From Bacteroidales bacterium UBA1199 (lineage in GTDB: Bacteria > Bacteroidota > Bacteroidia > Bacteroidales > UBA932), in the NCBI GenBank assembly GCA_002309795.1, contig DBXZ01000046.1:17164-57077 (forward strand): a DNA stretch of 39,914 bases, in the 5' to 3' direction. The stretch's first letter is position 1; each line of letters opens with the position of its first letter. Below the pieces are notes generated by a model that made no database searches, was not told where the DNA came from, and saw only the letters and a list, made by a program, of their open reading frames with translations. Positions 1 through 39,914 of the stretch are shown piece after piece. Made by a program: the position numbers and the translations under genes.

Positions 1-752
1 TCGTCGGCGCAGCCTTCGTCCATCTTCTTGCGGCCGTAACGGCAGGAGCAGATACCCACACCCAGGTGGCCCTCATAGCGTTTGAGCCAGTACGACAGGT
101 GCTCGATATCCATGGTCTGGTTCTCCATCGAGATTGCTTTCTCTACCGGGATGACGTGCATACCGATACCGGAGCCGCCCATCGGAATCATGGGGGTGAT
201 CTTCTCCAGCGGCAGGAAGGTCATGCGCTCGAAGAACATGGCCAGTTCCGGATGGCGGTCCATCAGGTCCTTGTTCATGTTGGTGTACTCGGCACTGCCA
301 GGAACGAACATCGGCACCCAGTAGATGCGGTCTTCCCGGTTATACGTGGTACCCGGAATCGGGCCGTCCTTCGTGTACTTGTCGCCATAGTCGTACTCGA
401 CCATACCGAAGTAGGAGAGTTTGTCCATCAGTTCATCCAGGGAGGCATCGTCCGGGGTGTAATGCTTCTTGGCATTCATCTCGTGCAGCATCTGGTAGGT
501 GTGGTGCTTGCGGACCTTGAAATAGTTGCGCGGAAGCATATCCAGCAAGAGGTCCAGTGACGCCTCGCGGGTTACGGCGTCCATTTCGTCTTCGAAGATG
601 CAGGCCAGGCCCCAGTATTCCGGAGCGTCGGTGGTCATCTTGATCTTTCCCGGAATGCGGTCCGTGACGTGGCGGACAAATTTCAGCAGTTTCGGGTTCG
701 GGTTTTTGTCACCCATGTGTTTGGGGACAAACTTTTTTGACATTTCAGGCAT
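1..752 (-). CDS. Fe-S/flavin pyridine-nucleotide oxidoreductase, N-terminal part (partial)
   Basis: The reading frame is open at the left window edge, so only about 250 N-terminal residues are seen. They contain an acidic, Met- and Tyr-rich region, then a segment ending GVGICSCRYGRKKMDEGC. This CSCR...GC pattern is what I associate with the N-terminal domain of large Bacteroidales/Firmicutes proteins annotated as 4Fe-4S, FAD-dependent pyridine nucleotide-disulfide oxidoreductases; the FAD domain would lie outside the window. Two in-frame ATGs (752 and 743) are possible. I chose 752, which lies 12 bases after the hypB stop. Co-transcription with hypB is likely from the spacing. The electron partner cannot be read from this fragment. 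Confidence 0.6.
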   Translation of the reverse strand, partial: MPEMSKKFVPKHMGDKNPNPKLLKFVRHVTDRIPGKIKMTTDAPEYWGLACIFEDEMDAVTREASLDLLLDMLPRNYFKVRKHHTYQMLHEMNAKKHYTPDDASLDELMDKLSYFGMVEYDYGDKYTKDGPIPGTTYNREDRIYWVPMFVPGSAEYTNMNKDLMDRHPELAMFFERMTFLPLEKITPMIPMGGSGIGMHVIPVEKAISMENQTMDIEHLSYWLKRYEGHLGVGICSCRYGRKKMDEGCAD

Positions 753-764
753 AACGTCTGTGTT

Positions 765-1439
765 TTATCGATTTTTCCAATTGTTTACTTCCTGCAGGAG
801 CCACTCTGCGAAGTGCTCCATCCCCTCACCTGTCTTGGCACAGATGGGAATCACCTGCGCCTTGGGATTGCGCATGCGCACGTTCGCACGGCATTTCTCC
901 ATATCAAAGTCGAAATAAGGCTGTACGTCAATCTTGTTGACGAGCACCAGGTCGCACACGGAGAACATCAGGGGGTATTTCAGAGGTTTGTCGTCGCCTT
1001 CCGGAACGGAGAGAATCATGGCGTTGCGCACCGATCCGGTGTCGAATTCCGCCGGGCAGACCAGGTTGCCCACATTTTCCAAAATCACAAGATCTACGCT
1101 GTCCATGGGCAGATTGTCCAGCCCCTGGCGCGTCATTTCAGCGTCCAGGTGGCACATGCCGCCCGTGTGAAGCTGGATAGCCTCCACGCCGGTGGCTTCC
1201 GCAAGCTTGCGGGCATCCACGTCGCTGTCGATATCCGCTTCCATCACGGCAATCCGGAGTTTCTCTTTCAAAAGATTGACCAGGCGGATCAGGGTGGTGG
1301 TTTTTCCGCTGCCCGGAGAGGACATTAAGTTGAGGAGGAAGACGCCGCGGGCCTTGAGTTCCCGCCGGAGCGCATCCGCGTCGTTCTGGTTTTCAGCGAA
1401 TACGCTCTTCTTTATCTCAATGATTTTCACTTCGTCCAT
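765..1439 (-). CDS. hypB: HypB, GTPase for hydrogenase nickel insertion
   Basis: A SIMIBI-class GTPase that, with HypA, delivers nickel to [NiFe]-hydrogenase precursors. From the ATG at 1439, the P-loop SSPGSGKT is at residues 40-47. The GTPase-domain metal site is visible as Cys-His in GGMCHLDAEM and as Cys in ENVGNLVCPAEFD. NKID gives guanine specificity. The N-terminal CxxCGC motif and the His-rich stretch of some HypB proteins are absent, so this form probably does not store nickel. An in-frame ATG at 1460 exists, but the conserved protein begins near MDEVKII. No hypA or hydrogenase genes are visible; they may lie left of the window. Confidence 0.9.
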   Translation of the reverse strand: MDEVKIIEIKKSVFAENQNDADALRRELKARGVFLLNLMSSPGSGKTTTLIRLVNLLKEKLRIAVMEADIDSDVDARKLAEATGVEAIQLHTGGMCHLDAEMTRQGLDNLPMDSVDLVILENVGNLVCPAEFDTGSVRNAMILSVPEGDDKPLKYPLMFSVCDLVLVNKIDVQPYFDFDMEKCRANVRMRNPKAQVIPICAKTGEGMEHFAEWLLQEVNNWKNR

Positions 1440-1551
1440 AAGGTCGATTATAATTAGCAATAATACGAAATCTCCGGCAGATAACCAAATTCTCAGGAAA
1501 ATGACGATATTTGTGACACGAATAAGAAATCAAATACAAATTCTATTGAAT

Positions 1552-1929
1552 ATGAAAGCAATACAGACAGAAAAGGCTCCGGCAGCTATCGGACCGTACA
1601 GCCAGGCCATTGACAGCGGTGCAGGCATCGTTTTCGTTTCGGGCCAGCTGCCCATCAATCCCGCAACGGGCGCATTTCCGGAAGGCGGCGTCAAGGAGCA
1701 GACGCGCCAAAGCCTGCTGAACGCCAAAGCAATCCTTGAATCAGCCGGACTCGGACTGGGCAATGTCGTCAAAACGACGGTGTTCCTTGCATCCATGGCA
1801 GACTTCGCAGCCATGAACGAAGTCTATGCACAGTTCTTCACCGCCCCCTTCCCTGCACGCAGTGCGGTAGCGGTAAAAACCCTGCCCAAAGATGCACTGG
1901 TCGAGATCGAGTGTATTGCAGCGAAGTAA
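1552..1929 (+). CDS. ridA: RidA-family enamine/imine deaminase
   Basis: A 125-residue YjgF/YER057c/UK114 protein. It hydrolyses reactive 2-aminoacrylate and other enamines/imines released by PLP enzymes to the keto acids, protecting PLP enzymes. Hallmarks are the N-terminal IGPYSQAI segment, FVSGQLPINP, and the conserved Arg in FPARSAVAV near the C terminus. Length is exactly that of the family. The open frame extends far upstream, but only the ATG at 1552 gives the family N terminus. It stands alone and converges on the acyltransferase across a shared terminator. A weak -7-like box (GATATTTG) lies about 35 bases upstream. Confidence 0.95.
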   Translation: MKAIQTEKAPAAIGPYSQAIDSGAGIVFVSGQLPINPATGAFPEGGVKEQTRQSLLNAKAILESAGLGLGNVVKTTVFLASMADFAAMNEVYAQFFTAPFPARSAVAVKTLPKDALVEIECIAAK

Positions 1930-1945
1930 CTGACAAACTGTCGAT

Positions 1946-1984
1946 AAAAAAAAGAAAAGCGCCTGATCAGCGCTTTTCTTTTTT
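1946..1984. terminator. Bidirectional terminator between ridA and acyltransferase
   Basis: A 15-bp perfect stem (arms 1948-1962 and 1970-1984) closes a 7-base loop. The A-rich left arm and T-rich right arm give a U-tract on both strands. The TGA stop of the minus-strand acyltransferase lies in the loop, so its last codons form one arm. Confidence 0.85.
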
Positions 1985-3088
1985 AATGCCGAAGACGCAC
2001 CAGCGTACGAACGGAATCCTTCGCAGGAGTTCGTAGATGGCCGGTGAGAGCGTAAAGACAGCCGCTATTAGAATCAGGTACATCGCTACGGGCTGGAGCG
2101 TCGTGTGAACCTTCATCATATAGCCGAAACTTGCAATGACTGAATAATGTACGATATAGAGACCGTAGCTGCTGCGGGTCATCCAGCCTGCGAAGCGCGA
2201 AGTCGTGTCGAAACGTGCGGCAAACAACCCCATCAGCGCGATGCAGGTCAGCCAGCCGTAGATATTATTCAGAGGAGACTGCAGATATTGGGGCGAGGTA
2301 TTGTCTTGACCGAACGTAGTGGCAATCAGTACGCTACCTGCCGCTACAGCGGCGAAGATCAAAGGAATCCACCATTTGCGCAGCATCTCCTGCACTTTAT
2401 CGTGCGCGAAGATAAAATAGCCCATCACGAATGGAATCAGGTAGAACAGCGGCTTATAGAGGTTGAGCAAGCCATCCATCGAGTTTTCGCGAGGATGCCG
2501 GACAAGCGTTTGTTCTCCCACCCAAAAGAGCACCCCGAGAAGCAAAACCCAGAGGATGCCGGATTTCCCGCCGAAAACGCGGCCGCAGACCTCATAAAAC
2601 TTGTTTTGCAGATCCGCCTTTCGGATAAGCAGGAGTAACGCGGAGAAACCCAGCAAGTTCTGGATGAACCAGAGCGGACCGGTGCCAGATCCGGCCCAAA
2701 TGAGATATTTGATGGGCTGGGGCACCTCCTGCAGAACATCCACACCCGACATGTGCGTGTTGAAATAGCCGGTAATCCACTGATAAACGAAAAGACCCAG
2801 TGTGGCGGGCAGCAACAGCTTTCGAACCCGGCTGTTAAACCATTCTTTCGTTGTGCGGTGTTCCAATGCGTAGCGGGAGCTGATGCCTGCCAGGATAAAG
2901 AGCAGCGGCATGAAGAACGGATAGAGGATGTACATCACGACATCCTGGTACTGATGGTACTCCGGATAGGGACCGAAGCCGCCGATTCCGCCGAACACAC
3001 CTTTATTATTATAAAAGTAGAATACGTGATAGAGCAGCACCAGGAGAACAGTCACCCAGCGCAGGTTGTCAACCCAGTGTTTTCTCAT
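1967..3088 (-). CDS. Membrane acyltransferase, Acyl_transf_3 / OpgC-like
   Basis: A 373-residue integral membrane protein with about ten hydrophobic segments. It opens with DNLRWVTVLLVLLYHVFYFYN, the conserved Arg/His region of the acyltransferase-3 family, and reads most like OpgC/MdoC proteins that succinylate periplasmic glucans. It likely moves an acyl group from a cytoplasmic donor to an extracytoplasmic sugar or lipid; the substrate cannot be told from sequence. Its ATG overlaps the stop of the upstream AbrB-type gene as ATGA, indicating translational coupling. The 3' end is embedded in the bidirectional terminator. Confidence 0.8.
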   Translation of the reverse strand: MRKHWVDNLRWVTVLLVLLYHVFYFYNNKGVFGGIGGFGPYPEYHQYQDVVMYILYPFFMPLLFILAGISSRYALEHRTTKEWFNSRVRKLLLPATLGLFVYQWITGYFNTHMSGVDVLQEVPQPIKYLIWAGSGTGPLWFIQNLLGFSALLLLIRKADLQNKFYEVCGRVFGGKSGILWVLLLGVLFWVGEQTLVRHPRENSMDGLLNLYKPLFYLIPFVMGYFIFAHDKVQEMLRKWWIPLIFAAVAAGSVLIATTFGQDNTSPQYLQSPLNNIYGWLTCIALMGLFAARFDTTSRFAGWMTRSSYGLYIVHYSVIASFGYMMKVHTTLQPVAMYLILIAAVFTLSPAIYELLRRIPFVRWCVFGIKKEKR

Positions 3089-3294
3089 TTGGTAAGGCCC
3101 TCCATCGTCTGGTTGATGGCATTCTGGAAGATTTCAGTCTTCAAGAGTGCCATCCCCTTCTCGTCGCCCAGCAGAATCAGAGCGTCGCCCGGGTTGATCT
3201 TGTAAACGTTTCTGGCGTCCTTGGGGATGACGATCTGGCCTTTGTCACCTACCTTCACTACGCCGAAGATGTATTTTCCGTCTTTTTCCTGCAT
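3085..3294 (-). CDS. AbrB/SpoVT/MazE-type DNA-binding protein
   Basis: A 69-residue protein made almost entirely of one swapped-hairpin AbrB domain. VVKVGDKGQIVIPKDARNVY is the typical core, followed by INPGDALILLGDEKG. Such proteins dimerise and bind DNA as transition-state regulators or antitoxins. The open frame starts at 3348, but a perfect -7 box at 3320-3327 leaves only the ATG at 3294. No toxin gene is adjacent; instead it overlaps the acyltransferase start by four bases. Control of its own operon is an inference from context. Confidence 0.85.
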   Translation of the reverse strand: MQEKDGKYIFGVVKVGDKGQIVIPKDARNVYKINPGDALILLGDEKGMALLKTEIFQNAINQTMEGLTK

Positions 3295-3319
3295 AGTATA
3301 AATAGTTAGAATTTTCCCA

Positions 3320-3327
3320 CAAATATA
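3320..3327 (-). promoter_or_regulatory. -7 promoter box of abrB-acyltransferase operon
   Basis: TATATTTG on the minus strand is an exact match to the Bacteroidetes TAnnTTTG -7 element. It lies about 25 bases upstream of the ATG at 3294 and decides that start. Confidence 0.7.
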
Positions 3328-3351
3328 ACAATTCCCACTAAAAGGCAAGAA

Positions 3352-3390
3352 AAAAGAACAAAAAAAGAGTCCGGATTGCGTCCGGACTCT
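3352..3390 (-). terminator. Rho-independent terminator of the vor operon
   Basis: Ten-base-pair perfect stem AGAGTCCGGA/TCCGGACTCT around loop TTGCG. On the minus strand it is followed directly by a T-rich tract. It sits 22 bases after the vorC stop, at the end of the long minus-strand operon. Confidence 0.9.
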
Positions 3391-3411
3391 CTCTGAAAGG
3401 GAAGCGATACC

Positions 3412-3954
3412 CTACTGCTCGCGGATAATGTCCATACCCAGACGGATAGCCTCTTCATTCACCGGAATCAGGTGATGATGGCGCTCCGGAAGGGTTTTGC
3501 GGAGAGCTTTGAGCACGCTTTCGATGGAAACGATGGGGTGAACCTTCAGCAGACCGCCCAGCACGATCATGTTGAAAACCTTGATCATGTTCTTCTCGGC
3601 AGCCGTATCCATCGCATCGATGCGATAGACGTGGATATCCTTACGAGTCGGCGGGTTGTTGATGCCGTTGCCGTCGTAGATAAGGGTTCCGCCGGGTTTG
3701 ACCTTCGGTTCGAACTTATCCAGCGAGGGCTGGTTGAGCACGATCACCGAGTCGTAGGAGCTGAGGATCGGCGAAGAAACCGGTTCGTCGCTGACGATGA
3801 CCGTCACGTTGGCGGTACCGCCGCGCTGTTCCGGACCGTAAGCCGGCATCCAGGTCACTTCCTTGTCTTCCATCAGGCCGGAATAGGCAAGAATCTTGCC
3901 CATCGAGAGGACACCCTGTCCTCCGAAACCGGAAATAATGATTTCGTGTGTCAT
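3412..3954 (-). CDS. vorC: 2-oxoacid:ferredoxin oxidoreductase, gamma subunit
   Basis: 180 residues. The gamma (POR_gamma) domain carries the family signature GFGGQGV at residues 9-15, then YGPEQRGGTANVTVIVS. It is the CoA-binding subunit of four-subunit 2-oxoacid:ferredoxin oxidoreductases, which convert a 2-oxoacid, CoA and oxidised ferredoxin to acyl-CoA, CO2 and reduced ferredoxin. It is the last gene of the operon, 9 bases after vorA. Linkage to a branched-chain aminotransferase and an acid kinase favours ketoisovalerate-type substrates over 2-oxoglutarate; sequence alone does not separate VOR from KOR. Subunit letters vary between species. Confidence 0.88.
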   Translation of the reverse strand: MTHEIIISGFGGQGVLSMGKILAYSGLMEDKEVTWMPAYGPEQRGGTANVTVIVSDEPVSSPILSSYDSVIVLNQPSLDKFEPKVKPGGTLIYDGNGINNPPTRKDIHVYRIDAMDTAAEKNMIKVFNMIVLGGLLKVHPIVSIESVLKALRKTLPERHHHLIPVNEEAIRLGMDIIREQ

Positions 3955-3963
3955 AATTCTTGC

Positions 3964-4734
3964 TTATTGTTGTCCGTTGTCCTTGAGGTCCCCGAGCTGG
4001 TAATACGGGAACATGTTCTCTTCCATCCACTTGTTGGCCTTTTCAGGGGTCATCTTCCAGTTGGTGTTGCACGTAGAGACGATTTCCACCAGGTTGGAGC
4101 CTTTGCCCTGCATCGAATACTCGAATGCCTTGCGGATGGCTTTCTTAGCCTTGAGGATTGCACCCACGCTCTGTACGCTCTGACGCGTAACGTAGCAGGT
4201 ACCTTCGAGCGTTGCAGCGATTTCCGTCATCTTCAAAGGATAACCGTGAAGTTTCGGGTCGCGGCCGTACGGGCACGTAACGGTCTTCATGCCGATCAGC
4301 GTGGTCGGAGCCATCTGACCGCCGGTCATACCGTAAATCGCGTTGTTTACGAAGATGATGGTGATGTTCTCACCACGGTTGAGTGCGTGGATGGTTTCAG
4401 CGGTACCGATGCAGGCCATATCGCCGTCACCCTGGTAGGTGAAGACGAGACGGTCGGGCCAGAGGCGCTTGATAGCGGTAGCCACAGCCGGAGCGCGGCC
4501 GTGAGCGGCTTCTTCCCAGTCGATATCGATATAGTTGTATGCGAAGACGGCGCAACCCACCGGGGAGACGCCTACGGTCTTCTCCTGCATGCCCATCTCG
4601 GCAATCACTTCGGACACCAGTTTGTGGACGACGCCGTGGCTGCAGCCCGGGCAGTAGTGCATCGGGGTGTCGTTCAGAAGTTCCGGTTTCTTGTAAACCA
4701 GGTTTTCGGGCTGTATGATTTGTTCTTTCGTCAT
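3964..4734 (-). CDS. vorA: 2-oxoacid:ferredoxin oxidoreductase, beta (TPP) subunit
   Basis: 256 residues. The CPGCSHG motif is at 28-34. The thiamine-diphosphate binding motif runs from GDGD at 102-105 to the asparagine pair at 130-131, with the usual spacing of nearly 30 residues. It holds the TPP and decarboxylates the 2-oxoacid, with the alpha subunit supplying the rest of the active site. Length and motifs fit KorB/VorA proteins. The gene lies 13 bases downstream of vorB and 9 bases upstream of vorC, so the subunits are made from one message. Confidence 0.9.
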   Translation of the reverse strand: MTKEQIIQPENLVYKKPELLNDTPMHYCPGCSHGVVHKLVSEVIAEMGMQEKTVGVSPVGCAVFAYNYIDIDWEEAAHGRAPAVATAIKRLWPDRLVFTYQGDGDMACIGTAETIHALNRGENITIIFVNNAIYGMTGGQMAPTTLIGMKTVTCPYGRDPKLHGYPLKMTEIAATLEGTCYVTRQSVQSVGAILKAKKAIRKAFEYSMQGKGSNLVEIVSTCNTNWKMTPEKANKWMEENMFPYYQLGDLKDNGQQ

Positions 4735-4747
4735 AAGGCAATGCAGA

Positions 4748-5830
4748 TTAACGGGTCATTTTCTTGAGTTCTTCTACAACCTCTTCAGGTTCGGGGATGA
4801 TACCGCCCAGACGGCCGTACCACTTGACGGGAACCTTGCATTCTACGGCAAGACGGATGTCTTCCACCATCTGGCCGGCGTTGATTTCGAGCGAGAGGAT
4901 ACCCTTCATCCGGCTGCCCAACTCAGCGATACGCTTGCTCGGGAACGGCCAGAGGGTGATAGGACGGAGCAGGCCTACCTTGATGCCTTGTTCGCGCGCG
5001 ATGGCAATCACCTTCTTGGAGATGCGGGCAGCGCTACCGAAAGCAACAATCAGGTATTCAGCGTCTTCGGTCATATACTCTTCGTAACGGACCTCCGTCT
5101 TCTCAATCTCGCGATACTTCGCCTGGATACGGAGGTTGATGACCTCCATAGCCTCGGAGCGGAGCTCGAGCGAGGTGATGATATTGGGCTTGCGGCCCTT
5201 CTTGCGGCCGTTTGCTGCCCAGGGGCACTGCTTGATGACCTCTTCTTCGGTACGGCGGGGCTTGAACGGAGGAAGGACGACCTTCTCCATCATCTGGCCG
5301 ATAGCACCGTCGGAGAGAATCATAGCCGGGTTGCGATACTTGAATGCGAGCTCGAAAGCGAGATCTACGAAATCTGCCATCTCCTGCACGGAAGCCGGAG
5401 CGAGCGTAATGAGACGATAGTCACCGTGACCGCCGCCTTTGACCGTCTGGAAATAGTCGGCCTGGCTCGGCTGGATGGTACCCAGACCGGGGCCGCCGCG
5501 GGATACGTTCACGACGAGGGCCGGAAGTTCGGCACCTGCCAGATAGGAGATACCCTCCTGCATCAGGCTGACGCCCGGGCTGGAGGAGGAGGTCATGACG
5601 CGTTTGCCGGTAGCGGCACCGCCATAGACCATGTTGATGGAAGAGACTTCGCTCTCTGCCTGGACGACGACCATACCGGTCGTTTCCCAGGGTTTCTCAG
5701 CTGCGAGGGTTTCGAGGACCTCGGACTGCGGGGTGATAGGATAGCCGAAGTATCCGTCGCAACCGCAACGGATGGCGGCGTGGGCAATGGCCTCATTGCC
5801 TTTCATCAGGGTAATTTCTTTCTCTGCCAT
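4748..5830 (-). CDS. vorB: 2-oxoacid:ferredoxin oxidoreductase, alpha subunit (VorB)
   Basis: 360 residues. The pyrimidine-binding POR_N domain includes GYFGYPITPQSEV and the conserved Glu region VVVQAESEVSSINM, then TSSSSPGVSLM. The C-terminal half is a transketolase-C-like domain (LIVAFGSAARISKKV, LLRPITLWPFP). It reads as the subunit generally annotated 3-methyl-2-oxobutanoate dehydrogenase VorB in Bacteroidales. It starts 3 bases after the ferredoxin subunit stops. No internal Fe-S motif is present, in keeping with a separate ferredoxin subunit. Confidence 0.9.
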   Translation of the reverse strand: MAEKEITLMKGNEAIAHAAIRCGCDGYFGYPITPQSEVLETLAAEKPWETTGMVVVQAESEVSSINMVYGGAATGKRVMTSSSSPGVSLMQEGISYLAGAELPALVVNVSRGGPGLGTIQPSQADYFQTVKGGGHGDYRLITLAPASVQEMADFVDLAFELAFKYRNPAMILSDGAIGQMMEKVVLPPFKPRRTEEEVIKQCPWAANGRKKGRKPNIITSLELRSEAMEVINLRIQAKYREIEKTEVRYEEYMTEDAEYLIVAFGSAARISKKVIAIAREQGIKVGLLRPITLWPFPSKRIAELGSRMKGILSLEINAGQMVEDIRLAVECKVPVKWYGRLGGIIPEPEEVVEELKKMTR

Positions 5831-5833
5831 AGA

Positions 5834-6064
5834 TCAGTCCTCCTTTTTGCGGTAAACGGTGATACATCCGTCGGGGCAGACGATGGCGCACGATGCACAG
5901 CCCGTGCAGGTGTCTTCCAGGACGGCTTCAGCGTAGTTGTAGCCCTTCTGGTTCACGCTCTTCTCCGTTAGGTTCAGGACGTGAAGCGGGCAGGCGACCA
6001 CGCAGAGACGGCATCCTTTGCAACGTTCGATGTCAACGACAGTTGCGCCTTTCATTTTAGCCAT
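5834..6064 (-). CDS. vorD: 2-oxoacid:ferredoxin oxidoreductase, delta subunit (2x[4Fe-4S])
   Basis: 76 residues with two classical CxxCxxCxxxCP motifs: Cys15, 18, 21, 25 and Cys53, 56, 59, 63. This is a bacterial-type two-cluster ferredoxin module that takes electrons from the TPP site to external ferredoxin. Position directly before vorB and full motif conservation make it the delta subunit rather than a free ferredoxin. Confidence 0.92.
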   Translation of the reverse strand: MAKMKGATVVDIERCKGCRLCVVACPLHVLNLTEKSVNQKGYNYAEAVLEDTCTGCASCAIVCPDGCITVYRKKED

Positions 6065-6088
6065 ATCGGTGGTTGTGTTATTAGTTGG

Positions 6089-6358
6089 TTATTGGTTGTA
6101 CATATCCTTGTTATAGAAAGCCAGGATCTCGTTCGCGATCTCCAGGGCCTGCTTGGCAGGGCTTTCCGGGTTCAGGGCGATGGCCTCAAGGTAATTGTTG
6201 ATGGCCATCTGCCACGATCCCTTCTTGCGCCAGGCGTTGCCCTGAAGATAGAAGAGCGTGTCGGTCATGACGCCTCCTCCCTGCCGGAATTCCTCCAGAA
6301 GCGCGATGGCTTCGTCGGCCCGGCTCGCATCGAGCAGATCCTTGACCTTCCGTTCCAT
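6089..6358 (-). CDS. Small tetratricopeptide-repeat protein
   Basis: 89 residues. ERKVKDLLDASRADEAIALLEE is followed by a canonical TPR, with FYLQGNAWRKKGSWQMAINNYLEAIALNPES at about 41-71 and a capping helix. It has no signal peptide, so it is probably cytoplasmic. The gene sits between ilvE (3 bases away) and vorD (24 bases), so it is co-expressed with the oxidoreductase. I recall a similar TPR gene beside vor/kor operons in other Bacteroidales. A role in assembly or stabilisation of the complex is an inference. Confidence 0.75.
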   Translation of the reverse strand: MERKVKDLLDASRADEAIALLEEFRQGGGVMTDTLFYLQGNAWRKKGSWQMAINNYLEAIALNPESPAKQALEIANEILAFYNKDMYNQ

Positions 6359-6361
6359 CGG

Positions 6362-7408
6362 TTACTTGCGGTCTACGAAGAGGCACCAGTTGTAGGTATC
6401 TTCTTCCAAACCCTTCTGGATGCCGACGATACGGTTGTAAAGCTTCTCGCTGTACGGACCGCAGTGGTCGGGAGAACCGATCTTGTAGGTCTTGAGGACC
6501 TTGTCGCCTTCGAGCGTCTCTTTGTCGTCGATGCTGCAGATCGGGGTGATGACCACAGCCGTACCGCAGGAGTTGACCTCCTCGAAGGTTGCGAGTTCTT
6601 CAACCATAATCTTGCGGCGGACCACCTTCAGGCCAAACTCTTCAGCAACCGTGCGGAGGCTCTTGTTGGTGATGGAGGGCAGTACGCTGTCAGAATCCGG
6701 CGTGATGTACATGCCGTCTTTGATGGCGAAGAAGTTGGAAGAACCGAATTCCTCGATATGCGTATGGGTTGCGGTGTCCAGGAAGAGCAGTTCGCGATAG
6801 CCCAGACCGTGAGCCAGGTTGTAAGCGTGGAGCGACTGTGCGTAGTTTGCACCGAGCTTGTAACCGCCGGAGCCGTGGGTGGCTGCGCGGTCATAGTTGC
6901 GGGAAATGACTGCCGTGCCGGGCACGAGGCTCTTTGCGCCGGAGTAGGTACCCACGCCGGAGCACATCACTGCGAAGAGAACGTCTTTCGCGGAGTTGAT
7001 ACCGAGCTGCGGGTTGATACCGATCAGGATCGGACGCAGGTAGAGCGAAGCGCCGCTTGCATAGGGCGGAATGTGCTCCCAGTTCTCCTGGACGCAACGG
7101 ACGCAAGCCTCGATGAACATCTCCACGGAGGGAGCTGCCATGTCAAGGTACCTGGCGCTGCTGATCATGCGCTTTGCATTCTCGTCCGGGCGGAAGAGGC
7201 GGACCTTGCCGTCAGCGCCTTCATAAGCCTTCAGTCCTTCGAAGCAGGACGGAGCGTAGTGGAAAATGCCTGCGAAGCAGTTCAGCTCCAGGTTGAAGTT
7301 GTCCGTAGCGGTAATCGGCGACCATTTGCCGTCGATGTACTTGCTGTAAACGATAGCGTTCGTCGGGTAGTAAGCGAACTTACGTTTCGAATAATCGATT
7401 TCTGCCAT
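6362..7408 (-). CDS. ilvE: Branched-chain amino acid aminotransferase
   Basis: 348 residues, fold-type IV PLP aminotransferase of the longer type (about 340-360 aa). The Schiff-base lysine is Lys184 in GSGGYKLGANYA. LRPILIG, ELLFLD and the TAVVITPI loop are further conserved parts. It interconverts valine, leucine and isoleucine with their 2-oxoacids using 2-oxoglutarate/glutamate. Position between an acid kinase and a VOR-type oxidoreductase suggests that its 2-oxoacid products feed, or come from, the oxidoreductase. Confidence 0.92.
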   Translation of the reverse strand: MAEIDYSKRKFAYYPTNAIVYSKYIDGKWSPITATDNFNLELNCFAGIFHYAPSCFEGLKAYEGADGKVRLFRPDENAKRMISSARYLDMAAPSVEMFIEACVRCVQENWEHIPPYASGASLYLRPILIGINPQLGINSAKDVLFAVMCSGVGTYSGAKSLVPGTAVISRNYDRAATHGSGGYKLGANYAQSLHAYNLAHGLGYRELLFLDTATHTHIEEFGSSNFFAIKDGMYITPDSDSVLPSITNKSLRTVAEEFGLKVVRRKIMVEELATFEEVNSCGTAVVITPICSIDDKETLEGDKVLKTYKIGSPDHCGPYSEKLYNRIVGIQKGLEEDTYNWCLFVDRK

Positions 7409-7452
7409 GTCTGAAAATGAGTTATTTGATTTAAAAAGTATCTGAAAAAAGA

Positions 7453-8619
7453 TTAGTCTTCAATCACGTTGTCCTTGTTGTAGGTGTGGACCTTGGCTGC
7501 ACCTGCGAGGATCAGGTAGCCGTTCTCTGCCAATGCCTCAAGCTCGTCTTCGCCCGGATAGATCTTGACCGGAGCGACCCAGCCGACCCGTTCTGCGATG
7601 CCGCCGGTCACGGTCTTGCTGTGGGCGATGCCGCCGGTGATGAGGATGGCGTCCACCTTTCCGTTCACCACGGTTGCCAGCGCTGCGATATATTTACTGA
7701 TATTCAGCACGAAAGCCTTCATGAAGAGGACGTATTCCTCTTTGCCTTCCGCCGCGCGCTGCTCCACGACACGCATGTCGTTGGTACCGAACCATGCCAC
7801 CGCACCGCCGCGGCCGACCAGTTTCTTCTTGATCTCCTCTTTGGTGTATTTACCGCTGAAGCACATGTCTACCAGCGGGAAAGGAGGGCAACCGCCGGCA
7901 CGTTCCGGGGTGATGGGGCCGTCGCCGCCCAGCGCGTTGGTCGTATCGATGATACGGCCCTTGCTGTGGAGCGAAACGGAGACGCCGCCGCCCATGTGGC
8001 ACACGATGGCCGTGGTCTCTTCCGCCTTTTTGCCGGTCTCACGCAGGTAACGGCGCACGATCGCGCGCGAATTGAGCGTATGGAGGACCGAGGTGCGCTG
8101 GAATTCGGGAACGCCGGTAATGCGGCATTCGGCGATCATTTCATCGGCCATCGGCGCGTCTGCGATAAAGGCTTCGCAAGGACGGAAGCGGGGTGCAATC
8201 CCCTTCTTGGCGCGCAGTGCGTTGACGCGGGCTGCAATCTCCTCTCCGATCAGGGCGCTCAGGTTGCAGGCGTGCTTGCCGTCGCGGCAGGAGACGAGGA
8301 CCTCCCTCATTTCTGCGTTCACGCTGTAGACGCCGGCCACACAGGGGACGAAAAGACCGCCGCGGGCCATGATCAGGTCGATGGAATCCAGTTCGATACC
8401 GGCCTCGTCAAGCGCAGAGAGGATTGCCTCTGCACGCATCTTGTCCTGCTGCATCACGTCGGAGAAGGCGGCGAGGTCTTCTGCGGCATGGTCCAGCTTC
8501 TTTACGAAAGCCGATTCGCCATCTTTGAAAAGTGCGAATTTGGTGGTTGTGGAACCCGTATTGATGACAAGGATGTTGCCTACAGGTGCCTTTCCGTTGA
8601 TATTGTCAATTGCGCTCAT
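7453..8619 (-). CDS. buk: Butyrate / branched-chain fatty acid kinase
   Basis: 388 residues, acetate-kinase/ASKHA fold. VINTGSTTTKFALF at about residues 18-31 is the phosphate-1 motif. CHMGGGVSVSLHSKGRIIDT and the C-terminal ITGGIAHSK are typical of butyrate kinase rather than acetate kinase. It transfers phosphate between ADP/ATP and (iso)butyryl, isovaleryl or 2-methylbutyryl phosphate. It is first in the operon, 44 bases before ilvE. The usual partner phosphotransbutyrylase (ptb) is not in the window. An 8-bp inverted repeat surrounds its start. Confidence 0.88.
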   Translation of the reverse strand: MSAIDNINGKAPVGNILVINTGSTTTKFALFKDGESAFVKKLDHAAEDLAAFSDVMQQDKMRAEAILSALDEAGIELDSIDLIMARGGLFVPCVAGVYSVNAEMREVLVSCRDGKHACNLSALIGEEIAARVNALRAKKGIAPRFRPCEAFIADAPMADEMIAECRITGVPEFQRTSVLHTLNSRAIVRRYLRETGKKAEETTAIVCHMGGGVSVSLHSKGRIIDTTNALGGDGPITPERAGGCPPFPLVDMCFSGKYTKEEIKKKLVGRGGAVAWFGTNDMRVVEQRAAEGKEEYVLFMKAFVLNISKYIAALATVVNGKVDAILITGGIAHSKTVTGGIAERVGWVAPVKIYPGEDELEALAENGYLILAGAAKVHTYNKDNVIED

Positions 8620-8646
8620 ATTGTGCTTTAAATTAATTCACAATAT
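8618..8646. promoter_or_regulatory. Inverted repeat at the buk start codon
   Basis: ATATTGTG (8618-8625) and CACAATAT (8639-8646) are perfect inverted repeats separated by 13 bases, overlapping the first codon and 5' leader of buk. This could be an operator or an RNA hairpin limiting initiation. The rest of the 8620-8742 gap is AT-rich, with no clear TAnnTTTG box for the operon. Confidence 0.35.
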
Positions 8647-8742
8647 TAGCGATTATTATTGAATTGACAATCGACAAATCGTTATTTCTTCAATAATTTT
8701 TTAACAAAAAACGGGAAAATCGTGATAAACTGCAAGATATGA

Positions 8743-9576
8743 CTAGAGCCGTGCGGAAAGGTCCCTGTACACGGCACGCGAAACGGGGATGGAAATCCCG
8801 TCCGTATCCAGCTCAACGGTAATCAGGTCGTCGGGATCCTTCCGCAGCGCGACGATATGCGACAGGTTGACGAACCAGGAACGCTGGCAGCGGAAAAGGT
8901 TGTGCGGCTCCACCAGCGGAGCGATGGAATTCATCGTGGCGCGAAGCAGGTAATCCTTTACTTTTCCATTGTCAAGATAGTGGATCTTGACGTAGTTGTC
9001 TTCGGCGCGAATAAAGAGAATCGACTTGGCAGCCAGGACAATCCGCACCTGATTGTTGGAATCGGCAAAACGGATGTGATCTTTGGACGCCTCCGCTTCG
9101 TCCTCCTGATCCTTGGCGCCGATCAAGACGCAGATGACGGTAATGCCGAAATAGGGATAGACGAGGATCAGGAAACTGTATTGGAGACAGATGGCAACCT
9201 GTTGAAAATAAGGCGTGACAGCACCGCCCATCAGGCAGAGGTAGAGAGCCATGAAATAGGTCACCACAGAGATTTCGCCGAAACACCAGAAGCTGTACCC
9301 CAGCCAGTTTCTTTGAAGATGGCGGAAGAGCCCCCAGAAAAGCAGCCGGGTCAACAGAAGGGTTACCAGGATGATACACATGAGCATCGTGGTGTTGAAA
9401 TAGAAGAGTCCGCGGCCCATATCCAGCGCTTCACTCATCTCGAATGGCCGGTAAACCGCCACGACAAAGAAAAAGAAGTAAGCCGACAAGAGGATATACC
9501 ACAGCTGCGTACCGAACGACCCGAAGATTGCGGGCAGCGTTTTCAAGTTTGTGGCGGATTGCGTCTTTGCACTCAT
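8743..9576 (-). CDS. Membrane-bound LytTR-family transcriptional regulator
   Basis: 277 residues from the ATG at 9576. Four hydrophobic segments fill the N-terminal half (LWYILLSAYFFFF..., FYFNTTMLMCIILV..., ISVVTYFMALYLCLM, FILVYPYFGITVICVLIG). A LytTR DNA-binding domain follows (ILFIRAEDNYVKIHYLDNGK ... FRCQRSWFVNLSHIVAL). There is no receiver or kinase domain, so it resembles single-component membrane regulators of Bacteroidetes. The longer frame to 9606 is excluded because it would run into the -7 box at 9604-9611. It diverges from the split biosynthetic operon at 9699, which it may control. Confidence 0.88.
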   Translation of the reverse strand: MSAKTQSATNLKTLPAIFGSFGTQLWYILLSAYFFFFVVAVYRPFEMSEALDMGRGLFYFNTTMLMCIILVTLLLTRLLFWGLFRHLQRNWLGYSFWCFGEISVVTYFMALYLCLMGGAVTPYFQQVAICLQYSFLILVYPYFGITVICVLIGAKDQEDEAEASKDHIRFADSNNQVRIVLAAKSILFIRAEDNYVKIHYLDNGKVKDYLLRATMNSIAPLVEPHNLFRCQRSWFVNLSHIVALRKDPDDLITVELDTDGISIPVSRAVYRDLSARL

Positions 9577-9603
9577 TTCGTCCCAAAATTTAATATTTTG
9601 CCA

Positions 9604-9611
9604 CAAATATA
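9604..9611 (-). promoter_or_regulatory. -7 promoter box of the LytTR gene
   Basis: TATATTTG on the minus strand is an exact TAnnTTTG match 27 bases upstream of the chosen ATG. A TTTG lies 23 bases further upstream, slightly beyond the usual -33 spacing. Confidence 0.7.
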
Positions 9612-9672
9612 CGGTTTTTACGGAATTCTCACCCCAAATATCCCAGATTTCGCCACCGACCTATTAATAAAA

Positions 9673-9680
9673 TAACTTTG
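9673..9680 (+). promoter_or_regulatory. -7 promoter box of the condensation/ligase/ACP operon
   Basis: TAACTTTG is an exact TAnnTTTG match 18 bases before the ATG at 9699. It overlaps a TTG that could extend the frame to 9678, which argues against that earlier start. Confidence 0.7.
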
Positions 9681-9698
9681 CATCACATTTTAACAATA

Positions 9699-10550
9699 AT
9701 GATAAAATACCTTTTCATCATTCTGGCCATCAATTTCGCCGAACTTGACCGGGCCTTCCAGAAGACCGGTGACATTGCGGCGATCCGCACCCGGCTGGAG
9801 CAGACGCTTCCCGCTGCGGAGAATGATGCCGAGAAGGCGGAAGTCTATTGGCGCATTTCCCGCGCCTGCCTGCTGCAGGGCCAGGAGGCAACAACCAAAA
9901 AGGCAAAGCGCGAATTCTTTGCGGAAGGCATTCATTATGCTGAAGAGGCCATCAAAGCCGATCCGAACAATCCGCAGGGTTACCTCTGGCGCTGTACCAA
10001 CACCGGACGCGATGCGGAAACCCGCAAACTGATGGAACAGGCTGCGCTCGCTCCGAAGATGAGCGACGACCTGGCAACCGTCCTGGACAAGCTGGGCCGT
10101 ACGGACTGCTCCGAAGCCTGGCACACGCTTGCGGAAATCTGGATCCACCACCCGTTCAAGTCGAACGATGCAGCCATCAATTTCGGCAGGAAAGCGGCGC
10201 TGACCATTCCTGAAAACGAATTACGGCTCGTTACCCTCACCTTCCTCGCGCAAAACCTCTACAAGCGGAACTGGAGCGCTGCCCAGCGCCGCACCGCCGC
10301 TGCGTCCAATGCAAAGAAGTTTTTGTCAGCCCGGAAAAATATCGACAAATATGCCGCTTTCGACGGTGCTCCCAGGGATCTCCTTCGCGCTCCCTGGAAT
10401 GCAGAAGGCCTGGGCACCATCTCCGATCGTGAAGAGGCGCTTGCCATCCTTGAATATGCCATCGGGCGCTACCGCGCCTGCACCAGTCCTACCAAATTGG
10501 ACCAGGACGATTATAAACAATTATTAAGTCTCAAAGATCAATGGAAATGA
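9699..10550 (+). CDS. Helical-repeat (TPR-like) protein of unknown function
   Basis: 283 residues. A short hydrophobic N terminus (MIKYLFIILAINFAE) may be a signal or anchor, though it lacks a clear cleavage site. Then come paired amphipathic helices typical of TPR-like solenoids: KAEVYWRISRACLLQGQEA, FAEGIHYAEEAIKADPNNPQ, EAWHTLAEIWIHHP, DAAINFGRKAALTIPENE. The region resembles Bacteroidetes tetratricopeptide proteins without a named family. It is first in the operon, and its stop overlaps the start region of the condensation-domain gene. I cannot assign a biochemical role; scaffold or envelope partner of the following enzymes is a guess. Confidence 0.7.
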   Translation: MIKYLFIILAINFAELDRAFQKTGDIAAIRTRLEQTLPAAENDAEKAEVYWRISRACLLQGQEATTKKAKREFFAEGIHYAEEAIKADPNNPQGYLWRCTNTGRDAETRKLMEQAALAPKMSDDLATVLDKLGRTDCSEAWHTLAEIWIHHPFKSNDAAINFGRKAALTIPENELRLVTLTFLAQNLYKRNWSAAQRRTAAASNAKKFLSARKNIDKYAAFDGAPRDLLRAPWNAEGLGTISDREEALAILEYAIGRYRACTSPTKLDQDDYKQLLSLKDQWK

Positions 10551-11902
10551 ATTCCAACCCGACGCTCTACCATTTTACCTATTCCCAGGACGTCATTCGC
10601 CTTCAAAGCAAATATGCGCTCTTCAAGCGCGTGCTCAATATCCTGTTTTCCGTAACCTGCGACGAGGGTTTCGATGAGGCGCTCATGGAAAAGGCGCTCA
10701 ACCTGCTCTACGAACGCAACGACTGCCTCCGCCTCCGCTTTGTCAAGCAGGGCAAAGAGACCATGCAGTACTTCGAACCCGTCCGCACCGTGGGCTGTAT
10801 CCGTCGTGAAAAGTTCACGACCAGCGCACAGATGGAGCGCTTTTTCCGCTGCTTCCGCCGCAAACCCACCAACCTGGCCAAGGGTGACGCCCTGCGCGTA
10901 GTTTTCGCCGTCAATCCGGAAGGGAAACAGATGATTATCTTCAAGATCTGCCACTATGTAGCAGATACGTACGGAATCGGAATCCTCGTTAACGACCTTT
11001 TCGCCGTTTACAATGCCCTGCGCGACGGAAAGGAACTTCCTGAGGCTCCCGGCAGTTTTGAAGAGATTGTCCGCAAAGACAACGAGTATCGCAACGACGA
11101 GGCGGCTACGACGCGTGACAAGGAGTTCTTCCTCGACTACTACAAGAATCGTCACGCGCAGCACCCGGTCTACTGCGGCCCTCACGGCAACGGCAGCGAC
11201 CGCTGGCTCAAGCTCAAACGCAAGGGTAAATATTCCCTGCCCTACCTGATGGTCCGTTGTGACACAGAGGGTTACCAGTTTGTTATCCCCAGCGCAATCA
11301 CGGAAAAAGTGGTAAAATGGTGCACGGATCACGGTGTCTCCATGAACGCTTTCTTCTTCTTCAACTTCTCATTGGCCCTCTCGCTGATCAATGACCGCGA
11401 GACCCGCCTGGCGCCCGTGGAGATTCTCAACTGCCGCGGCACGGTCGCCGACCGCAAGGCCGCCGGCACCAAGGCGCAGGGCGTGTGTGTATGCACGGAG
11501 ATCGATTACGCCAAATCCTTCGCCGAAAACGTAGCCATACTCGCGCAGGAGCAGAACGAACTCTACCGGCATACCCGCCTGACCTATCTCGAAGGTGAGG
11601 CCTATCAGCACGAGGCGTGGAAACACTCCATGCTGGGAAGCGTGAACTGCGCCGGATTCTCCTTCATACCCTTCGCCGCTCCGGAAGGCATCAACCTGCA
11701 GATTCACAGCAACGGAAAGGGCGCACTGGTTACCTACGTCGCCATGATGCACAACCTGCGCACCAACGAAACCTTCGTCAACTACGACGTTCAGCGCCTG
11801 ATGATTACCCCCTGGCAGTTGATCGACTTCCAGAATGTCTACGTACGCACCATAGAAGCGGTGCTTGCAGACTCGGAATCTCCCCTTGAAAAACTCTTTT
11901 AA
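10541..11902 (+). CDS. Stand-alone condensation-domain acyltransferase (NRPS C-domain superfamily)
   Basis: 453 residues, about the size of one condensation domain and nothing else. The active-site HHxxxDG motif appears as CHYVADT at 137-143: the second (catalytic) His138 and Asp142 are kept, the first His is Cys and the Gly is Thr. The N-terminal half has the acceptor-like FDEALMEKALNLLYERNDCLRLRF segment seen in C domains and wax-ester/PapA acyltransferases. It probably joins an ACP-bound acyl chain to an amine or alcohol. Starts at 10541 and 10547 are both possible; the second overlaps the previous stop as ATGA. Ligase and ACP follow at once. Confidence 0.78.
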   Translation: MEMNSNPTLYHFTYSQDVIRLQSKYALFKRVLNILFSVTCDEGFDEALMEKALNLLYERNDCLRLRFVKQGKETMQYFEPVRTVGCIRREKFTTSAQMERFFRCFRRKPTNLAKGDALRVVFAVNPEGKQMIIFKICHYVADTYGIGILVNDLFAVYNALRDGKELPEAPGSFEEIVRKDNEYRNDEAATTRDKEFFLDYYKNRHAQHPVYCGPHGNGSDRWLKLKRKGKYSLPYLMVRCDTEGYQFVIPSAITEKVVKWCTDHGVSMNAFFFFNFSLALSLINDRETRLAPVEILNCRGTVADRKAAGTKAQGVCVCTEIDYAKSFAENVAILAQEQNELYRHTRLTYLEGEAYQHEAWKHSMLGSVNCAGFSFIPFAAPEGINLQIHSNGKGALVTYVAMMHNLRTNETFVNYDVQRLMITPWQLIDFQNVYVRTIEAVLADSESPLEKLF

Positions 11903-11914
11903 AAGAACCATACA

Positions 11915-13654
11915 GTGAATAAATATCGTACAGAACGCGAAAATCTCGGCTCGACTCTCCTGAAAGACGGTGACTACGGCAGCATCCGCGAGATGCTGGA
12001 GCGCATCAACCGCCTCATCCCCGGCAATCAGGTGTTGGCAGAACTGGACCAGGAAAAGAAAATCAAATACTATACGGCGCACGACGTTTACGAAGAGGTG
12101 ATGTGCCTCGGCGACGGCCTGATTGACGCCGGCCTGAAAGGCGGTCATATCGCCATCATTTCCGAAAACTGCTGCCGTTATGTCTTTGCTGACATCACCG
12201 TTTCGAGCGGCGTAGGCGTGGTCACCCCTATCGACTGCAACGCCCCGCTCCCGCTGATGGTCACGCTGCTGCAGAAATGCGAGGCGACGGCCGTCTTCTG
12301 CGGCGCCGGCTACCTGGACCTCGTCCGCGAGGCGCAGAAGAACTGCCCCCTGATCAAAACCGTCATCACGATGGACCGCAAGACCACCGGCGATCTGCAC
12401 TACGACGACCTCGTGGAACGCGGCCGTGCGCTCGCTTCCAAGAGCGTTTACCGTACGATTGACCTGGACCTGGACGCTCCCGCCAAGATTCTCTTTACCA
12501 GCGGCACGACCGGCGCCAACAAGGGCGTGGTCCTGACCAACCGCAACCTTGCTGCAAATATGATCAACTGCCTGGATGTCATTCAGGTAGAAGAGAACGA
12601 AGAGAACACTTCGATGAGTGTGCTTCCGATGCACCACGCTACGGAAATCAATACCCACATCATGGCGCGTATCGGAGCAGGCCGCCTGACCTACGTCAAT
12701 GACAACATGCGCAACATGATGACGAGCATCAAGATCTTCCAGCCCACGGTCATCACGATCGTCCCCATGATTGCCAATGCATTCTACAAGAACATCTGGG
12801 CGGCCGCCAAAAAAGCCGGCAAGGATGAAAAACTCCGCAAGGGCATCAAGCTCTGCAACCTGCTGCGAAAATTCGGCGTGGACAAAACGCACGATCTCTT
12901 CAAAGACGTCTATGCCCCCTTCGGCGGCAAGCTGAAGCTGATCGTATGCGGCGGTTCCATGCTTAACCCGGTAGTTATCAAGGGAATGAACGACCTTGGT
13001 ATCCGTATCCACAACGGCTACGGCATCACCGAATGCGGTCCGCTGATCTCCATGAATGCAGATACGCTGGACGAACACCTGAGCGTAGGCCCTGCCTGCC
13101 CGCAGCTGGAGGTTCGTCTGGATGGCGTGGACGAGGAAGGTGTCGGCGAACTCTGCGTCAAGGGCCCCAGCGTGGCCAAGGGGTACTACAACGACCCCGA
13201 CGCGACCGCAGCCGTATTCGGCGCCGACGGATTCTTCAATACGGGCGACAGCGCCCGCATCGACGCCAGGGGCCGCATTTTCCTCGTGGGCCGCAAGAAG
13301 AACACCATCGTCCTGCAGAACGGCAAGAACATCTGCCCGGAAGAGGTTGAAAACGTGCTGGAAACCGTGCTGGACTACGCCAAAGACATTGTGGTCTATC
13401 AGGCCGAACTCCGCAACGGAAATGCCGTCCGCGAGACGCTCTGCGCCGGTATCTTCATTGAAGATGAGGCACAGCGGAAAGACCGTGAAAAGATTGCCGC
13501 CGACATCCGTCGCGCCAACATGCAGTTGCCCGACTACAAACGTATTGAGTACGTCGAGCTCCCTGCTCAGGAATACGAAAAGACATCTACCCGCAAGATC
13601 CGCCGCACGCAGCTTCCCGCTACCTGCTCCGGTGAGGGTATTTCACTGATATAA
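11915..13654 (+). CDS. AMP-forming acyl-CoA/acyl-ACP ligase (ANL superfamily)
   Basis: 579 residues from a GTG at 11915; no ATG fits. Adenylate-forming motifs are complete: TSGTTG at 195-200 with Lys203, GYGITECG at 368-375, TGD at 443-445, and the catalytic C-terminal Lys561 in TSTRKIRR. It activates a carboxylic acid as acyl-AMP. The closest feel is long-chain fatty acyl-CoA synthetase/FAAL rather than an amino-acid A domain. With a dedicated ACP directly downstream, loading of that ACP is the likely second half-reaction. The gene lies 12 bases after the condensation-domain gene. Confidence 0.88.
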   Translation: MNKYRTERENLGSTLLKDGDYGSIREMLERINRLIPGNQVLAELDQEKKIKYYTAHDVYEEVMCLGDGLIDAGLKGGHIAIISENCCRYVFADITVSSGVGVVTPIDCNAPLPLMVTLLQKCEATAVFCGAGYLDLVREAQKNCPLIKTVITMDRKTTGDLHYDDLVERGRALASKSVYRTIDLDLDAPAKILFTSGTTGANKGVVLTNRNLAANMINCLDVIQVEENEENTSMSVLPMHHATEINTHIMARIGAGRLTYVNDNMRNMMTSIKIFQPTVITIVPMIANAFYKNIWAAAKKAGKDEKLRKGIKLCNLLRKFGVDKTHDLFKDVYAPFGGKLKLIVCGGSMLNPVVIKGMNDLGIRIHNGYGITECGPLISMNADTLDEHLSVGPACPQLEVRLDGVDEEGVGELCVKGPSVAKGYYNDPDATAAVFGADGFFNTGDSARIDARGRIFLVGRKKNTIVLQNGKNICPEEVENVLETVLDYAKDIVVYQAELRNGNAVRETLCAGIFIEDEAQRKDREKIAADIRRANMQLPDYKRIEYVELPAQEYEKTSTRKIRRTQLPATCSGEGISLI

Positions 13655-13666
13655 AACAAATTGAAA

Positions 13667-13912
13667 ATGGATATTAGAAAAGAACTGCTGGACATTATCC
13701 AGGATTACGTAGACTTTCCCGTTGGCGAGATCGACACGGCCTCTTCCTTCGCGGAATCCGCCGGACTCGACTCGTTCGTCTTTATCGAAATGGTGAGCGC
13801 GATCGAGGAGCACTTCGGAATTACCATTCCCAACGGCGACCTGATCGGCTTCCGGACCATCGACGATATCGTCTCGTACCTGAGCGGCCGTCTCTCCCTC
13901 GCGAGCGCATAG
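13667..13912 (+). CDS. Free acyl/peptidyl carrier protein
   Basis: 81 residues, acidic four-helix carrier. The phosphopantetheine attachment serine is Ser36 in GLDSFVFIEM. The canonical DSL is DSF here, a form common in biosynthetic carrier proteins outside fatty-acid synthesis. A TTG at 13661 would add two residues, but ATG at 13667 is preferred. It is last in the operon, 12 bases after the ligase, and presumably carries the acyl group made by the ligase and used by the condensation protein. No phosphopantetheinyl transferase is in the window. Confidence 0.92.
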   Translation: MDIRKELLDIIQDYVDFPVGEIDTASSFAESAGLDSFVFIEMVSAIEEHFGITIPNGDLIGFRTIDDIVSYLSGRLSLASA

Positions 13913-13932
13913 CGCGGTAAGCTTTTTTTCAC

Positions 13933-13940
13933 TATCTTTG
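13933..13940 (+). promoter_or_regulatory. -7 promoter box of the antiporter gene
   Basis: TATCTTTG is an exact TAnnTTTG match that ends only 8 bases before the antiporter ATG, so the message should have almost no leader. Confidence 0.65.
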
Positions 13941-13948
13941 GGGTTCGT

Positions 13949-16222
13949 ATGACGGAAGAACTCCATCTGGTACGTGATCTGGCTATTATCCTGGTTTCCG
14001 CCGGGGTATTCACCATTATCTCGAAGGCGCTCAAGCAGCCCCTGATTCTGGGCTACATCATCGCCGGTTTCCTGATCGGACCGCACATTACCTTCTTCCC
14101 GGGCATCACCAGTGAAGAGACCGTGCACCAATGGTCGGAAATCGGCATTATCTTTCTGATGTTCGGCCTGGGCCTGGAGTTCAGTTTCAAGAAGTTGCTC
14201 AAAGTGGGCAGCAGCGCACTCCTGGCCGCGGGAACCAAGTTCCTCGGGGTTTTCGTGCTGGGCTATCTCACGGGACAGGCCATGAGCTGGAGCGCCATGG
14301 AAAGCATTTTCCTGGGCGGACTGCTCTCGATGTCCTCCACGATGGTCGTTCTCAAATCGTACGACGACATGGGGATGAAGAAGAAGCCCTATGCCGGCAT
14401 GGTATTCGGCACGCTGGTCGTGGAAGACCTGATTGCCATCCTGCTGATGGTGCTGCTCTCCACGATGGCCGTCTCCAACCAGTTCGCCGGCAAGGAGATG
14501 CTCTTCAACCTGGCCAAACTGGCTTTCTTCCTGATTCTCTGGTTCCTGGTGGGCATCTACGTCATCCCTACCCTCCTCAAGAAGGCGCGCAGATACCTGA
14601 ACGACGAAATCCTGCTGATTGTCAGCATCGGACTCTGTTTCGGGATGGTGGCGCTGGCAGAAGCGGTGGGTTTCTCCGCCGCCCTGGGCGCATTCGTGAT
14701 GGGTTCCATTCTTTCGGAAACCGTTGAAAGCGAGCATATCGACCGCCTCGTCGGTCCTATCCGCGACCTGTTCGGCGCCATCTTCTTCGTATCCGTAGGT
14801 ATGATGGTGGCGCCTTCCGTCATCGCCGAGAACTGGCTTGTTATCTTGATTATCACGCTGATCGTCATGATCAGCCACATCCTGTTCGCCGGCGCGGGCA
14901 TCCTGATGGCCGGCAAAGGGCTTGAAAATGCCGTCCATACCGGGTTCAGCCTGGCACAGCTCGGTGTATTCGGTTTTATCATCGCGGGTGTAGGCGTGAG
15001 CCTGGGCGTGATGCGCGGGTTCATCTATCCGGTCATCATCGCCGTGTCGGTCATCACTACCTTCACCACGCCTTACATGATCAAACTGGCTGGGCCTGCC
15101 TACCGCGGCCTCGTCCGCATCCTCCCGTCCGGAGCCGTAGCCCGCCTGCAACCGCAGAGCCGTTCAGCCGTCTCCGCAGCCGAAGAGAGCGAATGGAAAA
15201 AACTGCTGAAAGCCTACGCGTTGCGCATCCTCCTTTACGGTGTGATACTCGTAGCCATCATGGTCGGTTCACAGCTCTACCTGAGCACGCTGGTCCAGCG
15301 GATCGTTCCGGGATGGGGCCCGTTCTGGAAGAATTTCATCGAGGTCATCATTACGCTGGCTGCGATGTCGCCCTTCATCTTCGGGCTGGCTGTCAGTTCC
15401 GGTTCCATCAAGACCTCCGCCGCCAAATTGCTGAAAACCAAGGGCAGCAACGCCTGGCCGATAGCAGGTCTGCTGATTATCCGTTCCTTCATTGCCATCT
15501 CATTCGTGATTGGCGTGATTGCCAGCCATTTCCAGCTTGCCGGATGGACGTTGGTCCTGATTGCGATCGGCGGATTCGTCCTGATTATTTCCGCGCGCCG
15601 CACCGTGCACCGCAACTCCGCGCTGGAGGAGCGTTTCCTCTCCAATCTCAACGAGAAGGAGGAGCGGGAACGGCAACGGACGCCGGTCACCTCGTCGGTG
15701 CGGCAGAAAATGGCCAAATACGACGTACACATCGAATCGATGGAACTCTCCCCCGATTCCGAGTTCGTAGGCCAGATGCTCAAGGAAGTGCCCATCCGGG
15801 CCGCCTCCGGCGCCAATATCATCAAGGTACAGCGCGGATCGCACAGCATCACCATTCCTACAGGCAGTTTCCGGCTTTTCCCGCATGACCGGCTGCTCGC
15901 CGTGGGTACCACCCGGCAACTGGAGCAGCTGCGCGAACTGCTTGCAGAATCGAACGTACAGCCCATTCCGGAGCCCAAACATAACTTCGACGTGGTTCCG
16001 GTCACCCTGACCGCAGCCCACTGGCTCACCGGGCGCAAGCTGGATGAAACCAACCTGCGGGAGCGACGCTGCATGATCATCAGCGTGCTTCACGAGGGCG
16101 AGTTCATCACCAATCCCGCGCCGGGGTATCGGTTCTGCGAAGGGGACGTCGTCTGGATTGCCGGTGAGGAGCAATCCTGCCGCACGCTGGAGAAACCGGA
16201 AAGCATCTTTCACAACGCATGA
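13949..16222 (+). CDS. KefB-like monovalent cation:proton antiporter (CPA2) with TrkA_C-type domains
   Basis: 757 residues. The N-terminal Na/H-exchanger domain has about 12 membrane helices (residues 5-385) with the CPA2 signatures LGYIIAGFLIGP, GLGLEFSFKKL and VVEDLIAILLM (the E-D ion-binding pair). A second membrane block of four to five helices spans about 420-550. RCK_C/TrkA_C-like regulatory segments follow: SMELSPDSEFVGQML...RLLAVGT and HWLTGRKLDETNLRERRC...EGDVVWIAG. No nucleotide-binding TrkA_N domain is seen. It probably exchanges K+ or Na+ for H+. It has its own promoter. Confidence 0.9.
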   Translation: MTEELHLVRDLAIILVSAGVFTIISKALKQPLILGYIIAGFLIGPHITFFPGITSEETVHQWSEIGIIFLMFGLGLEFSFKKLLKVGSSALLAAGTKFLGVFVLGYLTGQAMSWSAMESIFLGGLLSMSSTMVVLKSYDDMGMKKKPYAGMVFGTLVVEDLIAILLMVLLSTMAVSNQFAGKEMLFNLAKLAFFLILWFLVGIYVIPTLLKKARRYLNDEILLIVSIGLCFGMVALAEAVGFSAALGAFVMGSILSETVESEHIDRLVGPIRDLFGAIFFVSVGMMVAPSVIAENWLVILIITLIVMISHILFAGAGILMAGKGLENAVHTGFSLAQLGVFGFIIAGVGVSLGVMRGFIYPVIIAVSVITTFTTPYMIKLAGPAYRGLVRILPSGAVARLQPQSRSAVSAAEESEWKKLLKAYALRILLYGVILVAIMVGSQLYLSTLVQRIVPGWGPFWKNFIEVIITLAAMSPFIFGLAVSSGSIKTSAAKLLKTKGSNAWPIAGLLIIRSFIAISFVIGVIASHFQLAGWTLVLIAIGGFVLIISARRTVHRNSALEERFLSNLNEKEERERQRTPVTSSVRQKMAKYDVHIESMELSPDSEFVGQMLKEVPIRAASGANIIKVQRGSHSITIPTGSFRLFPHDRLLAVGTTRQLEQLRELLAESNVQPIPEPKHNFDVVPVTLTAAHWLTGRKLDETNLRERRCMIISVLHEGEFITNPAPGYRFCEGDVVWIAGEEQSCRTLEKPESIFHNA

Positions 16223-16240
16223 TTTTTACACGATACAGAT

Positions 16241-17431
16241 ATGTCAATATTCAATAAAACCCGATGGGCCAATCCGCAGGCAGAATGGTTCAAAGCCGGT
16301 GAGATTCTGATGCATACGCCGGGGCTGGAGGCCTTCGACGCCGTCATTCACCCGGCTGCCGGCCTCTATGAGGACTATTTCGACGCCGACAAGGTATCGG
16401 CCGAGCACCGCGAATACATCCGCCGCCTGCGGGCACAGGGCATCAAGGTACACACCGTCAAGGAGATTCTGGACCGCACGGCGACCGAACGCCTGCGCGC
16501 CCTCGCTTCCCGCGTGCTCACCTACGACAGCTCGCACCTGACCGCTGCGAACAGCGCCGACATGGAGGCTTACCGCGAAGAGGTCCTTTCCAAGATGTCC
16601 CGCGCCGACCTGATCCGCTGCATCCTGCTGCGGCCCACCGTCACCCTCTTTGACAGCGACCAGAATACCGGTTACCAGGCCGAATACAGCTACCGCCCGC
16701 TGATGAACCTCTACTTCACGCGCGACCAGAGCGTCAACACGCCGCGCGGACTGCTGATCTGCCGGATGAATTCCGACCAGAGAGCCCCGGAAATCGACAT
16801 TATCCTGCTCTGCTACGAACAGCTGGGCATCAAACCCATCCTGCAGATTACGGGAGAAGGCCGGCTGGAAGGCGGCGACTACTTCCCGGCAGGCGAAGTT
16901 TCGTTCATCGGCTGCGGCATGCGCACCAACGACGAAGGCATCCGCCAGATTATGGAAGCCGATGCGTTCGGCCACGACACGGTAATCGTGGTCCGCGACC
17001 ACAAGTTCTGGCAGAAGCAGATGCACCTGGACACCTGGTTCAACATCATCGACAAGGATCTCTGCACGATGGTCGCCAGCCGCTTGAATGCGCATCCGGG
17101 CGAGCCGGAATACGGCACCTGCGACATCTGGCGCCGCACTTCCGCTGCCGAGCCTTACCAGCTGATCGAAAAAGACAAACCCTTCGTGGATTATCTCCGC
17201 GAAGCCGGTTACAAGATCATCCCCATCAACCACGACGACGAAGAGCACTACGCCAACAACTTCCTGACCGTGGGTCCGCGCCGCATCATGGCGGTCGGCG
17301 GGCAGTCCAAAGAGTTGCAGAAAGCTTTCTGCAATGCCGGCGTCAAGGTAAACTGGGTTCCCCTGGAAAACAGCATCAAGGGCTACGGCGCCGCACACTG
17401 CATGACCCAGGTGCTGAAGCGCCGGGTGTAA
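16241..17431 (+). CDS. Arginine deiminase-family amidinohydrolase
   Basis: 396 residues, pentein fold. The guanidine-modifying signatures are in order: NLYFTRDQSV, LEGGDYF, HLDTWFNIID with the catalytic His/Asp, and the nucleophile Cys387 in GYGAAHCMTQVL. Length and motifs suit arginine deiminase (arginine to citrulline and ammonia). The GGGxHC loop of classical ArcA is altered to GAAHC, so another guanidino substrate is possible. No ornithine transcarbamylase or carbamate kinase lies nearby, so a full arginine fermentation pathway is not encoded here. It follows the antiporter by 18 bases; both could raise cytoplasmic pH. Confidence 0.82.
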   Translation: MSIFNKTRWANPQAEWFKAGEILMHTPGLEAFDAVIHPAAGLYEDYFDADKVSAEHREYIRRLRAQGIKVHTVKEILDRTATERLRALASRVLTYDSSHLTAANSADMEAYREEVLSKMSRADLIRCILLRPTVTLFDSDQNTGYQAEYSYRPLMNLYFTRDQSVNTPRGLLICRMNSDQRAPEIDIILLCYEQLGIKPILQITGEGRLEGGDYFPAGEVSFIGCGMRTNDEGIRQIMEADAFGHDTVIVVRDHKFWQKQMHLDTWFNIIDKDLCTMVASRLNAHPGEPEYGTCDIWRRTSAAEPYQLIEKDKPFVDYLREAGYKIIPINHDDEEHYANNFLTVGPRRIMAVGGQSKELQKAFCNAGVKVNWVPLENSIKGYGAAHCMTQVLKRRV

Positions 17432-17436
17432 GCCGC

Positions 17437-18462
17437 ATGTCCTGGCACTCCTTTACAGAGACACTCCTGCAGTGGTACGAACGCCACGGCCGGGACCTCC
17501 CCTGGCGCCGCGGCCGGAATCCGTACGCCATCTGGCTGAGCGAAATTATCCTTCAGCAGACCCGGATTGCACAGGGAACCGCGTATTGGGAACGCTTCAT
17601 GAAACGGTTTCCGACCGTTGAAACGCTCGCGGCAGCTTCCCAGGATGGGGTTTTGCGACTCTGGGAAGGACTGGGATACTACAGCCGCGCCCGCAACCTG
17701 CACGCCGCTGCGCAACAGATCGCAGCGGCCGGCGGCTTTCCGGAAACGCTGGAGGGCATCCGCGCGCTGAAAGGCGTAGGCGACTATACGGCCGCCGCGA
17801 TCGGCTCCATCGCATTCGGCATCCCTGCCGCCGTGGTGGACGGCAACGTATACCGCGTATTGGCGCGCTACTTTGGAATTGAGACGCCGGTCGGAACGGC
17901 CGCGGCCAAAAAGGAATTCACCGCGCTGGCCCAGTCGCTGCTGCCGGAATCTGCTCCGGGCGACTTCAACCAGGCCATGATGGACTTCGGGGCGATGCAA
18001 TGCACGCCAAAGAACCCGGATTGCCTGACCTGTCCCCTCGCCGGCTCCTGCCATGCACTGGCAACCGGGCGCGTGGCCCAACTGCCCGTAAAAACCCCGA
18101 AAACGGCCGTTAAGGAGCGATACCTGAGCTATATCTATCTGCGATGCAACGGGATGACCGCCATCCGTCAGCGCGGGGCGGGAGATATCTGGCAAGGCCT
18201 GTGGGAACCATTCGTCATTGAGCATACTGACGCTGCGCGCCGCGACGGCTGGCCGCAATGGCTCGATTCACAACGTCTGCATCCCCTGCGCAAAGGTTTC
18301 CGGCACCAGCTAACCCACCGCTCCCTCCTCACCGATTTCTACGTGTACGAGGCTCCGGAGCGCCCTTCCCTGAGCGATGGGTACCGCTGGATAAAAGAAC
18401 GCGACCTGGCGAAGGTCGCCAAGCCGCGTCTCTTTGAGCTCCTGCTGGAGCAACTGCCGTAA
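17437..18462 (+). CDS. mutY: A/G-specific adenine DNA glycosylase MutY
   Basis: 341 residues. It removes adenine mispaired with 8-oxoguanine. The catalytic Glu is in LSEIILQQT, the helix-hairpin-helix in LKGVGDYTAAAI and the catalytic Asp in VVDGNVYRVLAR. The [4Fe-4S] cluster cysteines follow in CTPKNPDCLTCPLAGSC with C-x6-C-x2-C-x5-C spacing. The C-terminal third is the NUDIX-like 8-oxoG recognition domain (GAGDIWQGLWEPF). It starts 5 bases after the deiminase stop. Its TAA is immediately followed by the stop of the convergent mscS gene. Confidence 0.95.
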   Translation: MSWHSFTETLLQWYERHGRDLPWRRGRNPYAIWLSEIILQQTRIAQGTAYWERFMKRFPTVETLAAASQDGVLRLWEGLGYYSRARNLHAAAQQIAAAGGFPETLEGIRALKGVGDYTAAAIGSIAFGIPAAVVDGNVYRVLARYFGIETPVGTAAAKKEFTALAQSLLPESAPGDFNQAMMDFGAMQCTPKNPDCLTCPLAGSCHALATGRVAQLPVKTPKTAVKERYLSYIYLRCNGMTAIRQRGAGDIWQGLWEPFVIEHTDAARRDGWPQWLDSQRLHPLRKGFRHQLTHRSLLTDFYVYEAPERPSLSDGYRWIKERDLAKVAKPRLFELLLEQLP

Positions 18463-19386
18463 TTACTGACGGATACGGACGTCCATCTGCGGGAAGGCAA
18501 AGCCGAATCCCGCCTTGGGCAGTTCTGCGTAGAAGCGGTCGTTCATATCGAAGAAAGTTCCCCAATAATCTGCGGCATTCACCCAGCCGCGGACCGTCAG
18601 GACCACTTTACTCTCAGAGAACTCCATCACGGCTGCAAACGGGTCACCGGCACCGGCCGTCTTGGAGTCGAGAACACGCGCGTCGGAACGGAGGATTTCC
18701 ACCAGTTTGGCGCGGCATGCCTCCAGGTCGGTACCCGGCGCGATAGCCACGCTCCAGTCCACACGGCGGATGGGGTGCTTGGAGAAGTTGTTGATGTTGC
18801 CGCTGGAGAGCGGACCGTTGGGAATGATGACGGCGCGGTTGTCCGGCGTGGTGAGGTGGGTACTGACGATGGTCAGGTCGGTCACCGTACCCATATAACC
18901 CTGTGCTTCAATAAAATCGCCCACCTTAAAAGGCTTGAACGCAAGCAGCATGATGCCGCCCGCGAAGTTCTGCAGCGCACCGCTCATGGCCATGCCGATC
19001 GCCACGCCGCCGGCTGCCAGTACGGCCGCCAGCGAACTGGTATTGACGCCCAGCGTGCCTACCGTAATCACGATCAGCAGGATGGTCAGGACCACCGTGG
19101 TAAGGCTCTGGACGAAGCCGGCCAGCGCCCTGTCGGTCTTTCTCTTTTCGAAAATCTTCTTGAGAAGTTTCTTGACGCGGCGGATGAGCCAGGAGCCCAC
19201 GATGTAGATGGCCAGCGCAGCCAGGACCTTGAGGCCAAAACTGATGGCACTCTGGCCGAGCTGATGGAGCATTCCGCCGGGATCCTGTACGGCCTCATGG
19301 GCCAATTCGACGACCGCTGTCTTGATGGAATCCGGATTGACCACCGCTTCGGTGCCTTCCGGAAGAGCTTGTAAGAATGATAGCAT
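18463..19386 (-). CDS. mscS: Small-conductance mechanosensitive channel, MscS family
   Basis: 307 residues. Three membrane helices are followed by the pore-lining glycine/alanine helix AAVLAAGGVAIGMAMSGALQNFAGG. The beta domain has the PFKVGDFIEAQGYMGTV signature, then the cytoplasmic cage ending FPQMDVRIRQ. It opens on membrane tension and releases osmolytes. It is last of a three-gene operon, 31 bases after the larger channel, with no promoter box between. Its TAA abuts the mutY TAA with no base between. Confidence 0.93.
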   Translation of the reverse strand: MLSFLQALPEGTEAVVNPDSIKTAVVELAHEAVQDPGGMLHQLGQSAISFGLKVLAALAIYIVGSWLIRRVKKLLKKIFEKRKTDRALAGFVQSLTTVVLTILLIVITVGTLGVNTSSLAAVLAAGGVAIGMAMSGALQNFAGGIMLLAFKPFKVGDFIEAQGYMGTVTDLTIVSTHLTTPDNRAVIIPNGPLSSGNINNFSKHPIRRVDWSVAIAPGTDLEACRAKLVEILRSDARVLDSKTAGAGDPFAAVMEFSESKVVLTVRGWVNAADYWGTFFDMNDRFYAELPKAGFGFAFPQMDVRIRQ

Positions 19387-19417
19387 AGTATGGGGTTTGG
19401 ATTTGTACCGTTATTCT

Positions 19418-22063
19418 TTATTTTCCTTCGATAATATGAATATCCCGCTGCGGGAACGGAATCGTTATGCCGCTGCGGTTCAGTGCGTCGTAGATAATCT
19501 CTTTGGCGCGGGCGGTGTAACCGAAGCGTTCGGAGACCAGCACATACTGCTTGACGGCGATATCCACTGAGCTCTCGCCGAAGTTCTCGAAGGTCACGTT
19601 GATTCCACGCTTGGGATCTACGATCTCGCGGTTGAAGGCATCGCGGGTGCAGAGCGTCTTCATCGCCTCCGTGAGCACCTCGCGAACCTTTTCGACATCA
19701 GTACCGTAGCTTACCCCCACGATAATCTTCAGGAACTCGTAGGCGTTGTTGCGCGTCAGGTTCTTGAAGTTCTTGTTGAAGAGTGCGGTATTGAGGAACG
19801 ACATCACGGCGCCCTCGATCGTCTCAATCTGGGTGCTCTGGTAGCTGATGGAGGTCACCTTGCCGCGGACGCCGTCGCATTCCACCCAGTCACCCACGCG
19901 CAGGCGGCCGGACATCAGCTGGATACCGTAGATGAAGTTGTTCAGGATATCCTTCATGGCGAGACCGAGACCGGTAGCCAGACCGGCTGCGATAATCGAC
20001 ACGGCGCCCATCGGAATGCGCAGCAGCAGGATGGTGAGGATCACGTAGGAACCCCAGACCAGGATGCTGATGACGCTCTCGGAGAGGCTGAGGTTGATCT
20101 CGTTGGCCTCCACGTGATCCTTTCCGCTGGTACGGCGGATATGATTGAACATCAAATCTTTATAGATGAATCGCAACGCGTAGTTCAGGTAACGGAACAC
20201 GAAGAACAGCGAGGATGCCAGCACGATCATATAGAACGAGAGCTTGAAGATTTCGTTGCCGTCGGCGTTCTTGAAGTCGAAGAAGGTCGTATAGAAGATC
20301 TGGTGACTGATTTCGGTGAGGTCGAATACATCGAGCGCCATATAGACGCAGAGCGGAATCGAGCAGATGGCGGCCACCGGCACCAGTACCTGCGAAATCA
20401 GGTCGTACCACCAGGTGACGCGGATCGTGTCGCCGCGACGTTCCTTGGCTTCCGTGGTAGGGTGTGCCTTGCGATACTCGGCCACCTTGCGGTCCAGATA
20501 GCGTACTTTAAAGTGGTCAAGCAATACGATGACAGCCATAATGGCCTCCGTCATCGCCATTTGGAAGAGCCACCAGATGGCGATCTGGATGCCCAGCAAG
20601 ACGTAACCGCACCACGACAGGATGGCAACACCAATCAGGATGGCCAGCGTAATCCATCCGATGATAATATCGGAATCCGCCTTGAATCTGCGGTTGTGCA
20701 GGCAGAGAATCAACTGCCAGATGGCTGCAATGATGATCATCGGCGGGAAGATGATATTCATCATCCGGTTGGGCATGAAGACCACGCGGAAGATGATGAT
20801 CAGGAATCCCAGCAGGATGGTGGGCTGATAGAGTTTCAGACGGGGCGAGGTCTCCTCCCCGCTGTGGCGCAGCAGGACGCTGCCCAGGATGGCGACCATA
20901 ATCCAGGCGAGCACGATCAGCAACGAGGATGCCACCTGGAAGAAGTTGTTGTCGACGACCTTGGGAATAATGTACTGGCACAGGCCGAAAATGATGGTTC
21001 CGCACAGCAGCGTGATGCACGGCAGCCGGTGCTTGAAGACGTCGGACAGCATGGCCTTGATCTTCGGACGCAGGATGGCGGCCAGCAGGAGACTGAGCAG
21101 CGTGGCCAGCAGCAGAATCCCGAACTGGGTGCCCAGGAAACCGAAAACCATGGGACCGCGCCATTCGCTGGCCGCCAGCGTCTGGTCGAACGATTTGGTG
21201 CGGCTGTATTTGTTGACGCAGTCGGCATAGGCCCGTTTCCAGCTGCTGGAGAAACGTTTGATAATCCGGTCGTAGTGACCGGTACCTTTGATGAACATCC
21301 GCCGCTGGATCACCTTGTAGCGGTCCTGCGCGTAGTCGTACGACTCCTTGAGCCGCTGGCTGGCATCCTGGTAGTGTTCGTTGTCCTTGATGATGCGATT
21401 CTTGGACTCCTGGTACATCTTGAGCAGCGTCGCTGCGTAGTGGATGCAGGAATCGCGGTCGGCCTGCCCTTGTTCGTCCAGGAAGAACGCCGACAGGTTG
21501 CCGTTCGCGTTCAGGCTGTCCAGCAGCATCCGGCGGCCGTTGACCATCCGGTCGCGTGTGCCGCGGCGCGGAGTGGCGGGCATGGCATAGCTGCGAATGC
21601 TGTCATTCTTATATTTCAAGCTGTCTGGAATTTCCTTGACGTCCCGCAACTCCGGCGGGAGACGGCGCAACGATTCGATCAGGCGGGAGTAGCGGTCGAT
21701 CTCCAGGTCGAGCGACGTGACGATTTCGTCGTAAGGCATTTTTCGCTCGTTGAAGGCTTCATACTGCTTGGTGACCTCCTTGAGCGCATAAGTCATGTCG
21801 AAGGTGTAATCCTGGTTCTGGGAATAGAGCATCAGCGCCAGCTCGTTGCATTTCTTGAGCGTCTTGACCATCACGCCGTGCTGCGAACGGTTGCGGCTGT
21901 CGATCCGGTTCTGGCGCGTCGCGCGCTTCTCTGCCTCCTGGCTCAGTTCGTAACGGAGCACGGAGAGTGTCTTTCCCAGGTCTTTTTCGTTGAATACGGC
22001 CCCTGCGGGAAGGGAAACGAGCAGGGCGGCCGCTACGAGGAGAATTCTGCGGAATTTATTCAT
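19418..22063 (-). CDS. Large MscS-superfamily mechanosensitive channel (MscM/MscK-like)
   Basis: 881 residues. A signal peptide (ILLVAAALLVSLPAGA) precedes a periplasmic helical domain of about 280 residues, rich in Arg/Lys/Glu and likely coiled. About ten membrane helices follow between 310 and 700. The C-terminal MscS core contains IIAAGLATGLGLAMKDILNNFIYG, RVGDWVECDGVRGKV and the cage ending ITIPFPQRDIHI. The architecture is like E. coli MscK/YjeP but shorter. Co-transcription with a small MscS suggests a two-tier osmotic safety system. The gene begins 14 bases after the deaminase stop. Confidence 0.9.
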   Translation of the reverse strand: MNKFRRILLVAAALLVSLPAGAVFNEKDLGKTLSVLRYELSQEAEKRATRQNRIDSRNRSQHGVMVKTLKKCNELALMLYSQNQDYTFDMTYALKEVTKQYEAFNERKMPYDEIVTSLDLEIDRYSRLIESLRRLPPELRDVKEIPDSLKYKNDSIRSYAMPATPRRGTRDRMVNGRRMLLDSLNANGNLSAFFLDEQGQADRDSCIHYAATLLKMYQESKNRIIKDNEHYQDASQRLKESYDYAQDRYKVIQRRMFIKGTGHYDRIIKRFSSSWKRAYADCVNKYSRTKSFDQTLAASEWRGPMVFGFLGTQFGILLLATLLSLLLAAILRPKIKAMLSDVFKHRLPCITLLCGTIIFGLCQYIIPKVVDNNFFQVASSLLIVLAWIMVAILGSVLLRHSGEETSPRLKLYQPTILLGFLIIIFRVVFMPNRMMNIIFPPMIIIAAIWQLILCLHNRRFKADSDIIIGWITLAILIGVAILSWCGYVLLGIQIAIWWLFQMAMTEAIMAVIVLLDHFKVRYLDRKVAEYRKAHPTTEAKERRGDTIRVTWWYDLISQVLVPVAAICSIPLCVYMALDVFDLTEISHQIFYTTFFDFKNADGNEIFKLSFYMIVLASSLFFVFRYLNYALRFIYKDLMFNHIRRTSGKDHVEANEINLSLSESVISILVWGSYVILTILLLRIPMGAVSIIAAGLATGLGLAMKDILNNFIYGIQLMSGRLRVGDWVECDGVRGKVTSISYQSTQIETIEGAVMSFLNTALFNKNFKNLTRNNAYEFLKIIVGVSYGTDVEKVREVLTEAMKTLCTRDAFNREIVDPKRGINVTFENFGESSVDIAVKQYVLVSERFGYTARAKEIIYDALNRSGITIPFPQRDIHIIEGK

Positions 22064-22077
22064 AAAGGATGGATTGA

Positions 22078-22545
22078 TCAGTAGATTCTGTGCTGCATGC
22101 CGGCATATTCGTCGAAGAGGGCCAGGCAGGCATCACGATCGAGCGGGACCAGTAAATTCGCAAGTTTCTCACGTCCGGAGAGGATACCGTCGAACTTGTC
22201 GTCGCGGAAACCGATCCGGCCGTTGTCGGCAATCGTACAGCCGTAATAGATTTTGCTGATATTCGCCCAGAGGCAGGCACAGAGGCACATCGGGCAGGGT
22301 TCGCCCGTGGTGTACAGTTCACAGCCGGAGAGGTTGTGGGTGCCCAGCCGGCGGCCCGCATCACGCATGGCGGAGATTTCACCGTGACAGGAAGGGTCGT
22401 GGTCGATCAACACGCGGTTGTGTCCGCGCCCCACCACCACGCCGTCTTTGACGATTACCGTACCGAAGGGTCCGCCGTGCTGCTGCGTGATGCCCGCACG
22501 GGCCTCTTCGATGGCCATTTGCATATATTTATCGGTCGCTTTCAT
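22078..22545 (-). CDS. Nucleoside/guanine deaminase (CDA superfamily)
   Basis: 155 residues from the ATG at 22545; the longer frame crosses the divergent promoters. Zinc ligands are His54 in CHGEISAM, with Glu56 as proton shuttle, and Cys84/Cys87 in EPCPMC. The segment RLGTHNLSGCELYTTGEPCPMCL and the length suit GuaD-type guanine deaminase rather than TadA. HAE is HGE here, a variant I have seen in annotated nucleoside deaminases. Likely reaction: guanine to xanthine and ammonia. It heads the operon with the two mechanosensitive channels, an odd pairing. Confidence 0.82.
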   Translation of the reverse strand: MKATDKYMQMAIEEARAGITQQHGGPFGTVIVKDGVVVGRGHNRVLIDHDPSCHGEISAMRDAGRRLGTHNLSGCELYTTGEPCPMCLCACLWANISKIYYGCTIADNGRIGFRDDKFDGILSGREKLANLLVPLDRDACLALFDEYAGMQHRIY

Positions 22546-22562
22546 CGCTTTACAATTTACTA

Positions 22563-22570
22563 CAAAGATA
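22563..22570 (-). promoter_or_regulatory. -7 promoter box of deaminase-channel operon
   Basis: TATCTTTG on the minus strand is an exact TAnnTTTG match 17 bases upstream of the ATG at 22545. It lies back to back with the plus-strand box at 22586. Confidence 0.7.
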
Positions 22571-22585
22571 GGAAAACTTTTTTCG

Positions 22586-22593
22586 TATTTTTG
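22586..22593 (+). promoter_or_regulatory. -7 promoter box of amidase-HD-sahH operon
   Basis: TATTTTTG is an exact TAnnTTTG match 18 bases before the ATG at 22612. Confidence 0.7.
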
Positions 22594-22611
22594 TACGGTT
22601 AAATCACGAAA

Positions 22612-23400
22612 ATGAAAGTCGTCCTGCTTCAACATGACATTGTCTGGGCCGATCCTGCGGAAAACTTGAGGCTCAACCGGATACGCATGAAAGCGGTGCC
22701 GGATGCAGACCTCTATCTGCTGCCGGAAATGTTTGCTACGGGATTCGTTACCAACCCGGTCGGCGTGGCGGAGGAACTCGTCGGCGGGACCTGTCCTTCG
22801 CTGGAACTGATGAAGGAGTGGGCCGTCCTCAAAGATGCGGCTGTCTGCGGCAGTATCGCGGTGCACGACGGCGACCTCTACCGCAACCGGTTCTACTTCG
22901 TGAAGCCGGACGGCACTTTTTTCAGTTACGACAAGCATCACCTTTTCGCCCCCGGCGGCGAACCGGCCTTCATTACGCCCGGCAGCGAGCGCGTGGTGGT
23001 CGAATGGCGCGGCATCCGCTTCCTGCTGATTGTCTGCTACGACCTGCGTTTCCCCGCGTGGTGCCGCAACCGGGGCGACTTCGATGCGATTCTCCTGACC
23101 GCGAACTGGCCGGGAATCCGCCGCGGTGCCTGGGATATCCTCACGCAGGCGCGCGCCGTTGAGAATCAGTGCTACGTACTGGCCGTCAACCGGATCGGGA
23201 ACGACCCGAAGGATGGCTACAACGGCGGTACGCGCGCCATCAACCCCTACGGTGAAGTGATGGCACAGGCCGAAGACGGCCGCGAAGCGGTGGTCGAAGC
23301 CAAGCTCAGCCCGGAATTCGTCCGCCTCTACCTGGAACGGTTCCCCGTGATAGACAACGCCGACGACACCATTCCCCCTTATACGGAGGCGCGCCGATGA
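22612..23400 (+). CDS. Carbon-nitrogen hydrolase, omega-amidase (Nit2/YafV-like)
   Basis: 262 residues, nitrilase fold. The Glu-Lys-Cys triad is visible: Glu in LLPEMFATGF, Lys in YDKHHLF and Cys in IVCYDLRFPAWC. The DLRFP and NWP segments point to the omega-amidase branch, which hydrolyses 2-oxoglutaramate and 2-oxosuccinamate, metabolite-repair products of glutamine transaminases. Its TGA overlaps the HD gene start as ATGA, so the two are coupled. Linkage to S-adenosylhomocysteine hydrolase suggests a methionine-salvage context, in which glutamine transaminase produces 2-oxoglutaramate. Confidence 0.88.
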   Translation: MKVVLLQHDIVWADPAENLRLNRIRMKAVPDADLYLLPEMFATGFVTNPVGVAEELVGGTCPSLELMKEWAVLKDAAVCGSIAVHDGDLYRNRFYFVKPDGTFFSYDKHHLFAPGGEPAFITPGSERVVVEWRGIRFLLIVCYDLRFPAWCRNRGDFDAILLTANWPGIRRGAWDILTQARAVENQCYVLAVNRIGNDPKDGYNGGTRAINPYGEVMAQAEDGREAVVEAKLSPEFVRLYLERFPVIDNADDTIPPYTEARR

Positions 23401-24062
23401 AACCCATCCGCGAGACCCTGCAACGCTTTGTCCGCGAGGAGATTCTCCCTCGCTACGACGCCTTCGATCCCGGACACCAGAGAGACCACGCGGAAGCGGT
23501 GATCGCCCAGGCGCTGGAATTGGCGGAGCATTATGATGTTGATCCCGAAATCCTCTTTGTAGCAGCAGCTTATCATGACCTGGGGATCGCGGAAGGCCGC
23601 GAGACGCACCACCTGGTCTCCGGGCGCATCATCCGCAGTGATTATCGATTGCTGCAGTGGCTTACGCCCGAAACAGTCGAACTGGCCGCACAGGCTGCGG
23701 AAGACCATCGGGCCTCGTCCGACCGCGCACCGCGCACCCTCTACGGACGCATCATTGCGGAAGCGGACCGGCTGATCGAACCTGAAACCGTGATCCGCCG
23801 CACCGTGGAATACGGTTTTTCCCACTATCCCGAACTGGACCGTGAAGGCCATTGGCAGCGCACGCTGGACCATCTGCACGAAAAATATGCTGAAGGCGGA
23901 TATCTGAAACTCTGGATTCCCGAATCAAACAACGCGCAGCGGCTGGCCGAACTGCGCGCCATGATTGCCGACGAGGCGGCCCTTCGCACCCGATTTGAAA
24001 AATACTACGACTTATGCCTTACATCATCCGCAACGAATCGCTCTGGAAAGAGGGCGCACTGA
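23397..24062 (+). CDS. HD-domain phosphohydrolase
   Basis: 221 residues. Metal ligands follow the HD pattern: His31 in QRDHAEAV, the His60-Asp61 doublet in AAAYHDLG and a distal Asp in AEADRL. His in GRETHHLVSG and DHRASS may add to the site. It is probably a nucleotide or phosphoester hydrolase. The start overlaps the amidase stop (ATGA), and the end overlaps sahH by 49 bases, so its last 15 or so residues are read in a second frame through the sahH start. The substrate is unknown. Confidence 0.82.
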   Translation: MKPIRETLQRFVREEILPRYDAFDPGHQRDHAEAVIAQALELAEHYDVDPEILFVAAAYHDLGIAEGRETHHLVSGRIIRSDYRLLQWLTPETVELAAQAAEDHRASSDRAPRTLYGRIIAEADRLIEPETVIRRTVEYGFSHYPELDREGHWQRTLDHLHEKYAEGGYLKLWIPESNNAQRLAELRAMIADEAALRTRFEKYYDLCLTSSATNRSGKRAH

Positions 24063-25261
24063 AAATAGACTGGGTCCGCCACCACATGCCGCTGCTGCGC
24101 GGCCTGGAGGCAGAATTTTCGCAAGAAAAACCCTTCGCCGACCTGCGAATCGCACTTTCCGTGCACCTTGAGGCCAAGACGGCTTATCTCTGCAAAGTGC
24201 TCGCCGCCGGCGGCGCCGAGATGTATGTCACGGGCAGCAATCCCCTCTCCACACAAGACGACGTAGCGGCCGCCCTGGTTCACGACGGACTGAACGTCTT
24301 TGCCTGGTATGGAGCGACTTCTGAAGAATATGAAGCCCACATCCGTCGCGTGCTGGAGGTGGGACCGGGCATCATCATCGACGACGGCGGCGACCTGGTT
24401 TCGCTGCTGCACGCCGAATACCCGCAGCTGATTCCGGGTGTGCTGGGCGGCTGCGAGGAGACCACCACGGGCATCCTGCGCCTGCAGGCGATGGACCGCG
24501 AAGGAAAGCTCCGCTTCCCGATGATGCTGGTCAACAATGCCGATTGCAAGCACCTGTTCGACAACCGCTACGGCACCGGTCAGTCGGTCTGGGACGGCAT
24601 CAACCGCACCACGAACCTGATCGTGGCGGGCAAGACGGTGGTCGTGGCCGGTTACGGCTGGTGCGGCAAGGGCGTTGCCATGCGCGCCAAAGGACTGGGT
24701 GCCAAGGTGATTGTCACCGAAGTCAATCCGGTCAAAGCCATGGAGGCGGTGATGGACGGTTTCCGCGTGATGACGATGGACGAGGCCGCCCCGCTGGGCG
24801 ATCTTTTCGTGACCGTCACGGGCTGCCGCGACGTGGTGACCCCCGCACACTTTGCCGTGATGAAAGACGGCGCCATCTGCTGCAATGCCGGTCATTTTGA
24901 CGTGGAGGTCGATGTCGCCGGACTGCAGAAAATGGCCGTAGAAGCCCGCGAAGCCCGCAAAAACATCATGGGTTACCGCCTGGAAGACGGCCGCCGGATC
25001 TATGTATTGGCCGAAGGCCGCCTGGTCAACCTGGCAGCAGGAGACGGCCATCCGGCGGAGATTATGGACATGTCGTTTGCCATCCAGGCGCTCAGCGCGC
25101 GTTACCTGGTGGCGCATCCCAATCTCAAAGAGGCCCCGGGCAGCAAACTGCACGACGTCCCCGCCGAGATCGACGAAGAGGTGGCCCGCCGCAAAATAAA
25201 AGACTGGGGCCTGCGCATCGACGCGCTGACCCCGGCCCAGAAGAAGTATCTTTTCGGGTAA
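24014..25261 (+). CDS. ahcY: S-adenosylhomocysteine hydrolase, short archaeal/Thermotoga type
   Basis: 415 residues. It splits S-adenosylhomocysteine (or, in some archaea, S-inosylhomocysteine) to homocysteine and the nucleoside using bound NAD. Signatures are HLEAKTA at 51-57, SNPLSTQDD at 75-83, EETTTG at 148-153, DNRYGTGQS at 183-191 and the NAD loop GYGWCGKG at 213-220. It lacks the roughly 40-60 extra residues and the C-terminal DHYRY of the usual bacterial/eukaryotic enzyme, and ends LTPAQKKYLFG like archaeal and Thermotoga forms. The ATG lies inside the HD gene. It closes the operon before a long hairpin. Confidence 0.93.
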   Translation: MPYIIRNESLWKEGALKIDWVRHHMPLLRGLEAEFSQEKPFADLRIALSVHLEAKTAYLCKVLAAGGAEMYVTGSNPLSTQDDVAAALVHDGLNVFAWYGATSEEYEAHIRRVLEVGPGIIIDDGGDLVSLLHAEYPQLIPGVLGGCEETTTGILRLQAMDREGKLRFPMMLVNNADCKHLFDNRYGTGQSVWDGINRTTNLIVAGKTVVVAGYGWCGKGVAMRAKGLGAKVIVTEVNPVKAMEAVMDGFRVMTMDEAAPLGDLFVTVTGCRDVVTPAHFAVMKDGAICCNAGHFDVEVDVAGLQKMAVEAREARKNIMGYRLEDGRRIYVLAEGRLVNLAAGDGHPAEIMDMSFAIQALSARYLVAHPNLKEAPGSKLHDVPAEIDEEVARRKIKDWGLRIDALTPAQKKYLFG

Positions 25262-25288
25262 CCCAGCCCTGCAGCCGGCAAGTTTTAA

Positions 25289-25336
25289 GCCTTGGCACTT
25301 AACTCGCTGGGGGAACAGCCAGTTAGGTGCCAAGGC
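25289..25336. repeat. Long near-perfect hairpin after sahH
   Basis: Arms GCCTTGGCACTTAACT (25289-25304) and AGTTAGGTGCCAAGGC (25321-25336) pair over 16 positions with one G-U. An inner GCTG/CAGC pairing lies in the 16-base loop, and GTTTT/AAAAAC flanks could lengthen the stem. It sits between the convergent sahH and DUF4923 genes. A U-tract is weak on both strands, so the terminator call is uncertain. Confidence 0.55.
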
Positions 25337-25351
25337 AAAAACGCCCGCGGA

Positions 25352-25975
25352 CTATTTGATTTTCGCCATATCGAAGCCGAGCTTCATGCCGCTGTAGTTC
25401 TTGATCAGAGAATTGATGGTGGCAATGGTCTGGTTGGATCCGGCGGTGGCTGCGGTGAGTTTCTTGAGGAACTTCAGCAGGGAGTTGGCTTTGAAGAGAA
25501 TCTTCATGCCGTCGTTGGTGACGGAAGCCGTTCCGGAAATCTTCGGGAGTTTCACCCCCTTGGCAAAGGTCATGGTGATGTCGCTGCCGTTGATGGTATA
25601 GGTGCCGGAATAGATCTTATCTCCGTAAGCTACCGCGAAGGAACTGTCGGCGGCAAATGCCATCTTGAAAGCGCCGGCCTTGATGCCGATTTTCTCCAGA
25701 TACGGGTCGATCTGTGCTGCCAGGGTATTGGAAGCTGCTGCAGCTGCAACGTTGGCGGTAACGTCTTCACTGGTGAGGGCGATGGCGGAACCTTTGAAAT
25801 CCCAGTTACCGATAATGCTGGCGTTCAATGAAATACCGGTTACGTTTTCAAGTACGTTCTTGACGGTTTCATTGCCGGTGATGTTCTTCAGCAGGCTGCC
25901 GAGTCCGGATTGCGCAGAGAGGGGAGCGGTTGCAAACAGTGCAAGTGCTGCAATGGCGATAAGATGCTTTTTCAT
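25352..25975 (-). CDS. Secreted DUF4923-family protein
   Basis: 207 residues from the ATG at 25975. Residues 1-21 form a signal peptide ending LSAQ (MKKHLIAIAALALFATAPLSA). The mature part has NVLENVTG, IIGNWDFKGSAIALTSEDV, an alanine-rich helix, then beta-rich repeats (YSGTYTINGSDITMTF, GTASVTNDGMKILFKAN). This matches the DUF4923 layout I know from Bacteroides/Prevotella, a lipocalin-like secreted family with no known function. It is monocistronic with its own promoter and convergent to sahH. Confidence 0.8.
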   Translation of the reverse strand: MKKHLIAIAALALFATAPLSAQSGLGSLLKNITGNETVKNVLENVTGISLNASIIGNWDFKGSAIALTSEDVTANVAAAAASNTLAAQIDPYLEKIGIKAGAFKMAFAADSSFAVAYGDKIYSGTYTINGSDITMTFAKGVKLPKISGTASVTNDGMKILFKANSLLKFLKKLTAATAGSNQTIATINSLIKNYSGMKLGFDMAKIK

Positions 25976-25998
25976 GTTTTTGAGATTGAATTTTGTTC

Positions 25999-26006
25999 CA
26001 AAGTTA
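25999..26006 (-). promoter_or_regulatory. -7 promoter box of the DUF4923 gene
   Basis: TAACTTTG on the minus strand is an exact TAnnTTTG match 23 bases upstream of the ATG at 25975. Confidence 0.7.
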
Positions 26007-26039
26007 AACAATTATCGGCCCACCGCGCAAGAAAAAACG

Positions 26040-26047
26040 TATTTTTG
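26040..26047 (+). promoter_or_regulatory. -7 promoter box of the cobW gene
   Basis: TATTTTTG is an exact TAnnTTTG match 31 bases before the ATG at 26079. Confidence 0.7.
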
Positions 26048-26078
26048 CGTAAAGAAACGTTTGTAAACGACTGTAGAG

Positions 26079-27272
26079 ATGACTCCGTCCAAAGAGATTC
26101 CCGTTCTGCTGCTGACCGGTTACCTGGGCAGCGGAAAAACCACCCTGCTCAACAGAATCCTGAACAACCGTCGCGGTATCCGTTTTGCCGTGATTGTCAA
26201 CGATATCGGCGAGGTGAACATAGACGCCGACCTGATCCAGCAGGGCGGGGTCGTAGGACAGGGTGACGACAGTCTCGTAGCGCTCCAGAACGGTTGCATC
26301 TGCTGCACGTTGAAGATGGATCTGGTCAAGCAGTTGAGCGACCTGATCGCCCTTCAGCGGTTCGATTATGTGGTGATCGAGGCCAGCGGTATCTGCGAGC
26401 CGGGCCCGATTGCCCAGACCATCTGCTCGATTCCCTCCCTGGGCGGCAGTTTCGTCAAAAACGGCACTCCCAGGTTGGACTGTATCGTCACGGTTGTGGA
26501 CGCGCTGCGCATGCTGGACGAATTTGAGTGCGGCGATAAGTTGATGAACCAGAAGCTCGACGAAGACGATATCGAGAACCTGGTCATCCAGCAGATTGAA
26601 TTCTGCAACCTGATTCTGCTCAACAAGGCCTCCGAGCTAACGGAAGCGCAGTTGGGAAAGGTCCGCGCCATTGTCCGGGCCCTGCAGCCCAAGGCGGAAA
26701 TCATAGCCTGCGACTATTGCGACGTGGAATTGGACCGCCTGCTGAATACCGGCCTCTTCGATTTCGACAGCGTTGCGGCGTCTGCGAGCTGGATTCAGGA
26801 GGTTGAAGGACACCATGATGAAGACGACGATGATGACGAGGAAGAGGAGCATCACCACGGACACGAACATCATCACCACCATCATCACGATGAGGGTGAG
26901 GCGCTGGAGTACGGCATCGAAACGTTCGTATATTTCCGACGCAGGCCGTTCGATATCAATAAGTTCGACTTTTTTGTGGGAAAGAACTGGCCCAAGAACG
27001 TCATCCGCGCCAAGGGGATATGCTACTTTGAAGACGAGTTCGATTCGTGCTATATCTTCGAGCAGGCGGGACGCCAGATGTCGCTGCGCAACGCGGGCGA
27101 CTGGTTCGCCACGATGCCGCCCGAGGAGCTGCGCGGCATGATGGAACGCGACGCCAACCTGCGCCGCGACTGGGACCCGACCTACGGGGACCGCATGCAA
27201 AAGCTGGTCTTCATAGGTCAGCATCTGGACCGCGAGGCCATCACCCGCGGCCTGGATTTCTGTCTGGTATAA
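26079..27272 (+). CDS. CobW/YjiA-family metallochaperone GTPase (COG0523)
   Basis: 397 residues. The P-loop GYLGSGKT is at 14-21, the metal-binding CxCC motif at Cys73, 75, 76 (NGCICCTL), and LNKASEL serves for guanine. Between the GTPase and the C-terminal CobW_C domain lies a tract of Asp, Glu and His (about 245-275) with runs of five Asp, four Glu and seven His, a likely zinc/metal reservoir. COG0523 proteins hand Zn, Co or Fe to client enzymes under metal limitation. No Zur-type operator could be recognised upstream. A Dabb protein follows 14 bases later. Confidence 0.92.
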   Translation: MTPSKEIPVLLLTGYLGSGKTTLLNRILNNRRGIRFAVIVNDIGEVNIDADLIQQGGVVGQGDDSLVALQNGCICCTLKMDLVKQLSDLIALQRFDYVVIEASGICEPGPIAQTICSIPSLGGSFVKNGTPRLDCIVTVVDALRMLDEFECGDKLMNQKLDEDDIENLVIQQIEFCNLILLNKASELTEAQLGKVRAIVRALQPKAEIIACDYCDVELDRLLNTGLFDFDSVAASASWIQEVEGHHDEDDDDDEEEEHHHGHEHHHHHHHDEGEALEYGIETFVYFRRRPFDINKFDFFVGKNWPKNVIRAKGICYFEDEFDSCYIFEQAGRQMSLRNAGDWFATMPPEELRGMMERDANLRRDWDPTYGDRMQKLVFIGQHLDREAITRGLDFCLV

Positions 27273-27286
27273 TACTGTAAAACGAT

Positions 27287-27592
27287 ATGGTAAAGCACAT
27301 CATTCTCTGGACGCTCAATCCGGAACTCTCCGAAGATGAAAAACAAAACGTGAAGGATGGCATCAAAGCCGGCCTGGAAGGCCTTGTGGGCAAGGTTCCG
27401 GGACTCATTGACGTGAAGGTGCAGACGGCCGGCCGCCTGGATTCTTCAAATGCGGACCTGATGCTGGACTGCACACTGGAAAACGCGGAGGCGCTGAAAG
27501 TCTACGCCACCCATCCGGAACACCTGGCAGTGGCCAACGGCAAGGTGCGACCTTACACCGTGCAGCGCGCCTGCCTGGACTACGAGTTTTAG
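27287..27592 (+). CDS. Dabb-family (stress-responsive alpha/beta barrel) protein
   Basis: 101 residues forming one ferredoxin-like alpha/beta barrel. VKHIILWTLNPELSEDE at the N terminus, VPGLIDVKV in the middle and YATHPEHLAV near residue 75 are Dabb signatures. Such proteins dimerise; some are enzymes, most have no known role. It is likely co-transcribed with cobW. The stop codon lies in a 12-bp palindrome (27588-27599) ahead of the convergent flavo-diiron gene. Confidence 0.9.
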   Translation: MVKHIILWTLNPELSEDEKQNVKDGIKAGLEGLVGKVPGLIDVKVQTAGRLDSSNADLMLDCTLENAEALKVYATHPEHLAVANGKVRPYTVQRACLDYEF

Positions 27593-27599
27593 CGCTAAA
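27588..27599. repeat. 12-bp palindrome at convergent gene ends
   Basis: TTTAGCGCTAAA is a perfect palindrome covering the Dabb stop codon, 3 bases before the end of the opposing flavoprotein gene. It is too short for a firm terminator call. Confidence 0.35.
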
Positions 27600-27601
27600 G
27601 A

Positions 27602-28786
27602 CTATTTCAAAATTGCGTCGGCCAGGGATTCCAGGGCCGGCAGATCGGTGGTCTTCATTCGGCTTCGGATGGAGACCATCGGTTCTATCAGGGCAATCCC
27701 GTTCATCTCCGCAAGCATCTTCTTCATCTCGCGGCCCGCGGTCGGAGCCCAGGAACCGTTCTCGATCAGCGCCACGCGGCGGTTGCAGTACCCTTTGATC
27801 TGCAGGCGGTGCAGGAACTCGTACATGGGCGTGAAGAGGCCGGCATCATAAGAAGATGCGGCCAGAACCAGCGTGGAGTGGCGGAACGCATCTTCCACAT
27901 TCTCAGCGAAATCGCTGCGGCAGAGATCGCTCACCTCCAGCCGGCCGGCGCCTTTCGAGCGCAGGATCTCAGCCAGCTTTTCAGCGGCAGCCAGCGTACC
28001 GCCGTGAATGGAGGCGCAGGCAATAAAGATGCCTTCGGTCTCCACGGCATAGCTGCTCCAGGTATTGTAAAGGGAGACATAATCGCCCAGATTATCTTCC
28101 AGGATGGGCCCGTGCAGCGGACGGATGGTCCGGACGGGCAGCGCAGCCACCTTGCCCAGCAGCGTCTGAACCTGGGCACCGTATTTGCCCACAATATTGA
28201 AGTAGTATCGGCGGGCCTCGCAGCTCCAGTCGTCATCATCCCTGCCGTAGAATCCGCAGGTATCCAGCGCACCGAATTTGCCGAATGCATCGGCGCTGTA
28301 GAGGGCGCCGTCTGTCTCGTCGAAGGTCATCATCACCTCCGGCCAGTGAACCATGGGCGCAGCAATGAAACGCAGCTTGTGAGCGCCCAGCTCCAGGGTA
28401 TCCCCCTCGCCCACCGTCACGGTGCGGCCGGTAACGTCGATTCCCTCGAAGAACTGCGAGAGCATCTTGAGGGCCATCGCGCTGCAGACCAGTTTCAGGG
28501 CTGGATATTCGGCCAGCGTCCAGGCAATCAAGGCGGAGTGGTCCGGTTCCATGTGGTGCACCACCAGATAGTCCGGCATGCGGCCGCCGAGCGCTTCGCG
28601 CAGATTGGCCTTCCAGGCGTCAGCCGTCACACTGTCCGTCGTATCGAGAATGGCAACTTTCTCATCCAGAATCAGATAAGAGTTGTAAGCCATTCCTTCA
28701 GGCAGGATATACTGGCTTTCGAATAGGGTGCTGGTGTGGTCGTCGGTACCGATATAACGGACCTGGTCGTTGAGCGTGCGGATCAT
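27602..28786 (-). CDS. FprA-type A flavoprotein (flavo-diiron O2/NO reductase)
   Basis: 394 residues. The N-terminal beta-lactamase-like diiron domain has ligands in HHMEPDHS (His78, Glu80, Asp82, His83), His147, Asp166 and His225. The C-terminal flavodoxin domain (from about 255) begins FIACASIHGGTLAAAEKLAEIL and binds FMN. These cytosolic enzymes reduce O2 to water or NO to N2O and protect anaerobes. All diiron ligands are present. It is monocistronic and diverges from the HAD phosphatase. Confidence 0.92.
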   Translation of the reverse strand: MIRTLNDQVRYIGTDDHTSTLFESQYILPEGMAYNSYLILDEKVAILDTTDSVTADAWKANLREALGGRMPDYLVVHHMEPDHSALIAWTLAEYPALKLVCSAMALKMLSQFFEGIDVTGRTVTVGEGDTLELGAHKLRFIAAPMVHWPEVMMTFDETDGALYSADAFGKFGALDTCGFYGRDDDDWSCEARRYYFNIVGKYGAQVQTLLGKVAALPVRTIRPLHGPILEDNLGDYVSLYNTWSSYAVETEGIFIACASIHGGTLAAAEKLAEILRSKGAGRLEVSDLCRSDFAENVEDAFRHSTLVLAASSYDAGLFTPMYEFLHRLQIKGYCNRRVALIENGSWAPTAGREMKKMLAEMNGIALIEPMVSIRSRMKTTDLPALESLADAILK

Positions 28787-28811
28787 ACTGTTTCTGTTTT
28801 TTCGGATTTGA

Positions 28812-28819
28812 CAAAGATA
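28812..28819 (-). promoter_or_regulatory. -7 promoter box of the flavo-diiron gene
   Basis: TATCTTTG on the minus strand is an exact TAnnTTTG match 25 bases upstream of the ATG at 28786. Confidence 0.7.
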
Positions 28820-28827
28820 CGAAAAGG

Positions 28828-28859
28828 TTTGACAAATTGCCGCCGCCGAACTACCTTTG
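28828..28859 (+). promoter_or_regulatory. Full -33/-7 promoter of the HAD phosphatase gene
   Basis: TTTG (28828-28831), a 20-base spacer and TACCTTTG (28852-28859) match the Bacteroidetes consensus in both boxes. The predicted transcript start falls within a few bases of the GTG at 28865. Confidence 0.78.
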
Positions 28860-28864
28860 TGGCC

Positions 28865-29509
28865 GTGAAACCCATCCGGACTCTCATTTTCGATTTTGAC
28901 GGCACGCTGGCCGATACGGCCGACGGGATTGTGGCTACGGCCACCGAAACGCTGCGGCGCATGGGCGTGATCGGCGTGACGCCGGAGCAGATTCGCGCCA
29001 CGATCGGGTTGCCGCTGGGCGCGTCGCTTCGCATAGCCGGAAACCTGCCGGAGTCGCGCGAAGCGGAGTCAGTGGCCATCTACCGGGAGCTCTTCTCGCA
29101 ACTGGAACTGGGCCGGCTCCGCCTCTACCCGGGCGTGGTGGAAACCATCAAAGAGTTTGCTGCACGGGGCATTCCCATGGCCATCGCCACCTCGCGCGGA
29201 TGCAATTCGCTGGAACAGATTCTCTCCGGCTGGGGCCTGAGCGGCTATTTCCCCATCCGGGCCACAAGCGCGGACGGTTTCCCCTCCAAACCGGCTCCGG
29301 ATATGGTTCTGGCGCTGCTGGAGCGTCTCGGGGCAAAGGCGGACGAAACCCTCGTGGTGGGCGACACCACCTTCGACATCGAGATGGGCAACCGCGCGCA
29401 CTGCCGCACCTGCGCCGTTACATACGGAAACCACGTGCGCGAACGGCTGTTGACCGCATCGCCCACGTGGCTGATCGATGAGTTTGCCGCGTTGAAGCGG
29501 CTTCTATAG
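28865..29509 (+). CDS. HAD-superfamily phosphatase (phosphoglycolate phosphatase-like)
   Basis: 214 residues from the GTG at 28865. Motif I is FDFDGTLADT at residues 9-18, motif II the Thr/Ser in IATSRG, motif III the Lys in KPAPDM and motif IV VVGDTTFDIEMG. The alpha-helical cap between motifs I and II is the PGP/beta-phosphoglucomutase type. It hydrolyses a small phosphate ester such as phosphoglycolate; the substrate is not certain. The frame is open to 28736, but that crosses the promoter, and motif I needs the start at 28865. Its end overlaps the convergent SDR gene by six bases. Confidence 0.88.
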   Translation: MKPIRTLIFDFDGTLADTADGIVATATETLRRMGVIGVTPEQIRATIGLPLGASLRIAGNLPESREAESVAIYRELFSQLELGRLRLYPGVVETIKEFAARGIPMAIATSRGCNSLEQILSGWGLSGYFPIRATSADGFPSKPAPDMVLALLERLGAKADETLVVGDTTFDIEMGNRAHCRTCAVTYGNHVRERLLTASPTWLIDEFAALKRLL

Positions 29510-30310
29510 TTTTTCGCCGCCGGTAGCCGTGTTATCGCGCATGACCCGCGTCACGAGCGGACGGAACATCCTCATGAACGGAATCATCAGGTAGTTGTGC
29601 CATCCCGGTACGATATACCGGCGTCCGCGCAGGGCAGCGCGTACGATAATCCGTCCGCAACGTGCCGGACTCATCATGAAACCGGTAAGGCGCGCCAGGC
29701 GGGCCTTTCTCCGCGACAGGTTCAGCAGCCCGGTGTCGACCCCGCTGGGGGCAACCGTAGTAACCCTGACGCCCTTTTTGCGCACTTCACGCGAAAGGGA
29801 GACTGAGAAGTTTCGAATATAGGCTTTCGTAGCGCCATAGAGCGAGAGTCCGGCAAAACGCATGTAAACAGCATAGGAGGAGATGTTTACGATGTTTCCC
29901 CTGCCCCGCTCTGCCATCTCGCGCGCAAAGAGCAGCGAGAGGGTAGTCACGGCATGGACATTCAGGGAGAGGATGGCCTCCACACGCCCGCGGGGTACGT
30001 TCAGCGCATCTTCGCAGATGTACATGCCGGCATCGTTGACCAGCATCTCCACCACGAATTTGCGCGACTGGACCCAGGCATAGAGTTCGTCTGCAGCGGC
30101 GGGTTCGGCCAGGTCTGCGGTATGGACCGTAATCTGCCGTTCGTCGGACTTCTGGAGCTCGCGTGAGAGCTCATATTTCGCGTTTTTGAGCTTCTGCGGA
30201 GAGCGGCTGACCAGAATCAGCGAGTACCCCTTGCGAAGAAGACAGCGGGATACTTCCAGCCCGATTCCGGCGCTGCCGCCGGTCACCAACGCCCAACCTC
30301 TGTGCTTCAT
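29504..30310 (-). CDS. Short-chain dehydrogenase/reductase (SDR)
   Basis: 268 residues. The Rossmann motif is TGGSAGIG near the N terminus, then NDAG, the catalytic Ser in NISSYAVYM and YGATK with the Tyr-Lys pair. It is a classical NAD(P)-dependent SDR of the DltE/YqjQ-like group; the substrate is unknown. The C terminus is basic with a hydrophobic patch (WHNYLMIPFMRMF), which may touch the membrane. The ATG overlaps the potD stop (ATGA), so it belongs to the polyamine transporter operon. An extension to 30439 lies inside potD and is rejected. Confidence 0.88.
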   Translation of the reverse strand: MKHRGWALVTGGSAGIGLEVSRCLLRKGYSLILVSRSPQKLKNAKYELSRELQKSDERQITVHTADLAEPAAADELYAWVQSRKFVVEMLVNDAGMYICEDALNVPRGRVEAILSLNVHAVTTLSLLFAREMAERGRGNIVNISSYAVYMRFAGLSLYGATKAYIRNFSVSLSREVRKKGVRVTTVAPSGVDTGLLNLSRRKARLARLTGFMMSPARCGRIIVRAALRGRRYIVPGWHNYLMIPFMRMFRPLVTRVMRDNTATGGEKL

Positions 30311-31605
30311 CGTCTTCCGTGTTTGCGGGACTTTTTGCCGCGTGCGCGGGTTACGAAGAAGATCACCAGCAGAACGGCTGCCAGAATCACGACCACGTAG
30401 GTCGAAGTGCCGGCGTTGTCGCCCTTGACGCGCGACCACATGGCGAGCAGCTTGTCGGTATCAGCACCCCAGTCGTGTTCGAGGGCGCAGCGTGCAATCA
30501 CGGATGCGTCCGGATAGAGCACCGGGTCCACGCGGATGCCGAGCGCCTCGGGGCCGAAGAAATAGGTCAGATCCAGCGGCTCGCACTCGTCGTCGATCTG
30601 CGACTCAAGAACCTCCATGGCGCCGTTGGCGGCCACGTAACCGGTCTCTTCCATGTTGCGGATCGCGATATCCGGGCGGCACATGAAGTCGATGAACCAC
30701 GTAGCGGCCTTGATGTTCTTGGCATATTTGGGGATGACCCAGCCGTCGAACCAGACGGTACTTCCCTCTTCGGGAACCACGTAGTCCAGGTTGACGCCCA
30801 CGGTTGCAGCCTCTTCGATTGCCCAGACGGCGTCACCGCTCCAGTTGAGCGAAACCACGCCGCGATTCTTGGTCATCTGGTCCTTGCCGAAGTCGGCTTC
30901 CCAGCCCAGCACGCCGTCCTTGACCTGCTTCAGATAGGCCTCTACAGCCGCGATGGATTCGTCGGAAGAGTCGCTCATCAGTTCCTGGAGCGTCACGGTA
31001 CCCTCCTGCAGTTCTTTCTGCTTGAGGTAGATCAGCACCGGACCGTAGACGTCGCGCGGAGCGTCCTTGATGAGGATGCGGCCGGCGAACTTCGGGTTGC
31101 GGATGACGTCCCAGGTGCAGGCCTCTTCGTAGGTCACCTCGTCGGTATTGTAGAGAATACCGGTGGTTCCCCACATATACGGCACGGAGTAGTCGTTGGC
31201 GTCGATTTCTGGATTGAACTCCCGGAAAACGCGCTGCATGTACGGCGACTTGTTGTTGGAGATATAGTTGACTTCGTCCGGAATGGAAGCGAAATCCAGC
31301 GGCAGGAGCAACTGATTGTTGAGCATGCGCTCGATGATGTAGTCGGAGGGGCAGACCACGTCGTAGTCTTCGTGTCCCTTCTCAATCTTCGAGAGCATCG
31401 TCTCGTTGACGTCGAACGTCTGGTAGACGACCTTGATATCCTCGCCGGTCTGGGCCTTGTACCAGGCTTCGAATTCCGGGAGGACCGACTCGTCGATATA
31501 GTCGGACCAGTTGTACACCTTGAGAACCTGCGAGCGGTCATTTTCGCAGGAAGCTGCAAGCAGCGCAACAGCTGCCAGAAGCAGAAATCTGAATTTCATT
31601 TTCAT
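30307..31605 (-). CDS. potD: PotD, spermidine/putrescine-binding lipoprotein with C-terminal membrane helix
   Basis: 432 residues. Lipoprotein signal with the lipid-attached Cys20 (LLAASC). The fold is the PotD/PotF class: VYNWSDYIDESVLPEF near the start and aromatic/acidic pocket residues (YDVVCPSDYIIERM, WGTTGILYN, GWVIPKYAKN). After the binding domain comes an extra membrane helix (about 403-419) and a basic tail, absent from E. coli PotD (about 348 aa). The protein would thus be tied to the inner membrane at both ends. The start overlaps the potC stop as ATGA. Confidence 0.9.
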   Translation of the reverse strand: MKMKFRFLLLAAVALLAASCENDRSQVLKVYNWSDYIDESVLPEFEAWYKAQTGEDIKVVYQTFDVNETMLSKIEKGHEDYDVVCPSDYIIERMLNNQLLLPLDFASIPDEVNYISNNKSPYMQRVFREFNPEIDANDYSVPYMWGTTGILYNTDEVTYEEACTWDVIRNPKFAGRILIKDAPRDVYGPVLIYLKQKELQEGTVTLQELMSDSSDESIAAVEAYLKQVKDGVLGWEADFGKDQMTKNRGVVSLNWSGDAVWAIEEAATVGVNLDYVVPEEGSTVWFDGWVIPKYAKNIKAATWFIDFMCRPDIAIRNMEETGYVAANGAMEVLESQIDDECEPLDLTYFFGPEALGIRVDPVLYPDASVIARCALEHDWGADTDKLLAMWSRVKGDNAGTSTYVVVILAAVLLVIFFVTRARGKKSRKHGRR

Positions 31606-32405
31606 TTCTTTGCTGAATTCTTGGATTGACGGATGTTGATTACGAGGAGGACCACCAGGATCACAAGGAACAGAATGGTCATCAGCGGTTTCAGTTCAGG
31701 GGTCAGGCCGCCCTTGCGCGCATCGGCATAGATGTACGTAGAAAGGGTATCCAGGCCGATCGTACCCCGAGTAAAGAAGGTCACGGCGAAATCGTCGAGA
31801 CTCATGGTAAACGAAAGGATGAAGCCGGAAATCATACCGGGCCTCAATGCAGGAACCATCACCTTGCGGAGGGCCTGCATCGGGGTTGCGCCCAGGTCAA
31901 GCGCAGCTTCATAGATATTGGGGTTCATCTGTGAGAGCTTCGGAAGCACGTTCAGCACCACGTACGGGGTACAGAAAGTGATATGAGCCAGGATAACCGT
32001 GGCGTAGCCCTGCGAGATGTGCAGGAAGACGAACAGCAGGAACAGAGACACACCGGTGATGATGTCCGGGTTGATCATCGGGATGTTGTTCAAGAAGTTC
32101 ATCACGTTCTTCTTGCGGCCCTTCAGGTGATAGATGCCGATCGCAGCGATCGTACCGAGCAGCGTAGCCACGAGCGATGCGGCCAGCGCGATCAGCAGGG
32201 TATTCTTGACGGCAGACATCAGTCCGGAGGAGTTCTGCATGGCTCCGGTGAAGAGGTTGCGGTAGAGTTCCGTGGAGAATCCGGTCCAGTTGCCGAGACT
32301 CTTGGCTTCAGTGAAGGAGAAGATGGCGATAAAGACGATCGGCGCATAGAGCACGATCAGGATCAGCCAGATGTAGGCCTTCGCGGCAATTCGCTTGACG
32401 TTCAT
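31602..32405 (-). CDS. potC: PotC, polyamine ABC transporter permease
   Basis: 267 residues with six membrane helices. The EAA loop is EAALDLGATPMQALRKVMVPALRPGM, which contacts the ATPase. WLILIVLYAPIVFIAIFSF at the N terminus and the FTMSLDDFAVTFF segment are PotC hallmarks. It pairs with PotB to form the inner-membrane channel. It overlaps potB by one base (TGATG) and potD by four. Confidence 0.93.
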   Translation of the reverse strand: MNVKRIAAKAYIWLILIVLYAPIVFIAIFSFTEAKSLGNWTGFSTELYRNLFTGAMQNSSGLMSAVKNTLLIALAASLVATLLGTIAAIGIYHLKGRKKNVMNFLNNIPMINPDIITGVSLFLLFVFLHISQGYATVILAHITFCTPYVVLNVLPKLSQMNPNIYEAALDLGATPMQALRKVMVPALRPGMISGFILSFTMSLDDFAVTFFTRGTIGLDTLSTYIYADARKGGLTPELKPLMTILFLVILVVLLVINIRQSKNSAKK

Positions 32406-33178
32406 CAGATGGCCCCTCCTACCGTTTCGGCATCCGAATCACCGCGCTGGATCACGGTCGTGATGGCGATGATTACGAGCATGATGAGCGAGAGTGCGGC
32501 GCCGTAGTTCCACATCGAGTTGTTGATATTCTCCTGGATGATCGTACCGAAGAGTTTGATCTTGTTGTTGGTCAGGAATTCGGAGATGGCGAAGGTCGAT
32601 ACCGTAGGCATGAAGACCATCAGCACGCCGCTCCAGACGCCGGGCATCGAGAGCGGAAGGGTCACCTTGCGGAACACCTCGCCCGGGGTGGCTCCCAGAT
32701 CCTGCGCCGCCTCCGCATAGGAGTTGTCCATCTTATTCAGCACATTGTAAATAGGATAGATCATGAAGGGCAGGTAATCGTAGCACATACCGAAGAGCAG
32801 GGTCCCCTTGCCGAGCGGCACGCCGGCCATCGTAAAGAGTTCGGCGGTGGCCAGCGTACGCATCAGCGCGTTGATCCACATCGGAAGGATGAAGAGCACC
32901 ACGGTGACCGCACTGCGGTTGAGCGACTTGTTGGCCAGGATCCAGGCGGCCGGATAGCCGATCAGGATACAGAGCAGGGTATTCTCCAGCGCCACCTCGA
33001 TCGAGAGGGCGAAGGTACCCAGGGCGTCCTTGTCCGTAAAGAACTTCGTGATATTGGAGAGCGTAAAGTGCCCCGACGCATCCTGCAGCGAATAGATCAC
33101 AATCAGCAGGAGCGGCAGTACCACAAAGAGTACCAGGAAGATGAAGTAGGGCAACGCCCAACTGGAGCGCTTATTCAT
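32405..33178 (-). CDS. potB: PotB, polyamine ABC transporter permease
   Basis: 257 residues with six membrane helices. The EAA loop is [26 protein letters not shown]. The N-terminal [18 protein letters not shown] and [12 protein letters not shown] are as in PotB. The start codon lies within the last eight bases of potA, and the stop overlaps potC by one base, so all transporter subunits are translationally coupled. Confidence 0.93.
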
Positions 33179-34568
33179 CTCTCTTTTCAGCCGGTTTTTC
33201 GAGACTGATATCCTTGGGTTGGATCCGGATACCTACCAAGTCGTTTTTGTCCCAGATATCGTTGGTGTCCACCCAGATCTTCTCGCCGTTATCGGTCTTG
33301 ATGGTCAGGTGGTAATGGTCGCCCATATAGAGGATAAAGTCCACGTTGCCTTCGACGGTCGCCTCTTCCGCATGGTCCAGCAGGTCGACCTTGTGGAAAG
33401 GTACGGTGACCTTCACGGTGTCGCCCTCTTCGAATTCGTGCGGCTGGCATTCGAAACTTGCTCCCAGGAATTCAACGTGGGTTTCGTCCACGATCTTGCC
33501 TTCGAAGGTGTTGGTATAGCGCTCCTTCTTCATGACCTGGATGTCGTCCGGGTCAATGTAGAGCATCACCTCCGTGCCCACTTCGTAGGGGTCGTAGTCC
33601 TGGATCATCAGCTCATAGCCGGTATCCGTATCCACCCACATTTCGTAGTGAACGCCCTTGAAGGTGCAGGAGTTGACGGTGGCCTTGAACTGGCACTTGG
33701 CAGGATCCGTCGTGAAGTAGATATCTTCCGGACGGACCACCACGTCCACGCGCTCGTATTCGCCGAAACCTTCGTCCACGCAGTCGAATTCGTGCTTGAT
33801 GAAAGCCACGCGGCGGTCGTGCATCATTCTGCCTTTCAAGATGTTGCTCTCGCCGATAAAGTCTGCCACAAAGGCGTTTACCGGCTCGTTGTAGATGTCG
33901 GCCGGCGTACCGATCTGCTGGATGTGGCCCTCGTTCATCACCACGATCGTGTCGGAGAGGGTCAGCGCCTCCTCCTGGTCGTGAGTCACATAGATGAAGG
34001 TGATGCCCAGCTTGCGGTGCATCTCCTTGAGCTCGATCTGCATGTCCTTGCGCATCTTCAAATCGAGCGCGGCGAGCGGCTCGTCCAACAGCAGCACTTT
34101 GGGCTGGTTGACGATTGCGCGCGCGATAGCGATACGCTGCTGCTGACCGCCGGAGAGGGTATCCACGTTGCGGTCTTCGTAGTCGGACATGGCCACAAGC
34201 TTGAGTACCTTGCGGACACGCTTGTCGATCTCCGCCTGGGGAACCTTTTTCAGCTTGAGGCCGAATGCAATATTGTCATAGACATCAAGGTGCGGGAAGA
34301 GCGCGTAGCGCTGGAACACCGTGTTGAGCGGACGCAGGTGCGGCGGGGTGCCGGCAATGTCGCGTCCTTCAAGCTCCACGACGCCTGCATCGGCGGTTTC
34401 GAAGCCTGCCAGAATACGGAGAAGCGTGGTCTTGCCGCAGCCCGAAGGGCCCAGCAGGGTCACGAATTCTCCCTTGCGGATATAGAGGCTGATGTCATCA
34501 AGCACCGTTTTTCCGCGAAAAGCTTTGCTGAGGTGCTTGATATCGATAATTCGTTCGGATCCGGCCAT
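33171..34568 (-). CDS. potA: PotA, polyamine ABC transporter ATPase with extended C-terminal region
   Basis: 465 residues; typical PotA has about 370-380. Walker A GPSGCGKT at 40-47, Q-loop [10 protein letters not shown], signature LSGGQQQR at 138-145, Walker B LLLDEP at 159-164 and the H-loop His in [10 protein letters not shown] are complete. The C-terminal half contains two TOBE-like stretches ending IDPDDIQVM and IQPKDISL, separated by an unusually acidic stretch, so the regulatory part looks duplicated or enlarged. It lies 2 bases after the outer-membrane protein gene. Confidence 0.92.
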
Positions 34569-34570
34569 CT

Positions 34571-35566
34571 CTACAGCGAGAATGAGAAGTTATACGTTGC
34601 GCCGACACTGAAAGCGGCCATCGCATCTCCCCCCGGCTGGTAGCCGGCCATCGCGTGCAGTCTCAACCCTTCGAGCGGGGTATATTCGCAGACGACACCC
34701 ATATGGTAATCGGCACTGGGATCCGGAATCAACTGGTAATAATCGATAATGAAATGACCGGAGAAGTTCCACTGGTCATTGTGGCGGTAAGAGATACTCA
34801 TTCCGTCGGAGAGGATATCCATAAAGCCGTTATCCCAGGCCTGGCTGTAGAAGTCATTGACAAGGGTGAACTTACCGACTTCTGCCTTCAGACCGCAGGA
34901 GATGACGGGAATCCAGTTACCCGTACCATCCGGAATGGCAGCTGCACCCACCAGTGCGCCCAGGCCCTTCATTTCACAGGAAACGATACCCGAGAAGCCG
35001 AACAGGCCGCTCTTGAAGATGTAATCGCCATACGGAGAGGTGAAGGCGTTGGCGGAAACGCCGAAGCTCTCGGAAGGAGTCCAGGAGAGGCCTGCGCCCC
35101 ACTGGTAAATCGGGAAGTTGTTCCAGACGGAGGTGCTCAGGAACGAATGACGGTCATAGTCGTAATCGTCCTCTTCAAAAGTAGCGCAGTACCAATAGGA
35201 TTTGCCGGCGGTCACCGAGAAATCGCCGAAACTGTAGGTAAGGCTGGCCCAGTTGAGCCAGTTGAAATCATCACTGCGGAAAGTGTTGTTGTAGAGAGCG
35301 GCGGGGTCCGTGTTGAGCGGATTGATCAGGAAACTGAAAGAAAGGTTTTCCGTAATCTGGCCGTCGCCCAGGAAGTAGAGAGAGGAAGAGCCCATATCAA
35401 TCCCTGTTTGGGTGGGACTTCCGCTAAAATCGATCCAAGGGTTGGCTTCTATTCTTGAAACAACTGAGAAATCGGCAGTAAAACCGTCTTTTTCAGAACC
35501 TTGCGCGATAGCAAGGGAACTTAGCGAGAGGTACGCTAAAACAAGGATGAGTCTCTTCATTTTCAC
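34571..35566 (-). CDS. Outer-membrane beta-barrel protein of the pot operon (putative porin)
   Basis: 331 residues. The signal peptide ends LSSLAIAQ. The mature part has alternating hydrophobic/polar strands rich in Trp, Tyr, Phe, Ser and Gly, with a terminal strand ending [14 protein letters not shown], as expected of an outer-membrane barrel assembled by BAM. Acidic loops ([10 protein letters not shown]) could attract cations. I do not recognise a named family. It is the first gene of the operon and stops 2 bases before potA, which suggests it admits polyamines through the outer membrane. There is no TonB box or plug domain. Confidence 0.75.
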
Positions 35567-35597
35567 TTCATAAAATTAAGGTTATGGTTAATGGGCG

Positions 35598-35605
35598 CAA
35601 ATATA
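35598..35605 (-). promoter_or_regulatory. -7 promoter box of the porin-potABCD-SDR operon
   Basis: TATATTTG on the minus strand is an exact TAnnTTTG match about 31 bases upstream of the ATG at 35566. No other box is seen inside this six-gene operon. Confidence 0.7.
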
Positions 35606-35633
35606 AGAATAAATGGAGAAAGTGTACTATTTT

Positions 35634-36629
35634 TTAATGGTTCGCACGCCTGCGCTCGTGTGCGCGAAGTTGGAAGGTGTTGTAGAGGTTGTGCCAGATG
35701 CTGTAAAAACCGCCCACCGCCGAGACCACGGGATTCAGGAAACTGAGCCCCACCCACATGCCGAAAGAGGTATTTTTCTGTCCGAGCGACTGTCCGGCGG
35801 TAATCCTTCGGCCGTAGCGCTTGCCGATCCGGTGGCCGTAGGCGAACTGGAAGATGCAGCACAGCAGCGAGACGGCAACCAGTTCCAGCAGAACCTGCGG
35901 ACCGTTCGTGAAGAGCACGACCACACGCGTAGCCAGCGCGATCGAGAGCGAAAGCAGGATACTCCAAAGGTAGAACGGCAGATCCGGATGACGCAGCACC
36001 CAGGCCAAAAGACGCGGCATCCAGGCGCGAACCGCCATGGCCAGCAGCATCGGCCCGATCAGCAGCGGGAATACCTTCATCAGGATCCGCAGCACGGCTG
36101 CGCCAAGCGTCAGTCCTTCAACCGGGTAGGCCAGCGGCAGAAAGACCGGAATCAGCACGCTGCAGGCCAGATTGATCAGGATCGTATAGGTAACGGTTTC
36201 CGACACCTCGCCGCCCAGTTTCCCGACCACCACCACGCTCGAGTTGGCCGTGGGCGTGATAAAGCACAGAAGAGCGGCCTGCACAATCAGTTCATGGGCG
36301 GAAATCCAGCGCCAGAAGGCGCCCGAGCAGTGACGCGCCGCAATCAGCAGCAGGCAGAGCGCGATAAAGACGCCGCACTGCAGCAAGAGCGGCCGGATCT
36401 GCCAGCGGTGCGGCCGGATGTCACGGGGCGAAACGCGGCACAGGCTCAGGAAGAGCATCACGGAGAGCAGCAGCGGCTGCACCCATGCGGCCAGAACCTT
36501 CAGAACAGGACCCGCGGGATGCAGGGCCGGCCATGCGTGATACAAAAGATAGACGCCGACCCCGGCCGCAATGGCCAGGGCCAGCATCCATTCTTTGAGC
36601 CAGGCTATGATTCGTCCGTTGCGGGGCAC
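35634..36629 (-). CDS. BASS-family (bile acid:sodium symporter-like) transporter
   Basis: 331 residues, about nine to ten membrane helices. The crossover-helix motif GQSLGQKNTSFGMWVGLSFLNP near 280-300 resembles the conserved QNxxLA region of SBF/BASS proteins; TPTANSSVVVVGKLGG is the first crossover region. The start is a GTG at 36629; an ATG 14 codons in is possible. It is probably a sodium-coupled carrier of an organic anion (bile acid, pantoate or 2-oxoacid); the substrate is unknown. It follows the Fe-S protein by 9 bases, so they share a transcript. Confidence 0.72.
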   Translation of the reverse strand: MPRNGRIIAWLKEWMLALAIAAGVGVYLLYHAWPALHPAGPVLKVLAAWVQPLLLSVMLFLSLCRVSPRDIRPHRWQIRPLLLQCGVFIALCLLLIAARHCSGAFWRWISAHELIVQAALLCFITPTANSSVVVVGKLGGEVSETVTYTILINLACSVLIPVFLPLAYPVEGLTLGAAVLRILMKVFPLLIGPMLLAMAVRAWMPRLLAWVLRHPDLPFYLWSILLSLSIALATRVVVLFTNGPQVLLELVAVSLLCCIFQFAYGHRIGKRYGRRITAGQSLGQKNTSFGMWVGLSFLNPVVSAVGGFYSIWHNLYNTFQLRAHERRRANH

Positions 36630-36638
36630 GGCCTGCGG

Positions 36639-38669
36639 TTAGTCCTTCCAGGGATAAACCTTTCCGGGTTGTTCAAAGGCAATCTTCGCCCCTTCCTCGC
36701 GGACGTCATCTTCTGCATACGTGATGGTCCAGACGGGCATCGTGATCAGTTCCCAGAGACGCTGTTCCGTCATCGGGGCCGCATAGCGGATGCGGATGCA
36801 CGGCAGCAGGTCGTCGTTCAGGCAGAGATAGGTGCCGATCACGCCTTCTTCCTTGGAGACATGGTTGCTCAGGTACGGAAGCATGCGCTTGATGATGGGC
36901 TTCTCATAATTCTGATTCACAATCTCATAGAAGAACTGCGGCTTGCCGGCGTAGACCTCTGCGCGGGGGCGGATCACCGTTTCGCCGTTTTCCGTGTATT
37001 TGCCTTTGTATTCAGCCTTGAGGCCGTCGAACATCATGTGCAGATATTCGTCGATTGCGATGGTGCTCTCCCCTTTCTCAAGACGCACGAAATCGATATC
37101 GAGCGGCGTGGTCTTGATCTGGCCGCCGTGAACCGGCATATCCAGGGTTTTCTTCTCCACCGTTTCGCGGAAGAACGCTTCGTCGAGACCCTCTTCTTCA
37201 GGGTCCACATAGACGCGGACAATCAGCGGGCAGTCGTACTGCGAGTCGATACCGTAGATCTTCTTGCCGGTCAGGCGGAACTGCAGGCCCAGCATATTGA
37301 GGTCGGAACGGTCATACATCTTCTCCGTGCGGATGGTCAGCACTTTCAGATACTTATATGCCTTGGGATCCGGGCTGTTCACGCGGAAGTTCGAAGGAAC
37401 GAACACCTCTTCCTGAATCTGTTCAGCGGTGGTTTTCCGGGGATCGTATTTGATGACTACGGAGTGGCTGCCCACATAGGTCTTCACGCCGTGCACGCCG
37501 CGGACGCCTTCCAGACGGGCCTTGAAGGCCATGGAGCTGCCGTAACACTTGACTGACTTGAGGTTCTCGATCTTGACGGTCTCGAGCTTCATGCCCTCTT
37601 CGATTCCCCAGTTCTCGTCGATGGTCGGCAGTTCGAACTTACCGCCGATAATGATGGCCGCAGCCAACAGAACGACAGTCAGGATGGCCGGAACGTACTT
37701 CATGAAACCGCAGCGGGAAGAACGGGAAAGACCTATCGAAAGCGCCTTGCTCGGGCAGGCTGCCACACACTCGCCGCAGAGCACGCAGTCCACATTGCGG
37801 ACGACTGAGCCCTCGAGCGGAATGTCGATATGGTACGGGCAATTCTTCTGGCAGGAGTAGCACTGACGGCCGCAGCGCGTCTGGTCTACGATCACGTGGA
37901 CCAGCTGGCCGCGCGGACGGATACGGAAAATCTCCAGCAGGTAGCCCAGCAGGCAGATGAACGCAAATACCCAGACCCAGGGAATATGGACGTCCAGCAG
38001 GCCCAGGACCACGATAACAAGGGCCACGACCACGAGCCACATCCAGAACTTCAGGGTGTTGGAAGCGGCGCCGAGCGGGCAGATATACTTACACCAGAAA
38101 CGTTTCACGAAGAGGCCCATGAGGATCACGATGGAAACCGTGATGATGGACATCCAGAGAGTGATTTCACCCTTGAAGCCGGTTGCCACCGCATAGTACG
38201 GATCCAACTTCTTGCAGAAGAGCTCGCTGGCCGTTACGGTCATATAGAAGATCCAGAAGAGCAGCGCGTACTTGACGATGCGGAGCAATTTGTCTGCAGC
38301 AGAGCCCGAAGTGATTTCAAAGCCCTTTATTTTCAGCGCCTTGCGAAGTTTCGTCAAGAGGTCTTCCACCGTACCGACCGGGCAGAGATAACCGCAGAAC
38401 AGCTTGCTGAAAAGGATGACGGCCGCCGCAAGGGCGAGGCCCATCAGGATCTGCACGGAGGACATGCTGCAGGGCAGCGAACCGCGCACCAGATAGGTTA
38501 CGAAAGCCTGGATCCCGCCGAAGGGGCAGAAACGCTCGGGATCTGCCGGATCGCTGGTGAACAGCCCGGTGCAGATACCGGTCAGGCAAAGAACCAGAAC
38601 AGCCAGCACACCCCACTGCAGGAGGTACTTGGGCCAGTTCTTACAAATTTGTGAAGGTTTCTTGGACAT
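36639..38669 (-). CDS. NapH/CcoG-like membrane Fe-S protein fused to HMA-like domain
   Basis: 676 residues. Five to seven membrane helices carry two NapH-type CxxxCP motifs (FCGYLCPVGT about 92-101; WCKYICPLGA) and Cys in ERFCPFG. A soluble part follows with clustered Cys (RCGRQCYSCQKNCPYHID) and a CVLCGECVAACP [4Fe-4S] motif. After a last helix, ENLKSVKCYGSSMAFKARL...GVRGVHGVKTYVGSHSVVIKYDP has the HMA copper-chaperone pattern, with the usual CxxC reduced to one Cys. The C-terminal 230 residues match nothing I know. It probably passes electrons across the inner membrane; the partner is unknown. Confidence 0.8.
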   Translation of the reverse strand: MSKKPSQICKNWPKYLLQWGVLAVLVLCLTGICTGLFTSDPADPERFCPFGGIQAFVTYLVRGSLPCSMSSVQILMGLALAAAVILFSKLFCGYLCPVGTVEDLLTKLRKALKIKGFEITSGSAADKLLRIVKYALLFWIFYMTVTASELFCKKLDPYYAVATGFKGEITLWMSIITVSIVILMGLFVKRFWCKYICPLGAASNTLKFWMWLVVVALVIVVLGLLDVHIPWVWVFAFICLLGYLLEIFRIRPRGQLVHVIVDQTRCGRQCYSCQKNCPYHIDIPLEGSVVRNVDCVLCGECVAACPSKALSIGLSRSSRCGFMKYVPAILTVVLLAAAIIIGGKFELPTIDENWGIEEGMKLETVKIENLKSVKCYGSSMAFKARLEGVRGVHGVKTYVGSHSVVIKYDPRKTTAEQIQEEVFVPSNFRVNSPDPKAYKYLKVLTIRTEKMYDRSDLNMLGLQFRLTGKKIYGIDSQYDCPLIVRVYVDPEEEGLDEAFFRETVEKKTLDMPVHGGQIKTTPLDIDFVRLEKGESTIAIDEYLHMMFDGLKAEYKGKYTENGETVIRPRAEVYAGKPQFFYEIVNQNYEKPIIKRMLPYLSNHVSKEEGVIGTYLCLNDDLLPCIRIRYAAPMTEQRLWELITMPVWTITYAEDDVREEGAKIAFEQPGKVYPWKD

Positions 38670-38722
38670 AGGTTATGGTTAATTTAAGTAGATCGTTCTC
38701 GAAATTACCTTTATATAAAATA

Positions 38723-38730
38723 CAAATTTA
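38723..38730 (-). promoter_or_regulatory. -7 promoter box of the Fe-S protein operon
   Basis: TAAATTTG on the minus strand is an exact TAnnTTTG match about 53 bases upstream of the ATG at 38669. Confidence 0.65.
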
Positions 38731-38790
38731 ACCATTCCGGCGGGATTCGGAAAAAATCCGGGCATATTTTGCAGATATTATTTTTTTCTC

Positions 38791-38798
38791 TATCTTCG
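38791..38798 (+). promoter_or_regulatory. Likely -7 box of the tRNA-Val gene
   Basis: TATCTTCG differs from TAnnTTTG at one base and lies 12 bases before the mature tRNA 5' end, behind a run of T. Confidence 0.45.
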
Positions 38799-38810
38799 CG
38801 GCTCCAAACC

Positions 38811-38885
38811 GGTCCTTTAGCTCAGCTGGTTTAGAGCGCCTGCTTGACAGGCAGGAGGTCAGCAGTTCAAATCTGCTAAGGGCCA
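38811..38885 (+). tRNA. tRNA-Val (anticodon GAC)
   Basis: A 75-base cloverleaf. Acceptor GGTCCTT pairs with AAGGGCC (one G-U). The D arm is GCTC/GAGC. The anticodon stem CCTGC/GCAGG has loop TTGACAG, giving anticodon GAC. The T arm AGCAG/CTGCT has loop TTCAAAT, and the discriminator is A. CCA is not encoded; CAA follows. The 3' acceptor strand is also part of the terminator palindrome. Confidence 0.95.
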
Positions 38886-38927
38886 CAAAAAAAGGAAACA
38901 GTCGTCTGTTTCCTTTTTTTGTGGCCC
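38880..38927 (+). terminator. 22-bp perfect palindrome terminator overlapping the tRNA 3' end
   Basis: Arms 38880-38901 and 38906-38927 are perfectly complementary over 22 bp, with loop TCGT. The right arm holds seven consecutive T followed by GTGGCCC, an inverted copy of the last six tRNA bases plus the next C. The inner part (AAAAAAAGGAAACAG and its complement) is a normal intrinsic terminator; the outer part competes with the tRNA acceptor stem. Confidence 0.85.
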
Positions 38928-39099
38928 GGGGGCCAGGCCTGCGGCCTCTATATCTACTGGGGACAACCCCAGACCCCGCACGCTCCGCGTGGTTCGCATC
39001 TATTTTGATGGCAGCATGCCGGGCTTTCGGTCTCGGACGTCTTGCTCCGCTCGGAAGCAAAATCCTCGCTTCGCAAGCATCCTCGCCTGCAGCCTTCTA
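38928..39099. other. Noncoding, hairpin-rich GC stretch downstream of the tRNA
   Basis: No credible gene. Small hairpins follow in a row: CTGGGG/CCCCAG (38957-38972), CACG/CGTG (38979-38991), TTGCT/AGCAA with inner CCG/CGG (39042-39060) and GCTT/AAGC (39068-39078). The GC skew and motif style differ from neighbouring intergenic DNA. It may be a dispersed repeat. Confidence 0.5.
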
Positions 39100-39914
39100 C
39101 TAGTGATTCGCTACAGAGAGGCCTACGCTGAACATTAAATGAACGTGCGCGAGGGTGCCGGCAAAGTCCCAGTCTTCCAGATATTCGTCGGAGGGTTTGT
39201 GATACCAGTCGCTGCGCGGGTATTTGTTCGGACGCGAGGGATCCACCAGGTCCGTGCCGAATTCAATCACGACGGCGGGAACGCCTTTCTTGACGAAGTT
39301 GAAATGGTCCGAACGGAAGAACCATCCGTCGGAGTTGTCGTCATTCCATTTAATATAGCGGCCCTGAGCACCTGCAGCGGCAATCAGGTAGGGATCCAGC
39401 GGGCTGTTGCCGCCCCCGAGCACCATCACGTCGTGCGTCAGCGGTTCCGGTGCGATGCAGTCGAAGTTGATGCAGGCCGCCGTCTTTTCCATCGGGAAAA
39501 CCGGGTGCGCGCAGTAGTACTCGGAACCGAACAGGCCGCTCTCCTCGAGCGTGGGGATCAGGAAAAGCATAGACCTGCGCGGAGCCACCGGCATCTCGGC
39601 GAACCGCTTGGCCAGCAGCAGCACCGCCGCCATGCCGGAGCCGTTGTCGGATGCACCGTTATAAATCGGGTCGCCCGTCTCGTCCGGTTCCCCGAATCCG
39701 AAGTGGTCCCAGTGTGCGCTGAATACCACCGCCTCGTCTTTCAGGTCGCGACCGGGCAGAATGCCGCCCACGTTGCAGGTTTCGTTGATTTCACAGGTGA
39801 CGTCCATTACCAGGCTGGTCTTGGCCTTTAGCGGGAAGGCCTTGAATCCCGGGCGTTTGGCCGCAGCCAGGGCAGCCTCGAAGTCGGCGCCGGCCGCCGC
39901 GAAAAGTTTGCGGC
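39100..39914 (-). CDS. M28-family zinc metallopeptidase, C-terminal part (partial)
   Basis: About 270 residues up to the right window edge; the N terminus, including any signal peptide, is outside. The M28 co-catalytic zinc site is readable: His in FSAHWDHFGFG, bridging Asp in GASDNGSG, the Glu pair in PTLEESGLFGSEYY, Asp in INFDCIAPE and His in FRSDHFNFV. It is most like secreted aminopeptidases/PA-domain peptidases of Bacteroidetes. The frame is open upstream of the internal Met at 39807 (LFAAAGADFEAALAAAKRPG...), so that Met is not the start. It ends on a TAG after the hairpin-rich region. Confidence 0.9.
   Translation of the reverse strand, partial: RKLFAAAGADFEAALAAAKRPGFKAFPLKAKTSLVMDVTCEINETCNVGGILPGRDLKDEAVVFSAHWDHFGFGEPDETGDPIYNGASDNGSGMAAVLLLAKRFAEMPVAPRRSMLFLIPTLEESGLFGSEYYCAHPVFPMEKTAACINFDCIAPEPLTHDVMVLGGGNSPLDPYLIAAAGAQGRYIKWNDDNSDGWFFRSDHFNFVKKGVPAVVIEFGTDLVDPSRPNKYPRSDWYHKPSDEYLEDWDFAGTLAHVHLMFSVGLSVANH

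Follow-up and report, generated by a model that had tools for sequence, protein, structure and literature searches.

What does an operon make when its four genes encode a repeat protein, a lone condensation domain, an acyl-AMP ligase and a free acyl carrier protein? In Bacteroidales bacterium UBA1199, these genes lie on the plus strand of the window, the whole stretch of 39,914 nucleotides that was analysed. Repeat protein R (9699–10550), a predicted secreted TPR protein of the RMD1-3/PTPIP51-like kind, is followed by the free-standing condensation protein C (10541–11902; PF00668, 1.1e-24; motif CHYVADT), the acyl-AMP ligase A (11915–13654; PF00501, 1.1e-54) and the free acyl carrier protein (ACP, the T protein; 13667–13912; PF00550, 1.3e-14; serine in DSF). 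A sequence-only reading of this DNA had described four adjacent genes with an overlap and short gaps behind one promoter, and both points hold. R and C overlap by 10 bases, and gaps of 12 bases separate C from A and A from ACP. The sequence TAACTTTG (9673–9680, plus strand), which we take to be a -7 promoter box of the Bacteroidota-type consensus TAnnTTTG, lies 26 bases before the ATG of R, and such a box occurs within 40 bases of the first gene in 15/20 upstream regions (the window and 19 other loci), the background being 0.21 per kb per strand over the whole window.

Co-conservation of the four genes beyond this genome had been set as a test of the earlier reading, and it was found. C was present in 19/398 genomes of the family of G001 and in 5/40 genomes of the genus of G003. 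Among 393 genomes drawn across the order there was one true member (G001), and four other matches, partial and at about 1e-6, were left uncounted. In the DNA around the 19 C genes of the family, R, C, A and ACP stood in this one order on one strand in 18/19 loci beyond the window; in the exception, L042, C and ACP lack both A and R beside them. The set is co-conserved but patchy among related uncultured Bacteroidales, and the three relatives with records are Bacteroidia or Bacteroidales MAGs, one of goat rumen origin. L042 (G712:C2) also carries, by eye, an HD-type hydrolase-like frame after C and ACP (4500–8600, minus strand), and elsewhere in its genome one 3465-aa frame contains three C domains.

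C is a single 453-aa domain with one PF00668 match and no other Pfam family. Its best match in the PDB was 12kh, a 'Condensation Domain Protein' (3.9e-19 over residues 29–346; next match 1.9e-10). A PDB comparison with profile A1 is not independent for this entry, since OaaC-side proteins make up 10 of the 76 rows of that profile. We infer that 12kh, whose entry table gives no organism, is OaaC of Coprococcus eutactus, because its length, its motif DHRLMDS and its topic fit PMC13142362. As passages of that paper describe it, OaaA loads OaaACP with a fatty acid and OaaC then joins the ACP-bound acyl group to free amines (PMC13142362). The best 50 fold rows of C, from a ranking that leaves room for further relatives, contained no PapA or wax-ester synthase. 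Several public OaaC-like records are misnamed 'chromosome condensation protein', the name having been wrongly derived from 'condensation domain'. Weak PF00668 matches were also seen in single frames of about 408–475 aa from other Bacteroidota (G995, G955, G897, G889, G807 and G1092), which are perhaps further free-standing C-like proteins.

Canonical modular NRPS have C fused to or beside A and PCP, with the motif HHxxxDG; C of the operon is a lone domain with CHYVADT. This motif had been called degenerate, with its second His and its Asp kept in a single domain. The single domain stands, and so do the residues: His and Asp are present in 119/119 proteins aligned at the motif, from the best 120 of 235 C relatives. 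The word degenerate suggests decay, whereas the motif is a conserved variant. In the same 119 proteins, position 1 is Ser in 115, Cys in two (the window's being one) and Asn in two, and position 7 is T in 112, S in five and Q in two. On the OaaC side (best 120 of 860, 119 aligned), D-H-R-L is present in 119/119, Asp in 118 and the final Ser in 119. SHxxADT, with its variant CHYVADT, is a lineage signature, neither decayed nor the same as the OaaC motif. Passages of PMC13142362 give (D/H)HxxxDS for the C clade that makes fatty acid amides (FAAs), with His2 and Asp6 in >99% and a variable position 7; the C relatives have S, C or N at position 1, not D or H. Decay of the active site was ruled out, as His and Asp are invariant in the relatives, and so was a fragment of a modular NRPS, as C is a single domain and conserved as such.

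Where C belongs within its family was addressed with two trees. The first held 28 rows of Bacteroidales C, 20 from the OaaC side and 32 canonical C domains of Bacteroidota NRPS (33 were chosen, of which 32 could be excised), with SH-aLRT support of 98, 96 and 100 and long branches between the groups (2.29 and 1.19). The second, from which six long-branch canonical rows kept in the first had been removed, held 12, 11 and 26 rows, with bootstrap/SH-aLRT support of 100/99, 100/98 and 100/100; one row, L046, has a very long branch there. With an assumed root placed on the canonical domains, and with sampling that covered OaaC-side proteins down to about 55% identity to OaaC and no labelled starter domains, both trees place Bacteroidales C as a sister clade to the OaaC side, the two together apart from the Bacteroidota NRPS C domains. 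The region corresponding to residues 193–248 of C points the same way, independently of the trees. It spans 55–56 residues in 20/20 Bacteroidales C and 56 in 20/20 OaaC-side proteins, versus 32–40 in the 32 canonical domains, an extra segment of about 18 residues. An insertion of about 17 residues with a helix, relative to modular C domains, is described for OaaC in passages of PMC13142362, and the structure model of C (pLDDT 92.8) has a helix at 220–227. Judged from sequence, C has its ancestry and this insertion in common with the part of the C family in which OaaC lies.

The earlier conclusion that the genes fit no standard biosynthetic cluster class did not survive this comparison. They match the free-standing C/T/A fatty-acid-amide system, with OaaC as the nearest structure, and the idea of an exotic, unclassified pathway was dropped once the OaaC match appeared; what stands of that reading is a conserved operon with a ligase, its own ACP and a C protein predicted to acylate a small nucleophile. 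The CTA operon and FAA pathway of gut Clostridia were reportedly described by Chang in 2021. According to passages of two further papers, gut Clostridia make fatty acid amides with free-standing C, T and A proteins, the 'A' protein being an acyl-AMP ligase (PMC13142362, PMC13060934); in passages of the latter, the isolates have the gene order C-T-A, and CTA homologues were found only in Clostridia at a 70% identity cut-off (PMC13060934). The likeness lies in the side-by-side C (PF00668), acyl-AMP ligase and ACP of the window and 18/19 loci and in the related C proteins, with their shared insertion and kept His and Asp. The differences are the other phylum, the order R-C-A-ACP rather than C-T-A (again in the window and 18/19 loci), the motif SHxxADT rather than DHRLxDS in a C only about 20% identical to OaaC, and the addition of the predicted secreted TPR protein R, absent from the published Clostridial set, and often of a LytTR gene. 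Because of that low identity, and because C lacks the Asp and Ser of DHxxxDS, its acceptor may differ from that of OaaC and may even be an alcohol. In the open-licence PMC literature, judged mainly by titles and the starts of abstracts, we found no report of a Bacteroidales C-A-ACP operon. The chemistry of C-A-ACP is already known in kind; what is new is the phylum, the order of the genes, the motif and the extra, predicted envelope protein.

The ligase and the ACP had been said to keep all their catalytic residues, and their relatives agree: the adenylate-forming motifs hold in 19 ligases, with the last-motif lysine in 19/19, and the ACP serine is present in 20/20 (18 DSF, 2 NSF). The two genes adjoin in 18/19 loci, and A is paralleled with OaaA by role and neighbourhood. 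Because of this neighbourhood and the OaaA precedent, A is predicted to load the ACP encoded beside it. A similar arrangement is described in Rhodobacteria, where a dedicated ACP and an acyl-CoA synthetase adjoin serine palmitoyltransferase (PMC9386255); there too a special ACP and ligase serve one acyltransferase, which is serine palmitoyltransferase and not a C domain. On the minus strand of the window, at 3412–8619, genes for a three-part 2-oxoacid:ferredoxin oxidoreductase (POR, TPP_enzyme_C, POR_N), a class IV aminotransferase and an acetate/butyrate-kinase-like protein lie in a row that resembles a route from branched amino acids to short branched acids. The aminotransferase and kinase genes flank the operon in L029 and L030 as well, which makes branched acids one candidate substrate of A.

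R tracks the operon; this, like its resemblance to lipid-binding TPR proteins and the flanking LytTR gene, had escaped the earlier reading. In the genus of G003, R was found in 5/5 operon carriers and in 1/35 other genomes, in that one at a contig end. Its N-terminus is signal-peptide-like, with a hydrophobicity score of at least 2.0 in 19/19 R (lowest 2.32); as the score also reaches 2.0 in 12/20 C and 5/20 ACP (A, 0/19), this is supportive only. By both sequence profile and VIA-align, the best match of R was 7cc7, the lipid-transfer TPR domain of PTPIP51/RMDN3, at about 14% identity. VIA-align placed 7cc7 ahead by 1.4 Z units, and its top nine rows include a bacterial sterol transporter, TPAT/TatT proteins and the haemophore HusA. 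Superposition of R on 7cc7 with Foldseek was poor (TM 0.47/0.57, rmsd 11.9). For the Pfam family RMD1-3 (PF21033, cut-off 26.7 bits), the window's R gave no match and 3/5 relatives scored 22.6, 18.3 and 12.3 bits; precomputed matches to the newer PF21033.5 cover 62/64 R relatives. The TPR domain of 7cc7 binds and transfers phospholipid and is eukaryotic, from the mitochondrial outer membrane, whereas R is bacterial with a signal-like N-terminus. The other lipid binders, 7t1s, which we infer to be BstC of PMC10942540, and TatT/TPAT (3u64, 4di3, 8g52), belong to a different sequence family from R; BstC binds sterols, and the passages of PMC10942540 on it describe no C-A-ACP cassette. R is predicted to be a secreted, lipid-carrying TPR protein, with a putative carrier role.

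Taken together, we consider it probable, though by no means assured, that the operon makes a fatty acid amide. In this scheme, ligase A would turn a fatty acid into acyl-AMP and charge the adjacent ACP with the acyl group. C, by analogy with OaaC, would transfer the acyl group from the ACP to a freely diffusing small amine and so form the amide. R would then bind the acyl amide in the cell envelope, outside the inner membrane. The steps of A and C follow a reconstituted relative, and that of R is the least certain and is new. The acyl chain and the amine are themselves predictions, as are loading of the ACP by A, carriage of the product rather than a precursor by R, and LytTR control.

Other readings share parts of this scheme. 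A might only make acyl-CoA for general fatty-acid use, with the fatty acid synthase of the cell charging the ACP. Among NCBIfam models, those that fit A best are fatty-acid--CoA ligases (the top one a long-chain subfamily, all below their cut-offs), and published starter C domains use acyl-CoA, according to passages of PMC13142362; against this, A and ACP adjoin in nearly all loci and, in the nearest system known, it is OaaA that loads OaaACP (PMC13142362); we regard this reading as very improbable. If activation and loading proceed as proposed, the acceptor could still be an alcohol or an envelope component, so that the product would be an acyl-ester or else a membrane aminolipid kept in the envelope. 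The secreted partner R fits such a destination, and with a motif that differs from DHRLxDS at positions 1 and 6 in nearly all rows and a branch of 2.29, the chemistry may have shifted. However, the insertion and the trees tie C to acylators of free amines, and no glycosyltransferase, export, lipid or transporter gene recurs in the operon flanks of the 19 loci, as surveyed by an ORF pick; we think an ester or aminolipid quite unlikely.

The same flanks bear on the possibility that the operon is protective, trapping toxic free fatty acids as amides, with R as a periplasmic scavenger acting before the ligase and not as an exporter. R resembles lipid binders. According to passages of PMC13060934, fatty-acid toxicity in Blautia wexlerae is eased by amines, and a connection is drawn there between making acyl amines and survival. 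But the same source describes free fatty acids as rarely toxic to Bacteroides, among others, and a secreted R would need a transporter to supply the cytoplasmic A, of which none recurs; this makes a protective role unlikely. R might also be a protein-protein scaffold with another envelope function and no link to lipid. The lead of 7cc7, the lipid- and sterol-related proteins and HusA among the top nine rows, and a sequence profile that independently ranks 7cc7 first all argue against this, and we view a scaffold as somewhat doubtful.

A broader form of the fatty acid amide reading is a complete Bacteroidales make-and-carry module, in which a C-A-ACP synthase of the Clostridial type and its own secreted PTPIP51-like lipid-transfer protein, which would ferry the amide across the envelope, work under a membrane LytTR sensor. 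We offer it tentatively, at less than even confidence. If true, the module would represent a second FAA-making phylum, and no earlier FAA cassette would have had a carrier of its own. According to passages of PMC13142362, fatty acid amides made by gut Clostridia act on G-protein-coupled receptors of the host, and passages of PMC13060934 describe an action on the release of gut hormones. Should the Bacteroidales operon form amides of this sort, a group has been overlooked in surveys of the activity in gut and rumen communities; at its level of identity in C, the operon cannot pass the 70% cut-off stated in the passages of PMC13060934. R would offer a direct handle on an open question, the exit of oily products from a Gram-negative cell.

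As for control, a divergent LytTR regulator gene precedes the operon (8743–9606, minus strand; PF04397, 2.7e-16, 60 bits versus a cut-off of 22.6). Its product has four hydrophobic segments, counted as hydrophobic 19-mers, and its true start is probably the ATG ending at 9576. Such a gene lies divergently beside the operon in 12/19 loci and is missing there in 7/19. In the survey of 40 genomes of the genus, a LytTR relative was present in 15/40; those of at least 55% identity occur in carriers only, whereas more distant ones are also seen where the operon is absent and are the only ones in two of the carriers. A candidate operator at 9576–9612 (plus strand) consists of two TTYGYCMCA-like elements at a spacing of 20 bases. 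Elements like TTTCGTCCCA occur as exact 20-base pairs in 7/13 LytTR regions (window included) and in 0/7 without LytTR, a pattern found post hoc and taken from the very sequences in which it was counted. The second element overlaps a TAnnTTTG box facing the LytTR gene, the conserved CAAATATA being TATATTTG on the opposite strand, which partly explains the conservation. Because of the post hoc pattern, this overlap and the distant relatives outside carriers, putative LytTR control of the operon is a lead only. In L043, a divergent frame (oriented 3667–4551), AraC-like by eye, occupies the LytTR position, which suggests that one regulator may be exchanged for another. LytTR aside, no family recurring in the flanks of the 19 loci exceeded 4/19, in an ORF pick that detected LytTR itself in only 7 of the 12 loci having it. 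In the window, a cation:proton antiporter gene lies downstream of the operon, and two adjoining genes for MscS-type mechanosensitive channels of 307 and 881 aa lie at 18463–22063 on the minus strand.
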